Origin: an uncultured Selenomonadaceae bacterium
Lineage (GTDB): Bacteria; Bacillota; Negativicutes; Selenomonadales; Selenomonadaceae
Length of the DNA stretch: 64,000 nt
Reading direction: 5' to 3'
Assembly: GCA_905234195.1 (NCBI GenBank)
Contig: CAJOFR010000008.1
Span: forward strand, 1-64,000
Below are positions 1 through 64,000 of this stretch, piece by piece. The translations under genes and the position numbers were made by a program. The notes below the pieces were generated by a model. The model did not search any database and had not been told where the DNA came from. It was given only the letters and a program-made list of their open reading frames with translations. Position 1 is the first letter of the stretch, and every line of letters starts with the position of its first letter.

Positions 1-1737
1 ATCAGTGTTCACCGTCATCGTGTAGCCGTTCGGCGCGGAGAACGTCAAAATATTATTCGACCTGCTGACCGTGAAGTTTTCCGGCAAAATCGCCGCGTCT
101 GAATTATTTGCCATGCCCGACGTAAAATCTACGACAACATCATTTCCTTCGCCGGTGAATCGGAAATAATCTTTCGCACTGCCGCCAACAAGAGTATCAT
201 CGCCGCCGTTGCCTCCCCAAAGAGTTGTTTCACCACTGCCCGCGATAATCGAATTGCTCCCCGAATTTCCCGCAAGATAATCATTGCCCGAACTCCCCGC
301 CGCGTTCACGTTCGCAATGTAGAGATAGCTAATACCGTTGCTCCCGTCAAGCCTAATGTCGTGTGAATTTGCGTCGTGAGTTCCGTTTTGAAGATTCAGC
401 GTCCCGAATTGCGCCAAGCCGTAGTAGTCAATGCCGTCGTAGTAGGTTATGTTCGTCGCGGAGCTGTCAGCGATTTTCGCAACGTAAAGATCTGAATCGT
501 TGCCGGCGTAGAGAATTGCATCGTCGCCTGAATTTGTGTCGGTGTGGAGCTGAATTTTTTTGCCGTCCGTCATCTCGAAATAAACTTCGTAGCCGTCGCG
601 ATAAGCCTTTGAAAATCCGTTGTACAAAACCACCGCGTCGGAATTGTCCGCCATGCCCGTCACGAAGTTATTTACAAAGTCATTGCTGCCGCCGCCGTAG
701 CGGAAAAGATCTCGCGTCGAAGTGCCGACAATCAAATTATCGTAGTCGGTGCCGTCGCTGACGAAAGTCAAATATTTTTCGGCGGACTCCTTCAAAATGA
801 TAGAGCCCTCCCCAATTTTTATCGTGACGTCCTGCGCGCTCGTCGAAGTCTGATAATCGCCGGAGATTTTAAATTTGTCGCCGCCGTCGTAGCCGTAAAC
901 AGTGTCATTGCCGTCGCCGTCGGAGTATTCGATAATCGCATTGTCCGAGCCTTCCAGGAAAAGAATATCGTCGCCCGCGCCGCCGTTCACCGTGTTGTTG
1001 TCCGCGCTGATAATTATTATGTCGTTGCCCGCGTTGCCGAAAATTTTATTCGCGTCGCCATAAGAAATAATTTCATCGTCAGCGTCGTCGCCGTCGTAAC
1101 TTTCGTTGTCGCCGTGAATCGTGCTGTTCGTGTCGTAAGCAACTATTACGTCGTTGCCCGTGCCGCCAAGAATCGAATTGCCGGAAATATTTTCGCCGCT
1201 GAAAATCGTATCGTCACCGCTCCAGCCCATTATCGTGGAGTTCGACGCAAAATTTCTCATGTAGTCATTTCCCGCGCCGCCGTTCACCAAACTGCCGTCC
1301 GTCTCGTTGGTGATTGTGTCGTTGTCATTCGAGCCGCTGTTATCCGCATTGAAGGTCTTCAGCTTTTCGGCAAGTTCCGCCGCGTAATTTTGTTCGGCAA
1401 TGTCTTCGCCGGTGACCGACGAAATAAAATCCGTCGCGATTTGCAATCCAATATTGTCCGTCGTCTGCAGATACGTCGATGAAGTTTCGTGGATAGTCAC
1501 CGCCAGCGCGTCAAGGGCGGCATCTTTAATCGCGTCCTTCGTGGAAAGCCCCTCGTTCTCGTATTCTTCGACGCTGTCTTGATATTGTTCGACGCCGTTA
1601 AACAGCGCGGAAATGGCCGACACCGAAACCGCAACGGGGCTCAAAAAAGCCGCGACTATTTTATTTTCCGCATAAATTTTGTCGTAGACATCTTTGACCG
1701 CGTCCGCGATTTTATTTACAATTTTTGTGAGACTCAT
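1..1737 (-). CDS. RTX (hemolysin-type calcium-binding repeat) protein, C-terminus beyond window
   Basis: This frame is open for 579 codons from an ATG at 1737 to the left edge. The ORF track omits it because no stop lies in the window. A strong Shine-Dalgarno (GGGGAGGAG) precedes the ATG. The first ~125 residues are helix-like, lack Gly-Asp repeats and match no enzyme I know. Calcium-binding nonapeptides follow (GGAGNDYM, GGTGNDVIV, GNAGNDIII, GGAGDDILF). After them come two copies of a ~60-residue module built around an FR(Y/F)xGxxND core and a (V/T)TGMA(D/N)NSDA-like motif. There is no signal peptide, as expected for type I secretion, where the C-terminal signal would lie outside the window. 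The role is probably a secreted or surface-associated protein; I cannot assign an activity. Confidence 0.9.
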   Translation of the reverse strand, partial: MSLTKIVNKIADAVKDVYDKIYAENKIVAAFLSPVAVSVSAISALFNGVEQYQDSVEEYENEGLSTKDAIKDAALDALAVTIHETSSTYLQTTDNIGLQIATDFISSVTGEDIAEQNYAAELAEKLKTFNADNSGSNDNDTITNETDGSLVNGGAGNDYMRNFASNSTIMGWSGDDTIFSGENISGNSILGGTGNDVIVAYDTNSTIHGDNESYDGDDADDEIISYGDANKIFGNAGNDIIIISADNNTVNGGAGDDILFLEGSDNAIIEYSDGDGNDTVYGYDGGDKFKISGDYQTSTSAQDVTIKIGEGSIILKESAEKYLTFVSDGTDYDNLIVGTSTRDLFRYGGGSNDFVNNFVTGMADNSDAVVLYNGFSKAYRDGYEVYFEMTDGKKIQLHTDTNSGDDAILYAGNDSDLYVAKIADSSATNITYYDGIDYYGLAQFGTLNLQNGTHDANSHDIRLDGSNGISYLYIANVNAAGSSGNDYLAGNSGSNSIIAGSGETTLWGGNGGDDTLVGGSAKDYFRFTGEGNDVVVDFTSGMANNSDAAILPENFTVSRSNNILTFSAPNGYTMTVNTD

Positions 1738-1777
1738 TTTAATTTCTCCTCCCCGAATAAAAATTTTCTTCCGGCTA

Positions 1778-1806
1778 AGAATATCACAGAAAAATTTTTC
1801 CTTCAA
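1778..1806 (-). promoter_or_regulatory. Promoter of the left-edge RTX gene
   Basis: On the minus strand TTGAAG (-35) and TATTCT (-10) are separated by exactly 17 nt, about 40 nt upstream of the start codon. The -10 matches that of the pckA promoter in this window. The modest -35 and the direct repeats just upstream suggest dependence on an activator. Confidence 0.6.
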
Positions 1807-1824
1807 GGCGGTCGCATAATTTTT

Positions 1825-1841
1825 AATGAAACTTTAATGAA
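1825..1841 (-). promoter_or_regulatory. Candidate two-box activator operator (TTCATT-N5-TTCATT)
   Basis: On the minus strand two TTCATT hexamers start 11 nt apart, one helical turn, as in sites for OmpR/PhoB-family regulators. The second box ends 18 nt before the -35. The same boxes with the same 18-nt gap occur upstream of the phosphohexomutase promoter near 38,560. The regulator is unknown; the kinase gene next door is only a positional hint. Confidence 0.45.
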
Positions 1842-1871
1842 AAATAAAAACGCCCCGAAAAATCGGAGCGT
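1838..1871 (-). terminator. Rho-independent terminator of the histidine kinase gene
   Basis: On the minus strand, just after the kinase stop, ACGCTCCG pairs with CGGGGCGT (8 bp, one G-U) across a short T-rich loop. A TTTTTATTTTT tract follows. Confidence 0.75.
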
Positions 1872-1881
1872 CGAAAATTTT

Positions 1882-3288
1882 TCAGGCGGCGGGAATAATC
1901 AGCGTGAAGGTCGTCCCTTTTTGGAGTTCGCTTTCAACTTTTATTTTAATGTCGTGCTTGTCGGCAATCCATTTCGCGATAGACAAGCCCAGCCCGTTGC
2001 CGCCGGTCTCCTCCACCAAAATTTCCGTCTCCACGCGAAAGAATCTGTCAAAAATTTTGTCGCGATTTTCCGGAGCAATACCTATTCCGGAATCAGCAAC
2101 ACTCAAAAAAATTTTGTCGCCGTCCCTAATCGACGTCACGGAAATTTTTCCGCCCTTCGGAGTGTATTTAACGGCGTTGTCCAAAAAAATTCTCAACATC
2201 TGCCGAATCATCGTCTTGTCGCCAAAAATCTGCGCGTCGTCATTCTGAATCAAACGGACGTCGTGATTTTTTACGACGCGAATCATTTTTTTCATGACGT
2301 CGCTGACAATATCGGCAAGGTTAATATTTTCCTTCTTGACCTTTTGATTCTGACGATCCGCGCGCGAAAGGAACAAAAGATTTTCCAAAAGGTTGCGCAT
2401 GTTTTCGGCTTCGGAACGAATCGCGGAAATACTTTCGTCAAGCAACTCTTTATCCTCCAGCCCGTAACGCTCAAGCACTTCGATATATCCGGCGATAACG
2501 GTGGCGGGCGTGCGCAGTTCGTGGGAGGCGTCCGAAACAAATTTCTGTTGCTTTTTAATCCCGCCTTGAAGTCTGTCAAGCATCTCGTTAAAAGTTTTCG
2601 CAAGCTCGGTGAGTTCGTCGTTCGCGGCGGGAAGTGTAATGCGCCCGTCCATTTTCCCGAAGGCAATTTCCTGCGCGTGTGTCGTCATTGTTTTTATCGG
2701 CTTGAGAATTTTTCTACTGATAAATTTTCCCGCGAAGAAGGCAAAAATTATTCCGACAAAATCCAGCGCAAACAAAAGCATCTCCAAATTTTCAAAGACG
2801 TCCGTTTTTGAAGTGATTGTCCGGAAAAAATAAAACGTACAAATTTCGCCGTTTACCTCGTAATCCATTTTGGCGCGGTAGACGAGCGCATTTTTCATCT
2901 TCGCGACGTCCATCGTGCTATCTGCAAAAAAAGGTTGGCTCCTTAATTTATTCACCTCGAAAATATCAATCGAAGGATAATTCGGATCGGTATCGAAAAT
3001 TTTTTTGCCGTCGTCCTTCACGATGCGGAGCACAACACCCGTGATAATTTTTCCGCGCAGTGAATTTAAGTCGACTTGATTTTCATTTTGCGCAAGGTGT
3101 TTGATGACGTTCGTCATGCTTACTTTGATAGTACGTTCGGCGGGAGTGTAGAGCGCATAAAAAGTTCCATACCACACGACAAAATTCACGACAAGCATCA
3201 AAATCACGAAGAACGCCGCGTAAATTAAAGTTATCTTTGTGGAAATTTTAGCGTCGTTGTAAATTTGCCGGATTTTTTCTGTGAACAT
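1882..3288 (-). CDS. Membrane sensor histidine kinase (HAMP, HisKA, HATPase)
   Basis: This is a 468-residue two-component sensor. A transmembrane helix at about 17-39 and another at about 170-189 flank an extracytoplasmic sensor region of ~130 residues. A HAMP linker (~190-245) follows, then the H-box SDASHELRTP with phospho-acceptor His256. The catalytic domain has the N-box DNAVKYTP (~370), G1 DSGIGI (~399) and G2 GNGLGLSIAK (~430). The architecture resembles CpxA/PhoR-type kinases. No response regulator is present here: the upstream neighbour is the divergent trkH and the downstream one an RTX gene, so the kinase is an orphan in this window. The start follows an AAAGGGGGG Shine-Dalgarno. 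The ligand is unknown. Confidence 0.93.
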   Translation of the reverse strand: MFTEKIRQIYNDAKISTKITLIYAAFFVILMLVVNFVVWYGTFYALYTPAERTIKVSMTNVIKHLAQNENQVDLNSLRGKIITGVVLRIVKDDGKKIFDTDPNYPSIDIFEVNKLRSQPFFADSTMDVAKMKNALVYRAKMDYEVNGEICTFYFFRTITSKTDVFENLEMLLFALDFVGIIFAFFAGKFISRKILKPIKTMTTHAQEIAFGKMDGRITLPAANDELTELAKTFNEMLDRLQGGIKKQQKFVSDASHELRTPATVIAGYIEVLERYGLEDKELLDESISAIRSEAENMRNLLENLLFLSRADRQNQKVKKENINLADIVSDVMKKMIRVVKNHDVRLIQNDDAQIFGDKTMIRQMLRIFLDNAVKYTPKGGKISVTSIRDGDKIFLSVADSGIGIAPENRDKIFDRFFRVETEILVEETGGNGLGLSIAKWIADKHDIKIKVESELQKGTTFTLIIPAA

Positions 3289-3355
3289 AGGAACCCCCCT
3301 TTATTTTGTCGAATTATGTTTTATAAAACTTTACAACAAAACTTGGGGAATTTCA

Positions 3356-4816
3356 ATGGATAAGAGAATTATTTCCGGATTGCTCGGATACTTGACGCTG
3401 TTCACCGGCGCGGCAATGCTCCCGTCGTTTTTGTTGGCGGCGTTCACCGAAGAACTAAACGGCGCGGCAACTTTCCTGCTGTCAATTTTTTTATGCGTGG
3501 CGGTGACTTTTGAGCTGGAAAGATTCGGCGGGCTGAAGGGCAAAGATAATATCGGCGTCCGCGACGGAATTGCGATAACGAGTATCGGCTGGCTGCTCGT
3601 CTCCATTTTGGGGATGGTGCCGTATTTTGCGGGCGGCTACCTGAATTTAATCGACAGTATGGTTGAATCATTCGCGGGATTTTCCGGGACGGGCGCGACG
3701 GTTTTTGAGGACGTCGAAACTTTGCCGCGAAGTATTTTACTTTGGCGCAGTCTGTCAAATTGGGTTGGCGGCTTGGGAGTCGTCGTAATTTTCATGGCGA
3801 TTCTGTCACAGCTGGGGCGCGGCGCGATGTTTATTTTGCGCGCGGAGATGACCGGACCGACGAAGGACAGACAAATGCCGCGCATTCGTGACAACGCGAA
3901 AATGCTCTTCAAAGTTTATGTTGTGCTGACGATAATTTGTGCGGTGAGTTATTTTTTGTGCGGGCTGGAAATTTTTGCGGCGATTAATCACGCTATGACG
4001 ACTATTGCGACGGGCGGCTACGGAATTTATAACGGCACGGTCGGCGAATACGGAAATAACTACCTCGAATTTTGTATGGCGTTCTTCATGATAATTGCCA
4101 GCGGGAGTTTTGCAATGTACGCGCTTGCTTTTCGGCGCGGCGTCGGTGTGATTTTTCGCAACACCGAATTTAAAATTTATCTCTGGATAGTTTTTGTGGT
4201 GTCGGCGATAATTGCGACCGATTTAATTTTGGAGGCGGGCGACAGCATCGAGACGGCGATAAGGCGCGCGATTTTTCACGTTGCGAGCATGAGTTCGACG
4301 ACGGGTTTTGTTGCCGAAGATTTTGACTTGTGGCCTCCGGTAAGCAAAGCTTTTCTGATAATAACAATGTTTTTGGGCGGCTGTGCAGGTTCGACGGCAG
4401 GTGGCTTGAAGGTCGCGAGAATCATTTTGCTTTTCAAATTCGTCGGCGCGATTGTCAGCCAAAAACTCCACCCGCAACAGATAAACCCCGTGAAACTTAA
4501 CGGTCAAGTTATCGAAGAAAGTGTCGTCCACAATGCGGCGAAATTTTTCTTCGCGCTCGTAATGTTAGATATTTTTTTCGCGTTCGTGATGATGTTTGAC
4601 GGAATAGACTTCGTGAACAGCATTTCGGTTAGCGTGACGACAATGTCCAGCGTCGGACCCGGTTTCGGTATACAGGGCGCGACGAGTGGTTACGCGCTTT
4701 TGCCCCCGCTAAGTAAATTTTTCTTGTGCGTGTGTATGTTTTTGAGCCGCCTGGAAATTTTTACGGTGCTTGTTTTATTCACGCCGTCTTTTTGGAGGAG
4801 CCGCGACGGCTGGTGA
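3356..4816 (+). CDS. trkH: Trk/Ktr-type potassium uptake protein, TrkH family
   Basis: This integral membrane protein of 486 residues is the potassium-translocating subunit of a Trk system. Four pore-loop signatures of the SKT superfamily are visible in order: FSGTGATVF, TIATGGYGIY, SSTTGFVAEDF and SVGPGFGIQG. TrkH hallmarks SNWVGGLGVVV and GGCAGSTAGGLKVAR are also present. I chose the ATG at 3356, because the longer ORF adds a non-hydrophobic leader with no ribosome site. The protein ends at LFTPSFWR plus a few residues, as usual for the family. The regulatory subunit TrkA is not adjacent. The gene diverges from the histidine kinase. A structured 87-bp repeat follows its stop codon. Confidence 0.93.
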   Translation: MDKRIISGLLGYLTLFTGAAMLPSFLLAAFTEELNGAATFLLSIFLCVAVTFELERFGGLKGKDNIGVRDGIAITSIGWLLVSILGMVPYFAGGYLNLIDSMVESFAGFSGTGATVFEDVETLPRSILLWRSLSNWVGGLGVVVIFMAILSQLGRGAMFILRAEMTGPTKDRQMPRIRDNAKMLFKVYVVLTIICAVSYFLCGLEIFAAINHAMTTIATGGYGIYNGTVGEYGNNYLEFCMAFFMIIASGSFAMYALAFRRGVGVIFRNTEFKIYLWIVFVVSAIIATDLILEAGDSIETAIRRAIFHVASMSSTTGFVAEDFDLWPPVSKAFLIITMFLGGCAGSTAGGLKVARIILLFKFVGAIVSQKLHPQQINPVKLNGQVIEESVVHNAAKFFFALVMLDIFFAFVMMFDGIDFVNSISVSVTTMSSVGPGFGIQGATSGYALLPPLSKFFLCVCMFLSRLEIFTVLVLFTPSFWRSRDGW

Positions 4817-4851
4817 TTTTAGTGGCAAGGAAAAGTGTGGAAGAGGGGAGA

Positions 4852-4938
4852 GGCCGCCCAAGGACGGGCGGCCGCCCGCATTTGGTCGCGTGATGCGACC
4901 TCTGCGGGCAGTTTTCTTTTGCTTCTTTTCTTTTGCGC
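4852..4938 (+). repeat. 87-bp structured intergenic repeat, copy 1
   Basis: This segment is identical over all 87 bases to 23242-23328. It holds a GCCGCCC/GGGCGGC hairpin followed by a long one: outer arms GCCCGCA/TGCGGGC and inner arms GGTCGC/GCGACC around GTGAT. A pyrimidine-rich tail comes next. It lies about 35 bp after the trkH stop, on the gene's strand, and could serve as a transcript 3' end. In this copy the second arm of the tail palindrome is missing. Confidence 0.85.
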
Positions 4939-4975
4939 AGAAGCGATCCAAACTCTTTGGCGTGAAAACTAATTT

Positions 4976-5001
4976 CTAAAAAAAAATTGCCCACAAAGGG
5001 C
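4976..5001 (-). terminator. Probable terminator of pckA
   Basis: On the minus strand, after the pckA stop, a short GCCC-TTTGT-GGGC hairpin is followed by AATTTTTTTTT. The stem is only 4 bp, so the call rests largely on the strong T tract. Confidence 0.5.
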
Positions 5002-5039
5002 GAGTGAAAAATTTTTTTGAAAGAAAGGTTATCTACAAA

Positions 5040-6659
5040 TTAATCGAGTTGCGGACCCGCAGGAACAAGAGCTTTGCCCGCTTCGTTGTATTCGTATTTC
5101 TTGAAGTTCTTGATAAAGCGTTCGGCGAGATCCTTTGCTTTTTTGTCCCACTCTGCCGGATCTTTATAAGTGTCACGAGTGTCGAGAATCTCCGTCGCCA
5201 CTCCTTCAAGCTTAGTCGGAATTTCAAGATTGAATATCGGAATTTTTTTCGTCGGGGCGTCTTTAATCGCGCCGCCAAGAATCGCGTCGATAATGCCGCG
5301 CGTATCTTTGATGGAAATGCGTTTGCCGCTACCGTTCCAGCCGGTGTTAACGAGGTACGCCTTCGCGCCGGATTTTTCCATACGCTTTACGAGTTCTTCA
5401 GCGTATTTCGTCGGATGCAGTTCAAGGAACGCCTGCCCAAAGCACGCGCTGAAAGTCGGGGTAGGTTCAGTGATTCCGCGCTCGGTGCCGGCAAGTTTCG
5501 CGGTAAATCCGCTGAGGAAATAATATTTCGTCTGTTCCGAAGTCAAAATAGAAACCGGCGGCAAAACTCCAAAGGCGTCCGCGCTGAGGAAAATGACAGA
5601 CTTCGCGGCGGGGCCGTGACTGTCCGGACGAACGATATTTTTAATGTGATAAATCGGATAGCTGACGCGCGTATTCTCGGTAACGGATTTGTCGGCAAAA
5701 TCAATCTTGCCGTCTTTGTCGACGGTGACATTTTCCAAAAGTGCGTCGCGGCGAATCGCGTTATAAATATCGGGTTCGGATTCTTTATCAAGGTTAATAA
5801 CTTTCGCGTAGCAACCGCCCTCGAAATTGAAAACGCCGGTGTCGTCCCAGCCGTGCTCATCGTCGCCAATCAAAAGACGTTTCGGATCAGTAGAAAGAGT
5901 AGTTTTGCCGGTGCCGGAAAGTCCGAAGAAAATAGCGGTGTTTTCGCCGTTCATGTCGGTGTTCGCGGAGCAGTGCATCGCGGCGATACCCTTCAGCGGC
6001 AAGAAATAATTCATCATGCTGAAGAGACCCTTTTTCATTTCGCCGCCGTACCACGTGTTAAGAATGACTTGCTCTTTGTCGGTGATATTGAACACAGTCG
6101 CGGTTTCGGAATTGAGCCCAAGTTCTTTCCAGTTAGTGACTTTCGCTTTTGACGCATTGAAAACCACAAAGTCCGGTTCCTGGTCAAACTCCGCTTGATT
6201 CTTCGGGCGAATAAACATATTCGTGACGAAGTGCGCCTGCCAAGCAACTTCCATGATAAAACGGATCTTCATTCGGGTATCTTTGTGCGTGCCGCAGAAT
6301 CCGTCGACGACATAAAGTTTTTTGTTGGAAAGTTCCTCGACGGCAAGTTTCTTGAGAGCCTTCCAGCTTTCGACGCTACATTTCTTGTTGTCGTTTTTGT
6401 ATTCGGGCGTCGTCCACCAAATTTCTCCGGGCGCGCCTTCCTTCGTCGTGTCGTCGTAAACGATAAACTTATCCTTCGGCGAACGTCCGGTATAAATCCC
6501 CGTCATGACATTAATCGCGCCAAGTTCGGTCTCCTGTCCTTTGTCGTAGCCGGTAAGGTCGGGTTTCACCTCTTCGTTGAAAAGAACTTCGTACGTAGGA
6601 TTGTAAACAACTTCGGTCGTCCCTGTGATTCCGTATTTTGTTAAATCCATCATCGGCAT
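5040..6659 (-). CDS. pckA: Phosphoenolpyruvate carboxykinase (ATP)
   Basis: The 539-residue enzyme interconverts oxaloacetate plus ATP and phosphoenolpyruvate plus CO2 plus ADP in the cytosol. In anaerobes that ferment to succinate or propionate it often runs towards oxaloacetate. The length is typical of the ATP-dependent class. Visible signatures are the substrate-binding YTGRSPKDK (~56-64), the P-loop GLSGTGKTT (~246-254) and the metal-binding kinase-2 region [10 protein letters not shown] (~264-273). A strong ribosome site (AGGAGGTTGA) lies ~10 nt before the ATG; the next Met residues (3, 4) are possible alternatives. It has its own promoter and appears monocistronic. Confidence 0.97.
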
Positions 6660-6697
6660 TAAAAATCAACCTCCTAAAAATTTAATCCACCGCTGTT

Positions 6698-6726
6698 AGA
6701 ATAACGCATTTGCCGCAGATTGTCAA
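6698..6726 (-). promoter_or_regulatory. pckA promoter
   Basis: On the minus strand a perfect -35 TTGACA and a -10 TATTCT are separated by 17 nt. They lie about 40 nt upstream of the pckA start, in the gap after the RTX peptidase gene. Confidence 0.75.
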
Positions 6727-6736
6727 ACCGCCTTAA

Positions 6737-9700
6737 TTATTTTTTTGACTGGTGGTAATAAGCAGATACCGTCTGATAAAATTTTTCAAGTTCGCTAAAA
6801 TTACTTTCGATTTTGCCGACAGAATAATTCGTCTCGGAAATTTCCGTGACGTCAGAAATCTGCGCGTCGTCCGTAATAAAATTATCGTCGACGAAAAATT
6901 CTTGAGCCGCCACCAATTTTGAAGGGTTGGAAATATTTTCCGTAGAGCCGACAAAAATTTCAGCCGTGTTGCCCGCGTAATTTTTCAGCACGACGGAGCC
7001 ACTGCCGATATTCACGACAAGATCATCGCCGCGCGTTAAAGTATTTTTCACGCTGCCCGAAGTGATATTGAGCGTGTCATTTTCGCCAAAGCCGTAAATC
7101 GTGTCCCTACCGTCGCCGCTCGCGTACTGATAAACGACGCTGTCGCCGCTGTTTTTAATTGTGTCGTTGCCCCTGCCGCCAACAATCGTGACGTTATCGC
7201 CGCTGTTGGTAATTTTATCGTTGCCCGCCAAAGCGTTTATCTGGTAGTCGTCGGAATTATTTGTCAGTGTATTGGCTGACGACGTGCCCTGAATAATTTT
7301 CGGCTTCTCGAATAAAATTTTGTTGCCGCCGGAATCAACAAGAGTGTATTCGACGTCGTCCGAAAGTTCTTTGAGATTGATTGAGCCGTTGCCGATATTG
7401 AAAACCAAATCGGAGCCGCTGACCGCCGAACTTTTCAAACTGCCCGAAACAATTTGAAGAGTGTCATTTTCGCCAAAGCCGGTGATAACATCTTTGCCGT
7501 TGCCGTTCGTGTAGCGGTAGACGACGGCATTCCCGCTGTTGGTGATTGTGTCGTTGCCGCCGCCGCCAATAATCGTGACGCTATCGCCGCTGTTAATAAT
7601 TCTGTCGTTGCCAAGCCCCGCGTCGATTGTCGAATAGTTTCCGTAATTATAAATTTTGTCGTTGTTCGCAAGGGCGTTGATAAAGTATCCGTCGCCGAGA
7701 TTATTTGTGAGCGTTTCAGCTTTCGACGTGCCCTGAATAATTTTCGGTCTCTCGAATAAAATTTCGTTGCCGTCCGCGTCGATAATCGTGTACTTGACGT
7801 CAATCGAAAGCCCCTTCAAAGTGACCGCGCCGCTACCGATATTAAAAGCAACGTCGCTACCGGAGGACGTCGAACTTTTTATGCTGCCCGAAGTAATTTG
7901 GAGCGTGTCATTTTCGCCAAAGCCGTAAATTAAATCTCTGCCGTCGCCGTTCGCGTATTGATAAACGATGGAACTTCCGCTGTTGTTAATCGTGTCGTTG
8001 CCCTTGCCGCCAATAATCGTGACGTTATCGCCGCTGTTAATAATTCTGTCGTTGCCGCCGCGCGCGTCGATTGTGGAGCCCGCGCTCGAACTTTTAAGCG
8101 TGTTTCTGCTGTCGGTGCCCTTGATATAATCGCCGTGAACTTTTTCGGTAAAGTCGATTGTAAAATTTTCGTCGGCGGCATTTTTCAAGGTGATTGACTC
8201 TTCGCCGATAGTGACAATCACGTCTGAATCACTCGTCGCCATGAAATAAGAGTCGCCGGAAATTTTCAGCGTGTCTTTTGCCGAAATCCCGTAAACAATG
8301 TCGTTGCCGTCGCCTTCGTCGTGTTTGATTATTTGTTCGCCGCCGTAAGCAAAGATAACGTCATCGCCCGCGCCGCCGTCTACCAAAACTTTCGCGCCGG
8401 AATTTGAAATGGTGTCGTTGCCGGCGTAAGTGGTGAGCGTCGTATTTGAATCGAAGTTCATGATAAAATCTGCGTCGGACGTCCCATTTTTCGGAGACGG
8501 ATTAAAAATTTTCCCGTTGACATTCACCGAAGGAGCGTCCACAAATTTTATGGAGCCTTCACCAAACTGCAAAGTCAAATCGTTGCCGGAAACGACGGAG
8601 CCGGTAACCGAGCCGCCAATCAAATTTACAATGTCCGTCGGGTTGTAGCCGTAAACAGTGTCATTGCCGTCGCCTTCGGAATATTCGAGGACGACGAACT
8701 TAGAATTTTTATCCAGCTCAATAATATCATCGCCCGCGCCGCCAACAATCGTGACGTTATCGCCGCTGTTGGTGATTGTGTCGTCGCCGCCTTCGCCGCT
8801 CGCCGTGACATTGTCGTCAAGATTTTCGACGCTGAAACCAATTTCGCCGCCCGCGCTCTGTTTCGCGAGGTAGCGCATAAGCATGTAGCCGCCCGCGTAG
8901 TCCGGAGCATGAACGCCCGAAACACTTTTGTAGCCGGAAGACAAACTCAAAGCCTGTTCAAGCAAAGAATAATTCCCCGCCAAAGTTTTGATATCGCTCC
9001 TGCGCTGGTCGTCGATGCCGTGAGTAAGTTCAGCGACACCCTCTTTTATCAGCGAAGGCAATGCGTAAAAATAATTTATGTTCGCTGACATGACGGCATG
9101 AGTAAATTCGTGAGCAAGCACCCTGTCAAGATAAGTTTGCCCGGAAGTCGGATCGTAACCATTTTTATTTTCGGTGTTCACGTTGCTGTAATAATCCATG
9201 TTAATTCCGAAACCGAGCCACGCCGTCGATTGGTGAGTAGTGTCGTTGACGTAATAATAGGAGACAGTCCACGCAAGAGTGCCGGCATTATTTTCGATAA
9301 AGCCAATGTTAATTACGTCCGTCGTCGCCGAAGAATTTTCAGTGAATCCAAAATTATCACCGTAAGAAAGAGAAATCAAATCGAGCGCGCCCGAAGCCCA
9401 CCAAGTATAAAGTGACTGCCACATAAATTTTTGGTTGGTCGTCAAGCTGTCGAACTCTAAATCCGTCCAGCTGTAATCGCTATTGTATTTGACGAGCTGG
9501 AAAGTCAAACCGTCCGCCACAAAATATCTGTCAGTAAAATCCGTGCGGAGTTCGCCGCTTTCCGGAACAATGTCAACAGCATTTTTGGAAGTATCGCCGC
9601 CGGCGTCCAGCCCGCTAATCGCGCCGGTGTCCTGGTTGCTCAAATCAATGCCGCAATAATTTTTTAGGAAGTCGTCCGCGCTCGCAGAATTTTTGCAATC

Positions 9701-9850
9701 GCTGACCATTTGTTCGATAACTTCTTGAATACTTTCAAAATTTGAGCAGGCTTGAATCGCCTCGTCAAGTGCTTCCGTTCCTTTTAAGGTTGTCGTATCT
9801 AGTGACGCCATGAATTTTTGTATGACGTCCTGTTGAGTGTATTCAGCCAT
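6737..9850 (-). CDS. Large RTX protein with an N-terminal HExxH zinc-peptidase domain
   Basis: This 1037-residue protein has no signal peptide. Residues ~100-340 form a metallopeptidase-like domain with HEFTH at 247-251 and a downstream IKEGVAELTHG; Glu270 or Glu274 is a candidate third zinc ligand, a gluzincin-like layout. From ~350 on the protein is RTX: GGDDTI, GGAGDDII, GGKGNDTI and GGRGNDTI. The RTX part alternates with a ~50-residue beta module (FGENDTLxIxSGS). Three similar blocks start near residues 600, 748 and 876, giving long DNA repeats. The last 60 residues lack repeats and may carry the type I secretion signal. A good ribosome site (AAAGGAG) precedes the ATG. It lies 47 bp behind the ABC gene, probably in one operon. 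It is most likely a secreted calcium-dependent protease; the substrate is unknown. Confidence 0.88.
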   Translation of the reverse strand: MAEYTQQDVIQKFMASLDTTTLKGTEALDEAIQACSNFESIQEVIEQMVSDCKNSASADDFLKNYCGIDLSNQDTGAISGLDAGGDTSKNAVDIVPESGELRTDFTDRYFVADGLTFQLVKYNSDYSWTDLEFDSLTTNQKFMWQSLYTWWASGALDLISLSYGDNFGFTENSSATTDVINIGFIENNAGTLAWTVSYYYVNDTTHQSTAWLGFGINMDYYSNVNTENKNGYDPTSGQTYLDRVLAHEFTHAVMSANINYFYALPSLIKEGVAELTHGIDDQRRSDIKTLAGNYSLLEQALSLSSGYKSVSGVHAPDYAGGYMLMRYLAKQSAGGEIGFSVENLDDNVTASGEGGDDTITNSGDNVTIVGGAGDDIIELDKNSKFVVLEYSEGDGNDTVYGYNPTDIVNLIGGSVTGSVVSGNDLTLQFGEGSIKFVDAPSVNVNGKIFNPSPKNGTSDADFIMNFDSNTTLTTYAGNDTISNSGAKVLVDGGAGDDVIFAYGGEQIIKHDEGDGNDIVYGISAKDTLKISGDSYFMATSDSDVIVTIGEESITLKNAADENFTIDFTEKVHGDYIKGTDSRNTLKSSSAGSTIDARGGNDRIINSGDNVTIIGGKGNDTINNSGSSIVYQYANGDGRDLIYGFGENDTLQITSGSIKSSTSSGSDVAFNIGSGAVTLKGLSIDVKYTIIDADGNEILFERPKIIQGTSKAETLTNNLGDGYFINALANNDKIYNYGNYSTIDAGLGNDRIINSGDSVTIIGGGGNDTITNSGNAVVYRYTNGNGKDVITGFGENDTLQIVSGSLKSSAVSGSDLVFNIGNGSINLKELSDDVEYTLVDSGGNKILFEKPKIIQGTSSANTLTNNSDDYQINALAGNDKITNSGDNVTIVGGRGNDTIKNSGDSVVYQYASGDGRDTIYGFGENDTLNITSGSVKNTLTRGDDLVVNIGSGSVVLKNYAGNTAEIFVGSTENISNPSKLVAAQEFFVDDNFITDDAQISDVTEISETNYSVGKIESNFSELEKFYQTVSAYYHQSKK
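6947..8053 (-). repeat. Internal tandem repeat modules in the RTX peptidase gene
   Basis: Three blocks beginning GND(R/K)I(I/T)NSGD start near residues 600, 748 and 876 of the protein, about 444 and 384 bp apart. Each holds calcium-binding nonapeptides and the VVYxYxxGxG(R/K)D...FGENDTL module. Similarity is visible at DNA level too, so copy number could vary by recombination and short-read assemblies may collapse here. Confidence 0.75.
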
Positions 9851-9897
9851 TTTTTATCACTCCTTTGACGAAAATTGACGAAAATTTTTGAGGAGGG

Positions 9898-11601
9898 TCA
9901 ATTTTTTATTTCGCGCACCAGCCAATCTCCGCGCCCATTCAAATTTAATTCGGTGTCGTGAATTTGAAAGAGCGTCGAACGATGACCGACGCTGATAATC
10001 GTCGTATTGGGTAGCTCGTCTTTTATCAGCTCGTACATTTCAATTTCGCGCGGCTCGTCCAGCGCGCTGGTCGCCTCGTCGAGGAAAATATAATCCGGCG
10101 CAGTCAACAGCACCCGCGCAAACGCAAGCCGCTGTTGTTCGCCAACCGATAAAATTCTGCTCCAATCGTCCACCGCGCCGAGTTTGTCCGTCAAATTTGG
10201 CAGGTCGACTTGTCGCAGAGTTTCTTTCAGTTTTTCGTCCGAAGGCGCATTTAATTCTGCGGCGGGGTAAATCAGCGCGCGCCGAAGTGTTCCCAGCGGC
10301 AGATAAGGTTTTTGCGGCAGGAACATCACGCGCGAATTTTCCGGCAGGGAAATTTTTCCCGAAGAGTACGCCCAAATCCCCGCCAAAGTTCTTAGCAGCG
10401 TCGACTTGCCGCAACCCGAAGCCCCCGTTACTAAAAGCGACTTGGAATTTTCCAGCGTCAAGGAAAGTTTTTTGAGGAGGTCTTTTCCATTCGGCAGGGC
10501 AATATCCAAATTTTCTATCGTCAATTTTTCTGCGGCATCTCTTTCAACGCGGCTCTTTACATTCTGAACTTGTTCGACGTGTTCCGTAAATCCGGCAAGA
10601 CGATTTATCACCGCCGCAAGACTTGCTATCGTCGAATAAGAATCCACAAAATAACTCAACGCATCCTGCACGCGACCGAACGCCGACGTTGTCTGCATGA
10701 GCCCGCCGAGCTGCATTTCGTTTTTAAAATAACGAGGCGCGGCAAGAACCAGCGGGACAATTACCGCCAGCTGCGCGTAGCCGTTCACGTAAAAATTCAA
10801 GTGCTTGGTTTTCGTCATGAGCTTGCGGAAATTATCAATGACGCTTTTAAATCTGTCGATAAAATTTTCAGACTCCGACGCCTCCCCGCGATAAAAAGCA
10901 ATGCTCTCCGAATTTTCGCGGACGCGCATCATGCTGAAACGAAAATCCGCCTCGTAACGTTGTTGGTCAAATTCCAGCCCGATTAATTTTCTGCCGACTT
11001 TGTGGACGAGCCACGTGCCCAGCCCCGAATAAATCAGCGAAAACCAAAACATGTAGCCGTAAATCACAATTTCGGTGCCGCCTAAATTTAAAGTGAACGA
11101 GCCCGATAATTCCCACAGCACGAAACTAAACGCGACGAGTGTCACGACTTGTTTTAGGAAACCGACAATTAACTGAAGTGTCAAGCCGACGAATGACGCA
11201 ATGTCTTCTGAAATACGCTGGTCCGGGTTGTCCGTCGAGTTTTGCAAATGATAATAAGTTTGTCCGCGCATCCACGAGTTCAAATATTGTTGCGTCATCC
11301 ACGTGCGCCATTTTATTTGCAGGAGCTGACGCAGGTACACCGCGTAAACCGCAATGAATATGTAACAGAAAGCCAGCCCCGTAAATTTTCCGATTAGCGG
11401 CCAAAACAAATCTTCCTGATAATTTTGCAAGGAGTTATAAAATTCATTGTACCACTGATTAATTTGCACGAGAAACCACACAGTCGCGAAGTTCAACCCG
11501 ATAACGACTGCCAGCAACCCGCGCGCCTTCCATTTTTCTTCCGAAGACCAATAGCCTTTAAACAGCGTCCAGAATCCCCGAAATAAATTTCTTTTTCCCA
11601 A
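9898..11601 (-). CDS. SbmA/YddA-like ABC transporter, fused permease and ATPase
   Basis: This 567-residue half-transporter has an N-terminal membrane domain of the ABC_membrane_2 type (about six helices, WxxEEKWKA and SWMRGQTYY landmarks). A C-terminal nucleotide-binding domain has Walker A GASGCGKST (~393), signature LSVGEQQRLAFARVLL (~483) and Walker B DYIFLDEATSALD (~500). Relatives are annotated as vitamin B12/peptide transporters or YddA; the cargo is unknown. It is not the PCAT/HlyB type normally used for RTX export. A TTG at 11601 is the only plausible start; the nearby ATG is out of frame. It sits between the DUF4127 gene and the RTX peptidase gene with gaps of 23 and 47 bp, suggesting co-transcription. 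Confidence 0.9.
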   Translation of the reverse strand: MGKRNLFRGFWTLFKGYWSSEEKWKARGLLAVVIGLNFATVWFLVQINQWYNEFYNSLQNYQEDLFWPLIGKFTGLAFCYIFIAVYAVYLRQLLQIKWRTWMTQQYLNSWMRGQTYYHLQNSTDNPDQRISEDIASFVGLTLQLIVGFLKQVVTLVAFSFVLWELSGSFTLNLGGTEIVIYGYMFWFSLIYSGLGTWLVHKVGRKLIGLEFDQQRYEADFRFSMMRVRENSESIAFYRGEASESENFIDRFKSVIDNFRKLMTKTKHLNFYVNGYAQLAVIVPLVLAAPRYFKNEMQLGGLMQTTSAFGRVQDALSYFVDSYSTIASLAAVINRLAGFTEHVEQVQNVKSRVERDAAEKLTIENLDIALPNGKDLLKKLSLTLENSKSLLVTGASGCGKSTLLRTLAGIWAYSSGKISLPENSRVMFLPQKPYLPLGTLRRALIYPAAELNAPSDEKLKETLRQVDLPNLTDKLGAVDDWSRILSVGEQQRLAFARVLLTAPDYIFLDEATSALDEPREIEMYELIKDELPNTTIISVGHRSTLFQIHDTELNLNGRGDWLVREIKN

Positions 11602-11624
11602 GAAAGAGACATCTCCCCTGCCTT

Positions 11625-13241
11625 CTATTTGTTAAAGATAACTTCGCATTCAAACATTCTGTTCCACGGATTTTTCACTTTGAAACCGCGCAGATATTTA
11701 AACGACGGCAAATTTTTTTCGGCAAACTCATTCATCAAACGGGTGCTTTCATTTTCGGCGAAGGCACGTTGCTCGGAATTTTTAAAGTCGTAGTAGCAAG
11801 ACGGGTCGTTAAATTTTTCTACGAGTTCGTTGCCGACAATCGTGCGGACATTCGCCTGATAAGCCCAGTCGTCGAGATAACGGACGGACAAAAGTTTATT
11901 TTTCGCCTCCTCCTTCATATGGCGGGAAAGAATACCCGTAGCGAGAGCAAAGCCCGTCGAATTGGTTGCCGTGTTCCAGCCGGAATAACTCTGCAGTTTG
12001 TAAAGCAAATCTTTTTCCTGCAGAAGTTTCATGAGCGAATTATCGGAGCCGTTGGTGAAAGTAATATCCGCCACCCCGACGCGATAACCTTCCTTTATAT
12101 TTTTATCGACGAGTTCCGCAAAATGTTTAGTACCTTTTCGCGGTTGAGAGTCCGGAACAATATTTTTTCCATTCGGATAGTTGTTGTGCCCCCAAAAACT
12201 TTCGCCGTTCGGATCCGTGTGGACGAGCAAGACAAAATCTGCGCGCTTGGGCGAAGGAATAATCATGCCGCCCGTGATTCTTACGGCGTCCCTAATCGAA
12301 TTGCCTATGTGTTCGTCGGAAAAAGGCGGAACTGTGTCCGCGCCCGTGCCTTCGTTGTATTGGACATTCACGAAGGGAATATCTCCGCTCAACTCATTTA
12401 CCGCGCGCGTGAACAGCAACAAATTAAATTCGTCGATACCGGCAAGCGATTGCACTTTGACTTTTGAAAAATCGCTCCGGTCAATGTATTTAAGGAGCTT
12501 GCGATTTTCCCTGTGCGTCTGACTAAGCGGCGCATTGTCGTCGCGCCCGATAACCAGGTAGTCAATAATTCCGTCGCGGGCAAAATCTACAAGCCTTGTT
12601 GTCATGGAAAAATTTTTGTCGCGGCGTGAAAACCAGTCGTTCAAAATTTCTTCGGGAATATTTTTTTCGTAGTAGTCCAGCTGATAAAGTTCGTCGTCGT
12701 TGAGAGTATCAATCTCCTGCTTATCCAAAAGCAACGTGTACGTGAAAATATCCGCACCGTATTTCGCGTAGTACTCCGGCTCTTCAATATCGCCGACAGT
12801 TCCATGAATAGGCGTGCGCATCAGCGAACCGAAGATATAAATTTTCATGTCCGGATTATTTTCGCGCAGATTTTTAAAACGTTCGACGCGAGAATCCAAA
12901 ACCTCTTGAGAAAATTCATGCTTGCGCGAGGGAATCAATCCGCCGTACAGCATGGAATCCGAAGCAATGACCGCCGCTTTAGCCGAAGACGCATTTTTTT
13001 CGAGCCACGCCCAAAGTTTTTCGGGGTGCTCTTGAGAATTTTCGACGCCCAACAATTCTTTAGGCGGCAAAATAATTTCGTAGTCGAGTTGCCCGACAAT
13101 TTCTGCGGTCTGTTTAAAAGAAACAGGTCTATCGTCGTGCGGCACGAAGATAATTTTTTCAGCGGCGGCAGCGACCGGTTTTGCAAAGTCTAATAAAAAA
13201 ATCAGCGTCATTAAAATTGACAGCAGAAAAATTTTTTGCAA
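11625..13241 (-). CDS. DUF4127 family secreted protein
   Basis: The mature part begins with FVPHDDRPV and then LPPKELLG, the conserved opening of DUF4127 proteins, whose function is unknown. I moved the start from the ORF-track ATG at 13298 to a TTG at 13241, for two reasons: it is preceded by GGGAG at a spacing of 9 nt, and the 13298 codon lies inside the proposed -35 box. With this start the protein (538 residues) opens with a clear signal peptide (hydrophobic run ending at AKPVAAAA), so it is probably exported to the envelope. It is the first gene of a probable operon with the ABC protein and the RTX peptidase. Confidence 0.82.
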   Translation of the reverse strand: MQKIFLLSILMTLIFLLDFAKPVAAAAEKIIFVPHDDRPVSFKQTAEIVGQLDYEIILPPKELLGVENSQEHPEKLWAWLEKNASSAKAAVIASDSMLYGGLIPSRKHEFSQEVLDSRVERFKNLRENNPDMKIYIFGSLMRTPIHGTVGDIEEPEYYAKYGADIFTYTLLLDKQEIDTLNDDELYQLDYYEKNIPEEILNDWFSRRDKNFSMTTRLVDFARDGIIDYLVIGRDDNAPLSQTHRENRKLLKYIDRSDFSKVKVQSLAGIDEFNLLLFTRAVNELSGDIPFVNVQYNEGTGADTVPPFSDEHIGNSIRDAVRITGGMIIPSPKRADFVLLVHTDPNGESFWGHNNYPNGKNIVPDSQPRKGTKHFAELVDKNIKEGYRVGVADITFTNGSDNSLMKLLQEKDLLYKLQSYSGWNTATNSTGFALATGILSRHMKEEAKNKLLSVRYLDDWAYQANVRTIVGNELVEKFNDPSCYYDFKNSEQRAFAENESTRLMNEFAEKNLPSFKYLRGFKVKNPWNRMFECEVIFNK

Positions 13242-13269
13242 AGCAAACAGCTCCCAAATTTTTTCTAGG

Positions 13270-13298
13270 ATAATAACACACTTCAAATATTTGCGCAA
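13270..13298 (-). promoter_or_regulatory. Promoter of the DUF4127-ABC-RTX peptidase operon
   Basis: On the minus strand TTGCGC (-35) and TATTAT (-10) are 17 nt apart, ending about 29 nt upstream of the proposed TTG start. No comparable promoter was found in the two short gaps further down the operon. Confidence 0.55.
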
Positions 13299-13334
13299 AC
13301 TTTATTAAAAAAATTTTTCATGAAAAATTTTTTG

Positions 13335-13364
13335 CGAAAAAAAATAGGTCGTCAAAACGACCTT
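13335..13364 (-). terminator. Rho-independent terminator downstream of ubiX
   Basis: On the minus strand the arms AGGTCG and CGACCT enclose TTTTGA and are followed by ATTTTTTTT. It lies after the heptad-repeat region that begins at the ubiX stop. Confidence 0.75.
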
Positions 13365-13373
13365 TCCAGCGTC

Positions 13374-13442
13374 AAGGGATAAGAGATAAGGGATAAGATT
13401 TTTTCTCTTAAAACTTTCCCCTTATCACTTACCCCTTACCAC
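13374..13442. repeat. Degenerate 7-bp tandem repeats behind ubiX
   Basis: Read on the minus strand from the ubiX stop, the sequence runs in 7-nt steps (GTGGTAA, GGGGTAA, GTGATAA, GGGGAAA). The opposite arm carries CTTATCCC-type units, so the region can fold back on itself. Similar heptads occur at several other gene ends in this window. Confidence 0.5.
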
Positions 13443-14015
13443 TTAAATGTTGTTCATTTTTCTGCCTTGCCATTCTTTCAATTCGGCGGGCAAATCAAAT
13501 TGCATTAAAATCTTGTTGATAAGATGGTTAATGTGCGATTCAATTGACATATCCGTGTTGTAGAAAGTCATGACCGGCGGCATGATAATCACTCCCAAAT
13601 CGGCAAGCTCCTTCATGTTTCTGAGGTGAACTTTGCTGAAAGGCATTTCACGCGGCACCAATACTAACTTTCGGTGTTCTTTAATGCAAACGTCCGCTGC
13701 GCGCAGTAGTAAATTGTCACTGTAACCATGAATAATTCCCGCAACAGTTTTCATCGTGCAGGGAACTATCACCATTCCTTCGACGATAAAACTTCCACTT
13801 GCTATCGACGCGTCCATTTCGTGCACATTGTAGACGACATCGGCAAGCCGGCTGATGCTGTAGACATCAAAATTAGTTTCGTCGCGAATTGCCAGTGAGC
13901 CTCCGTCGGTGATAATTAGGTGAGTCTCAACATCGTCAAATTTTTTTAGCCGCTGTAGAAGCTCCACCGCTATGACAATTCCGCTCGCGCCTGTTATTCC
14001 GATAATCAGCCGCAT
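13443..14015 (-). CDS. ubiX: UbiX-family flavin prenyltransferase
   Basis: This 190-residue protein belongs to the UbiX/Pad1 family, which attaches a dimethylallyl group to reduced FMN to make the prenyl-FMN cofactor of UbiD decarboxylases. The N-terminal MRLIIGITGASGI is the FMN-binding signature; VPCTMKTVAGI and the C-terminal LVPREMPFSKVHLRNM are also family landmarks. I chose the ATG at 14015, preceded by GGGGG at 8 nt, over the GTG at 14024, which overlaps that site. No ubiD-like gene is in the window. It lies 66 bp behind the CBS-ACT gene on the same strand. Confidence 0.92.
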   Translation of the reverse strand: MRLIIGITGASGIVIAVELLQRLKKFDDVETHLIITDGGSLAIRDETNFDVYSISRLADVVYNVHEMDASIASGSFIVEGMVIVPCTMKTVAGIIHGYSDNLLLRAADVCIKEHRKLVLVPREMPFSKVHLRNMKELADLGVIIMPPVMTFYNTDMSIESHINHLINKILMQFDLPAELKEWQGRKMNNI

Positions 14016-14081
14016 AAAAATCACCCCCGATTTATTTTTGCTAAGACCGCCTTCAACCTCCTATTGGCCTCCTGACAAAAT

Positions 14082-14735
14082 TTAACCGATCCTAACTGTG
14101 TGAATAATTTTGAAGCCGCGCCCTTCGAGTTGCGATTTAATCTCGTCGAATTTATTCGCAATGTCTTCAAAACGGATAACCAAACTGTAAGTCTTTTCGC
14201 TTTGCTTGCAAGTAATTAAGCTGTCCAGATTTATTCCGTTGTCCCTGAAAACTTTTGCAACCTCCGCGATAACTCCGACCTTGTTATCCACTTCAACAGT
14301 CATGCGAATTTTTCCGCCGCTCGGCAAACCCATGACCTCTATGAAAGTTTTTAAAATATCCGTCGCCGTGATAATCCCAACGACAGTCCCGACTTGAGAC
14401 ACGACCGGCAACCCGCCGACTTTGTTCTGATACATAATCAACGCCGCCTCTTCAATCGTCGCGTCTTCGTTCACGGTGATAACCTTCCTCTGCATTATAT
14501 CACGAACGCTGAGTTTGTCGAGAAGTGAGCGAATTTCAAATTTAGAAAGCGACGTCGCCGGCGAAGGAGCCACGCGCATAACATCTCTGTCGCTCAAATA
14601 TCCGACAAGTTTCCCGCCGTCAACGATAATCATTCTGTGGAATTTATGTTTCTTCATCATTCTGTCGACTTCCCCAATGGTCGCGTCGCTCGTCATGGTA
14701 ACAGGGTGCTTTGTCATTCTTTCAGCTACAAACAA
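14082..14735 (-). CDS. CBS-pair plus ACT domain protein (AcuB-like)
   Basis: The 217-residue protein has two CBS motifs: residues ~5-60 with MTKHPVTM and YLSDRDVM, and ~75-130 with MQRKVITV and GIITATDILK. An ACT-type domain follows (~140-215, with VEVDNKVGVIAEVAKVFRDNGI). CBS pairs bind adenine nucleotides and ACT domains bind amino acids, so it is probably a cytosolic ligand-sensing regulator; AcuB is the closest named relative. The ORF-track start abuts its Shine-Dalgarno. I prefer the TTG at 14735, 9 nt after GGGAGG, which gives the family-typical opening MFVAERMTKHPV. The target is unknown. Confidence 0.87.
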   Translation of the reverse strand: MFVAERMTKHPVTMTSDATIGEVDRMMKKHKFHRMIIVDGGKLVGYLSDRDVMRVAPSPATSLSKFEIRSLLDKLSVRDIMQRKVITVNEDATIEEAALIMYQNKVGGLPVVSQVGTVVGIITATDILKTFIEVMGLPSGGKIRMTVEVDNKVGVIAEVAKVFRDNGINLDSLITCKQSEKTYSLVIRFEDIANKFDEIKSQLEGRGFKIIHTVRIG

Positions 14736-14784
14736 ACTTTCCAACCTCCCTTCAAAAAAAATTCTCCCGCCATTTTATAAGCTA

Positions 14785-14813
14785 ATTTTAACTTTTTATT
14801 CCGCTATTGTCAC
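14785..14813 (-). promoter_or_regulatory. Promoter of the CBS-ACT gene
   Basis: On the minus strand GTGACA and TAAAAT are 17 nt apart, about 50 nt upstream of the TTG start. It probably also serves ubiX. Confidence 0.6.
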
Positions 14814-14844
14814 GCTTTATTTTTCATTTCCCCAAAAAAATTTT

Positions 14845-15939
14845 TCAAACGTCGCTCTTAGTCCGGTTGCAGTCCGCACAAAGAATCTGACAATTTTCCG
14901 CAACAGTCCGCCCGCCCCTGCTCCAGGGTTTAATGTGATCCGCTTGCATGTCCTTCAGCTCAAAATGACGCCCGCACTTCGCGCAAGTCTTCCCCTGCCG
15001 ATTGTACACCGCCTCCCTTATTTTACCACTAAACTGACGAATACTCAAATGCTGCTCCTTCCCGTCAAACAAGTATTCGTAAATCCCCCGCGTGTTCGTA
15101 ATATCTTCGTCGTCAATCAAATCTTGAATGCGCTTTTCCATTTCGTCGGCGTCGTAATTAATTCCCTCGTACTTGTTATAAAAAATCCCCCACTCCTGAC
15201 CTTTCATGGAAGGACGATAAACTTTAAACGTAACCTTCACCCACTCCATGACGTGACTAAAATATAACCACAGCTCATTACAATTTGTTTCGTGCTGGTG
15301 TTCCGCCATGTACTGTTCAATTTTTTTGCCTTGCTTGTCGCAAATCCAACGCAACGCCGCCTCCAAAAAATCCTGCCTGTTCGCCGAGCCCTTCAAATAT
15401 TTTTTGTAGTCCTTCACAATGACTTCGCCATTATTTTTGCTGAAACATTTCTTCGCCGCGTTTAACCACGTGCCCGGCAATATCGCGTTGCGCAACTCCT
15501 GCGCGTTCAGCTCCGTGCCCGGCGTATTCAAAACTTTAAACCACTCCAAAGTTTCCTTGTCCGTGCCTTCGCAAACACAAACCCACAATTTATAATCCAG
15601 TATCTGATTTTTATCCCCCTCCGTCAAATTTCTGAAGCTGAAATAGTCAATCGAATATTCGTTGTTGACGTATTGGCAAATGCTTATCGTGCGCTGCTGC
15701 CCGTCCAAAAGTTCAAACGTCCCGTCATTTTTTCTAATCCAGTACATCGCCCCCAGCGGCAAACTTTTTTGCACGCTCTGTATGACCGCCTCGCGTCTCT
15801 TGCCGCTGTAAATAAATTCGCGCTGATACGGCGGACGAATGTTCAGCTTGCCGCCATATCCAAAGCAACCTTCCTCCGCGCTGTCGATATACCCTTCAAC
15901 TACCTCGCGAACTGAAATTTCTTTGAGTTCATACTTCAT
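14845..15939 (-). CDS. DUF262 plus HNH nuclease domain protein (GmrSD-like)
   Basis: The 364-residue protein has an N-terminal DUF262 (ParB/Srx-like) domain with RPPYQR (35-40) and the diagnostic DGQQR (79-83), linked in GmrSD, BrxU and SspE to NTP hydrolysis and DNA sensing. The C-terminus is an HNH nuclease: a CxxC knuckle at ~319-322, DHIKPWSRGG at ~334-343 and a second CADC knuckle at ~354-357. The catalytic His and both knuckles are intact. Its ATG overlaps the stop of the nucleotidyltransferase gene by 4 nt (ATGA), so the two are translationally coupled. In a methyltransferase operon it is the likely restriction or effector component. Confidence 0.9.
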   Translation of the reverse strand: MKYELKEISVREVVEGYIDSAEEGCFGYGGKLNIRPPYQREFIYSGKRREAVIQSVQKSLPLGAMYWIRKNDGTFELLDGQQRTISICQYVNNEYSIDYFSFRNLTEGDKNQILDYKLWVCVCEGTDKETLEWFKVLNTPGTELNAQELRNAILPGTWLNAAKKCFSKNNGEVIVKDYKKYLKGSANRQDFLEAALRWICDKQGKKIEQYMAEHQHETNCNELWLYFSHVMEWVKVTFKVYRPSMKGQEWGIFYNKYEGINYDADEMEKRIQDLIDDEDITNTRGIYEYLFDGKEQHLSIRQFSGKIREAVYNRQGKTCAKCGRHFELKDMQADHIKPWSRGGRTVAENCQILCADCNRTKSDV

Positions 15940-16238
15940 TTGCTTTCCCCTCTTTCCGCATAAATCAACACCTCATCGCTTTTAATTTCCGCCAAAAATT
16001 TTTTATCTGAACTGCTCCCCGTTACAACATCAACGTGGCAATCTAATTTTTCTTCTAAATCCAAAATAAATGAAAAATATTGTAGCCCGCGCAAATTTCC
16101 GCGCTCAATCAAAAAATCAACGTCGCTTTCTTCGTCAGCTTCGCCGCGAGCGTACGAACCAAACAGCGAAATTTTTTTCACGCCGTATTTTTTTGCGATA
16201 GGCAAAACTTTTTCGCGTATCTGCTCAATCGTGTACAT
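15936..16238 (-). CDS. MNT-type minimal nucleotidyltransferase
   Basis: The 100-residue protein is a minimal pol-beta superfamily nucleotidyltransferase. The G-S loop and catalytic aspartates are intact in LFGSYARGEADEESDVDF (~25-42), with a further Asp-containing strand at HVDVV (~73). Such domains often act as antitoxins that AMPylate a HEPN toxin, but no HEPN partner is visible; the neighbours are a methyltransferase (14-bp overlap upstream) and a DUF262-HNH nuclease (4-bp overlap downstream). By analogy it might modify or restrain the nuclease; that is inference. Confidence 0.88.
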   Translation of the reverse strand: MYTIEQIREKVLPIAKKYGVKKISLFGSYARGEADEESDVDFLIERGNLRGLQYFSFILDLEEKLDCHVDVVTGSSSDKKFLAEIKSDEVLIYAERGESK

Positions 16239-17274
16239 CTTCTTGCCTCCGCCGAATTAAAAGCCGCTTAAAAATATTTTTGCCGTTAATCTGCGGCGCA
16301 AATAAATCGTATTTGCTGTCTTTCCCGTGATTAGCACAGCCGACAATTTCAAACTGATTCGGATTATATTTATCGAGGAAAGTAATCGGCACGCCCATGA
16401 CGCCAAAATAATCGCAGGGTATTTCCGCAGTCTTTGAAACTTCTATCGCGTCGTAGTTGTCATATTTCGGATATTTTTCCGGAGAATAATTGAACACCAA
16501 AAATATTTCTTCCTGCAATTTTTTCAGCGGGATATTCGTAAACCACGTGACGTTTCTAAATTTCACGAGTCCTTTTTCTGAATCGTAAACACCTTCCGCA
16601 AAAATTTTGTAATTACCCTTCGGCAAACTGAAATACGCATTTCCGTGAGCAAAACCGTAACCAAGCCACAATTTATTTTTCATAATCAACGGAAAAATTT
16701 CTTTGTAAGTTATCGCGTTAAAAGGAGCGACGATAACAAATTTTTTATCGTACTTCATCAGCTGGGCGACGTATTCGCGAAACAAACTGAAGGGCGGGTT
16801 CGTCACGACGACATCTGCCTCTTTCAAAATCTCGATACATTCCGCCGAACGAAAATCCCCGTTGCCTTTCAGCGGCGTGATAATTTCGGGATGCCCTTCG
16901 ATAAATTGCTTGACATCGAGTAAATCTTCGCGCCCGTCGCCATTCCAATCCTTCAGCTCGGAAATTTCAACCTTGTAAGCAATTTCGTTTCGCGGACGCG
17001 AATAAAATTCCTCCATGCCCGGCAAAACAAGTTCGTTGCCGGAAATCGGGGAGCCGGAATAACAAGTGGCGATTAATTTTTTCAGCTCAAGCGCGTTAAA
17101 ATTCATGGCGAAATACTTAAAAAAATCGCTCTCGTAAGGATCGTCGCAGTTGCAGAGAATAATTTTGCCGCGAAAAAATTTTCGATAATCTTCGTGACGC
17201 AGTTCGCGCTCAATGGTGTAGAACTCGTCCTTCTTCGCGCGCGCCGCCGAATTTAAATTTCTATTGCCCGCCAA
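16225..17274 (-). CDS. EcoRI-family adenine-specific DNA methyltransferase
   Basis: The protein (349 residues) shows the hallmarks of the EcoRI methylase family: an N-terminal AGNRNLNSAARAKKDEFYT stretch, the ILCNCDDPYESDFFKYF block and the catalytic NPPFSLF motif IV (~160), indicating N6-adenine methylation. I prefer the TTG at 17274, which follows GGTGA and gives the usual M-A-G-N opening, over the GTG at 17283. No EcoRI-like endonuclease is encoded nearby. The operon continues with a nucleotidyltransferase and a DUF262-HNH nuclease through overlapping frames, so the three probably act together. The recognition site cannot be read from the sequence. Confidence 0.9.
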   Translation of the reverse strand: MAGNRNLNSAARAKKDEFYTIERELRHEDYRKFFRGKIILCNCDDPYESDFFKYFAMNFNALELKKLIATCYSGSPISGNELVLPGMEEFYSRPRNEIAYKVEISELKDWNGDGREDLLDVKQFIEGHPEIITPLKGNGDFRSAECIEILKEADVVVTNPPFSLFREYVAQLMKYDKKFVIVAPFNAITYKEIFPLIMKNKLWLGYGFAHGNAYFSLPKGNYKIFAEGVYDSEKGLVKFRNVTWFTNIPLKKLQEEIFLVFNYSPEKYPKYDNYDAIEVSKTAEIPCDYFGVMGVPITFLDKYNPNQFEIVGCANHGKDSKYDLFAPQINGKNIFKRLLIRRRQEDVHD

Positions 17275-17301
17275 AAAAATCACCGTCCAAAAATTTTTTT
17301 C

Positions 17302-17330
17302 AGTTTACCAAAGCCGAAAAATTTTGTAAA
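17302..17330 (-). promoter_or_regulatory. Promoter of the methyltransferase-nuclease operon
   Basis: On the minus strand TTTACA and TAAACT are 17 nt apart, ~28 nt before the TTG start. The same hexamer pair and spacing form the prfA promoter candidate. It stands back to back with the pcrA promoter. Confidence 0.6.
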
Positions 17331-17340
17331 GGTACAAAGG

Positions 17341-17369
17341 TTGACTAGCGGCGTGCTTTTTATTATTAT
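17341..17369 (+). promoter_or_regulatory. pcrA promoter
   Basis: TTGACT and TATTAT are separated by 17 nt and end 23 nt before the TTG start. The short leader contains a TAGGGAATAGGGAGGG stretch that supplies the Shine-Dalgarno and resembles the heptad repeats seen elsewhere. Confidence 0.7.
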
Positions 17370-17392
17370 TTAGGGAATAGGGAGGGAATGAC

Positions 17393-21704
<4,312 letters not shown>

Positions 21705-23234
21705 ATGGCGGAAACTTTTGCTTTTGTCAACGAAATATTTTCCTTCGTGGTGCCGCTGTCGGATTTTTTTTGGGACTTCCCGAAAAATTTTGAGTGGTAT
21801 AAAAATATTCCGGTACTGGGAAATTTTTCGCTGGCGTTAATCTGTATCGTTGGCGGAGGAATTTATTTCACGGTCATGACGCGGGGAATACAATTCACGT
21901 ACTTTGTGAAAAGCTTGCGGGAATTGGCGAAAAGCGGCAATGAAAAGACGGGGATTTCGCCGCTGTCGTCGTTGCTGTTGAGTTCGGCAATGCGAATAGG
22001 TCCGGGCAACATGCTCGGCGTAATGGGCGCAATATCCGTCGGCGGCGCGGGCTCACTTTTTTGGATGTGGGTATCGGCTTGCTTTGCAATGGCAATGGCT
22101 TTCGCGGAATCAACTCTTGCCCAAATTTTTAAGGAGAAAAAAGACGACGAGTTTATCGGCGGACTTCCTTTCTACGGGCAAAAACTTTTGGGCGGCGTAA
22201 AATTCGTCGGGGTTTCTCTCTCGCTCCTCTACGTAACCTACGCGATGTTTAACCTTCCCGCGCAAGGCTACAACGTGATTTCGACAATCGAACAAATTGG
22301 AGCAACTGTCACCGGCGGCAAAATTTCCGGCGATATTTTTTCCGGAGTCGTCGCGATAATTTTATTGCTTGTCACGACGACCGTTGCTTTTGGCGGCATG
22401 AAAAGAGCCGTCAATTTAGTTAACAAACTCGTACCGTTCATGGCGATAACATATTTTTTTATTGTCGTCTTCCTCGTGATAAGCCACTTTGAGCTGATAC
22501 CGTTTTTCTTCCGCGCGGTTTTGGTGGGCGCGTTTTCGCCTGAATCAATTTTGGGCGGCTCCTTCGGCGTCATGCTCATGCAGGGCGTCAAGCGCGGGCT
22601 TATGTCGAACGAGGCAGGGCAGGGCACAATCACAATGGCGGCGGCTTGCTCGAACGCAAAACACCCCTGTGAACAGGGATTGGTACAAGCAATCGGAGTT
22701 TTTATAGACACGATTGTAATTTGCACGTGCAGCGGCTTCGTTGTGGTGATGTCCTTTCTTTGGATGGGCGTGGACGAACAAGCCTGGCTTGCGTCGGGAA
22801 TGTTGACGAGGTTTTTGACTTCCGCGCAAGCACTCGCGCCCGCCGGCTTTGAAAATTTCGTTGCATCTTTCTTTGCACTCTGCGTTGGTCTTTTCTCGTT
22901 CACGACTTTAATTGGGCTGATAAGTTTTTCGGAAGTTAGTATAAACATTATTTCGCGCGAAAAAAATGTTATTAATGCTGTTCGTGTAATCGGAATATTT
23001 TTTGCGGCTTTCGGAATTATTTGCGCGCTTGCGAAAATAAATCTCGGCAACATATGGGCGATAGGTGACTTGACGAATATTTTGATGATTTTCGCGAATT
23101 TGCCGCTTTTGGTTATTGGCACGAAGTATATTTTGCGGGCGACGCGTCACTACAAAATTCACGGCGGCAAGGATTTTAATTCAAGTGTTATCGGCTGGAA
23201 AAATAAATCTCTTTATTGGGATGATTTTAAGTGA
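21705..23234 (+). CDS. Alanine/glycine:cation symporter (AGCS family)
   Basis: This 509-residue inner-membrane protein is of the AGCS (sodium:alanine symporter) family, with about ten transmembrane helices. Family signatures are MRIGPGNMLGVMGAISVGGAGSLFW (quoted here in part) around residues 105-125 and the MLMQGVKRGLMSNEAGQG stretch around 290. It is predicted to import alanine or glycine with sodium. The start codon immediately follows the ligA stop, with GGAGGAG inside the ligA end, so it is the third gene of the pcrA-ligA unit, an unusual companion for DNA-repair genes. The second copy of the 87-bp repeat starts 8 nt after its stop. Confidence 0.93.
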   Translation: MAETFAFVNEIFSFVVPLSDFFWDFPKNFEWYKNIPVLGNFSLALICIVGGGIYFTVMTRGIQFTYFVKSLRELAKSGNEKTGISPLSSLLLSSAMRIGPGNMLGVMGAISVGGAGSLFWMWVSACFAMAMAFAESTLAQIFKEKKDDEFIGGLPFYGQKLLGGVKFVGVSLSLLYVTYAMFNLPAQGYNVISTIEQIGATVTGGKISGDIFSGVVAIILLLVTTTVAFGGMKRAVNLVNKLVPFMAITYFFIVVFLVISHFELIPFFFRAVLVGAFSPESILGGSFGVMLMQGVKRGLMSNEAGQGTITMAAACSNAKHPCEQGLVQAIGVFIDTIVICTCSGFVVVMSFLWMGVDEQAWLASGMLTRFLTSAQALAPAGFENFVASFFALCVGLFSFTTLIGLISFSEVSINIISREKNVINAVRVIGIFFAAFGIICALAKINLGNIWAIGDLTNILMIFANLPLLVIGTKYILRATRHYKIHGGKDFNSSVIGWKNKSLYWDDFK

Positions 23235-23241
23235 AGGGAGT

Positions 23242-23328
23242 GGCCGCCCAAGGACGGGCGGCCGCCCGCATTTGGTCGCGTGATGCGACCTCTGCGGGCA
23301 GTTTTCTTTTGCTTCTTTTCTTTTGCGC
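23242..23328 (+). repeat. 87-bp structured intergenic repeat, copy 2
   Basis: This copy is identical to 4852-4938 and again lies just after the stop of a plus-strand transporter gene. Here the tail continues into a perfect 13-bp inverted repeat (TTCTTTTCTTTTG, CGC, then its complement, 23313-23341). That second arm is absent in copy 1, so this copy looks more complete. Confidence 0.85.
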
Positions 23329-23382
23329 CAAAAGAAAAGAAAGAAAAGAAGATTCTAGATTTAAAGAGGGGAAAAATTTCTA

Positions 23383-23411
23383 TTTCCATTTTAGAATAAA
23401 TCTGCTATAAT
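23383..23411 (+). promoter_or_regulatory. Promoter of the amino-acid ABC operon
   Basis: TTTCCA and an extended -10 (TGC TATAAT) are 17 nt apart. The ORF-track ATG at 23410 overlaps this -10, which excludes it as start codon and supports the GTG at 23461. Confidence 0.7.
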
Positions 23412-23460
23412 GTGCGCGACTGTTTTTTGTTCAAAACATTTTACGAAAGGAAGTTTGTTT

Positions 23461-24288
23461 GTGGTGAAAAAGTTTTTCCTGTTGGTAATTCTGCTGGTCA
23501 CGATGGTTTTGACAGGATGCGGCGGAGGCGCGGATAATAAACCCGCCGCCGATAAGCCCGCCGAAACTCCCGAAGCAAAGAAAATTGTCGTGGGTCTCGA
23601 TGACGAATATCCGCCGATGGGCTTTAAAGATGAGAATAACCAAATTATCGGGTTCGACGTGGATCTCGCGAAAGAGGCGGCTAAACGTCTCGGCACCGAA
23701 GTCGAATTTAAGGCTATCGATTGGAACAGCAAAGAGGCCGAATTAAAATCCGGACGCATTGATGTCCTCTGGAACGGTCTCGATATTACCGAAGAACGCA
23801 AACAAAATATGCTCTTCAGCGATCCTTACATGGATAACCGCCAAATTGTTTTCGTTCGCAAGGGTGAGGATCAGGGTATCGCCGCTGAATCTGACTTGGC
23901 GGGAAAATCTATCGGCACTCAGGCCGGCTCCACCGCCGAAAATTATATCACCGGCAACAGCGCACTGAAAGACAGCTTTAAAGATTTTAAAACTTACGGA
24001 GATTATATCAGCGCGTTCATGGATTTGGAAAACGGCCGCCTCGACGCGGTTATTTGTGACGAAATTGTCGGTCGCTACTATATTTCCAAACACCCCGAAA
24101 AACTCGACGGGCTTGACGTGACTGTTGGTCCTGTCAGCGAATTTGGTATCGCCTTCGCAAAAGAAAATACCGAGCTGCGCGACAAAGTCCAAAAGGCTTT
24201 CGACGAGATTGTTGCCGACGGCACCGCGAAGAAAATTTCCGAGCAGTGGTTTGAAAAAGATTTAATCAAAGCCAAAAATGCTCAATGA
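23461..24288 (+). CDS. Polar amino-acid ABC transporter substrate-binding lipoprotein
   Basis: This 275-residue protein has a lipoprotein signal ending in the lipobox LTGC, followed by an Ala/Pro-rich tether. The solute-binding domain of family 3 begins IVVGLDDEYPPMGFKDENN and contains GFDVDLAKEAAKRLG and FSDPYMDNRQIV, typical of cystine, histidine or glutamine binders. I chose the GTG at 23461, 7 nt after AGGAAG and downstream of the promoter. It delivers an amino acid to the permease encoded 31 bp downstream; no cognate ATPase gene follows. The substrate cannot be decided from the sequence. Confidence 0.92.
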   Translation: MVKKFFLLVILLVTMVLTGCGGGADNKPAADKPAETPEAKKIVVGLDDEYPPMGFKDENNQIIGFDVDLAKEAAKRLGTEVEFKAIDWNSKEAELKSGRIDVLWNGLDITEERKQNMLFSDPYMDNRQIVFVRKGEDQGIAAESDLAGKSIGTQAGSTAENYITGNSALKDSFKDFKTYGDYISAFMDLENGRLDAVICDEIVGRYYISKHPEKLDGLDVTVGPVSEFGIAFAKENTELRDKVQKAFDEIVADGTAKKISEQWFEKDLIKAKNAQ

Positions 24289-24319
24289 AAATTTTTTTAG
24301 TCACCGGTAAGGAATTTTA

Positions 24320-24964
24320 ATGGAAAGACTTTTTAACATGACGCTCCTGATAATGGAGGGAGCGGAAGTCACGCTGACAATTTTCCTCGTGACTTTGGCG
24401 TTAAGTTTGCCAATAGGTGGGCTGGCGGCTCTGGGAAGAATCTCCGGCTTTGCCCCGCTGCGTTACCTAATGGAATTTTACGTCTGGATAATGCGCGGCA
24501 CCCCGTTAATGTTGCAACTCCTGTTCGTCTACTTCGCGTTGCCCATGTTCGGAATAATGTTGCCGGATATCGTGGCGGCGTTGCTGGCGTTCACGCTGAA
24601 CTACGCGGCGTACTTCGCAGAAATTTTCCGCGCGGGCATCCAGGCAATACCAAAAGGACAGTACGAGGCGTCGCAGGCTCTGGGCCTGAAACATTGGCAG
24701 ATGATGCGATATATAATTTTTCCACAAGTTTTGCGCGTGGTCTTGCCGCCAATCTCAAACGAAACAATAAATTTAGTGAAAGATACGTCACTGATTTATA
24801 TCCTGGCAATGAATGACTTGTTGCGGGTGGCGCGGACAATCGTACAGCGTGAATTTGACATGACGCCTTTCGTTATCGCGGGAATATTTTATTTGGTAAT
24901 GACTGCGTTTCTAACGTGGGTGTTCAAAAAATTGGAGCAACGCTACGGATCTTACGAAACTTGA
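24320..24964 (+). CDS. Amino-acid ABC transporter permease (HisM/GlnP type)
   Basis: The 214-residue integral membrane protein has about five helices and the characteristic EAA loop region EASQALGLKHWQMMRYIIFPQVLR (part shown) near residue 115, which docks the ATPase. TPLMLQLLFVYFALP and NETINLVKDTSLIYIL are family landmarks. It pairs with the upstream binding protein. The expected ATP-binding gene is missing: the next gene, 32 bp on, encodes an AMIN-domain protein. The ATPase may be encoded elsewhere and shared. Confidence 0.94.
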   Translation: MERLFNMTLLIMEGAEVTLTIFLVTLALSLPIGGLAALGRISGFAPLRYLMEFYVWIMRGTPLMLQLLFVYFALPMFGIMLPDIVAALLAFTLNYAAYFAEIFRAGIQAIPKGQYEASQALGLKHWQMMRYIIFPQVLRVVLPPISNETINLVKDTSLIYILAMNDLLRVARTIVQREFDMTPFVIAGIFYLVMTAFLTWVFKKLEQRYGSYET

Positions 24965-24996
24965 TAAAAAAATTTATGAAGAAGAGGAGGCTTGAA

Positions 24997-25416
24997 GTGG
25001 TGAAAAAAATATTGTTGAGTCTCCTCGTTTTCATGTTCATGATTTCAACGGGCGAGGCGGCAAATTTGGCGAACAGGGCGGAAATTCAAAGTATCCGCTA
25101 CGATTACGGCGCGGGCACCGTCAGAATTATTCTCGACCTTACGAAAAAAATCGACTACCAAGAAACCAGCGCGGAAAATCCTTCGCGCTCTGTCATCTAT
25201 ATAAAAAATGCGTGGATTGATTCCGACGACGAGATTGAAGAAAAATTGGAGTCGACGGCGGCAAAACGAATGACTATTCGGCAAGTTAATCAGAACACCG
25301 TAGTTTTTACGGTGGAAACGATGGCGGCGATACATGTTTTCGGGCGCGAAGGCGGACCCAGCGGCTATCGTCTTTTTATCGACGTGGGCAATGCGCCTTT
25401 TCAAAAAACTGTTTAG
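24997..25416 (+). CDS. Stand-alone AMIN-domain exported protein
   Basis: The 139-residue protein has a signal peptide (MVKKILLSLLVFMF to GEA) and one AMIN domain (IQSIRYDYGAGTVRIILDL to GYRLFIDVGNAPF). AMIN domains target proteins to septal peptidoglycan or outer-membrane secretins. It is strikingly similar throughout to the first 140 residues of the amidase encoded next, so it arose by tandem duplication. The GTG at 24997, 6 nt after GAGGAGG, aligns with the ATG of the paralogue. It has no catalytic domain; it could share or compete for the amidase's binding site. Confidence 0.85.
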   Translation: MVKKILLSLLVFMFMISTGEAANLANRAEIQSIRYDYGAGTVRIILDLTKKIDYQETSAENPSRSVIYIKNAWIDSDDEIEEKLESTAAKRMTIRQVNQNTVVFTVETMAAIHVFGREGGPSGYRLFIDVGNAPFQKTV

Positions 25417-25470
25417 CGCGTCGTTCGTTTCGTGAATCGGAAAATGTCTAACAAAAAAAGGAGGCTCAGG

Positions 25471-27168
25471 ATGGTTAAAAAAATATTGCTAGGTCTCCTT
25501 ATTTTTGTTTTCATGACTTCGATAGGCGAGGCTGCAAATTCTTCAAACCCTTCGGAAATTCAGAATTTAAGATACAGCTACGGCTCCGGCACTGTCAGAA
25601 TTGTTTTGGATATGACGCAGAAAGTTGAGTACGAAGAAAACAGCGCGGAAAATCCTTCGCGGTCTATAATCGATATAAAAAATTCCCTGCTCAATCCGAA
25701 CATTCAAAACGAAGTTGAATTGAAGTCGACCGCCGCGAAAAATCTCAAGATTGAACAGCGTAACTCTTCGACAGTCCGGCTTACTGTCGAAACTATGGCC
25801 GGGGTAAAAATTTTTTGGCTAAGCAATGAAGGCGGCGGCTATCGTCTTGTTATCGACGTGGGCAACGCGCCTTTCAAAGTCAATCCCGATTTGAACAACG
25901 ATTCACAGCAGAAAATTACCGACGTCGAAAATAAAAATCCTCCCGCCACCAAAAAAGATCCTTCGACGGAAATTCCGATAACGATTGACCCGCCGAGCAC
26001 GAGCGACCCGATTGAAAATATTTCTATTCCAAAAGGCAACGAGATAAAAATTTCAGCAACGCCCGAAATTCAAAACGTAAGGTACAGCGATACCCCGAAT
26101 GCGTTTAGGATTGTGTTGGACGTCACCGAAAAAGTGGATATTAAAACTTTCACGCTGAAGAATCCTGCGCGCACTGTCTTCGATATAAAAAATGTCAGGA
26201 TCGCAGGAGAAATTGACGACAGAGTAAAATGGTCGAAGAAAGAAAAAGCTGAACGCGAAATTAAACCGAAGTCCGATGCCGTCAAAAAAATTCGTCTTTC
26301 GCCGTTTGATAAGTCAACTACTCGTCTTGTCGTGGAAACTTCAAATTCGTTGAAGTTCGCTTGGCTGGAGGGCGGACCCAGCGGCTATCGTCTTGTTATC
26401 GACGTCGACAAGCCCGCTAAAAAAGAAAAGTCGAAGGATAAAAAAGAGCAGAAGACTAACGAAAAAGAAAAGGACAAGGACAAAAATACTTCCGACGACA
26501 AAAAAGATAAGCCCGCAAAAGATGACAGCACGCCCAAAGATTTAAGGGAAGATCTGAATAAAATCACCGCGCTCACGAATAAAACTATCGTCATAGATCC
26601 CGGGCACGGCGGCGGAGATTCGGGCGCGATTGGTCCGACGGGTGTCATGGAAAAAAATGTGACTCTTCGTGTTTCGTTGAAGCTGGAAAAACTTTTGCAG
26701 GACGAAGGCGCGATTGTGATTATGACTCGCCGCGTCGACAAAGCTGTTGCGCCTTCCGGTGACAAGGCGTCCGCTATCGAAGAACTTCAGTCGCGTTGCG
26801 CCGTCGCGAACATAAACAAGGCAGATATTTTCATTTCGGTTCACGCTGACAGTTTCACGAGACCGGACGCGAAGGGCACGACGGGTTATTATTACTCGAA
26901 GACCGAAGGACAGGCGTCGATAAAGCTGGCGGATTTTATTCGCAAAAATATCTGCGCGCTGCCCGGCAGGACAAGTCGCGGGACGAAACCTTGTAATTTT
27001 TACGTCGTCCGCAATACGGATATGCCCGCCACTCTGATTGAGCTTGCGTTTATCTCGAATCCCGAAGAGGAACAGTTTATGAACTCGGACGAAGGCGTTG
27101 AGCAACTTGCGCTGGCGATTTTCGACGGGATTGAAGATTATTTCGGCTGGGCTGAAAATAACAAATGA
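25471..27168 (+). CDS. N-acetylmuramoyl-L-alanine amidase with two AMIN domains
   Basis: This 565-residue exported zinc amidase cleaves the bond between muramic acid and L-Ala during cell separation. In order: signal peptide (to ~23), AMIN domain (~28-135), Pro/Thr-rich linker, second AMIN domain (~205-315), Lys/Asp-rich linker (~320-365) and an Amidase_3 domain. Zinc and catalytic residues are in VIDPGHGGGDSG, MEKNVTL, FISVHAD and LIELAFISN. The ATG at 25471 follows AGGAGG closely and matches the start of the upstream AMIN paralogue. A terminator hairpin follows the gene. AmiC is the nearest named relative. Confidence 0.93.
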   Translation: MVKKILLGLLIFVFMTSIGEAANSSNPSEIQNLRYSYGSGTVRIVLDMTQKVEYEENSAENPSRSIIDIKNSLLNPNIQNEVELKSTAAKNLKIEQRNSSTVRLTVETMAGVKIFWLSNEGGGYRLVIDVGNAPFKVNPDLNNDSQQKITDVENKNPPATKKDPSTEIPITIDPPSTSDPIENISIPKGNEIKISATPEIQNVRYSDTPNAFRIVLDVTEKVDIKTFTLKNPARTVFDIKNVRIAGEIDDRVKWSKKEKAEREIKPKSDAVKKIRLSPFDKSTTRLVVETSNSLKFAWLEGGPSGYRLVIDVDKPAKKEKSKDKKEQKTNEKEKDKDKNTSDDKKDKPAKDDSTPKDLREDLNKITALTNKTIVIDPGHGGGDSGAIGPTGVMEKNVTLRVSLKLEKLLQDEGAIVIMTRRVDKAVAPSGDKASAIEELQSRCAVANINKADIFISVHADSFTRPDAKGTTGYYYSKTEGQASIKLADFIRKNICALPGRTSRGTKPCNFYVVRNTDMPATLIELAFISNPEEEQFMNSDEGVEQLALAIFDGIEDYFGWAENNK

Positions 27169-27185
27169 ATTTTTGAAAACAAATG

Positions 27186-28254
<1,069 letters not shown>

Positions 28255-28275
28255 AATTTCTTGAAAGAAAAAATA

Positions 28276-28290
28276 AAAATTCAGAAAATA
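28276..28290 (+). promoter_or_regulatory. Candidate CodY box upstream of codY
   Basis: AAAATTCAGAAAATA matches the published CodY consensus AATTTTCWGAAAATT at 12 of 15 positions, including the whole TTCWGAAAAT core. It ends 4 nt before the proposed -35 of codY, so it suits autoregulation. Confidence 0.55.
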
Positions 28291-28294
28291 ATAC

Positions 28295-28323
28295 TTTCAT
28301 TTATCAAAAAGTTGTGGTAGTAT
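28295..28323 (+). promoter_or_regulatory. Possible codY promoter
   Basis: TTTCAT and TAGTAT are 17 nt apart, ~50 nt before the start codon. The -35 is weak (3 of 6), so the call relies on the -10 and on the adjoining CodY box. Confidence 0.4.
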
Positions 28324-28371
28324 TACAAAAGCAGGTGATGCGGGAGAAAAAATTTGAAAGGGAGTTTTTAA

Positions 28372-29148
28372 ATGGCGACACTGTTAGAGAAGACAAGGAA
28401 AATTAACAAATTACTGCAGAGGTCGGAGAATGTTGAGTACGACGGCATATCAAAAATCTTGAGCAACATTCTTGACGCGAACGTTTACATCATGGACAAG
28501 AAGGGGGATATTCGCGGCTACGCTTTCACGGATAATTTTGAGTGCGAACTCATGATTGATAAAGTTATCCGCAAGGGAAAATTTCCGAAGCAGTATGTTC
28601 GCTGGCTGAACAGCTTGGACGAAACGCAACCCAATCGCAGGACGAAGAGCGGGCATTGCGCCTATGACGAAAAGTGCGAATGCGAATTTAACGGAAAAAA
28701 TACGACGATTGTCCCGATTTTTGGAGTCGGGCGAAGAATCGGCACGCTGATAATCGCGCGCTATGACGAAGACTTCACGGACGATGACTTGTTGCTTGCC
28801 GAATACGGCGCGACTGTCGTGGGCATGGAGATGTTGCGCGACCACACGGAGAAAGTTGAGATTGAGGCGCGGAAGAAAGCTACCGTGCAAATTGCGCTGG
28901 CAACGTTGAGTTATTCGGAGGCGGAAGCGGCGATTAATATTCTCGGCGAACTCGACGGAAATGAAGGGCTCCTCGTCGCGTCGAAAATCGCTGACCGCGT
29001 CGGGATAACGCGCTCGGTTATTGTAAATGCTCTTAGGAAATTTGAATCTGCCGGCGTCATTGAATCCAAGTCTCTCGGCATGAAGGGCACCTACATAAAA
29101 GTTTTGAACGAGTACCTTATGGACGAAGTGCAAAAACTTCGCAGATAA
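28372..29148 (+). CDS. codY: GTP-sensing pleiotropic transcriptional regulator CodY
   Basis: The 258-residue protein is CodY, which binds branched-chain amino acids and GTP and represses nitrogen-acquisition and adaptation genes in Firmicutes. The GAF-type sensor domain (~1-155) opens with LLEKTRKINKLLQ and contains NVYIMDKKGDIRGYAF. The winged helix-turn-helix at the C-terminus includes VASKIADRVGITRSVIVNAL followed by GVIESKSLGMKGTYI. Length and domain order are canonical. A clear AAAGGGAG site precedes the ATG. It stands alone rather than after the xerC-hslVU genes as in Bacillus. Targets could include the amino-acid transporter and symporter genes nearby, but I saw no convincing box there. 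Confidence 0.96.
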   Translation: MATLLEKTRKINKLLQRSENVEYDGISKILSNILDANVYIMDKKGDIRGYAFTDNFECELMIDKVIRKGKFPKQYVRWLNSLDETQPNRRTKSGHCAYDEKCECEFNGKNTTIVPIFGVGRRIGTLIIARYDEDFTDDDLLLAEYGATVVGMEMLRDHTEKVEIEARKKATVQIALATLSYSEAEAAINILGELDGNEGLLVASKIADRVGITRSVIVNALRKFESAGVIESKSLGMKGTYIKVLNEYLMDEVQKLRR

Positions 29149-29171
29149 AAAATAAAAATGGAGAGGTTAAC

Positions 29172-29789
29172 ATGAAAGTTTTGATTATTAACGGCTCACC
29201 GCACTCGAAAGGAAATGTTGCCGTTGCTTTGAACGAAATGATTAAAGTTTTCGACGCGGAAGGCGTTGAGCATAAACTTGTTCACGTCGGAAATAAAGTC
29301 GTGCGCGGCTGCATTGCGTGCAATAATTGTTTTAAAATCGGGCGTTGCGTTTTTGACGACGTGGTTAATGAAGTTGCGCCGATGTTCGAGGCGGCGGACG
29401 GGCTTGTTGTCGGCACGCCGGTTTATTATGCTTCGGCGAATGGCACGTTGATTTCTTTCTTGGACAGACTTTTTTTCAGCACGCCTTTCGACAAAAGAAT
29501 GAAGGTCGGCGCGGGCGTTGTCGTTGCTCGGCGCGGAGGCACCACCGCCACTTTCGACGAGGTCAATAAATATTTTGCGATTAGTAACATGCCGATTGCG
29601 TCAAGCCAATATTGGAATAACGTTTTCGGGCTTGCGCAGGGCGATGCGAATCAAGACGCCGAAGGACTTCAGACGATGCGGACGCTTGCGAAAAATATGA
29701 CGTTCTTGATGAAGAGTATCGCGCTCGGCAAAGAAAAGTTTGGCTTGCCCGAAAAAGAGCAACAAGTTTTTACGCACTTCATTCGGTAA
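29172..29789 (+). CDS. NAD(P)H-dependent FMN reductase / iron-sulfur flavoprotein-like
   Basis: The 205-residue flavodoxin-fold protein starts with VLIINGSPHSKGNV, the FMN phosphate-binding loop of the FMN_red family. The cysteines in VRGCIACNNCFKIGRC (~48-63) follow the compact pattern of archaeal-type iron-sulfur flavoproteins, which may bind a cluster. GTPVYYASANGTLISFLDR is the flavin-contacting loop. It is predicted to be a cytosolic electron carrier or reductase. It follows codY by 23 bp with its own GGAGAGG site; the next gene starts 6 bp after its stop, so the two are probably co-transcribed. Confidence 0.88.
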   Translation: MKVLIINGSPHSKGNVAVALNEMIKVFDAEGVEHKLVHVGNKVVRGCIACNNCFKIGRCVFDDVVNEVAPMFEAADGLVVGTPVYYASANGTLISFLDRLFFSTPFDKRMKVGAGVVVARRGGTTATFDEVNKYFAISNMPIASSQYWNNVFGLAQGDANQDAEGLQTMRTLAKNMTFLMKSIALGKEKFGLPEKEQQVFTHFIR

Positions 29790-29795
29790 AATTTT

Positions 29796-30848
29796 ATGAG
29801 GTGCATTCAACCGAGTTACTTTAAAAATTTTAGCTGTGACGGGGAAATTTGCGGCTGTCGTTGTTGTAGAGATTGGCGGATTGTCGTCGACGACGACACC
29901 TACAAAAATTTTGAGACCCTTGCCGAAAATGAGCGCGAAGAAATTTTTTCAAAACTTGAGTGGGTTCGCGACGAAAATTCCGGCGTCGAGGTCATGGTTT
30001 TGAAATTGCGCGAAGACGGTCGTTGCTCCTTCCTTGACGACGATTCTCTTTGCAAGCTCCAAAAAAATCACGGCGAAAATTTTTTGACGGCGATTTGTCA
30101 AAGTTTTCCGCGCGTGACTTACAAGCTTGACGAGGAAAATTTTTTCCAGGCGATGACGATTACCTGCCCGCTTGCCGCGAATTTGATTCTCTTTCCGATT
30201 GAGCCGATAACTTTTGAGGAGGTTCACGAGGTCAGCGCGCGCGCGATTATCAGTTTCAAAAAAAAGTTGGCGCGCCCCGCCGAAGAAGTTTTCAAAATTC
30301 AAATGGACGCGGTGAAAATTTTGCAGGACAGAAATTTTTCGATAAACCGCCGGCTGAAAAACCTTTGCAAATTTTTTTACGGGGAAGATTTTCCGGACGC
30401 CGACTTTAATTTGGAGAGGCACGCCGAAGTTATCGTGGAGATTTTCAGCAAAACTTACGGGAAGATTTTAAACGAACAGCAGGCGGCGCATTTGCGAAAA
30501 AATTATTTAAGTTACCGCGACGAGATTTTAAAGCAGGTTCACGAAAATTTTAGTCACATGTTTGAAAATTATTTGGTCAACGAAATTTTTGTGCGCTGTT
30601 ATCCTTTCGCCTTCAGCGACGACGAATTTCATAATTGCAAAATTTTCGTGACGGCGTTCAAAATTTTGGAGTTCTCCCTTGTTTTGACGGTTGTCGCGAA
30701 AAAAAGGTTGAATGTCGGCGATGTCACGACGCTGATTTATTCGGTGAACGATATGTTAGACCACAGTCGCGGCGGCATGGACGAGATAATCGAGTTTGCC
30801 ACGAATTGCGACGCGAAAAATTTTGCCGCTTGTATTCTTGAAGATTGA
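29796..30848 (+). CDS. FliB-like lysine-N-methylase (flagellin methylase family)
   Basis: The 350-residue protein resembles FliB, which methylates flagellin lysines in Salmonella. The N-terminal cysteine cluster FSCDGEICGCRCCRDWRI and the later CSFLDDDSLCKLQKNHG and LTAICQSFPR segments match the family pattern (C...CC.gW.i, C.fL....LC, C..yPR); these cysteines probably bind a metal or iron-sulfur cluster. No flagellar gene lies in the window, so the substrate could be flagellin encoded elsewhere or another protein. It follows the flavoprotein gene by 6 bp, whose reducing power might serve a cluster; that is speculation. Confidence 0.8.
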   Translation: MRCIQPSYFKNFSCDGEICGCRCCRDWRIVVDDDTYKNFETLAENEREEIFSKLEWVRDENSGVEVMVLKLREDGRCSFLDDDSLCKLQKNHGENFLTAICQSFPRVTYKLDEENFFQAMTITCPLAANLILFPIEPITFEEVHEVSARAIISFKKKLARPAEEVFKIQMDAVKILQDRNFSINRRLKNLCKFFYGEDFPDADFNLERHAEVIVEIFSKTYGKILNEQQAAHLRKNYLSYRDEILKQVHENFSHMFENYLVNEIFVRCYPFAFSDDEFHNCKIFVTAFKILEFSLVLTVVAKKRLNVGDVTTLIYSVNDMLDHSRGGMDEIIEFATNCDAKNFAACILED

Positions 30849-30875
30849 CGGAAACATTTTTGGCGAGGTGAGATT

Positions 30876-31190
30876 ATGCTCCGTAAAAAAATTATCACCG
30901 GTCTTGCCATTGCGCTCGTTTTGGTGACGGGCTTTTGGCTTTACCGAATCAGCGCGAATGAAGATATTGTCGAATCTTACGAAGCCAAGCAACTGCCTTC
31001 GCGCAGCAAAATAGGTGCGCTGGACAAATTTTGGCAGAGCTACACCGGTGGCACGCGCCGCGCGCCCGTGAATTTTCGCGAAGCCCAAGCCGCCAGAGAG
31101 GGTATCAGCTCCGCGTATCGCTGGATGTTTTTTATGGACGCCGCGATTTTGGTTGCCGCAGGGGTTGTGTTTTTCAAGGTCAAGAAATAA
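30876..31190 (+). CDS. Small membrane protein of unknown function
   Basis: The 104-residue protein has one transmembrane helix at each end (KIITGLAIALVLVTGFWL and AAILVAAGVVFF), joined by a ~60-residue hydrophilic region with a basic, Gly/Arg-rich patch (YTGGTRRAPVNFREAQAA). I do not recognise the family. A GGCGAGGTGA ribosome site precedes the ATG. The gene follows the FliB-like gene by 27 bp and ends just before a strong terminator, so it may be the last gene of the codY-flavoprotein-FliB run. Confidence 0.75.
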   Translation: MLRKKIITGLAIALVLVTGFWLYRISANEDIVESYEAKQLPSRSKIGALDKFWQSYTGGTRRAPVNFREAQAAREGISSAYRWMFFMDAAILVAAGVVFFKVKK

Positions 31191-31203
31191 AACGTCAACG
31201 ATA

Positions 31204-31247
31204 AAAGGCATATCAACGAAAAATTTTTTAATCGTTGGTGTGCTTTT
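31204..31247 (+). terminator. Strong hairpin terminator upstream of addA
   Basis: A 16-bp stem (AAAGGCATATCAACGA with its partner, including three G-U pairs) encloses an A/T loop and ends in TTTTCTGTTTC. It separates the preceding run from addA, whose start lies 33 nt further on, so it might also attenuate addA. Confidence 0.65.
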
Positions 31248-31280
31248 CTGTTTCACGAAAAATTTTTGAGAGGTGATTTG

Positions 31281-34200
31281 ATGAATTGGACTTCGGAACA
31301 GAAAAAAGCTATTGACAGCCGAGAAAAAAATTTGCTTGTCGCCGCCGCCGCCGGTTCCGGAAAAACTGCCGTGCTTGTTGAGCGGATAACGCAAATGGTT
31401 GTTGAAGATAATTTCGACGTCGATAAAATGTTGATTGTCACTTTCACGAACGCCGCCGCGCAGGAAATGCGTTCGCGGATTCATAAATCTATCGCCGAAA
31501 AACTTGCCACTGCCGACGATTATGACTTGAGTGCACGGCTTGAAAGGCAGTCGATTCTTTTGAACGGCGCGTCGATAATGACTTTTCATGCGTTCTGCCT
31601 TTCGGTTTTGCGGCGGCATTTTTCAAAAATAGATCTTGAGCCGAATTTTCGGGAGGGCAACGAGCAGGAACTGAAACTTTTGCAGCAGGAGGTTATCAAG
31701 GAGCTTTTTGAGAGCAAATACGCCGCGCAGGACAAGGATTTTATAAAGTTCGCGGAAAATTTTGGCGGCGATGCTCACGGCGATTCGGATCTGCACGAAT
31801 TAATTATCGCCCTGTACGATTTTTCGCAGAGCCGCCCTTATCCTGACGAGTGGCTGAATTCTCTTGCGGAGATTTACGAAAATCCGGACGCCGCGAAGAT
31901 TGAGGGTGACGAGTCGTGGCTGGATTTTGTTATTGATTTTTCGGAGGCGCAGGCGAAAAATATTATCGATACTTGCCGCGAAGAGTGTATCGCCGCGAAA
32001 AATATTGCCGATGAAATTTCGCTGACTTATAAAATTAAAATCGGGGAGAAAAATTTTGAGGACGACTTGCGGATTTTTAACGGACTGCATGCCGCGAAAA
32101 ATTTTTGGGACAAACTTCGCGAAAAACTTCGTGAAAAAATCAGTCTTTCCAGATTCGATGCCACAAGAAAATTTCCCGATAACTTGATTGAAATTAAAAA
32201 TCGCTTACAAAAAATTCGCGAAGGTTACAAGAAACGCCTGGAAAATCTGCAAAAATTTGTTAGGGGCTCGAAAAGCGAACTCGTTGCCGAAATGAAAAAC
32301 CTTGCGCCTTCCGTCCGTCAGCTCGCGAAAGTCACGATTGATTTTGAAAAAGCATTCGCCGCCGCGAAACGGGAGCGAAATATTATTGACTTCGACGACA
32401 TGGAGCACCTTGCGCTGAAAATTTTCAACGTCGACAGCCACGTTGCCGCGACCTACCGCGAAAAATTTCAAGTCATCATGGTTGACGAGTACCAGGACAC
32501 GAACGGCGTGCAGGAGGAGATTATCGGGAAAATCGTCGGCAGGAACAATTTTTTTGCCGTCGGTGACGTGAAACAATCGATTTATCGTTTTCGCAACGCC
32601 GACCCCGAAATTTTTTTGCAGAAGTACAAGAGTTATCCCGCGCACGACGAGAGCGAACGCATCGACCTTTCCAAAAATTTTCGCTCCCGCCGTCAGGTTG
32701 TCGACGCCGTGAATTTTATTTTTCGCCACCTTATGACTGAAGCCGCGACGGAAATTGATTACAACAAGGAGGCGGAACTTAATTTCGGCGCGACGAACGA
32801 TTATCCCGCAGACAAAAATATTTTCGACGAGAACGCGGAATTTTATGCAATAGATCTCAAGAAAGAGACGAAAAAAAATCGGGACGAAGATGACGACGAG
32901 GAGGAAGACGACGACGCCGAAGAGCTGGACAATCTTGGGCTTGAGATTCAATTAATCGCCGAAAGAATTAATTCGATGATTCACGCCGAAAAAAAAGTTT
33001 GGGACAGTCAGAAAAAAATTTATCGCCCGCTTGAGTTTCGGGACATTGTAATTTTGGTTCGTGCGATTGACGGAAAAGCCACAAAAATTATTGACGTACT
33101 TCAGAAAAATCAAATTCCCGCGTACGCAGTCGACAAGGGCGGTTATTTTCAGGCTCCCGAAGTTCAAACGATTTTGAGTTTGCTTAGCGTGCTGGACAAC
33201 GCGCGGCAGGATATTCCCCTTGCCGTCGTCATGCTCAGCCCGATTGGCGGATTCAGCGCGGAGGATTTGGCGCAGCTTAGAATCGGCAACAGAAAGGCGG
33301 ATTTGTACACTTTGATTAGCGAAAATGTCCCCGCAGATCTCGTCGCGAAGTGCAAAAAGTTTTTAATTAAAATCAATCTTTGGCGTGAAAGGGCTCGTCA
33401 AGTCAGCGTGCCCGAACTTTTGAGCGCGATTTATCGTGAAACAGGCTACTACGATTATTTTGGCAGGACGCCCGAAGGGAAAATTCCGCAGGCAAATTTG
33501 CGCGTGCTGATTGACCGCGCCGCTGAATACGAGTCGACGGCTTTTCGCGGGCTGTCGAGATTTATTCAGTTTATCAAAAAAATTCGGGATCGCGGAAATG
33601 ATCTTTCTGCGGCGCGCACTCTCGGCGAAAATGAAAACGTCGTCCGTATAATGACGATTCACAAGAGTAAGGGGCTTGAATTTCCCGTCGTTTTCGTCGC
33701 GCAGCTCGGCAAAAGATTCAACACGAAGGACATTAACGGCAAGCTCGTTATCCACCGCAAACTTGGCGTCGGGATTTTTCGGACGGAGATGACGGCGAAG
33801 GGCGCGGCGAACATTCCGACTTTTGCGCGGGAGATTATCCGGCGCAAGGCTAAACTCGAAATGCTGGCGGAGGAACTGCGGATTTTGTACGTGGCTTTCA
33901 CTCGCGCGCGCGAAAAATTAATTTTGGTCGGCACTATCGACAACCGGAAATTCCTTGATTCAAATTTCGCCCATGAAAAAATTTCGACGTACGATATTCA
34001 AAATGTTACACGCCCGATTGATTGGCTGTTCATGGCGAAAGATTTTGCCGCTGACGTCATTAATTTTAAAATCGTCGATAAATTTGAGATTAACCTGCCG
34101 AAAATTGAAGAACTTGTTCCGGAAATTATGAATGACGCGGAAATTTTTGAGACCGTCGAAAAAATTCCGCCGTCGCCTCTGCAAAATATCCCCGCGAAAC

Positions 34201-34874
34201 TTTCAGTCACCGAACTGAAACGCCGCATTGCCGAAGAAGATTTTCAGGTTGAAGATTTTATTTTGACGGCGGAAAGTAAATCCGACAAGCCGGAAATTTA
34301 TCGCCGCCCGAATTTTTTGCAGAAAGTCGAGATGACCGGCGCGGAGTTCGGGACGATTATGCACAGCGTCATGCAACATTTGGATTTGCGCGGAAAACTT
34401 GACAGTCGCGGGATTTCTGCGCAGATTGATAAAATGATCGACGACAAAATTTTGACGGACGAACAGAGCCGCGCCGTCAAGAAAAATATCAGCCGAATAG
34501 AAAAATTTTTTGCGGGCGAACTCGGTCAAAAAATTCTCAACGCCGAAGAAATTTACCGCGAACTGCCGTTCAGCCACTACATAGACGCGGAAAAAATCGG
34601 CGGCGGAAAGATTTTCACGGGTGCCGCCGGCGAAAAAATTTTTATTCAAGGAATTATTGATTTGCTTTTTAAAGATACGGCTAGCGGAAAATGGATTCTG
34701 CTTGATTATAAAACCGACAGGAATAATTCTGACGAACATTTTCGCAGGGAGTACCGCGAGCAAATTAATTTTTATGTCCGCGCCGTCGAAACGCTGGTCG
34801 GCTTGAAAATCAGCGAGAAGTATCTTTATTTGCTGACCGTCGGGCGGCTGATTGACATGAGGGAAAATTTATGA
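31281..34874 (+). CDS. addA: AddA-type helicase-nuclease
   Basis: The 1197-residue protein is the AddA subunit of the AddAB (RecBCD-like) enzyme that resects double-strand breaks. It has Walker A VAAAAGSGKTAVL (~18), motif II DEYQDTNGVQ (~397), motif III VGDVKQSIYRFR, motif V MTIHKSKGLEFP (~790) and motif VI VAFTRAREKL. The C-terminal RecB-like nuclease has GTIMHSVMQH, GIIDLLF and DYKTD. An acidic tract (DEDDDEEEDDDAEE, ~532-546) interrupts the helicase region. ATG 31281 follows GAGAGGTGA; the ORF-track start is 5 codons longer without a site. The partner addB, usually directly upstream, is absent. Confidence 0.94.
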   Translation: MNWTSEQKKAIDSREKNLLVAAAAGSGKTAVLVERITQMVVEDNFDVDKMLIVTFTNAAAQEMRSRIHKSIAEKLATADDYDLSARLERQSILLNGASIMTFHAFCLSVLRRHFSKIDLEPNFREGNEQELKLLQQEVIKELFESKYAAQDKDFIKFAENFGGDAHGDSDLHELIIALYDFSQSRPYPDEWLNSLAEIYENPDAAKIEGDESWLDFVIDFSEAQAKNIIDTCREECIAAKNIADEISLTYKIKIGEKNFEDDLRIFNGLHAAKNFWDKLREKLREKISLSRFDATRKFPDNLIEIKNRLQKIREGYKKRLENLQKFVRGSKSELVAEMKNLAPSVRQLAKVTIDFEKAFAAAKRERNIIDFDDMEHLALKIFNVDSHVAATYREKFQVIMVDEYQDTNGVQEEIIGKIVGRNNFFAVGDVKQSIYRFRNADPEIFLQKYKSYPAHDESERIDLSKNFRSRRQVVDAVNFIFRHLMTEAATEIDYNKEAELNFGATNDYPADKNIFDENAEFYAIDLKKETKKNRDEDDDEEEDDDAEELDNLGLEIQLIAERINSMIHAEKKVWDSQKKIYRPLEFRDIVILVRAIDGKATKIIDVLQKNQIPAYAVDKGGYFQAPEVQTILSLLSVLDNARQDIPLAVVMLSPIGGFSAEDLAQLRIGNRKADLYTLISENVPADLVAKCKKFLIKINLWRERARQVSVPELLSAIYRETGYYDYFGRTPEGKIPQANLRVLIDRAAEYESTAFRGLSRFIQFIKKIRDRGNDLSAARTLGENENVVRIMTIHKSKGLEFPVVFVAQLGKRFNTKDINGKLVIHRKLGVGIFRTEMTAKGAANIPTFAREIIRRKAKLEMLAEELRILYVAFTRAREKLILVGTIDNRKFLDSNFAHEKISTYDIQNVTRPIDWLFMAKDFAADVINFKIVDKFEINLPKIEELVPEIMNDAEIFETVEKIPPSPLQNIPAKLSVTELKRRIAEEDFQVEDFILTAESKSDKPEIYRRPNFLQKVEMTGAEFGTIMHSVMQHLDLRGKLDSRGISAQIDKMIDDKILTDEQSRAVKKNISRIEKFFAGELGQKILNAEEIYRELPFSHYIDAEKIGGGKIFTGAAGEKIFIQGIIDLLFKDTASGKWILLDYKTDRNNSDEHFRREYREQINFYVRAVETLVGLKISEKYLYLLTVGRLIDMRENL

Positions 34875-35482
34875 AAGAGGAAAATTTTAAAGCTACACTC
34901 GAAAAAATGCGCACCGCTATCAATGAGCGGGACTACGAGAAATTAATTCAGCACGTCGACGTGAAAAAATTTTTGGACGAGGGTTATGACGAGGCGACGG
35001 ATGAGCTTGCCAATCGTTGCGCGGAGTTTCACGAACTTTATCCGCACGATTTATTTTTCAAGTTCGGTTCGCGAATTTTGCGTTTCTACAACGATAAATT
35101 TCGCGGCGTGCATTTGGGATTTGTCACGCGCGTCATGAATGCCTACTTCGACAAAAATTTGACGCCGCCGAAAAATTTTGCCGCCAATCCGATAAATTTT
35201 TCTACCGTCGAGCTGTCGAAACTTTTGCGGGCTTTGTCTTCGGAAATAAAAAAAATTCACGTCGAAAATGATCGCGCCGTCGCTGAAATAAAAATTTCCG
35301 GCGATAATTCTTTCTACGGAAAAATTTTTGGCGCGCTGGATTTTAAATTTGAGTTCGTCGAAAATTCTGCGGGCGTCTGGAAACTAAAAAGAATCGTGAA
35401 CTTGCGCGAATTGGTGCCGCCGGTTTTGGACATGGCGGAAAGATTTTGGCCCAGCGATTGGGATTTGGGGATAAAATTGTGA
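34871..35482 (+). CDS. Hypothetical cytosolic protein coupled to addA
   Basis: The 203-residue protein overlaps the addA stop by 4 nt (ATGA) and the tlyA start by 4 nt (GTGA), so it is translationally coupled to both. It has no signal peptide or membrane helix. Residues 1-80 look helical (TLEKMRTAINERDYEKLIQHVD) and ~110-180 look beta-rich with KIFGALDFKFEF. The shape is reminiscent of small NTF2-like or DUF2939-type domains, but I cannot assign a family. Confidence 0.78.
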   Translation: MKEENFKATLEKMRTAINERDYEKLIQHVDVKKFLDEGYDEATDELANRCAEFHELYPHDLFFKFGSRILRFYNDKFRGVHLGFVTRVMNAYFDKNLTPPKNFAANPINFSTVELSKLLRALSSEIKKIHVENDRAVAEIKISGDNSFYGKIFGALDFKFEFVENSAGVWKLKRIVNLRELVPPVLDMAERFWPSDWDLGIKL

Positions 35483-36294
35483 GCAACAAGGAAAGAATTG
35501 ATATTTTGCTCGTCGAGAAAAATTTTTTCGACAGCCGCGCCCGTGCGAAGTCGATGATTATGATGGGAAAAATTCTCGTCGACAATCAGAAAATCGAAAA
35601 GGCGGGCACTCTTGTTTCACGCGACGCGGAAATTAAAATTCTCGGTGAGGAGATGCCTTTCGTGAGTCGCGGCGGATTCAAATTGCGGAAGGCTCTTGAA
35701 GTTTTTCAGCTGGACTTGCGCGGGAAAATCGCGGCGGATGTTGGCGCGTCGACCGGCGGTTTCACGGACTGCATGTTACAAAACGGCGCGAAAAAAGTTT
35801 ACGCGATTGACGTCGGCTACGGACAACTTGCGTGGAAACTTCGGCAGGATAGCCGCGTTATAAATCTTGAGCGGACGAACATTCGCAACGTCACGCGCGA
35901 AATGATTCCCGACGTTTTAAATTTTGCGTCGATTGACGTGGCGTTTATTTCGCTTGACAAAGTTCTCCCCGTCGTTTTTAATTTGTTGGACGATTCGGGC
36001 GAAGTCGCCGCGCTGATTAAGCCGCAGTTCGAGGCGGGGCGCGAACACGTCGGCAAAAAAGGCGTCGTCAAGGATAAAAAAATTCACGCCGAAGTTATCG
36101 AACGCGTTTTGACTTTCGCGAGGAGTTTGGATTTTAAAATTTGCGGCTTAGATTTTTCGCCGATTAAAGGTCCCGAAGGCAATATCGAATATCTTGCGCA
36201 CCTGTCGAAAAATTTTAGCGCGCCGGATTTCGATTTAAAAAATATTTTCGCGATTGTCAATTCAGCACACGATGAATTAGGGGTTAGAGATTAG
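35479..36294 (+). CDS. tlyA: TlyA family rRNA (cytidine-2'-O)-methyltransferase
   Basis: The 271-residue protein has an N-terminal S4 RNA-binding domain ([22 protein letters not shown]) and an FtsJ-like methyltransferase domain with the SAM loop [15 protein letters not shown], then [15 protein letters not shown] and [13 protein letters not shown]. TlyA proteins 2'-O-methylate cytidines of 16S and/or 23S rRNA; older entries call them hemolysins. The GTG at 35479 overlaps the previous stop, and the ORF-track start upstream has no support. The last codons (ELGVRD) are encoded by GGGTTAGAGATTAG-type heptad repeats that continue past the stop. Confidence 0.93.
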
Positions 36295-36303
36295 AGATTA
36301 GGA
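36277..36303 (+). repeat. GATTAGA heptad repeat at the tlyA 3' end
   Basis: Three 7-nt units (GGTTAGA, GATTAGA, GATTAGG) run through the tlyA stop codon into the fhs ribosome site (GGAGGAG). They belong to the degenerate heptad class also seen at 13374, 27185, 40045, 55696 and 56979. Confidence 0.5.
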
Positions 36304-36314
36304 GGAGAAAATTT

Positions 36315-37982
36315 ATGTTGACTGACGTTGAGATTGCTCAACAGGCAAAAATCCAAAACATCACGGCAATTGCCGAAAGACTCGGCTTGACTGCCGACGA
36401 CCTGGAACTTTACGGGAAGTTTAAGGCGAAAATTTCTAAGGAGGTTTGGCGGCGCGTCGAAAAAAATCCGAACGGGAAATTAATTTTGATGACGGCGATA
36501 ACTCCAACTCCCGCCGGCGAAGGCAAAACTACCACGTCGATTGGGCTCGCTGATGCCTTCCACAAACTCGGCAAAAAAGTTTGCGTCGCTCTTCGTGAAC
36601 CAAGTCTCGGTCCCTGTTTCGGGATTAAGGGCGGCGCGGCGGGCGGCGGCTACGCGCAGGTTGTGCCGATGGAGGATATTAATTTGCACTTCACCGGAGA
36701 TTTTCACGCGCTGACGACTGCGCACAATCTCCTTGCCGCCGTTTTGGACAATCACTTGCAGCAGGGCAACGAGCTTAAAATTGACGTGCGTCGCGTCGTT
36801 TGGAAAAGAGTTTTGGATTTGAACGACCGCGCCTTGAGAAATATTGTCGTGGGGCTCGGCGGGAAGGCGAACGGCGTGCCGCGCGAAACAGGTTTTGATA
36901 TAACTGTTGCGTCCGAAATGATGGCGATTCTCTGTTTGGCGGAAGACCTTGCCGATTTGAAAAATCGTCTCGGCAAAATTGTTGTCGCTTACGATTTTGA
37001 GGGCAAGCCGATTATCGCTGACGACTTGAAGGTTACGGGCTCGCTGACTTTGCTTTTGAAGGACGCGATTAAACCGAATTTGGTGCAGACTTTGGAAGGG
37101 ACGCCCGCTTTGATTCACGGCGGACCTTTCGCGAACATTGCGCACGGCTGCAACTCTGTCACCGCCACAAAGTACGCGCTGAAACTTGCTGATATTGTCG
37201 TGACGGAGGCGGGTTTCGGCGCGGATCTCGGCGCGGAAAAATTTTTGGATATTAAATGCAGATTTAGCGGCTTGAGACCGGACGCGGTTGTTATCGTTGC
37301 GACAATTCGCGCGCTGAAAATGCACGGCGGCGTTGCGAAAAATAATCTCGCTGAACCGAACGTCGACGCGCTGAAAATCGGGCTGGAGAATCTGGAAAAG
37401 CATATCGAAAATATTTTGGGCTTCGGGTTGCCGCCGGTCGTCGCGCTGAATGCTTTTCCGACTGACACCGACGAAGAATTTCAGCTCGTCAAGAATTTTT
37501 GCGCGGAGAAAAATATTCGTTTCGCGCAGTCAAAAGTTTTTGCGGAAGGCGGCGCGGGCGGCATTGAACTTGCGCGGGCGGTCGAGTCTGCTTTTGCGGA
37601 GCCGACGAATTTTAAATTCACCTACGACGAAAATCAGAGCGTCAAGGAGAAAATTTTTGCCGTCGCCACGAAAATTTACGGCGCGGACGGGGTGAACTAC
37701 TTGCCCGCCGCCGAAAAACAAATTGCCGAAATTGAAAGGCTTGGTTTTAAAAATTTGCCGATATGCGTCGCGAAAACGCAGTACTCACTTTCGGACGACG
37801 CCGCGAAAATTGGACGCCCGAAAAATTTTTCGGTGACTGTTCGCGAAGTAAAAATTTCTGCCGGCGCGGGGTTTATCGTCGTGCTTTTGGGAAATATTTT
37901 GACGATGCCGGGTTTGCCGAAAAGACCTGCCGCTGAAAAAATTGACATCACTCCCGACGGAATTATCAGCGGGCTTTTCTGA
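36315..37982 (+). CDS. fhs: Formate-tetrahydrofolate ligase
   Basis: The 555-residue enzyme makes 10-formyl-THF from formate, THF and ATP, feeding purine synthesis and, in acetogens, the methyl branch of the Wood-Ljungdahl pathway. The P-loop [16 protein letters not shown] (~57-72) and [19 protein letters not shown] (~94) are diagnostic; [13 protein letters not shown] and [16 protein letters not shown] follow. Length is canonical. The ATG follows GGAGGAG. It sits 20 bp behind tlyA and could be co-transcribed. No other C1 gene is in the window. Confidence 0.97.
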
Positions 37983-38008
37983 ACGAGGACTCTTAAAAAT
38001 TTTGGGCG

Positions 38009-38051
38009 AAAAAAATCCGCCGCAGGGATTAAAATTTTTTCTTGTGGCGGA
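38009..38051 (-). terminator. Terminator between fhs and the secreted repeat protein
   Basis: TCCGCCGCAG pairs with CTTGTGGCGGA around an A/T loop (38016-38051). On the minus strand a run of seven T follows, so it terminates the 38058 gene; on the plus side the tract is weaker but it could also stop fhs transcripts. Confidence 0.65.
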
Positions 38052-38057
38052 AAAATT

Positions 38058-38459
38058 TTATTTGGTGTTGTTAGAATTTCTGTCGGGCGGTGCCATTATG
38101 TTGCCGTCAGAATCTCTCGGCGGCTCCGGACGATTTTTGTTATCGCTGTCGGAATTTCTACTGGGCGGCGCAATTACATTGCCGTTTTCATCTTTTTGAA
38201 GTTGGGGACGATTTTTCTTGTCGGTTTTGCCGTCGGAATTATTCCTGTCGGGCGGCGGCATCGGGTTGCCGTTTTCGTCCTTCGGGGGCTCCGGCGGGTT
38301 TTGCCTGTTCCTCGTTTTCTGCGAAGTTTTATCGACTGTATCTTGAGCTACTTTAATTTCCTTCGTGGATTTCGCATCGACGACGCTGATATTGCCCGCG
38401 AAAATTCCGAAGGCAAACGCACCAATCAAAGCACCGGTTAAAACTTTTTTCAATTTCAT
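38058..38459 (-). CDS. Secreted Pro/Asn-rich repeat protein
   Basis: The 133-residue protein has a signal peptide (MKLKKVLTGALIGAFAFGIFAG to VDA) and a mature part that is almost entirely low complexity. Three imperfect ~27-residue repeats share the core RPxPPxDxxGNxMxPPDRN (PPEPPKDENGNPMPPPDRN, RPQLQKDENGNVIAPPSRN, RPEPPRDSDGNIMAPPDRN). No Cys or catalytic residues are visible, and I know no named family for it. A strong promoter, a good ribosome site and a terminator show it is a real single-gene unit. An extracellular or periplasmic spacer or wall-associated role is possible. Confidence 0.85.
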   Translation of the reverse strand: MKLKKVLTGALIGAFAFGIFAGNISVVDAKSTKEIKVAQDTVDKTSQKTRNRQNPPEPPKDENGNPMPPPDRNNSDGKTDKKNRPQLQKDENGNVIAPPSRNSDSDNKNRPEPPRDSDGNIMAPPDRNSNNTK

Positions 38460-38491
38460 TTTTAAAAATCTCCTTTGAAGAATTTGGGCGC

Positions 38492-38520
38492 ATTTTACGC
38501 CGCAAAAAAATTTTTGTCAA
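38492..38520 (-). promoter_or_regulatory. Promoter of the secreted repeat protein gene
   Basis: On the minus strand a perfect TTGACA and a TAAAAT are 17 nt apart, ~32 nt before the start codon. This is one of the strongest promoter matches in the window. Confidence 0.75.
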
Positions 38521-38559
38521 TCCCATTAAGATTAGAATTTCATTAAAAATTTTTATACT

Positions 38560-38576
38560 TTCATTGAAAATTCATT
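38560..38576 (+). promoter_or_regulatory. Candidate two-box activator operator (TTCATT-N5-TTCATT), second locus
   Basis: TTCATT occurs at 38560 and 38571 (11-nt period), with a further TTCATT at 38539. The last box ends 18 nt before the proposed -35 of the phosphohexomutase gene, exactly as in the RTX promoter at 1778-1841. Confidence 0.45.
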
Positions 38577-38594
38577 AAAAATTTTCTGCAAATT

Positions 38595-38623
38595 TTAAAG
38601 GAAATTTTTTAGCAAAGTAGAAT
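38595..38623 (+). promoter_or_regulatory. Promoter of the phosphohexomutase gene
   Basis: TTAAAG and TAGAAT are 17 nt apart, 45 nt before the start codon. The -35 is weak, consistent with a need for an activator bound at the upstream TTCATT boxes. Confidence 0.45.
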
Positions 38624-38668
38624 AGGAAAATTAAAATTTGAGAGGTCGGAAGGATTTTTGATTGGAGC

Positions 38669-40045
38669 GTGTTGGAATTGGCGATTAACACTTCGGGTTT
38701 TGGTTCGTATGATATTCGCGGAATTTATCCCGAAAGCATAAATCAGGAGCTTGCGTATCGTGTCGGCAGAGTTTTCCCCGAACTTTTCGACGCAAAAAAA
38801 GTTGTCGTCGGGCATGATATTCGTCTTTCCGGTCCGACACTTTTTGACGCCTTGACGCGCGGGCTGACTGAAGCCGGTTGCGACGTTTACGATGTCGGGC
38901 AATGCGGCACGGAGATGATTTATTTTGCGGCGGGCGCGAATAATTTTGACGGCGGGATTATGATTACTGCCTCCCACAACCCGAAAGAGTACAACGGCAT
39001 GAAGTTCGTCAAAAAGGGCGTGCATCCCGTTTCACCGAAAACCGGGCTCCTCGATATAAAAGCCGCCGTCGAAAATGAAAACCGCGATTGGTCTTTCAAA
39101 AAGGCGACGGGTTCGATTTACAAGATTGATATTCTTCACGACTATATCAAGCGGCTTTTGTCGTACGTCGACGAAAAAAATCTGCGCCCGCTGAAAGTTG
39201 TCATGAACACCGGAAACGGCTCGGCAGGTCCGATTATCAACGAGATTGAAAAATTTTTGCCCTTCGAGTTCGTGAAGGTCTACAACAACGCAAATGGTTT
39301 CTTCCCGAACGGCGTCCCGAATCCCCTCCTTCAAGATGCGCGCGCGGAAACTTCGCGGGCTGTCGTCGAGAGCGGCGCGAATTGCGGGATTGCTTTTGAC
39401 GGCGATTTCGATCGTTGTTTCCTCTTCGACGAAAAGGGCGGCTTTATCGAAGGCTGTTACATGGTCGGTTTTCTCGCGGAGGCTTTCCTGAAAAAAAATC
39501 GCGGCGAAAAAATTGTCTACGACCCGCGTGCCACGTGGAATACGATTGATATTGTCGAAAGTCACGGCGGAACACCCATTGTTTGTCGTTCCGGTCACTC
39601 CTACATGAAAGACGTTCTGCGCGCGGAAAATGCGATTTACGGCGGCGAAATGGCATCGCATCATTATTTCAGAGATTTTTATTTTTGCGACAGCGGAATG
39701 ATTCCGTGGCTGTTGATTCTTGAGCTTTTGAGCAAGACCGATAAAAAACTTTCGCAGATTATGGGCGAAAGGATTGAGAAATTTCCTGTGTCCGGCGAAA
39801 TTAATACAAAAGTTTCCGGCGTCGACAAAGTCAAAGAGATTATGGCGAAGGTCGAAGAAATTTACGGCAAACGCGGCGAAGTCAGCAAGATTGACGGGTT
39901 GAGCGTTGAGTTTTCGGATTGGCGTTTTAATCTGCGCGGCTCGCAGACTGAACCTTATATTAGACTGAATGTAGAATCGCGCGGCGATAAAATTTTAATG
40001 GAAAATAAAAGAGATGAACTTCTTGCGATTATTCGCGCTCAATAG
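38669..40045 (+). CDS. Phosphohexomutase (phosphomannomutase/phosphoglucomutase, ManB/AlgC type)
   Basis: The 458-residue alpha-D-phosphohexomutase interconverts hexose 6- and 1-phosphates for nucleotide-sugar synthesis. It has the phosphoserine loop ITASHNPKEYNG (~100), the magnesium loop DGDFDR (~248), a sugar-specificity loop GEMASHHYFRD (~330) and the phosphate-binding loop RGSQTEPYIRL near the end. Whether mannose or glucose phosphate is preferred cannot be fixed; the GEMASHH form occurs in dual-specific enzymes. Start is GTG at 38669; nearby TTG codons are alternatives. It heads the hexose-phosphate cluster with pgm and pgi. Confidence 0.92.
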   Translation: MLELAINTSGFGSYDIRGIYPESINQELAYRVGRVFPELFDAKKVVVGHDIRLSGPTLFDALTRGLTEAGCDVYDVGQCGTEMIYFAAGANNFDGGIMITASHNPKEYNGMKFVKKGVHPVSPKTGLLDIKAAVENENRDWSFKKATGSIYKIDILHDYIKRLLSYVDEKNLRPLKVVMNTGNGSAGPIINEIEKFLPFEFVKVYNNANGFFPNGVPNPLLQDARAETSRAVVESGANCGIAFDGDFDRCFLFDEKGGFIEGCYMVGFLAEAFLKKNRGEKIVYDPRATWNTIDIVESHGGTPIVCRSGHSYMKDVLRAENAIYGGEMASHHYFRDFYFCDSGMIPWLLILELLSKTDKKLSQIMGERIEKFPVSGEINTKVSGVDKVKEIMAKVEEIYGKRGEVSKIDGLSVEFSDWRFNLRGSQTEPYIRLNVESRGDKILMENKRDELLAIIRAQ

Positions 40046-40082
40046 TGGATAGGGATTAGAATTTCTCCTAAACCCCGGCAAC
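40045..40082 (+). repeat. Heptad-type repeat and fold-back between the two mutase genes
   Basis: Immediately after the stop come TGGATAG and GGATTAG units, then TCCTAAACCCC as an imperfect opposite arm. No T tract follows, so it is more repeat than terminator. Confidence 0.35.
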
Positions 40083-40125
40083 TAGAGAGCGTGTTAAATA
40101 AATTTTACCAGAGGGGGATTTTTTA

Positions 40126-41742
40126 ATGAAGAGCAAAACCGTTGTCAACCTTCCGTCTTTAATCAGCGATTACTACACTCTCGCACCGGATCCGGAAAAC
40201 AAAACTCAAGGCGTGGCGTTCGGCACGTCCGGTCACAGAGGAAGTTCAAAGCTGCACAGTTTTAACGAACAGCACATACTCGCCATCGCGCAGGCGGTCT
40301 ACGAATACCGCACCGCTGAAAAGATTCAAGGACCGCTTTACATTGGCGCGGACACCCACGCCCTTTCTGAACCCGCGTTGCGTTCTTGCGTCGAAGTTTT
40401 GGCGGCGAACGGCGTCGATATTATTTTGCAGGAAGATTTTAAACCCGTGCCGACTCCCGTCGTCAGCCGCATTATCCTCGCGCACAACTACGAGCGCAAA
40501 GAGGCTAAACAGGCGGACGGTATTGTTATCACGCCGAGCCATAATCCTCCTACCGACGGCGGAATTAAGTATGACCCGACGACAGGCGGCCCCGCCTCCG
40601 CTGAAACCACAAAGATAATTCAGAATCGCGCCAACGAAATTATCAAAGAGGGCGTCGACAAAGTTGTTAAGCGCGTCCCGTTTGAACGCGCCGTCAAAAT
40701 GGATAACGTCCACTTCATGGATTACATGCGCCCCTACGTCGAGGCACTCGGCAGGGTTATCGACATGGACGCGGTTGCTAATTCCGGCTTGAACGTCGGC
40801 GCGGATCCTCTCGGCGGCTCCGGTATCTTCTATTGGGATCTGATTAACGAAGTCTACAAAATTAAAAAGCCCATTAACGTCGTCAACCCCAATATCGATT
40901 ATACTTTCTCGTTTATGCCTCCTGACCACGACGGCAAAATTCGTATGGACTGCTCGTCGCCTTTCGCAATGGCAAACCTTATCGCGCTGAAAGATCAGTA
41001 CGATATTGCGTTCGGCAATGACACTGACTACGACCGTCACGGAATTGTTACTCCGCAGGGGCTCATGAATCCGAATCATTATCTCGCCGTCGCAATAAAA
41101 TATCTGTTCACAAATCGCCCGAACTGGAGCAAAGACGCAATGGTCGGTAAAACTCTGGTCTCAAGTTCTCTTATCGACAAAGTCGCGGCTGATATCGGGC
41201 GCAAACTCTGCGAAGTTCCCGTCGGCTTTAAATGGTTCGTCGACGGTCTGTTCGATGGCTCTATGGGCTTCGGCGGCGAAGAATCTGCGGGCGCGTCCTT
41301 CCTCTGCAAAGATGCAAGCGTTTGGACGACGGATAAAGACGGAATTATCATGGACTTGCTCGCCGTCGAAATTACCGCGAAGACCGGCAAGAATCCTTCC
41401 GAACACCACAAAGAACTTACTGACAAGTTCGGAGAATTTTTCTACGCGCGCAAAGATACCCCCGCCACTCCCGAACAAAAAGCCGCGCTCGGAAAACTTT
41501 CGCCCGAAAATCTTAAGGCTGATACCCTCGCCGGCGCACCTATCACCGGCAAATTCACGAAGGCTCCCGGCAACGGCGCATCTATCGGCGGCTTGAAAGT
41601 CGTCACCGATAAAGGCTGGTTCGCGGCGCGTCCTTCCGGCACAGAAGATATGTGCAAAGTTTACGCTGAAAGTTTCGTTAGCGCAGACCACCTCAAGCAA
41701 ATTCAGAAAGAAGCTCAAGATATCGTCGCCTCCGTTGTGTGA
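40126..41742 (+). CDS. pgm: Alpha-D-glucose phosphate-specific phosphoglucomutase
   Basis: The 538-residue enzyme interconverts glucose 1- and 6-phosphate and matches the E. coli Pgm family in length and motifs: [10 protein letters not shown] (~32), active serine loop [15 protein letters not shown] (~138), metal loop [10 protein letters not shown] (~303), [10 protein letters not shown] (~382) and [12 protein letters not shown] at the end. GAGGGGG precedes the ATG. It follows a different phosphohexomutase by 80 bp; having both suggests separate supply for glycogen or UDP-glucose and for other sugar nucleotides. Confidence 0.96.
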
Positions 41743-41797
41743 TAAAATTTTTTAGGCACATTCGTCCTCTATTTGTTCACATGAAGGGAGGAACGCA

Positions 41798-41944
41798 GTG
41801 ACGGATGATATATGGACTTTTTTGAGTCATGCTGTGACTTTGATTACGGCGTGTAAATACTCGTGGAGTGCGTTTAAAATACTGCGCGAATGGTTTAAGA
41901 TTTACAAAAAAAGTTCCCATAAACAACGACGCAAGTTAAAATGA
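41798..41944 (+). CDS. Micro-ORF of 48 residues after pgm
   Basis: This GTG-started frame (MTDDIWTFLSHAV to RRKLK) is too short for the ORF track but has an excellent ribosome site (GGGAGGAACGCA). The product has a moderately hydrophobic N-terminal half and a strongly basic C-terminus (KIYKKSSHKQRRKLK). It resembles small membrane-binding or toxin-like peptides in general shape only. Its stop lies in the loop of a perfect 9-bp hairpin. Another micro-ORF follows 32 nt later. Confidence 0.5.
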   Translation: MTDDIWTFLSHAVTLITACKYSWSAFKILREWFKIYKKSSHKQRRKLK

Positions 41945-41953
41945 GTCGTTGTT
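41922..41953 (+). other. Perfect 9-bp hairpin between the micro-ORFs
   Basis: AACAACGAC (41922-41930) pairs with GTCGTTGTT (41945-41953), enclosing the end of the first micro-ORF. No T tract follows, so an RNA-stability or translational-control element is likelier than a terminator. Confidence 0.5.
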
Positions 41954-41976
41954 GTATCTGCTGACACTGCTAAGCG

Positions 41977-42129
41977 ATGAAAATCGGAATTGTGTTTATA
42001 GTCGTCTTCACCTTGTGTGTCGTTTTCGGCAATGTTGTTGAAAATTGGTGGGATTGGCTCGCCGGATTGGTTTTCGGCTTGTCAATCTACCAGGTAGCAC
42101 CAAAATTCCTTGAATACTTGCGACGTTAA
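41977..42129 (+). CDS. Micro-ORF of 50 residues, membrane protein
   Basis: This ATG-started frame encodes a 50-residue peptide with two hydrophobic stretches (IGIVFIVVFTLCVVFG and WLAGLVFGLSIYQVA) and a basic end (EYLRR). The ribosome site is weak, so translation may depend on the micro-ORF upstream. It ends 38 nt before the pgi start. I recognise no family. Together the micro-ORFs fill the 424-nt gap between pgm and pgi, which otherwise shows nothing else. Confidence 0.45.
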   Translation: MKIGIVFIVVFTLCVVFGNVVENWWDWLAGLVFGLSIYQVAPKFLEYLRR

Positions 42130-42166
42130 AAATTTTTCTTTCAAATACGAAAGGAGTAAAAAAGCT

Positions 42167-43639
42167 ATGGCGTTGACTTTAAAATCCGGTTTTAGTTTCG
42201 ATTATGATAATCTTTTCGGCGAAGGTAAAGTTACTCAAGCCGACCTCGATTTTTACGCGGAAGATCTGAAAAAAGCTCACGAAGCTATGAAAGTTATGCG
42301 CAAGGATGGTTTCATTAAGGCTCACCTTTCCAAAGACGGCGCGCCCGAAAAAGTTTACTTCTCCAAACTCCCCTACGTCACCGAAGAAAACGGCAAACTC
42401 AATCTTAATTCGCCGGAGAGTATCAAAAAATTGCACGAGTTCACCGAACACCTGCGCAATAATATCGACACGGTCGTTTCGCTCGGCATCGGCGGCTCTT
42501 TTCTCGGCAACAAAGTGCTGTTCGATATTTTCTGCGGAGAATTTTGGAACACGTGGTCTAAGGAACAGCGCAAGGGCTTGCCGAAAGTTTATTTCAGCGG
42601 GCAGAATATTGACCCGCGCCGCACCGGCGACATAATCAATCACATTAAGGCAATGGCGGCAGTCACGAAGTCCCACGAAAACCGCAAGTACAAAGTCTGC
42701 TTGATTTGTATTTCAAAATCCGGCGGCACGCTCGACACAATGAGTAACTTTATGGTTATGTACGACGCCTTGACGAAATGCGAAGACGTCGAAGTCGAAG
42801 TCGTGGCGGTCACCGATCCGAACATGGAAAAGAAAACTCTGCTCAAGCAACTCGCCGTCGATAAGGGCTGGCCTACTTTTGCAGTGCCCGACGGCGTCGG
42901 CGGAAGGTTTACGGTTTTCTGCGAAGTCGGTCTTTCTACGGCTGCGGTTATCGGAATGGACATTGAAAAATTCCTCGAAGGCGCGAAGGCTATGGACGAG
43001 GCTTGCCAAAACGAAAATCTCTTTGAAAATCCGGCAATGCTCAACGCGGCTCTGAAGTTCGCGGCGTCTGAAAAACACGGGCGCAATATCGAAGTCATGA
43101 TGCCTTACGGCGATTATCTCAAGTCCCTTTCCGAATGGTATATTCAGCTTTTGGCGGAGTCTCTCGGCAAACAATTCGATAAGGAAGGCAAGGAAGTTTG
43201 CTACGGTCGTACGCCGCTCGTCGCTGTCGGTACGACGGATATGCATTCGCAAACCCAACAGCACCAGGAAGGCGCGCTCGATAAAGTCGTTCAGTTCATT
43301 AAGGTTGAAAAGTGGGCTGACGATTTGACGATTCCGAACGTCTTCCCTGAATTTAAAAAGCTTGCAGATATTTCCGGCGTGACAATGAGTGAGGCACTGG
43401 AAGTTGCTCGCCAATCTAATGCGGACGCTCTGAAGTCCAACAAACGCTTTAACGCCTGCTTCACCTTGCCCGAACTGAATGAATTCCATCTCGGCGAACT
43501 CATGTACCTTTTGGCAATGTCCGTTGCTTACGAAGGAGAACTTTCCAACGTCGACGCTTTCAATCAGCCCGGCGTTGAGGCTTACAAGCGCATCATGGGT
43601 CCGAAACTCCAGGAAGTCAGAAAAGCTAAGGGCGTGTAA
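42167..43639 (+). CDS. pgi: Glucose-6-phosphate isomerase
   Basis: The 490-residue enzyme interconverts glucose 6-phosphate and fructose 6-phosphate. Signatures include VSLGIGGSFLGNKVLFD (~105), ICISKSGGTLDTMSNF (~187), the VPDGVGGRFTVFCEVGLS region (~242) and GTTDMHSQTQQHQEG (~365), which contains active-site residues. ATG 42167 with AAAGGAG is the obvious start; the ORF-track start overlaps the micro-ORF. It completes the mutase-pgm-pgi set and is followed by a strong terminator. Confidence 0.96.
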   Translation: MALTLKSGFSFDYDNLFGEGKVTQADLDFYAEDLKKAHEAMKVMRKDGFIKAHLSKDGAPEKVYFSKLPYVTEENGKLNLNSPESIKKLHEFTEHLRNNIDTVVSLGIGGSFLGNKVLFDIFCGEFWNTWSKEQRKGLPKVYFSGQNIDPRRTGDIINHIKAMAAVTKSHENRKYKVCLICISKSGGTLDTMSNFMVMYDALTKCEDVEVEVVAVTDPNMEKKTLLKQLAVDKGWPTFAVPDGVGGRFTVFCEVGLSTAAVIGMDIEKFLEGAKAMDEACQNENLFENPAMLNAALKFAASEKHGRNIEVMMPYGDYLKSLSEWYIQLLAESLGKQFDKEGKEVCYGRTPLVAVGTTDMHSQTQQHQEGALDKVVQFIKVEKWADDLTIPNVFPEFKKLADISGVTMSEALEVARQSNADALKSNKRFNACFTLPELNEFHLGELMYLLAMSVAYEGELSNVDAFNQPGVEAYKRIMGPKLQEVRKAKGV

Positions 43640-43684
43640 TTTTCAAAATGATTTTGCAGGAACGCATCATTAAATAGATTTTTT

Positions 43685-43715
43685 GACCGGCGAAAAAATT
43701 TGCCGGTCTTTTTTG
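43685..43715 (+). terminator. Rho-independent terminator after pgi
   Basis: A perfect 7-bp stem GACCGGC/GCCGGTC encloses GAAAAAATTT and is followed by TTTTTTG. Confidence 0.9.
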
Positions 43716-43777
43716 TTGCGCGGAAAGGGAATATGTGATAAATTATCAGCGAAAAAATTTTGGAAAGGAAGTTTGTT

Positions 43778-44869
43778 TTGGCTAAAAGGAAAACCATTCC
43801 CGCGATCTCCATCATAATCCCAATGTACAACACGGAAAAATATATCAGCGAGTGTCTTGAAAGTATCCTTGCACAGACTTTTGAGAACTATGAAGTTATT
43901 GTGGTTGACGATTGTTCAACGGATAATAGCGCGGCGATTGTTGAAAGTTATATTCCAAAATTCAGAAGGGGGGGGGTAGACAGACTGAATCTGCTCAAAT
44001 TGAAAGTTAATTCAGGCGGTGCCGGCAAGCCCAGAAATAAAGGGTTGCGCTTTGCTTTGGGCGAATACGTTTTTTTCATGGACAGCGATGACTCGATGAT
44101 GCGCGACGGGTTTGAAAAACTCTACCGCGCCGCCGAAAAATATGACGCCGATGTTATCCACTGTGACAAATGCTATCAAACTGAAGATGAAAATATTCCC
44201 ACAGATAAATCTACCCTTAAAGAAAGGGTAAGGAATGCTGAAATTATTTCATCTCCCACTTATATGCCGGATGATCCGGTTGAGCGGGTGAAAAAATTTA
44301 TGGAATGTAAGTTCAGTTGGGAGCCATGGAATCATCTTATTCGTCGGACTTTGTTGATTGAAAACGACATTAAATTTTCTAACTTGAGTATTGTGGACGA
44401 TTCGCTGTTCAGTTTTTTTGTGATGTGCATGGCGGAAAAAATTATTTGTTTGCCGGAAGCTTTTTACATTTGGAGGAATAGGACGGATTCAAATAGCCGC
44501 GAAATTCTCGACGTTGCGAAAACTGTGCATCGCAGAGCCGGAGATATTTTTAAGCTGATAAACCACCTTGAAAAATTTTGTAACGAATTTGAACCTTTCA
44601 AAGAAAATATGGAATATAGATACGCGATTTTTGACTTTTTCAGAGAAGTGGGCGGGAATCCTCAAATGCTGGAGCTTTATTCAAAAATTCCTGCTCATTT
44701 GCTCGACGGGCTTGTTCGCAAAGAAATTGAACAGATTGAAGAAAAAGACGCATTGACCGCTTTTCTTTTTAGTAAAATGATCGCTCTCAACTTGGGAATT
44801 TTGCAACTTCAAGGTTATATTCAGCAAATGCAAACGCAGAATCAAAAAACTAATGAAAATATTTTTTAA
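43778..44869 (+). CDS. Family 2 glycosyltransferase with in-frame G9 tract
   Basis: The 363-residue protein has a GT-A fold: SIIIPMYNTEKYISECLESIL (part shown), VIVVDDCSTDNS and the DXD-type FMDSDDS that binds the nucleotide sugar. It lacks a transmembrane helix, so it is cytosolic or peripheral. TTG 43778, 7 nt after AAAGGAAG, matches the start of the paralogue. A run of nine G (43968-43976) encodes RRGG at ~64-67; one base gained or lost would truncate the protein. The following gene is a close paralogue. The region is more AT-rich than its neighbours. Acceptor and sugar are unknown; surface glycan synthesis is likely. Confidence 0.9.
   Translation: MAKRKTIPAISIIIPMYNTEKYISECLESILAQTFENYEVIVVDDCSTDNSAAIVESYIPKFRRGGVDRLNLLKLKVNSGGAGKPRNKGLRFALGEYVFFMDSDDSMMRDGFEKLYRAAEKYDADVIHCDKCYQTEDENIPTDKSTLKERVRNAEIISSPTYMPDDPVERVKKFMECKFSWEPWNHLIRRTLLIENDIKFSNLSIVDDSLFSFFVMCMAEKIICLPEAFYIWRNRTDSNSREILDVAKTVHRRAGDIFKLINHLEKFCNEFEPFKENMEYRYAIFDFFREVGGNPQMLELYSKIPAHLLDGLVRKEIEQIEEKDALTAFLFSKMIALNLGILQLQGYIQQMQTQNQKTNENIF
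43968..43976 (+). repeat. Poly-G tract (G9) inside the glycosyltransferase gene
   Basis: Nine consecutive G lie in frame within the catalytic domain. The paralogue has a mixed sequence at the aligned position (KFRVSGVD versus KFRRGGVD), so the tract is not required by the protein fold. Such tracts are typical slipped-strand phase-variation sites. Confidence 0.8.
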
Positions 44870-44887
44870 CGACAAGGAGAATATGTT

Positions 44888-46009
44888 TTGGCTAACAAGA
44901 AAAATATTCCTGCAGTTTCTGTTATAATCCCAATGTACAATATGGAAAAATATATCGATGAATGTCTCGACAGCGTGCTTGGACAAACTTTTGAGGACTA
45001 CGAAGTTATTGTGGTTGACGATTGCTCGACGGATAACAGCGCGGCAATTGTTGAAAGTTATATTCCTAAATTCAGAGTGAGCGGCGTGGACAGGCTCCGG
45101 CTTGTAAAATCTCCGGCAAATTCCGGCGGGCGTCCGGGTGTGCCGAGAAATGTCGGTATGAGACTTTCGCACGGGGAATATCTGATGTTCGTGGACAGCG
45201 ACGACGCAATTACAAAGAGCGCGCTCAAAGAACTTTACAAGGTTGCAAAAGATTTCGACGCCGAAGTTGTGCACTGCGAAAAATTTTTGTCGACTCAAGA
45301 CGAAACTCTTTCGGGGCATAAAGGTTTTCAAGTGATGGCAATGAAAAAAACCGATTTCGTTACGAAACCGACGCTCTTCACTGAAAATCTTGCCGAGCGC
45401 GTGAAAATTTTCAGTTCAGATAAATTTGATTGGAGCTCCTACACAAATTTTGTGCGCAGGGATTTTGTAATGCAGAATGATTTAGAATTCCCCGACTATA
45501 AAGTTTGTGAAGACTCGGTGTTTTCTCTGTACCTGTTGTGCCTGGCAAAAAATTTTGTGCTCACTCCAACTGTCCATTACGTTTATCGAGACAGGCAAGA
45601 CTCCGCGACAAAACCAAATCAATTGTCCGCCGAAGAAAGATTTCACAGATGGGGAGAGTTTTTCTTTCGCGGGATAACTCTTTTGGATAAATTCCTGGAC
45701 AGATTTGCTTTCTTCCGCGAAAATATCGCCTACAAGTACGCGATTTACGATTTGCTGATGAAAACTAACAGCGGTCCCCTCCTCGACGTTTATTCTAAAA
45801 TTCCTTCGGGGCAACTCGACAAATTAATTTCGTGGGAACTTTCAAAAGTCGAAGATAAAACGCCGCTGACGACTTTCTTTTTCAGCAGAATGAATATCTT
45901 TAATTTGAACGTCGTGCGACTTCAAGGTAGTCTTCGTCAAGAGCACTCGAAAGTTAAGCAATTAGAGGAACAGATCCAACAGCTGCAAATCCAACAACTC
46001 CAAAAATAA
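44888..46009 (+). CDS. Family 2 glycosyltransferase, paralogue of the preceding gene
   Basis: The 373-residue GT2 enzyme has VIIPMYNMEKYIDECLDSVL, VIVVDDCSTDNS and the DXD-type MFVDSDDA. A stretch around YEVIVVDDCSTDNSAAIVES is identical to the first enzyme, also nearly so in DNA, while the C-terminal halves diverge. The C-terminus ends in a Gln-rich coiled coil (KQLEEQIQQLQIQQLQ), which could mediate oligomerisation. TTG start after GGAG, 18 nt behind the first gene. A terminator follows. Confidence 0.9.
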   Translation: MANKKNIPAVSVIIPMYNMEKYIDECLDSVLGQTFEDYEVIVVDDCSTDNSAAIVESYIPKFRVSGVDRLRLVKSPANSGGRPGVPRNVGMRLSHGEYLMFVDSDDAITKSALKELYKVAKDFDAEVVHCEKFLSTQDETLSGHKGFQVMAMKKTDFVTKPTLFTENLAERVKIFSSDKFDWSSYTNFVRRDFVMQNDLEFPDYKVCEDSVFSLYLLCLAKNFVLTPTVHYVYRDRQDSATKPNQLSAEERFHRWGEFFFRGITLLDKFLDRFAFFRENIAYKYAIYDLLMKTNSGPLLDVYSKIPSGQLDKLISWELSKVEDKTPLTTFFFSRMNIFNLNVVRLQGSLRQEHSKVKQLEEQIQQLQIQQLQK

Positions 46010-46018
46010 TTTTAATCC

Positions 46019-46049
46019 GACCGACTAAAATGTTGCCGGTCATTTTTTT
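46019..46049 (+). terminator. Terminator after the second glycosyltransferase gene
   Basis: GACCG and CGGTC (5 bp plus a partly paired extension) enclose ~13 nt and are followed by ATTTTTTTAC. It resembles the pgi terminator. Confidence 0.6.
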
Positions 46050-46051
46050 AC

Positions 46052-46080
46052 TTGACATAAAATTTCATTGCGCCTATACT
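46052..46080 (+). promoter_or_regulatory. Strong promoter of the HlyD/ABC-2 export operon
   Basis: Perfect TTGACA and TATACT are separated by 17 nt, ~55 nt upstream of the first start codon. Confidence 0.85.
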
Positions 46081-46135
46081 TAAAACGTTTGATTGACATT
46101 TAAAAAATTTTATTTCTTCAATAGGAGAAGACAGA

Positions 46136-46708
46136 ATGTATTTGGCAGCAGTTTTAGAAATTTTGAGTTTGATACTTTCCAGAATTTTGCCGGTGGAACT
46201 TTCTTTCGAGAATGGCTTAATAGAAAACCTTCAAGTCATAGTCTTAATAGCGGGCGCAATTTTCAGCTTGAGTTTGTTTTTTCAGACAAGGGACGCACGA
46301 TTAAAATGGTTCCAAATTTTTTGCGCGGCGGCATTTTTGCTGGTCACCTTCCGCGAATTGAGCTGGGGAAGAGTATTTTTCCCTATAGCCCAAGAAAATT
46401 TCGGTCCGGTCTTCGTCGACATGAAGGACTACCATTTCAGAATGCAAGTTTATTTTTTTATCGCGGTTTACGGAGCGGCGATGTTGTTTATACTTTTTAA
46501 ATTTATCCCCGTCAAAAAATTCCTGCAGTGTAAATTTCCGACAAAAATTTTCGCGGTGCTGATTGTTGCTATCGTTTGCCAATACTTGGGCAAGCACGGA
46601 TATTTTTTAGACAGAACGACGGGGCAAATGTTTGAGGAGCTTAACGAGCTGATTGCTTATTCTTGTTTCCCTGCGATATGCCTGCACTACCACAAAAATT
46701 TTAAATGA
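46136..46708 (+). CDS. Polytopic membrane protein of unknown function
   Basis: The 190-residue protein has about five predicted transmembrane helices (for example VIVLIAGAIFSLSLFF and FFIAVYGAAMLFILFKF). A conserved-looking polar cluster, FRELSWGRVFF, lies at ~72-82. I do not know the family. ATG follows GGAGAAGACAGA. It is the first gene behind a strong promoter and ends 16 nt before the HlyD start, so it may be a component of the export system. Confidence 0.75.
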   Translation: MYLAAVLEILSLILSRILPVELSFENGLIENLQVIVLIAGAIFSLSLFFQTRDARLKWFQIFCAAAFLLVTFRELSWGRVFFPIAQENFGPVFVDMKDYHFRMQVYFFIAVYGAAMLFILFKFIPVKKFLQCKFPTKIFAVLIVAIVCQYLGKHGYFLDRTTGQMFEELNELIAYSCFPAICLHYHKNFK

Positions 46709-46724
46709 ATGGAGGATAATACCT

Positions 46725-47738
46725 TTGGAAAAATTTTTCGACAGAATAAAAATCGCGGCATTGATATTTTTTGTCTGCGCGGGTTTCGGGATTTTTTATT
46801 GGCAGATTAAGCCGGTACAATCTGAACAAGTCGCGAATTGGGGAATGGCGGACGCGAAAGAAATTAATGTAAACTCCAAAGTCGGCGGGCGCGTGATTCA
46901 AATTTTGGCGGCGGAGGGTGACGCAGTCAGACAAGGACAGCTTTTGGCGAGAATCGACAGCGAATTTCAGGAGCCGCAACAGCGTCAGGCACAGGCCGCT
47001 ATCGCCGCGCAGGTCGCCCAACTTCAACAGCTGATTATCTCCTCGAACGAAGCCGAAGGAACTTTGAACGCCGCACTTCAGAACGCGCAGGCTCAACTGA
47101 AACGCGCCGAAACTTCTATGAGACTTGCCGAGAAAAATGAATTGCGCTTCCGCGAACTGCTGAACCAATCCGCTATCGCCGAACAAACCTACGACACCTA
47201 CAAAATGCAACTCGAAGATTCTCAAGCCGCCTACAATGCCGCCCTTGCCAACGTCGAAAGCGCGCGGGTTGCCCTGCTCAAAAACGAGGAGAACCGCGCC
47301 GCGCAGGACGCCTCACGTCAGCAAATTGAGTCGCTCAAAAGTCAACTCGAAAGCGTCAATTTGAATATCAAGGAGACGGAAATTTTGGCTCCCTTCGACG
47401 GAATTATTACGAAAAAATATGTGGAGGAAGGCGCGCTGATTTCAAGCAGTGTTCCCCTTTTTTCGATTCAAGACCCGAAAAATAATTGGGTTGACTTCAA
47501 AATTAAGGAGACTGAAATTAATAACTACAAGGTCGGCGAAAAATTTGATCTCACCGGACGCAACGGCACGCTGAAAATTTCTGGCACCGTCGAAAGTATT
47601 CGACGCAAGGCGGATTTTGCGACGCAGAAGGCTACTTCGGAACGCGGCGACACGGATATTATCGCCTTCAATGTAAAAATTCGCACGGACAGCGAAAATG
47701 TTTGGCCGGGCATGAGATTTACTATCGATGAAAAATGA
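46725..47738 (+). CDS. HlyD-family membrane-fusion protein
   Basis: The 337-residue protein has one N-terminal membrane anchor (IAALIFFVCAGFGIFYW), a split lipoyl domain (SKVGGRVIQILAAEGDAV and ILAPFDGIITKKYV), a long coiled-coil hairpin rich in Ala/Gln (~90-220) and a C-terminal beta barrel, as in YbhG/EmrA/HlyD. It should bridge inner-membrane permeases to an outer-membrane channel. The TTG at 46725 with GGAGG upstream is the likely start. Its stop overlaps the start of the ABC-2 permease gene. No TolC-like gene is in the window. Confidence 0.92.
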   Translation: MEKFFDRIKIAALIFFVCAGFGIFYWQIKPVQSEQVANWGMADAKEINVNSKVGGRVIQILAAEGDAVRQGQLLARIDSEFQEPQQRQAQAAIAAQVAQLQQLIISSNEAEGTLNAALQNAQAQLKRAETSMRLAEKNELRFRELLNQSAIAEQTYDTYKMQLEDSQAAYNAALANVESARVALLKNEENRAAQDASRQQIESLKSQLESVNLNIKETEILAPFDGIITKKYVEEGALISSSVPLFSIQDPKNNWVDFKIKETEINNYKVGEKFDLTGRNGTLKISGTVESIRRKADFATQKATSERGDTDIIAFNVKIRTDSENVWPGMRFTIDEK

Positions 47739-48873
47739 AATTACTCAAATCATAAACGGGCGGCGCGTCCTGCTGATTTTAATTTTTTTGCCGTTAATTT
47801 ACACGCTCTGTTTCATGACGATGTTTGCAAAAAATTTGCTGACTGAAGTGCCGATTATCGTCGTGAACCTGGACGACGGGACGCGCGGGCAAAAAATTCT
47901 GCGCGATTTATTAGATACACCCGAAGTAAAAATTATTTCAGTCGAAGATACGGCGGCAGATATTGATAAAAAAATTTTGGAGCTCGACGCGATTGGCGCG
48001 GCTGTCATCCCAAAAGATTTTTCACAAAAAATTTCTCGCGGAGAAAGTGTTTCGATTGAGCTGATTACCGACAACACGAATACGCTTTTGAGCAGCGTCG
48101 TTTCACGGGCGGTGCAGTCTGTCGTTTCGGCGAACAGCACGGAAATTTTAATCGACACGCGAATTTCCGCCGGCTGGAGTATTCAACAAGCGGAGAGTTC
48201 TTTTTTCAATTCGAGCACGAGAGTTTTTTATAACCCGACGTCCGGCTACACGGATTTTTTCATGACGATGATTATTCCGCACGCAGTACAAATTGCGATA
48301 GTCTTTTCTATTGCGCCGGCGATTGCCGAAGAAAGAATTTCCCGCCGCCGTGATTTTTTGGAGAAGCCGTTTAAAGTTCTCGGTACGAAACTTTTGGTTT
48401 ATACCTTGTTTTCAACTTCGGTGGTGGCGATTTGTCTTTCGATTGGAATAAAATTTTTCGGGATGGTTTGTCGCGGAGATTTTTTCGCGATCGTTGCGAT
48501 TTTGACGGCGTTTATTTTCGCGATGACTGCAGTTGCGATTTGCGCGGGCGCGTGGAACGAAGTCCCCTACAAGGCGACGCTCTGCGCGGTGGTGTATATT
48601 ATGCCGTCGATTTTATTTACCGGCGCGCTTTGGCCGCGATATTCTATGGACAGTTTCAGCTTGTTCCTGTCGTATATCATGCCCATTGGTTACGCGTCGA
48701 ACGACCTGCGCGATCTATTTTTGAAAGGTACGGCTATAAATTTGGAAGGTCACTTGGCAATTTTGATTTGTTTTGGAATGATTTTTTTCACCGCAAGTTT
48801 AATTGGCGTGAAGTTTACGGGGGGTTGCGAAGATGTTGGAGATAATCCGCCGCGAAACACTCTTTCTGATTAA
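47728..48873 (+). CDS. ABC-2 type permease (YhgE/YbhR-like)
   Basis: The 381-residue membrane protein has an N-terminal helix, a ~140-residue extracytoplasmic domain (PIIVVNLDDGTRGQKILRDL) and five or so C-terminal helices, the ABC2_membrane_3 layout. FYNPTSGYTDFFMTMIIPHAVQ precedes the membrane core. It overlaps the HlyD gene by 11 nt and the next permease gene by 41 nt, so the three form one unit. The cargo is unknown; drugs, lipids or envelope precursors are typical for the family. Confidence 0.9.
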   Translation: MKNEITQIINGRRVLLILIFLPLIYTLCFMTMFAKNLLTEVPIIVVNLDDGTRGQKILRDLLDTPEVKIISVEDTAADIDKKILELDAIGAAVIPKDFSQKISRGESVSIELITDNTNTLLSSVVSRAVQSVVSANSTEILIDTRISAGWSIQQAESSFFNSSTRVFYNPTSGYTDFFMTMIIPHAVQIAIVFSIAPAIAEERISRRRDFLEKPFKVLGTKLLVYTLFSTSVVAICLSIGIKFFGMVCRGDFFAIVAILTAFIFAMTAVAICAGAWNEVPYKATLCAVVYIMPSILFTGALWPRYSMDSFSLFLSYIMPIGYASNDLRDLFLKGTAINLEGHLAILICFGMIFFTASLIGVKFTGGCEDVGDNPPRNTLSD

Positions 48874-49996
48874 CGAACGGCGAATGATTTTGATCGCGCT
48901 TTTGACCGCGTCGAGCGCGTATATTTTGTTGTTCGGAAATTTATACAAGGAAAGACTTGTGCAAAATATTCCGGTGGCTGTCTGCGATTTGGACGGCTCG
49001 GCTTTGAGCAGGGAATTTACCCGGACGATTGCGGACACAGCACAATTTTCTTTCGTGGGCTACTTGTCGAGCGAAGTCGAGGCGGTAAAACTTTTGGAGC
49101 GGGGAGATGTTGCGATTGTTGCAGTCATACCCGAAAACTTTTCCCAAAATTTTTATACGCAACAGCCGACTGAAATTGCCATCCTGCAGGACGGCACGAA
49201 CATTGCACAGCTAAATTATTCGCAGTCGCCGATTAATCATATCGTAGGAAATTTCACCGTGCAGTACAATCAGCAGGCGGCGGTCGCAAATTCGACGGCG
49301 GGAATTTCGTCCGCGCCCATGTCGACAAGTTCGAGGACGATAGGCAACAGCGTGCAGGGCTACTTAGAATTTTATACTTACGGAATAGTTTTGACGGTGG
49401 CGCACGCGGGAATAATGATGGCGTTCGGGATGTCGGTATTCGAGGACAAAAAAAATTCCGCGCTCTTCAAAAAATTTGGCGCGGTGAAATTAATTTTGAC
49501 TAAGGAAATTTTTTATCTCGTGTTGAGTCTGTCTTCTGTGGCAATCGCGATAACAATGCTCGTGGTGTGTTTCGACGTAGTGTTTCGCGCAGAAATTTGG
49601 CAAATGTTTTTAATCAGCTCGGCACTTTTATTTGTCGCGGAAAATCTTGCGGGGTTGCTGGGAAATTTTTTCAAAAAATTTTTCTCGCTCGCACAATGCG
49701 TGCTGTTTTACTCGTTGCCTGCGGTTTTAACGGTGGGTTACGTTTGGCCCGAACACGGAATGCCCCCAACGATGAGATTTTTGGCGGCAATCCAGCCCAT
49801 GCACTACGCGCTTTCAGATTTTCGGCGGCTTGCGCTGACGGGCGTCGATAAAATTTATTGGCAACACGTAGGAATTTTATTAGCCTTCGGAATTTGTTTC
49901 ATGATTTTATTTTTTGCCCAGTCGAAGAAAATTTTAAACTCTGATGACAATTCCGAGCTTGTCCCAAAAACTTGCGACGACCAGCCACAAACTTAA
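48833..49996 (+). CDS. ABC-2 type permease, second subunit
   Basis: The 387-residue protein has the same layout as the preceding permease: N-terminal helix, large outside domain (IPVAVCDLDGSALSREFTRTI) and a C-terminal helix bundle. The pair presumably forms a heterodimer, as with YbhS/YbhR. No ATPase gene lies in the operon, unlike ybhGFSR. Its 3' end overlaps the 3' end of the minus-strand acyltransferase gene by 63 bp. Confidence 0.9.
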   Translation: MLEIIRRETLFLINERRMILIALLTASSAYILLFGNLYKERLVQNIPVAVCDLDGSALSREFTRTIADTAQFSFVGYLSSEVEAVKLLERGDVAIVAVIPENFSQNFYTQQPTEIAILQDGTNIAQLNYSQSPINHIVGNFTVQYNQQAAVANSTAGISSAPMSTSSRTIGNSVQGYLEFYTYGIVLTVAHAGIMMAFGMSVFEDKKNSALFKKFGAVKLILTKEIFYLVLSLSSVAIAITMLVVCFDVVFRAEIWQMFLISSALLFVAENLAGLLGNFFKKFFSLAQCVLFYSLPAVLTVGYVWPEHGMPPTMRFLAAIQPMHYALSDFRRLALTGVDKIYWQHVGILLAFGICFMILFFAQSKKILNSDDNSELVPKTCDDQPQT

Positions 49997-51043
49997 CCAC
50001 GCCAAACAAAAAATTGTTGCGCTGAATTCCACGCTGACAAAGCCGTAGACTGTTTCTTGCCACAGCCAACCGTAAAATCCCGCCCCTTCAACTTGCAATG
50101 TCCACAGAAAAATTAGCGCGAAGTTCGACGCCAAAAAAAATAGTAGCGGATTTTTTCCGAGTGAGCTAATCGCTTGGAAGAAATTTTTTGTTTTCGGGGC
50201 GCGCTCGAACAAAAATAACAGCCCTGCCAACAAAATTATCGCGCCGCCGGAAGTTATCAGCGCGAACGGTGCCGTCCAAAGTTTTTTCGCGATTATGTCG
50301 ACGAAACTCCACAGCCCGCCCACAAAAAAAATTCCCGCGCCGGAAGAAATTAACGACGAGATTTTTTTCCGCAGAGGCAGACCGCCAATTAAAATCCTTC
50401 CCGCGAAAAATCCGAACAGCATCGACGCCGCGCTTGCAACCGTGCCGTAAAGTCCTTCGGGGTCGTTCGTCGGCGCGTAGAGATGTTCCGCGCCGAAAAT
50501 TAAATCCAATGCGTGGCTGATATTTTTTCCTTCGACAAAGGGCGCGTCCGGTGAATAGGCGTGAAAGCCCAGCGACGACAAAATTAACAGCACGAACGCC
50601 GCCGCTAAAATTTTCGCGTCAGTTTTCAAGACCTGCACGAAAAAAATTCCCAGCGCGTACGTCAGCGCAAGCCGCTGTAAAATTCCAAAGAATCTCATGT
50701 GTTCGACGGCACCCGCGAAAAAATCCGCGCCCGTGAAATTTTCCCACAAGACGTACGCAAAAATAGACGGCAATTCGTTAAATAAAATCCCGATTAAAAA
50801 TAATAGTCCTGCGCGCCGAAAAATTTTTCTCAAGGAAGTTTTTTTGCGGCTGATTGAAACCGCTGACGACGCGCCCATTGCGAAGACAAAGCCCGGAAAT
50901 GCCAGGTCGGCGAAGGTTATCCCTTCCCACTGCGCGTGCTGAAACAGCAGGTAAATTTCTCCGGGCGGCGAGTCGACGAAAATCATCACCGCTACCGCCA
51001 GCCCGCGCAGGACGTCAAGCGAAAAAATTCTTTCTTTGTTCAT
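49934..51043 (-). CDS. Heparan-alpha-glucosaminide N-acetyltransferase-like membrane acyltransferase (DUF1624/DUF5009)
   Basis: The 369-residue polytopic protein starts RIFSLDVLRGLAVAVMIFVDSPPG and contains FADLAFPGFVFAMGASSAVS, hallmarks of the DUF1624/DUF5009 (HGSNAT-like, NagX) family. About ten helices are predicted. Family members are thought to acetylate sugars across the membrane; the substrate here is unknown, perhaps cell-wall amino sugar. Its ATG overlaps the prfA stop by one nt, so it is translationally coupled to prfA. The 3' end runs into the ABC-2 permease gene on the other strand. Confidence 0.87.
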   Translation of the reverse strand: MNKERIFSLDVLRGLAVAVMIFVDSPPGEIYLLFQHAQWEGITFADLAFPGFVFAMGASSAVSISRKKTSLRKIFRRAGLLFLIGILFNELPSIFAYVLWENFTGADFFAGAVEHMRFFGILQRLALTYALGIFFVQVLKTDAKILAAAFVLLILSSLGFHAYSPDAPFVEGKNISHALDLIFGAEHLYAPTNDPEGLYGTVASAASMLFGFFAGRILIGGLPLRKKISSLISSGAGIFFVGGLWSFVDIIAKKLWTAPFALITSGGAIILLAGLLFLFERAPKTKNFFQAISSLGKNPLLFFLASNFALIFLWTLQVEGAGFYGWLWQETVYGFVSVEFSATIFCLAWLSLWLVVASFWDKLGIVIRV

Positions 51044-52110
51044 TAATTTTGTTCACTCAATCTCTTCGACCGGTCTGCGGTAATCAGCGCGGAAATAATT
51101 TCGTCAAGGTCGCCGTTCAAAACGCTGTCGAGTTTGTGGAGCGTCAAGCCGATTCGGTGATCCGTCACTCTCCCCTGCGGAAAATTATACGTCCTGATTC
51201 TTTCACTGCGGTCGCCGCTGCCGACTTGATTTTTTCTGTCGGCGGCAATCGCCTCCGCCTGTTCGCGGACGGCTAAATCTTTCACGCGGGCACGAAGGAC
51301 GCGCATAGCCCTTTCCTTATTTTTGAGTTGGGATTTTTCGTCTTGACACTGCACGACAATCCCGCTGGGCAAGTGAGTAATTCTAATCGCAGTCTCGGTT
51401 TTGTTGACGTACTGCCCGCCCGCGCCGCTCGCGCAATAAGTGTCAATGCGAAGGTCTGCGGGATTAATTTCGACGTCGACTTCTTCGGCCTCCGGCAAAA
51501 CTGCAACGGTAACCGCGCTCGTGTGAATCCTGCCGCTCGATTCGGTGACGGGCACGCGCTGAACGCGATGGGTTCCGCTCTCGTACTTCAGTTTGCTGTA
51601 AGCCCCCGCGCCGTCGACGGTGAAAGAAATTTCCTTAAAGCCGCCAATCGTCGTGGGATTTGAATCAACAATATCGACACGCCAACCTTGCCGCTCGGCG
51701 TAACGCGTGTACATTCTGAAGAGGTCGCCGGCAAAAAGTGCGGCCTCCTCCCCGCCGACGCCCCCGCGAATTTCCACGATAACATTTTTCTCGTCGTTGG
51801 GGTCGCGCGGCAAAAGTAAAATCGGCAATTCGTAATCCAATTCGGCTTTGGATTTTTTCAGCTCGGCAAGTTCTTCGGCTGCCAGGCTTTTTAATTCGTC
51901 ATCCTCCGCAGTTTCGATTAAGGTTTTGTCTTCGTCGATTTGCGCGAGGATTTTTTTGTAGGCGCGGAATTTTTGAACAATGGGTTCCAGAGTCGAAAGC
52001 TCCCGCGTCAATTTTGTAAACCTTTCCACGTCCGCGACGATAGAGGGGTTGCCGAGTTGTGATTCTATTTCTCGAAATCTATCTTCAACTTTTTGTAACT
52101 TGTCCAGCAA
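51043..52110 (-). CDS. prfA: Peptide chain release factor 1
   Basis: The 355-residue factor terminates translation at UAA and UAG. The GGQ loop reads [23 protein letters not shown] (part shown, ~230) and the codon-recognition tripeptide is in [14 protein letters not shown] (PVT, the RF1 type). The second residue after GGQ is Val, as usual, but Tyr replaces the common His. Start is TTG at 52110 after AAAGGAAG. prmC and rpmE, the usual neighbours, are absent; an acyltransferase gene follows with 1-nt overlap. Confidence 0.96.
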
Positions 52111-52147
52111 AAAAATCTTCCTTTCAAAAATTTTGTGATTTACCGGA

Positions 52148-52176
52148 AGTTTAGCAGAGAAAAATTTTTTTGTAAA
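52148..52176 (-). promoter_or_regulatory. prfA promoter
   Basis: On the minus strand TTTACA and TAAACT are 17 nt apart, ~37 nt before the TTG start. The pair is identical to the methyltransferase operon promoter. Confidence 0.65.
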
Positions 52177-52210
52177 GGCAACGAATAATTTTACCTGAGC
52201 CGGAAAAAAT

Positions 52211-52239
52211 TTGACGCGGTTTGCTCAATCGGGTACAAT
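52211..52239 (+). promoter_or_regulatory. recO promoter
   Basis: TTGACG and TACAAT (each 5 of 6) are 17 nt apart, 32 nt before the ATG of recO. Confidence 0.7.
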
Positions 52240-52271
52240 GCTTCAAAAATAATTGCTTGAGGGAAATTTTG

Positions 52272-53030
52272 ATGGACACTTTTAAAATCGAAGGGATTGT
52301 TTTGCAGACGACGGACTTTGGCGACGCAAACAGGGTCGTCACGATTTTTTCGCGGGAGTTCGGAAAATTGGAGGCGAATGCTTACGGTTGCCGGCGTGCG
52401 CGAAATCCGATGTCCGGCGCGATGCAAATGTTCAATCACATTTCGGCGGAAGTCACTCAAGGTTTGAAGGTCGACACGATTCGCGACGCTGATATTATTC
52501 ATTTTTACGGGAATTTGACGGCGGACATTGACAGGCTTGCGTACGCCGCCCTTTTTTTTGAGATTGTCAACAAGATGACTCTGCCCAAGCTCCCCGAAAT
52601 AAATATTTTCAATCTGATTCTGAAGGCGTTGCCTGCGCTGAACGAGAGGAACCCCGAAATTGCCGCGCTCATTGCGTCTTGTCAGTTCATGGAGTTTAGC
52701 GGCATCCAGCTGAATTTTGAAAGGTGCGTTCACTGCGGAAACGAGATTGTCGGCGATGCGGTGTTGAGTTTCGCGGACGGCGGCGCGGTCTGCAAAAATT
52801 GTCTTGAGCCTTCGGAAAATTTTTTGAGCTACCCCGAAAATCTGCGGCTGACCTTTCAAGAAATTTTGATGTTCGATTGGAAAAAGGAAAGTCGTACAAA
52901 TTTTAATCTGCGGCAAATTCGTTTGGCGGAGAAAATTTTTTTGGCTTACGTTCATTCGATTATCGGCAAGGAATTAAACGCGGTGAATTTTATTCGGCAA
53001 CTGAAGTCTGTGGAAATTACCCGCGCTTGA
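52272..53030 (+). CDS. recO: DNA repair protein RecO
   Basis: The 252-residue protein loads RecA at gaps together with RecR. The N-terminal OB fold has IEGIVLQTTDFGDANRVVTIFSREFG (part shown), with the usual GARR-like YGCRRARNPM. A zinc knuckle CVHCG...CKNC lies at ~156-182. ATG 52272 after GAGGG is preferred over the ORF-track start, which lies within the promoter. rplI follows under its own promoter. Confidence 0.93.
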   Translation: MDTFKIEGIVLQTTDFGDANRVVTIFSREFGKLEANAYGCRRARNPMSGAMQMFNHISAEVTQGLKVDTIRDADIIHFYGNLTADIDRLAYAALFFEIVNKMTLPKLPEINIFNLILKALPALNERNPEIAALIASCQFMEFSGIQLNFERCVHCGNEIVGDAVLSFADGGAVCKNCLEPSENFLSYPENLRLTFQEILMFDWKKESRTNFNLRQIRLAEKIFLAYVHSIIGKELNAVNFIRQLKSVEITRA

Positions 53031-53055
53031 CGCCTTCGCAAGAAACTGTTAGACT
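53027..53055 (+). promoter_or_regulatory. rplI promoter
   Basis: TTGACG, which includes the recO stop codon, and TAGACT are 17 nt apart, ~50 nt before the rplI start. Confidence 0.5.
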
Positions 53056-53105
53056 ATCAGCGGAAGAAATTTTCGTTATCCTGTTTGAAAGGAAGTATTT
53101 TTAAT

Positions 53106-53552
53106 ATGAAAGTTATTTTGCAGGAAGATGTTAAAAAAGTCGGCGCGAAAGGTGATATTGTCGAGGTGGCGGACGGCTACGGGCGCAATTATCTTTTGCC
53201 GCGCAAGCTCGCCGTCGAAGCGAACGTCGCCAATCTCCACACCGCGAAGACCAACGCCGAAAATAAGGCTCGCCGTGCACAGCAGGAGGCTGACGAGGCA
53301 AAACTTCTCGGCGCGCAGCTCGAAAAAATCAGCGTGCGCATCCCGATTAAAATCGGCAAGGACGGAAAACTTTTCGGCTCGGTAGGCGGCGGCGATGTCG
53401 CTAAGGCTCTCAAAAAGGATCGCAATTTGAATATCGACAAGCGCAAAATTTCCATCTCGGAAGAAGTCACGGGCATTGGCACTTACGAGGCGGTTATTAA
53501 ACTTCACGCCGAAACCGTCATTAAAATGAAAGTCGAAGTCGTCGAGGCTTAA
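53106..53552 (+). CDS. rplI: 50S ribosomal protein L9
   Basis: The 148-residue protein has the L9 signature GDIVEVADGYGRNYLLPRKLA (part shown, ~14-34), a long linking helix and a C-terminal domain ending in ETVIKMKVEVVEA. ATG 53106 with AAAGGAAG. lon follows 3 nt after the stop, so the two are probably co-transcribed. Confidence 0.97.
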   Translation: MKVILQEDVKKVGAKGDIVEVADGYGRNYLLPRKLAVEANVANLHTAKTNAENKARRAQQEADEAKLLGAQLEKISVRIPIKIGKDGKLFGSVGGGDVAKALKKDRNLNIDKRKISISEEVTGIGTYEAVIKLHAETVIKMKVEVVEA

Positions 53553-53555
53553 ATC

Positions 53556-55700
53556 GTGTTCAAAAAATTATTCGGCGCAATCAGGCGCACATTCGGCGGC
53601 AAAAAAAATATCGCCGTGCAAGTTCGCAACGAAACAGAAATTGACCGCGAAATTTCCGCGCTGTATTCAATCGTCGTCGACGCGATGGGCTCTGACAGGT
53701 TGGTTTTGCAGGCAGGGAAAATGGACGCGCTCCGCTATCTTCGTTCGAGCGACCCGGGCGAAAGAATTTTGGCGTTGCGCAGAATTTTGGAGGAGAACCC
53801 AACTTTAAATCCCCCGCCTTCAAAATCTGAAATCCCTGCGGAAATTATTCGCCTGTCCGAACTTTTGGCGGACATGATAGCGCGGCGGCAGGTCGAAGAT
53901 AAAATCGACAGGAAGGTTTCGGAAAAACTTGAGCACGATCATCAGGAATATATCAAGGATATTCGTTTGCAGATTCTGAAAGACGAAAAGCCCGATTCTG
54001 AAACTCCCTACGAGGCGAAAAAACGTGAGTACTTTGAAAAATTGGAAGAGGTCGAGCTGACTCAATCGGTCATGGAACTTTTGCGCCCGAAGTCCCTTGA
54101 GGATATTGTCGGGCAGGAGCGCGCCGTTAAATCTCTGCGCGCGAAACTTGCGTCACCGTATCCGCAACATTTAATTTTGTACGGACCGCCCGGCGTCGGG
54201 AAAACTACGGCGGCGCGGCTTGTGCTTGAGTCGGTAAAAACTTTGGCGACAAGCCCGTTTGATTCGGACGCGCCTTTTGTGGAGACGGACGGCACAACTT
54301 TACGCTGGGATCCGCGCGACATGACTAATCCCTTGCTCGGCTCCGTCCACGACCCGATTTATCAGGGCGCGCAGAAATCTCTTGCCGAAAGCGGTGTCCC
54401 CGAACCAAAACCCGGTCTTGTCACCGACGCGCACGGCGGAATTTTATTTATCGACGAGATTGGCGAAATGGATATTATGTTGCAAAATAAGTTGCTGAAG
54501 GTTTTGGAGGACAAGCGCGCGTTTTTTGAGTCCGCCTACTACGATCCGAGTGACGAGCGCGTCCCGCCGTATGTCAAGATGCTTTTCGAGAACGGCGCGC
54601 CGGCGGATTTCGTTTTGATTGGAGCGACGACCCGCGATTCAAGTTCGATAAACCCTGCGTTGCGTTCGCGCTGTGCTGAAATTTATTTTGAGCCGCTGAC
54701 TCCCGCGCACATTATCGAGATTGTGAAGAACGCCGCCGAAAAATTGGACGTCGACCTTGAAGAGGGCGTCCCCGAAATTATCAGCGAATACACAATCGAA
54801 GGGCGCAAGGCGATTAATATTTTGGCCGATGCTTACAGTCTCGCGTTGCAGGACGAAGAAAACGAAATTCAGCACGAAGACGGCAAGCCCTATAATCCCG
54901 ACGATTTTCCGCGCGAAAAAATTAAAAAGCAACACATTTACGAAGTCGCGCAGGTCAGCAGGCTCTTTCAGTACGTCACGAAGAAGGCTTCGGCGAAACC
55001 GGCAGTCGGTCATATTTTCGGGCTGGGCGTTAGCGGCTTTATCGGCTCGGTTATCGAAATTGAGGCGGTTGTTTTTCCGGCGGCGGAAAAGGGAAAAGGC
55101 ACGATTCGTTTTAACGAAACTGCCGGCTCTATGGCGAAAGATTCCGTGTTTAATGCGGCGTCGGTCTTGCGGCGCGTGACAGGCAAAGATATTCACGATT
55201 ACGACGTACACATAAACGTTATCGGCGGCGGGAATATCGACGGACCCAGCGCGGGCACGGCTATCTTGTCAGTTTTAATCAGCGCGGTTACCGGAAAAAA
55301 GATTCGTCAAGATGTCGCGGTTACCGGCGAAATTTCCATTCAAGGCAGAGTTCGTCCGGTAGGCGGTGTTTTTGAGAAGGCTTACGGCGCGAAACAGGCG
55401 GGCATTAAATCTCTTGTTATCCCGAAGGAAAATTCCAAAGACATTCCGCGTTGGCATCTCGGCTTGAAAATTCATCCGGTGGAGACGGCGGAAGAGGCTT
55501 TCAAGTGGATTTTTGAAGAGGAGATAAATTTTGTCGAAGACGAAGTAAAAAAAGAGGAACCCGCGCCAAAACGCAAGAGGGCTCCGAAAAAAATTCAGCT
55601 CGAAAAAAAATCTTCGGACGCCGCCGAAAAAATTATCGAGGACATTGCCTCGACTACGGTCAGCTCCGAAGAACTACAAATGCTTATCGACAAGGAGTAA
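53556..55700 (+). CDS. LonB/LonC-type ATP-dependent protease
   Basis: The 714-residue AAA+ serine protease has a coiled-coil N-terminal region in place of the LonA substrate domain. An AAA+ module follows (Walker A YGPPGVGKTTA ~212, Walker B GGILFIDEIGEMD ~295, arginine-finger region INPALRSRC). The C-terminal Lon protease domain has the catalytic Ser565 in GPSAGTA and Lys608 in FEKAYGA, 43 residues apart as in E. coli Lon. An insertion in the AAA+ domain suggests the LonB/LonC branch. The tail is Lys/Glu-rich. Start is GTG with GAGG upstream, 3 nt behind rplI. Confidence 0.93.
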   Translation: MFKKLFGAIRRTFGGKKNIAVQVRNETEIDREISALYSIVVDAMGSDRLVLQAGKMDALRYLRSSDPGERILALRRILEENPTLNPPPSKSEIPAEIIRLSELLADMIARRQVEDKIDRKVSEKLEHDHQEYIKDIRLQILKDEKPDSETPYEAKKREYFEKLEEVELTQSVMELLRPKSLEDIVGQERAVKSLRAKLASPYPQHLILYGPPGVGKTTAARLVLESVKTLATSPFDSDAPFVETDGTTLRWDPRDMTNPLLGSVHDPIYQGAQKSLAESGVPEPKPGLVTDAHGGILFIDEIGEMDIMLQNKLLKVLEDKRAFFESAYYDPSDERVPPYVKMLFENGAPADFVLIGATTRDSSSINPALRSRCAEIYFEPLTPAHIIEIVKNAAEKLDVDLEEGVPEIISEYTIEGRKAINILADAYSLALQDEENEIQHEDGKPYNPDDFPREKIKKQHIYEVAQVSRLFQYVTKKASAKPAVGHIFGLGVSGFIGSVIEIEAVVFPAAEKGKGTIRFNETAGSMAKDSVFNAASVLRRVTGKDIHDYDVHINVIGGGNIDGPSAGTAILSVLISAVTGKKIRQDVAVTGEISIQGRVRPVGGVFEKAYGAKQAGIKSLVIPKENSKDIPRWHLGLKIHPVETAEEAFKWIFEEEINFVEDEVKKEEPAPKRKRAPKKIQLEKKSSDAAEKIIEDIASTTVSSEELQMLIDKE

Positions 55701-55757
55701 GCGGTAAGGGATAAGTGGTGAGGGATAAGACTTTCTTTCCCTTTTCCCCTTATCCCT
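55696..55757. terminator. Heptad repeats forming a terminator between lon and rpe
   Basis: After the lon stop come 7-nt units GGTAAGG, GATAAGT, GGTGAGG, GATAAGA. The last AGGGATAAG (55721-55729) pairs perfectly with CTTATCCCT (55749-55757). It lies between convergent genes and may end transcripts from both sides. Confidence 0.6.
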
Positions 55758-55758
55758 C

Positions 55759-56427
55759 TCAATGATGGTGGGAGATTTCGGTGCCGCGAATGGCTTTAAT
55801 CGCTGCCGCAACATCTTCCGCGCCGTAAATCGCAGAACCCGCAACCAAAACATTCGCGCCCGCCTCACGAACAAGCACGGAAGTTTCAGCGTTAATCCCG
55901 CCGTCAACTTCGATATCGCATTCGGTTTCCATTTCTTCAATCATGTGATAAAGCATGTGAATTTTACCGAGCATGGACTCGATAAATTTTTGCCCGCCGT
56001 AGCCGGGATTGACGGTCATTATCAAAACCATTTCTACATCTTCGATAAGCTCTTCGACCATAGAAAGAGAAGTGCCCGGATTTATGGCGACGCCCGCCTT
56101 GCAACCGCACTCGTGTATTTGCTGAATGACGCGGTGAGCATGGCGCGCGGCCTCCGCGTGAAAAGTGATAATGTCGGCTCCGGCGTCGGCAAAACTTTTT
56201 ATTTGAGTTTCGGGGTGCTCCGTCATCAAGTGCACGTCAAAAACGGCGTCGGAAAATTTTCTGAGACACTTCACCACAGGAGAACCGAGAGTGATATTCG
56301 GCACAAAAGTCCCGTCCATGACGTCAATGTGAATGTATTCAGCTCCGGCGTCGGTGACTTTTTTTATCTCGTCCGCCAAATGAGCAAAGTCCGCCGACAA
56401 AATCGACGGCGCAATAATCGTTGCCAT
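55759..56427 (-). CDS. rpe: Ribulose-phosphate 3-epimerase
   Basis: The 222-residue TIM-barrel enzyme interconverts ribulose 5-phosphate and xylulose 5-phosphate. Metal and catalytic residues are in IHIDVMDGTFVPNIT (~34), FDVHLMTEHPE (~64), VNPGYGGQKFIESM (~139) and EVDGGINAET (~173). The ATG at 56427 follows GGAGG closely. The last three residues are His, a small oddity. It diverges from the tyrosine phosphatase gene. Confidence 0.96.
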   Translation of the reverse strand: MATIIAPSILSADFAHLADEIKKVTDAGAEYIHIDVMDGTFVPNITLGSPVVKCLRKFSDAVFDVHLMTEHPETQIKSFADAGADIITFHAEAARHAHRVIQQIHECGCKAGVAINPGTSLSMVEELIEDVEMVLIMTVNPGYGGQKFIESMLGKIHMLYHMIEEMETECDIEVDGGINAETSVLVREAGANVLVAGSAIYGAEDVAAAIKAIRGTEISHHH

Positions 56428-56524
56428 GAAAAAAATTCCTCCTCGAATAATTCTCCTTGAAGTTTATGACATTTGCCGAAAGTTGTCAACGCAAAAAATT
56501 TTTTATGGAAGGAAGGCGCGTAAT

Positions 56525-56932
56525 TTGAAAATAAATTTTGTTTGCTGGGGAAATATTTGCCGCTCGCCTATGGCTGAATTTGTCATGAAACGTTTGATTG
56601 ACGAGGCGGGCTTGTCCGAAAAAATTTTTGTTGCGTCTTCGGGCTGTCATGCGTCCGTCGGCACGCCTATCGCCGGCGGCACCTGCCACGAACTCAAAAA
56701 GCACAACATCCCTTTTAATTATCGCACGTCGAAACAACTTGAGCGGGCGGACTACAAAAATTTTGATTACATTATCGGAATGGACGCCGGCAACGTTCGC
56801 GACATAAAAAAAATTTTCGGGGGCGACCCCGATAAAAAAGTTTTCTTGATGATGAATTTTGTCGGCGAAAACCGCGACGTCGACGACCCGTATATTACCG
56901 ACGACTACGCGACGACTTTTGCGGACGTCTGA
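56525..56932 (+). pseudogene. Low-molecular-weight protein tyrosine phosphatase, cut by an in-frame TGA
   Basis: The active-site loop VCWGNICRSPMAEF gives the C-x5-R-S signature of the family, and DVDDPYITDD is the catalytic Asp-Pro region. TTG 56525, 8 nt after GGAAGG, is the likely start. The frame stops at TGA (56930-56932) after 135 residues. Reading on in frame gives RGCNALLKILK and a second TGA at 56968, which matches the conserved C-terminal helix of these enzymes (GC.aLl..l). The gene is therefore probably a recent nonsense mutant, a sequencing error, or recoded. The truncated product still holds the catalytic loop and may keep activity. Partners are unknown; relatives often control exopolysaccharide kinases. 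Confidence 0.75.
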
Positions 56933-56968
56933 CGCGGCTGCAACGCCCTGTTAAAAATTTTGAAGTGA
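56933..56968 (+). other. In-frame continuation of the phosphatase C-terminus beyond TGA
   Basis: Eleven further sense codons (RGCNALLKILK) lie in the same frame before the next stop. They fit the last helix of the family, which supports premature termination upstream. Confidence 0.55.
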
Positions 56969-56978
56969 TTATTTTTTT

Positions 56979-57001
56979 TCTAATCCCTAAGCTCTAACAA
57001 G
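56979..57001. repeat. Heptad-type repeat at the copA 3' end
   Basis: On the minus strand the copA end and downstream bases read TTAGAGC, TTAGGGA, TTAGAAA; the copA stop codon lies inside. This parallels the tlyA 3' end. Confidence 0.4.
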
Positions 57002-59572
57002 TTCGTAACCGGCGTCGTCAATGACCTTCGCAAAATCGTCAAGGGAAATTTCTTTCGTCGAAGTAATCGCCGCGCTGTTGTTTTCAAGGCTGACTTCGAC
57101 GTCGGTGACGCCGTCCATTTTCGCAAGCGCGTCGTGAACGTGTTTAACGCAGTGTTTGCACATCATGCCATCGATTTTCAGATTAGTTTTCAAATTTGTT
57201 ACCTCCTCAAAATTTATCGCGTCGAGATTTTCAATTTTGACCTGCGCGGAAATTTTTTGAGCCGTCGAATTTTCAGCGCGTTCGACCTTGAAAAATTTCA
57301 ACCTAAGCGCATTCAAAACGACACACACACTTGACATACTCATAGCCGCCGCGCCAATCATCGGCGAAAGTTTCCAGCCGAACGCCGGATAAAAAACGCC
57401 CGCCGCCAACGGAATGCAAACGACGTTGTAGAAAAACGCCCAAAATAAATTTTCCTTGATATTTTTCATGACCGCCTTGCTCAACCGAATCGCGCTGACC
57501 GCGTCCAACAAATCATTGCGAACAAGAACGGCGTCCGCGCTTTCAATCGCAACATCTGTGCCCGCGCCAATCGCCATGCCCAAATCAGCCTTTACGAGAG
57601 CCGGCGCGTCGTTTATCCCGTCGCCGATCATCGCAACTTTTTTTCCGGCGGCTTGCAGTTTAGAAATTTCGTCCGCCTTGCCTTCGGGCAGAACTTCCGC
57701 GACAAAATTTTCAATCCCGATTTTTTCGGCAATATTTTTCGCCGCACCGCTATTATCCCCCGTCAACATGACGACGTCAATACCCAAATGCTTAAAATTT
57801 TCGACGGCGACGACGGAATTTTTTTTCTCGACGTCAGCGGCGGCGATAATCCCCAAAATTTTTTTATCGCTTGCAAAAATGATCGGCGTCTTACCTTCGT
57901 CCGCAAGGGAAATAATTTTTTCGTGAACCGCGTCGAGATTGAAACCCAGCTCCGCCAAAAATTTTTCGTTCCCTCCGTAATAATTCACGCCGGAAATTTC
58001 CGCCTTGACGCCCCTGCCGAAAATCGCCGCGAAATTTTTCATCTCCTGCGGCGAAATTTTTTTGTCTTCGGCGAATTTAACAACGGCTTCGGCTAAAGGG
58101 TGTTCGCTTTTTGTTTCGAGACCGGCGGCAATTTTTATCAGCTCCTGCGCGTCGCCGCCGAAAGTCACCACGTCCGTGACGAAAGGTTTGCCCTCAGTAA
58201 GCGTGCCCGTTTTGTCGACGACGACCGTGTTAATTTCGTGCGCCGTCTCCAGAGCCTCGCCGGACTTAATCAAAATTCCATGTTCCGCGCCCTTGCCCGT
58301 GCCAACCATAATCGCAACCGGCGTGGCAAGCCCCAGCGCGCAGGGACAACTTATCACGAGAATAGAAATCGAAATCGAGAAAGCAAACTCAATCGTCGCG
58401 CCGCTAATCAGCCAAAAAATTCCCGCCGCAACCGAAATAAAAATCACCGCCGGCACAAAAATCCCCGCGATTTTATCGGCAGTCTTGGCAATCGGAGCCT
58501 TGCTCGCGCTCGCCTCCTCGACGAGAGAAATAATTTTGCTGATTGTCGTATCGCCGCCGACTTTTTCCGCGCGAAACTTCAGAAAGCCGCTCTTGTTAAT
58601 CGTTCCACTCGTGACTTTGTCGCCGACAGTTTTGTTGACGGGAAGACTCTCGCCGGTTATCGCGGACTCGTCGACGGAAGTTTCACCCTCGATAACAATT
58701 CCGTCCGCCGCAAAACTTTCGCCCGGTCGAATCAAAATTTCATCGCCGATAATCAATTCTTCGACGGGGATATTAATTTCGACACCGCCGCGCAAAACGT
58801 TCGCGGTTTTCGGCGCAAGATTAATCAGAGACTCAACGGCTTTGGTAGTGCTGCCCTTCGCGCGCGCCTCGAAAAATTTCCCGACGGTGATTAAAGTTAC
58901 AATCATGCCCGCCGATTCAAAATAGAGGTTGCGGCTGTATTCGTCGACAACATAAAAATCGCCATGCCCCAGCCCCTGCCCGATTCTGATTAGCGCGAAC
59001 GCCCCGAACGCCGCCGCCGCCATTGAGCCGAGACCAACCAAGCTGTCCATGTTCGGCGCGCCGCGAAAAAGATTTTTAAAGCCGTTGACGTAATATTTTC
59101 GGTTGAGGTACATAATCGGCAGGACAAGCAAAAACTGTACGAAAGCGAACGTCACGGAATTTTCGCGCCCGTCAAAAATTTCAGCGACGATTTTTGGAAC
59201 GGGCAGCCCGAAAATTTCCGCGAACATCGAATGCATCGCAATGTAAATCGTCGGTATCAAAAAAAATATCGACCACGCGAGCCGAGTTTTCATTTCGGAA
59301 ATCTCAACGTCGATCGTCCGCGTAGCCGAATTTTTTTGAGCAGAAGTTTTTTGAGCCGGAGAATTTTTCAGCGACGCGCCATAGCCCGCGTTTATGACGG
59401 CGTCAATAATTTTTTCGCTTGAGATACTTGCGTCGTGTTTAACCTGCATGCTGTTAGTCAAAAGGTTGACGCTGACATTATCCGCGCCGACAATTTTCGC
59501 GACGGCTTTTTCCACGCGCGCACTGCACGCCGAGCAACTCATTCCGGTTACATTATAAATTTCCTTCGTCAA
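56987..59572 (-). CDS. copA: Copper-translocating P1B-type ATPase with HMA domains at both ends
   Basis: The 861-residue inner-membrane pump exports Cu(I). The N-terminal metal-binding domain has GMSCSACSARVEKAV (MxCxxC, ~10). The core has the membrane CPC in ISCPCALGLATP, phosphorylation site DKTGTLTEG, the nucleotide-domain SEHPLAEAV and hinge MIGDGINDAPAL. After the last helices a ~60-residue linker leads to a second MxCxxC domain at the C-terminus (GMMCKHCVKHVHDALAKM, ~790-861), like a fused CopZ chaperone. Start is TTG with a weak ribosome site. The last codons lie in a heptad repeat. No copper regulator such as CsoR or CopY is nearby. Confidence 0.95.
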   Translation of the reverse strand: MTKEIYNVTGMSCSACSARVEKAVAKIVGADNVSVNLLTNSMQVKHDASISSEKIIDAVINAGYGASLKNSPAQKTSAQKNSATRTIDVEISEMKTRLAWSIFFLIPTIYIAMHSMFAEIFGLPVPKIVAEIFDGRENSVTFAFVQFLLVLPIMYLNRKYYVNGFKNLFRGAPNMDSLVGLGSMAAAAFGAFALIRIGQGLGHGDFYVVDEYSRNLYFESAGMIVTLITVGKFFEARAKGSTTKAVESLINLAPKTANVLRGGVEINIPVEELIIGDEILIRPGESFAADGIVIEGETSVDESAITGESLPVNKTVGDKVTSGTINKSGFLKFRAEKVGGDTTISKIISLVEEASASKAPIAKTADKIAGIFVPAVIFISVAAGIFWLISGATIEFAFSISISILVISCPCALGLATPVAIMVGTGKGAEHGILIKSGEALETAHEINTVVVDKTGTLTEGKPFVTDVVTFGGDAQELIKIAAGLETKSEHPLAEAVVKFAEDKKISPQEMKNFAAIFGRGVKAEISGVNYYGGNEKFLAELGFNLDAVHEKIISLADEGKTPIIFASDKKILGIIAAADVEKKNSVVAVENFKHLGIDVVMLTGDNSGAAKNIAEKIGIENFVAEVLPEGKADEISKLQAAGKKVAMIGDGINDAPALVKADLGMAIGAGTDVAIESADAVLVRNDLLDAVSAIRLSKAVMKNIKENLFWAFFYNVVCIPLAAGVFYPAFGWKLSPMIGAAAMSMSSVCVVLNALRLKFFKVERAENSTAQKISAQVKIENLDAINFEEVTNLKTNLKIDGMMCKHCVKHVHDALAKMDGVTDVEVSLENNSAAITSTKEISLDDFAKVIDDAGYELVRA

Positions 59573-59679
59573 AAAAAATCAATCCCAACCGTCTTTAACT
59601 ATAAAAATATGTCCGCCTTTTCCGTCCGAATTTCTTTCAACCCTGTCGAGAATTTTACCGGCAGCCTCCTCAACTTTGT

Positions 59680-60270
59680 TTATTTTTTTTTATTCTTCTT
59701 TTCGGCGTCCTTACTCTTTTTTTCGGCGTCCTTTATGCTCTTTTCGACGGCGGCGTCAAACTTTTTGTAAAAATCTTCGCAAGCTTTTTTATAGCCCTTA
59801 GCATCTTTTTTAATATCCCCGCTCTGCGTCGTGAGCACGTACATTAAATTGCCGTCTTGCGCGTTCTGAATCTCGAAGAAAAATTGAACCTTCTTGATAT
59901 TATTTGCGGTCGTCACCGTAACGAAAGCGTCCGCATATTTTTTTACGTGCTCGCCATAAACTTTGCGCGCCTCCGCGTCAGACAAAACAGTTATGTCGAC
60001 GCCGGTTTCTTTCCGAATGTTCGCCGCGATCTCTTCGTAAGGAATCACATAACAGCGGGCGACGTTGCCAGCCTCGAACATTATTTGCGTGAGTTCATCG
60101 CGGGTAGGCTCGGCGTCTTCAGTTTTGTAGTGCATAGGCAACGCAACGGCAAGACGTTTAACCGCGCTGATATTCGCGTCTTCGGTTATGTCCTCCTTGA
60201 ACGCCGCAAAAGCAGCAGTCGTCGTAAAAAGACAAGCGGCAATTATCAACAGACTAAAAAATTTTTTCAC
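59680..60270 (-). CDS. Exported protein of unknown function with Lys-rich tail
   Basis: The 196-residue protein has a signal peptide (MKKFFSLLIIAACLFTTTAAFA). A ~140-residue alpha/beta domain follows (AVKRLAVALP, RCYVIPYEEIAANIRKETGVDI, DAFVTVTTANNIKKVQFFFE) and then a highly charged helical tail (KDAEKKSKDAEKKNKKK). The fold recalls small periplasmic proteins that bind cell-envelope partners, but I cannot name the family. The gene starts 3 nt after the aqpZ stop, so the two are translationally linked. Confidence 0.8.
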   Translation of the reverse strand: MKKFFSLLIIAACLFTTTAAFAAFKEDITEDANISAVKRLAVALPMHYKTEDAEPTRDELTQIMFEAGNVARCYVIPYEEIAANIRKETGVDITVLSDAEARKVYGEHVKKYADAFVTVTTANNIKKVQFFFEIQNAQDGNLMYVLTTQSGDIKKDAKGYKKACEDFYKKFDAAVEKSIKDAEKKSKDAEKKNKKK

Positions 60271-60273
60271 AAC

Positions 60274-60960
60274 TCAATCCTCCAAACATCTGTAAACAAA
60301 AGCGGCAATCGCGGCACCAACCAACGGACCAATTATGAACACCGGCAGACAATCGAGGGGACCGCCATTGCCGGCAGACGCCATGACTACCGCCGGACCA
60401 AAACTGCGCGCAGGATTAACCGAAGTGCCGGTCAGCCCGATACCGAGAATGTGGACGCCGACCAAAGTCAAACCGATTATCAGCCCGCCAAAGGAGCCGT
60501 GTTTCGCCTTATCGGAAGTGACACCCAAAATATTTATCACAAAGATAAACGTCAGGACAATCTCAACCATAAGCCCGGCAACTGAACTGCCATGAACGCC
60601 GGCAAGTCCGTTTGTGCCGAGCCCGCCCGTCATATCGGGGACGTCGCCCGCAATAAAAATCGTCGCCAAAATTTCCGCACCAATCCACGCGCCTATACAT
60701 TGCGCGATAACGTAGTAGACGAAATCTTTTGTGGTCATTCTGCCGCTTAAAAGCACGCCCAAAGATACGGCGGGATTAATGTGACAGCCGGAAATATTTC
60801 CGATTGAATAAGCCATCGCCACAATCGACAGCCCAAAAGCAAACGCCGTCAAAATGTAGCCGCTGCCCAACACAGCATCACAGCCGACGAGCATTGCGGT
60901 GCCACAGCCGAGCACGACCAAAACCATTGTGCCGATACATTCAGCAACATACTTTTTCAT
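60274..60960 (-). CDS. aqpZ: Aquaporin Z-type water channel
   Basis: The 228-residue MIP protein has six helices and both half-helix motifs, SGCHINPAVSLG (~58-69) and GTSVNPARSFGP (~178-190). His in GVHILGIGLTGTSVNPARS, together with the Arg after the second NPA, forms the narrow water-selective filter of AqpZ and argues against a glycerol facilitator. It follows dapA by 25 bp. AGAGGTTGG lies before the ATG. Confidence 0.92.
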   Translation of the reverse strand: MKKYVAECIGTMVLVVLGCGTAMLVGCDAVLGSGYILTAFAFGLSIVAMAYSIGNISGCHINPAVSLGVLLSGRMTTKDFVYYVIAQCIGAWIGAEILATIFIAGDVPDMTGGLGTNGLAGVHGSSVAGLMVEIVLTFIFVINILGVTSDKAKHGSFGGLIIGLTLVGVHILGIGLTGTSVNPARSFGPAVVMASAGNGGPLDCLPVFIIGPLVGAAIAAFVYRCLED

Positions 60961-60985
60961 AAAAAACCAACCTCTTTTAAAAAAT

Positions 60986-61876
60986 TTATTCTATCAAGTT
61001 GTGATTTTTAAGAGCAGTTTTAAGTTTTTCCAAATTCGCCGGTTCAATCTCACTCAAAGGCATCCTAAGCCCGCCGACGTTCCAGCCCATCAATTTCATC
61101 GCGGCTTTAACGGGAATCGGATTGACTTCACAGAAAAGCGCGTCGATTAAATCATTGTAATCCACTTGAAGTTTCGCCGCAACTTCCGCTTTTCCTTCAA
61201 AGAAAAGTTGACACATTAAGTGAGTGTCCTTCGGCGCGACGTTCGACAAAACGGAAATGACGCCCTTGCCGCCGAGCGAAAGTATCGGGATAATTTGATC
61301 GTCGTTGCCGGAATAAATATCCAGCTCGTCACCGCAGGCTTTACGCGTGCGCAGGATAGACGACAAATCCCCGTTCGCCTCCTTCGTGGCGACAATGTTG
61401 GGGTGTTTGGAAAGTTTAACGTAAGTTTCGGGCTTGATATTGACGCCGGTGCGCGAAGGTACATTGTAAATAATCATCGGGATATTCACGTTGTCGGCAA
61501 TTTTCGTGTAGTGAGCAACTAGCCCGTTTTGCGTGCACTTGTTGTAATACGGCGTGACCAAAAGCAGAGCGTCCGCGCCGACTTTTTCCGCGTACTGTGA
61601 AAGTTGAATGGCGTAGCGCGTATCATTCGAGCCGGTTCCCGCGACGACGGGCACACGCTTTTTCACGTGGTCGACGGCAAATTTTATCGCCGCCTTGTGT
61701 TCTTCGTCGCTAAGTGTCGCAGATTCACCGGTGGTACCCGTGATAACAATCGCGTCCGTTCCGTTTTTAATTTGGTCGTCGATAATCCTGCCGAGCTCCG
61801 CGAAATTAATTTTGTCCTCTGAATCAAACGGCGTAACAATCGCCACGCCCGCGCCCGTAAAAATTGTCTTCTTCAT
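60986..61876 (-). CDS. dapA: 4-hydroxy-tetrahydrodipicolinate synthase
   Basis: The 296-residue enzyme condenses pyruvate with aspartate semialdehyde, the first committed step to lysine and meso-diaminopimelate. GTTGESATLSDEEHK (~47), the Tyr-containing TPYYNKCTQNGLVAHY (~135) and the Schiff-base lysine in NIVATKEANGDL (~163) are visible. ATG with GGAGG upstream. It lies 24 bp behind a lipoprotein gene and before aqpZ; no other dap gene is present. Confidence 0.96.
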   Translation of the reverse strand: MKKTIFTGAGVAIVTPFDSEDKINFAELGRIIDDQIKNGTDAIVITGTTGESATLSDEEHKAAIKFAVDHVKKRVPVVAGTGSNDTRYAIQLSQYAEKVGADALLLVTPYYNKCTQNGLVAHYTKIADNVNIPMIIYNVPSRTGVNIKPETYVKLSKHPNIVATKEANGDLSSILRTRKACGDELDIYSGNDDQIIPILSLGGKGVISVLSNVAPKDTHLMCQLFFEGKAEVAAKLQVDYNDLIDALFCEVNPIPVKAAMKLMGWNVGGLRMPLSEIEPANLEKLKTALKNHNLIE

Positions 61877-61900
61877 AAAAATCCTCCTAAAAAATTTTTT

Positions 61901-63655
61901 TTAAAGTCCGCCTGTGGTTCTCGCAGTCCAAACGTCAAAAGCGTACTGGTTGATATTGTCTTCGACGGAGCCGGGCTGAATTATTCCGCTGTAGCCCTGC
62001 GAATTACGGAAATGGAAAGGTTCGCCGGGCGCGTCGCTCCAAATGTGGTAGTCCACGTAAACCGTGATATTGCCCATTGCTTTAATCTTCACGTCGTAAG
62101 AGCGATAGTTGGGGTTGAAATTAAAAGTGTCAGTCAAAGCATAAGCGTCAAGCCCGCTCGTGTAGGTGCCCACGTAAAATTCAGGGGACAGGCGATTGAA
62201 ATTTGAATTGTTAAAATTCGCGGGCGGCGTGTTGTCAAAATTCGCGGGCGGCGCGGCGGGAAGTGTTTCATTTTTCGCGGCAAGATTTTCGCGCTTGACT
62301 TCGTTGGAATTTTTGTCATAGTAAATTATCGCGGTGACTTCGTCGTCGTCGTTGTATTCTTTCGTGAAGCCGTGATAATTAAATCCCTTGTCATTAATCT
62401 CAATCTTGTCGCCGCCCGTGCCGTAATATTCTTGACCGGTTTCGCGGCGTTTTTCGTCGTGCTTGTAACGACATTCAGCCGCGCCGAGTTTCGACGCCGT
62501 GACGAGATTATTTTCTTTGCCGTAGAAGACCATTTTGGAAAGGTTGCCGAAATTATCGCGCTCGTACTCAATTTTTACGACGTTATCGCCGAATAAATTT
62601 TTGCTCAACGCAATGGGCGAGTCGTCCGTCGCGAAAGAGGCAATGGAAGAAATCCAGCCCTCCGGCGTGTAACCAAATTCAAACGAGGCAATATTTCCCC
62701 AATCCTTTATGCCTTCAGCCTGCTCGTCCTTGCCGAGAAAAGAAATTTTTTTGACGCGGTCGGTGCCGCCCTCGTAAGTGTAGCGGGTGATCGCCGCCGC
62801 GCTCATCGACGTCAAAGATTTATCCAGCTCCAAACTCACGCTGCCTTTGTCCTTTAACATGTCGTCCGTGCCGAAATGTTTTACTTCGACGACGCGCCCT
62901 TTATCGTCAAGCTTGAAAGTTGTCTTCGCGATGCCGTTATCCGCAAGTTTCAGCGCGCCGTCTTTGCCGAGATTGGAAATTTCCGTCAGCGTATCAAAAT
63001 TTTTGTCGTACTTCAGTTGAAGTTCGTATTCACCGCTACTTGAAGTCACGCGGTTGCCGCCCTCGTCCGCGAAAGCAATTTTCGTCAAGTCACCTTTGTC
63101 GTCGTAAGTGAAAAACATCTGCGAATATCCGCGAAGAAGATTCGACTGGTTGCCCTCGTTGTCGTAGAGATAAGCGACCGCCGGATTTTTTCCGTCCTCG
63201 TTAATTTTGTAGCCGATTGTGTAAGCGTAATAGTAGCCGGGCGTCGCCGCCATGCGCGAATTTTTGAAGTTGTACCGCCTTTGGTTGTTCGTGTATTCGA
63301 CGGTGACGGCAGAAAAACTGTAGCGTCTGCCCAAAGTGTCCTGCCAATTGATGCTGATTGGACTGCCGCCCTGCATCGCCGTAATTTTGCTAAGCTGATT
63401 ATTTTCGTTGAAGTCAACTTTATAGACGACGCCCAAAATTTGCGCTTGCTCGTCGTTTAGCTTGTTCCGCACGAGAAAAATTCCGTTCGGTTGCATTTTT
63501 AAATCGCCGTAGTAACCCGGACTCTGCAAAGTTTCAAACTCAAGGCTTGCGGAATTTGAATCACCGGAACTTGAATCAGAGTCGCCGCCACAGCCCGCAA
63601 CAATCAGCGTGCAAAAAATTATCAGAAATATTTTCAGCGGGAAAGGTTTTTTCAT
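61901..63655 (-). CDS. Large lipoprotein with degenerate YD/RHS-like repeats
   Basis: The 584-residue protein has a lipoprotein signal with lipobox VAGC and a Ser/Asp-rich tether. The central part (~100-490) repeats a loose pattern of tyrosine-rich strands, such as YDDKGDLTKIAFADEGG, LDDKGRVVEVKHFGTDD, FGNLSKMVFYGKENN and DDEVTAIIYYDKNSN, reminiscent of RHS/YD beta hairpins. An Asn/Pro-rich linker leads to a C-terminal beta domain of ~85 residues (ITVYVDYHIWSDAPGEPFHF). I do not know its function; an outer-membrane or surface-anchored role is plausible. It starts 9 nt after the hydrolase gene. Confidence 0.8.
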   Translation of the reverse strand: MKKPFPLKIFLIIFCTLIVAGCGGDSDSSSGDSNSASLEFETLQSPGYYGDLKMQPNGIFLVRNKLNDEQAQILGVVYKVDFNENNQLSKITAMQGGSPISINWQDTLGRRYSFSAVTVEYTNNQRRYNFKNSRMAATPGYYYAYTIGYKINEDGKNPAVAYLYDNEGNQSNLLRGYSQMFFTYDDKGDLTKIAFADEGGNRVTSSSGEYELQLKYDKNFDTLTEISNLGKDGALKLADNGIAKTTFKLDDKGRVVEVKHFGTDDMLKDKGSVSLELDKSLTSMSAAAITRYTYEGGTDRVKKISFLGKDEQAEGIKDWGNIASFEFGYTPEGWISSIASFATDDSPIALSKNLFGDNVVKIEYERDNFGNLSKMVFYGKENNLVTASKLGAAECRYKHDEKRRETGQEYYGTGGDKIEINDKGFNYHGFTKEYNDDDEVTAIIYYDKNSNEVKRENLAAKNETLPAAPPANFDNTPPANFNNSNFNRLSPEFYVGTYTSGLDAYALTDTFNFNPNYRSYDVKIKAMGNITVYVDYHIWSDAPGEPFHFRNSQGYSGIIQPGSVEDNINQYAFDVWTARTTGGL

Positions 63656-63664
63656 GGTAATCTC

Positions 63665-64000
63665 CTATCTCGAATTGTAGTCGACTTTTTTCGCCGGCGT
63701 CAAGGTTTCAAGTTTCGCGTTGACGAATGGAAAAATTGCCGCCGCCGTGACTTCGTGGTTGTTGAGGAAAGCCGAATGCCACGCCTTAGGTACGACACAC
63801 AGCCGAGAATTTTGAATCATTTGGTGCGCCGCCAATACCGTGACAACGGGTGCGTGATCATCTTCGTCGCCGACAACCAAAAGCACGGGACATTTTATTT
63901 TGCTGAAAGTTTCTTCGCCGACAGCCATCTTACTCCAAAAATTCATATACGTGTCACAAAATTCCTGCCAACGTTCCGGCTCCGGCATGATAGTCTTTTC
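63665..64000 (-). CDS. Alpha/beta hydrolase, C-terminal fragment (5' end beyond window)
   Basis: The frame is open through the right edge, so the Met at 63988 need not be the start. The 112 visible residues contain CPVLLVVGDEDDHAP, which carries the acid residue of the catalytic triad, and VPKAWHSAF with the catalytic His; the nucleophile lies outside. Such proteins are esterases, lipases or dehalogenase-like enzymes; the substrate is unknown. It is the first visible gene of the run ending in the secreted 59680 gene. Confidence 0.85.
   Translation of the reverse strand, partial: EKTIMPEPERWQEFCDTYMNFWSKMAVGEETFSKIKCPVLLVVGDEDDHAPVVTVLAAHQMIQNSRLCVVPKAWHSAFLNNHEVTAAAIFPFVNAKLETLTPAKKVDYNSR

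Follow-up and report, generated by a model that had tools for sequence, protein, structure and literature searches.

Our analysis of a 64,000-nucleotide stretch of DNA from an uncultured Selenomonadaceae bacterium (the window, contig C8 of the genome) indicates that a run of nine G at 43968..43976 (+), within a gene for a GT2 family glycosyltransferase at 43778..44869 (+), is very probably a translational contingency locus that undergoes phase variation by slipped-strand mispairing. The phase-variable character of the tract had been suggested by the sequence-only reading, and it is now corroborated by a genome-wide excess of G9 runs, a Campylobacter-like mode of tract length, a bias towards glycan genes and the presence of tracts in promoter spacers, as well as by tracts at the same loop in four other species, in intact and split genes, and by paralogues whose tracts differ in length although their flanks are nearly the same.

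The GT2 gene and its G9 tract

The nine G were confirmed at their position and represent the sole G/C run longer than six in the window. They occupy codons 64-67 (R64 G65 G66 V67) of the glycosyltransferase gene, which is intact with G9 and encodes 363 aa, the predicted ON form. The protein combines a Glycos_transf_2 domain (PF00535, E 3e-35) with a DxD motif, both expected of GT2 members, and the aspartates D102, D104 and D105 are invariant across 28 homologues; its AlphaFold2 model reached a pLDDT of 87.7 and a pTM of 0.86, and relatives with solved structures were found in the PDB (3bcv, 5tze and 5hea). The start codon is likely the TTG at 43778, which is preferred over an alternative in-frame TTG at 43760 because it aligns with the start of the adjacent paralogue, and inspection of the upstream region showed a likely ribosome-binding site, GGAAAGGAAG at 43762..43771 (+), in front of it.

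The repeat unit is not a multiple of three and lies within an ORF, so that gain or loss of one or two bases leads to a frameshift and truncation. Translating the possible tract lengths gave 76 aa for G7, 66 aa for G8, 363 aa for G9, 77 aa for G10 and 67 aa for G11, and every one of the short forms (66-77 aa) stops ahead of the DxD motif at 102-105. The TAG immediately 3' of the tract (43977..43979, +), a flank common to 11 of the 27 tracts of G8 or longer in this genome, supplies the out-of-frame stop that terminates the G8 and G11 forms. Both earlier claims on this point, namely that G9 is in frame within a GT2 gene and that slippage by a single base would truncate the enzyme, therefore hold.

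Directly downstream, a tract-free GT2 paralogue of 373 aa (44888..46009, +; 44% aa identity) contains the same loop insertion, filled without a homopolymer; as previously noted from the sequence, its DNA at the aligned codons is non-repetitive (AGAGTGAGCGGCGTG, encoding R-V-S-G-V). In the AlphaFold2 model, residues 63-69 of the G9 gene product connect helix 51-62 to strand 70-74 as a loop with a local pLDDT of 93-95, a 7-column gap spans this loop in the alignment with the solved GT-A protein 3bcv, and 3-7 residues are missing there in most tract-free homologues. Because homologues, the gap in 3bcv and the modelled placement all identify the loop as a length-variable insertion, the tract is tolerated by the enzyme.

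Poly-G tracts across the genome and their flanks

The genome containing the window (labelled G000) is a draft of 2.09 Mb in 47 contigs, 88% complete, and the named organisms closest to it are Selenomonadaceae assembled from metagenomes, mainly those of ruminants. Within the 64-kb window the G9 run is only mildly unusual, with two or more overlapping G8 matches arising in 12 of 100 dinucleotide shuffles, and therefore the case depends on the whole genome. The genome was analysed through a 304-kb sample, through pattern searches and through the sequence surrounding the tracts. In the sample, G/C runs of 4, 5, 6, 7 and 8 bases occurred 674, 105, 10, 0 and 0 times, and geometric extrapolation of this ladder to the whole genome yields approximately 0.4 runs of exactly 9 and approximately 0.5 of 9 or more. 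Against this expectation from base composition, the genome contains 24 runs of at least 9, an excess of about 50-fold, and 27 runs of at least 8, which are distributed as 3, 20 and 4 over lengths 8, 9 and 10 with the mode at exactly 9. Since the ladder collapses before length 7 and yet 24 long runs are present, a chance origin is excluded at the genome level.

An alternative account holds that the tract in the window arose by chance or from the codons for Arg-Gly-Gly-Val and plays no part in switching. It could draw on the unexceptional shuffle result for one G9 per 64 kb, on the divisibility of 9 by three and on the intact gene, but we consider it very unlikely given the genome-wide excess with its gap at lengths 7-8 and given that other species have tracts, including split alleles, at this loop. 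The homopolymer-free loop of the paralogue and the reading phase of the tracts, which varies between genes, also speak against it. Replication strand was also considered; the G run is on the locally G-rich strand in 18 of the 27 tracts, a bias that we judged unconvincing.

Reading frames were derived for all 27 tracts, and the encoded proteins were named by Pfam and NCBIfam. Glycosyltransferase genes with a tract comprise the GT2 gene of the window, GT61, GT92, two GT9, two GT8 and a GT11-GT2 fusion, and further glycan-linked tract genes encode a GDP-fucose synthase (Fcl), three FkbM methyltransferases, FkbH and three hexapeptide acetyltransferase-like proteins. Other tract genes encode the flagellin lysine methylase FliB, an RTX surface protein, a clostripain-family protease, a MaoC-domain protein and a DUF1574-like protein, while a few of the 27 tracts are intergenic or of uncertain placement. 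Thus, multiple loci are biased towards genes for surface structures, with approximately 16 glycan genes among approximately 24 tract-linked genes, versus about 3 of 20 background genes chosen by position (LpxB, a GT1-like protein and a nucleotidyl transferase). At least four genes of the genome are split exactly at the tract: the GT92 gene (G8), the tandem acetyltransferases (G9 and G10) and one GT8 gene (G8), whose tandem neighbour with G10 is in frame.

Several individual loci deserve mention. At L090, tracts lie at the extreme 3' end of the GDP-fucose synthase gene and near the 3' end of the GT11-GT2 fusion (G000:C10:15725-15733 and 19260-19268). L100 (G000:C1:86651-86659) is a G9 in frame inside FliB (NF038110), the ORF of which spans 212 of 373 profile positions, so that a further break downstream is possible. 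L102 (G000:C1:231851-231859) is a G9 located between glyQ and a divergent gene of 464 aa, inside the spacer of a TTGACA-18-TAGAAT promoter; the 464-aa product gave no Pfam or NCBIfam match.

The tracts of this genome share a flank consensus, AAN-G9-TAG, which reaches approximately 3-6 bases to each side. An A is found at position -2 in 23 of 27 tracts (background 26%, p 2e-10), a T at +1 in 21 of 27 (background 18%, p 2e-11), and the 11 cases of TAG directly after the tract compare with a background of 0.7% (p 3e-17); genus-wide, G8TAG occurs 72 times versus 9 times for the reversed control. The signature differs by species, again within about 3-6 bases on either side, with C-G12-CA in G003 and G10 followed by A/T in G017, while the flanks in G002 (CCCAAAC-like-G9-TA) resemble those of the genome studied here, and these species-specific flanks persist once paralogues are removed. 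Protein homology leaves the consensus unexplained, because tracts on both coding strands and in several reading phases are involved, and plain slippage does not explain a species-specific consensus either. Selection of TAG to stop out-of-frame products fails for the promoter tracts, the upstream AA and the flanks of other species; sRNA targeting of G tracts on mRNA is ruled out as a general cause by the occurrence of tracts on both coding strands, and a phage-borne motif was rejected, as viral contigs gave 2 matches versus 6 for the reversed control.

The poly-G tracts of the genus might be more than slippage runs, in that each species examined marks them with short flanks of its own; this would imply that they are made, preserved or mutated by a sequence-specific factor, or by a process generating tracts, that evolves fast. 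We regard this reading as unlikely. That the tracts are primarily sites for such a factor or process (a binding protein, a nuclease or a tract generator), with flanks that diverged by species and with length switching as a by-product or driven by the factor, would agree with the extent and species specificity of the flanks and with the involvement of both coding strands and every reading phase in G000. However, no candidate protein was found, the counts in viral contigs speak against it, the TA after the G run in part fits promoter -10 boxes, and similar biases could arise if certain contexts for slippage or for stops were selected, which leaves this explanation with very little probability.

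Tracts in genus-mates and differences in length

Each of the 37 genomes of the genus searched contains at least one G9+ run. Start-anchored counts in 23 genus genomes range from 3 to 88 G9+ tracts per genome with a median of 15, compared with 0-6 in each of 14 genomes from the other families within the class. The maximum of 88 was found in G003 (2.4 Mb, rated 100% complete; loci L183-L192 and L203-L222), in which the mode was 12 among 40 tracts read and many tracts are located in tandem paralogous gene families. Furthermore, many tracts of the genus lie in sigma-70-like spacers, e.g., TTGACA-N-G10-TATAAT, and the TTGACA-18-TAGAAT type of spacer tract is present in this genome as well as in several genus-mates.

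GT2 homologues from other species were found to carry a tract precisely in the loop that holds the G9 of the window (residue 70 when numbered from the alternative start at 43760). G026 and G019 carry G9 in frame, and the gene is split in CAJOIB (L075) with G8 and in CAJOMO (L085) with G10, so that at this one site the ON state (G9) is represented by three species including the present one and the OFF state (G8, G10) by two. Additionally, poly-C tracts were observed within the first codons of other GT2 genes, in frame at L051, L052 and L044 and out of frame at L120 and L081.

Three tandem DUF1919-type genes in G017 (L237, G017:C45:21000-25800) have tracts of G13, G8 and G10, all presently out of frame. 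On each side of these tracts 56-60 of 60 flanking bases are identical despite the different lengths, and the flanks of the GT8 pair in the present genome are identical at 52/60 and 59/60 bases around G10 and G8. In these paralogues the length of the tract thus changes faster than the sequence around it. Conspecific alleles were sought by DNA in the contig collection and in 22 genus-mates, and none was close enough.

Like most of the genus, this genome encodes MutS, including its FxE mismatch-recognition motif, and MutL. The two genes are located on separate contigs here (G000:C17:4372-4689 and G000:C3:57118-57564), whereas they lie side by side in G003 and in several further families of the class. 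The idea that the tracts stem from lost mismatch repair was rejected, since both proteins are present and FxE is intact in MutS. Campylobacter is not known to possess this repair system, and slippage may be slower here than in Campylobacter because both proteins are retained.

Homopolymers can also cause transcriptional or translational slippage, and slipping of RNA polymerase or the ribosome on the G run might yield full-length and truncated enzyme in constant proportions without DNA variation, for which the retained mismatch repair could be cited. Nevertheless, tracts of coding-strand poly-C and tracts in promoter spacers better fit slippage of DNA, and G13, G8 and G10 differ at the DNA level in paralogues with near-identical flanks, which makes this alternative highly improbable.

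The proposed switch and known systems

In the phase-variation interpretation, slipped-strand mispairing during replication would add bases to or remove bases from the poly-G tract. G9, and by arithmetic also G6 and G12, would leave the GT2 enzyme in frame and ON, while other lengths would halt translation at 66-77 aa, ahead of the catalytic DxD motif, resulting in OFF; cells would hereby toggle at random between presence and absence of one sugar-transfer activity. The affected glycan is most likely a surface or exported one, and its surface exposure is suggested by the gene family. That slippage takes place within a strain, how fast it would be, which glycan it would affect and what advantage it would bring are inferences, and rumen phages, protozoa or host factors would be likely selective agents. 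This genome has approximately 20 or more poly-G loci linked to glycans or the cell surface, of which this locus is one, and the set extends across the genus. Since the assembly is a draft (47 contigs, 88% complete), a single tract length may reflect an error of assembly or a consensus over mixed lengths.

The mechanism itself is already known. What is new, as far as the literature searched shows, is that rumen Selenomonadaceae have such a repertoire throughout a genus while retaining mismatch repair; this literature consisted mostly of papers accessible without subscription, and no phase variation by simple sequence repeats was found in it for Selenomonas or Negativicutes. The interest lies in the genus-wide occurrence of the tracts among rumen commensals and in their species-specific flanks, and this uncultured genus offers a direct test case of an animal commensal that has kept mismatch repair.

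Promoters of the porA/opc type in Neisseria have a homopolymer between the -35 and -10 boxes. The TTGACA-18-TAGAAT spacer tract upstream of the 464-aa gene is arranged likewise, whereas the tract in the window is coding and not in a promoter.

A close parallel in number and length is the phasome of Campylobacter jejuni (PMC6321876), which consists mainly of poly-G/C tracts with a mode of 9 followed by 10 (9 in 53% and 10 in 26% of Campylobacter poly-G tracts), amounts to tens of tracts per genome (18-39 phase-variable genes per strain) and is located mostly inside ORFs. In contrast to C. jejuni, the organism described here belongs to a different phylum, is an uncultured rumen commensal and has MutS and MutL. 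The species-specific flanks are an observation from the present genomes.

In Helicobacter canadensis, ranges of length at poly-G loci, e.g., G8-10, were seen in reads (PMC2823697), whereas our lengths derive from the assembly alone. The distribution is alike: both organisms have tracts within coding sequence, in promoters and at 3' ends, and in glycosyltransferase and methyltransferase genes, and the 3'-end tracts of Fcl and the GT11-GT2 fusion resemble the C-terminal switching tracts of H. canadensis (PMC2823697).

Follow-up and report, generated by a model that had tools for sequence, protein, structure and literature searches.

The DNA analysed here, a window of 64,000 nucleotides, carries on its forward strand a gene of the low-molecular-weight tyrosine phosphatase (LMW-PTP) family whose reading frame is interrupted by an in-frame TGA (Table 1). 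The gene is flanked by an intact, divergent gene for ribulose-phosphate 3-epimerase (rpe) and by a convergent gene for a copper-type P-type ATPase. The second HMA domain of this ATPase is CopZ-like and is fused C-terminally, after the ATPase core.

In the list of open reading frames, the phosphatase extends from an ATG at 56426 to 56932 and comprises 168 aa, but this ATG falls within the beginning of rpe, the divergent neighbour. The homologous start is a TTG at 56525, preceded by the purine-rich stretch AAGGAAGG, and the sequence suggests that the product is likely 135 aa long. The open frame ends in ...DVDDPYITDDYATTFADV, directly followed by the TGA at 56930-56932. Over a longer stretch, the frame reads ...NRDVDDPYITDDYATTFADV, the TGA, RGCNALLKILK and a second TGA at 56963-56965. 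A preliminary description had reported this same succession of stop, tail and second stop, and the sequence bears it out. The position it gave for the first TGA is exact, while the end of its interval (56930-56968) lies three bases beyond the second stop. A frameshift in place of a nonsense change is ruled out, as the frame is collinear without an indel.

Table 1. Position and strand of features at the phosphatase locus, numbered from the first letter of the window.
Feature	Position	Strand	Basis
Ribulose-phosphate 3-epimerase (rpe), intact, divergent neighbour	55759..56427	-	TIGR01163 293 bits
Putative purine-rich RBS-like stretch, upstream of the TTG start	56509..56516	+	inferred from reading the sequence
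Truncated LMW-PTP gene, 135 aa, TTG start, P-loop C7-WGNIC-R13, DPY motif	56525..56932	+	PF01451 E=3e-32, profile 1-126/144; open reading frame; invariant C7, R13, S14, D121, P122 (alignment)
In-frame TGA, next base C; orthologue column L/I/S	56930..56932	+	
Detached tail RGCNALLKILK and second TGA (56963-56965); second half of the C-terminal helix	56933..56965	+	profile score; conserved tail Cys and LL in orthologues; helix 128-146 in the model
Copper-type P-type ATPase, N- and C-terminal HMA domains, convergent neighbour	56987..59572	-	TIGR01511 578 bits, PF00403 x2

The family assignment is clear. The 135-aa form matches PF01451 (LMWPc) with 112.2 bits against a curated cut-off of 23.2; it covers positions 1-126 of the 144 in the profile, and with the TGA translated as X the match extends over the full 1-144. 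The C-X5-R-S phosphate-binding loop (C7 WGNIC R13 S14) is invariant in the alignment save for the variable W8, and so is the DP general-acid motif near the C-terminus (D121-P122). The catalytic residues C7, R13 and D121 are kept in the truncated gene. The structurally solved LMW-PTPs SP-PTP of S. pyogenes (5got), YfkJ of B. subtilis (4etm) and PtpA of S. aureus (3rof) have the same fold and share with the window gene the CWGNICR P-loop and the DPY general-acid motif, but their C-terminal helix is matched only when the TGA is read through. Unlike in these proteins, the open frame of the window gene ends inside that helix, 11 residues before the next stop. The window gene is thus a truncated copy of an LMW-PTP family gene rather than a demonstrated working member of the family. 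A literature search on C-terminal truncation of LMW-PTPs returned nothing relevant.

The read-through form was modelled with AlphaFold2 from eight sequences; the model has a mean pLDDT of 95.9 and a pTM of 0.91, and its fold matches the LMW-PTPs 5got and 4etm with a TM-score of up to 0.95. The last helix spans residues 128-146 and is complete only if the UGA is read through. The stop at codon 136 leaves the first eight of its 19 residues, so that over half of the helix is lost. The preliminary description had the phosphatase cut before its last helix; the truncation stands, and its place in the model is within the helix rather than in front of it. On the basis of the model, the 135-residue protein would be expected to fold poorly or to be inactive.

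The host, an uncultured rumen-type member of the Selenomonadaceae, is represented by a draft genome of 2.09 Mb that is 88% complete and split into 47 contigs. Its nearest named relatives are metagenome-assembled genomes of uncultured Selenomonadaceae, mostly from ruminants. No genome of the same species was present among the relatives obtained from a scan of the genome's contigs. LMW-PTP matches occur in 62 of the 66 genomes of the genus. Roughly 50 of the other matches (53-76% identity) reach query residues 143-146 without a stop at the TGA position, and the only internal stop in these genomes is that in the window's own match. Close homologues that also end here would have marked the short form as the normal protein, as the preliminary description pointed out; none does. 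Among the 30 closest aligned orthologues, the TGA column holds Leu (18), Ile (6) or Ser (6), and the flanking columns are conserved, with Y at -4 and an invariant Cys at +3. Both Leu and Ser can be encoded by triplets that differ from TGA at a single position, which makes the single-base change that had been suggested plausible. The ancestral codon itself is not fixed, as the nearest relatives carry ATT, TCC or TCG. The host genome also encodes a second, intact LMW-PTP of 146 aa (G000:C12:31124-31543). This paralogue is 44% identical and may buffer the loss, lowering the cost of the truncation.

How well the detached tail is preserved was assessed with a profile of its ten columns, built from the 30 closest orthologues with the window gene left out. 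RGCNALLKIL scores 20.9 bits, the top value among the 91,155 stop-free ten-residue windows in the six frames of the 64-kb sequence; the runner-up reaches 12.4 bits and the tails of the orthologues themselves score 18-32 bits. The tail is thus a preserved part of the gene and not random sequence behind a stop, and it does match the conserved C-terminal helix, as the preliminary description had recognised. The conserved pattern of G, C, A, L and L is kept after the TGA.

The nearest relatives in the tree are G033, G048 and G027, among which the tree does not fix the exact placement of the window gene, and the terminal branch leading to the latter measures ~0.26 changes per site. Since the tail is intact despite this branch length, the stop is taken to be young. 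Either it arose long after the lineage had diverged from the closest relative sampled, or it is not real. Upstream of the stop, pN is 0.14 and pS 0.57 in the comparison with G033, pointing to strong, ordinary purifying selection on this part of the gene. A single Tyr that is otherwise invariant is replaced by Phe, a mild change. This private substitution might indicate that constraint was lost earlier and would then speak against a recent stop. Relaxed constraint does not emerge from the otherwise invariant columns, however, where the window gene has only this one private change, the same number as five intact orthologues.

We consider it probable that the TGA is a recent nonsense substitution, specific to the lineage or strain, in an otherwise normal LMW-PTP gene. 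As expected of such a variant, the stop is absent in orthologues and the tail has not decayed. Translation would then end at codon 136, yielding a 135-residue product with the whole active site and the first eight residues of the C-terminal helix. Through poor folding or inactivity of this product, the gene would be a pseudogene of recent origin or a hypomorphic polymorphism. Demonstrated in this proposal are the TGA itself, the lack of such a stop in relatives, a tail without decay, the position of the helix in the model and the lack of known UGA-decoding machinery in the host genome (88% complete); we infer that the TGA base is real in the organism and that the protein has lost stability or function. 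A similar pattern has been described for in-frame nonsense polymorphisms in bacterial genes, where a lone stop is accompanied by purifying selection elsewhere and no decay around it (Belinky et al. 2021, PMC7918605). In contrast to those polymorphisms, the stop in the window is known from one genome only.

The main rival is an error of assembly or consensus; the preliminary description had likewise offered sequencing error as an alternative. In this scenario the organism has an intact gene, and the TGA is a mistake or a minority strain variant that entered a metagenome consensus. A consensus error in an 88%-complete draft of 47 contigs would yield the same pattern, and the named relatives of the host are themselves metagenome-assembled genomes. 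A tail without any decay is also what would be expected if the stop did not exist, and among the genes that can be compared with the fetched relatives, the TGA is the sole in-frame break of a coding frame in the window. The site nevertheless lies well within its contig of 73.9 kb, and the comparable genes nearby showed neither further frame breaks nor clusters of errors. Contigs of this kind seldom contain single-base errors. We rate an artefact as unlikely, though it deserves serious consideration.

The third scenario is functional readthrough, in which near-cognate decoding of UGA-C would supply a low level of full-length phosphatase and selection would keep the tail. Among the stop codons of bacteria, UGA leaks most. 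In yeast, readthrough of UGA increases when the next base is C, and ribosome slippage at UGA-C has been noted (PMC5289835). Some leakage is therefore possible without being functional. The intact tail would fit this scenario, but no relative in the 66 genomes of the genus shares the stop, and TGAC terminates other open reading frames of the window as well. TGA terminates 22 of 47 non-overlapping long open reading frames, four of them, including the phosphatase gene, with C as the next base; these counts are approximate, as the set was picked mechanically and includes some antisense non-genes. The RF2 gene prfB is present (534 bits). The host genome (88% complete) yielded no match for SelA, only GTPase matches below the cut-off for SelB (best 197 bits against 242), a tRNA-Ser with anticodon UGA as the best match for tRNA-Sec, and no UCA anticodon among 45 tRNA genes (matches read with ARAGORN). 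At this completeness these absences carry moderate weight. Selenocysteine insertion is rejected on these grounds and because the orthologue column holds L, I or S and not Cys. A reassignment of UGA (code 4 or 25) is incompatible with the use of TGA as a stop, the presence of prfB and the lack of a UCA anticodon, and no suppressor tRNA occurs among the 45 matched tRNA genes. PMC13092985 provides the lead that a tRNA-Trp with a four-base-pair anticodon stem can read UGA; the stem of the host tRNA-Trp has 5 bp (ACGGT/ACCGT, by eye), which sets this candidate aside. The RNA behind the UGA folds better than shuffled sequences by a single standard deviation (z -1.0), which is nothing special, and a structured readthrough element 3' of the stop was rejected accordingly.

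The preliminary description had offered UGA readthrough as an alternative; readthrough by dedicated machinery is disfavoured, and functional readthrough is without positive evidence and appears improbable. We regard as very improbable a variant in which the UGA-C is a functional leaky stop and the phosphatase is made both in a short version and, at a low level, in a full-length version with a complete helix, which would tune its dose. It is close to inconceivable that this lineage normally uses the short form as its functional protein: the catalytic motifs C-X5-R and DPY all lie upstream of the stop, but no orthologue terminates at this position, the predicted helix is severed in mid-length and the tail is still conserved.

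The stop most likely reflects a commonplace mutation of recent date, or else a fault of the assembly, and not a new mechanism of decoding. Its relevance is mainly one of annotation, as an automatic pipeline would report a phosphatase of 135-168 aa where there is probably a newly arisen pseudogene or an error in the assembly. The locus also provides a clean case in which a recent nonsense variant can be separated from recoding by comparing orthologues, assessing how well the tail is conserved and surveying the decoding machinery.

Two other loci in the window deserve mention. At 43742-46009 (+), two open reading frames of family-2 glycosyltransferases lie end to end in one frame, with a single TAA (44867-44869) between them, and a 598-aa open reading frame of a relative aligns weakly (31% identity) across this TAA. 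Both have their own Glycos_transf_2 domain and therefore likely represent two tandem genes. Directly 3' of the gene for ribosomal protein L9, a LonC-type protease of the Lon family is encoded at 53556-55700 (+). It matches TIGR02903 (spore_lon_C) with 941 bits; this family takes its name from spore formers and is found here in a Selenomonadaceae genome.
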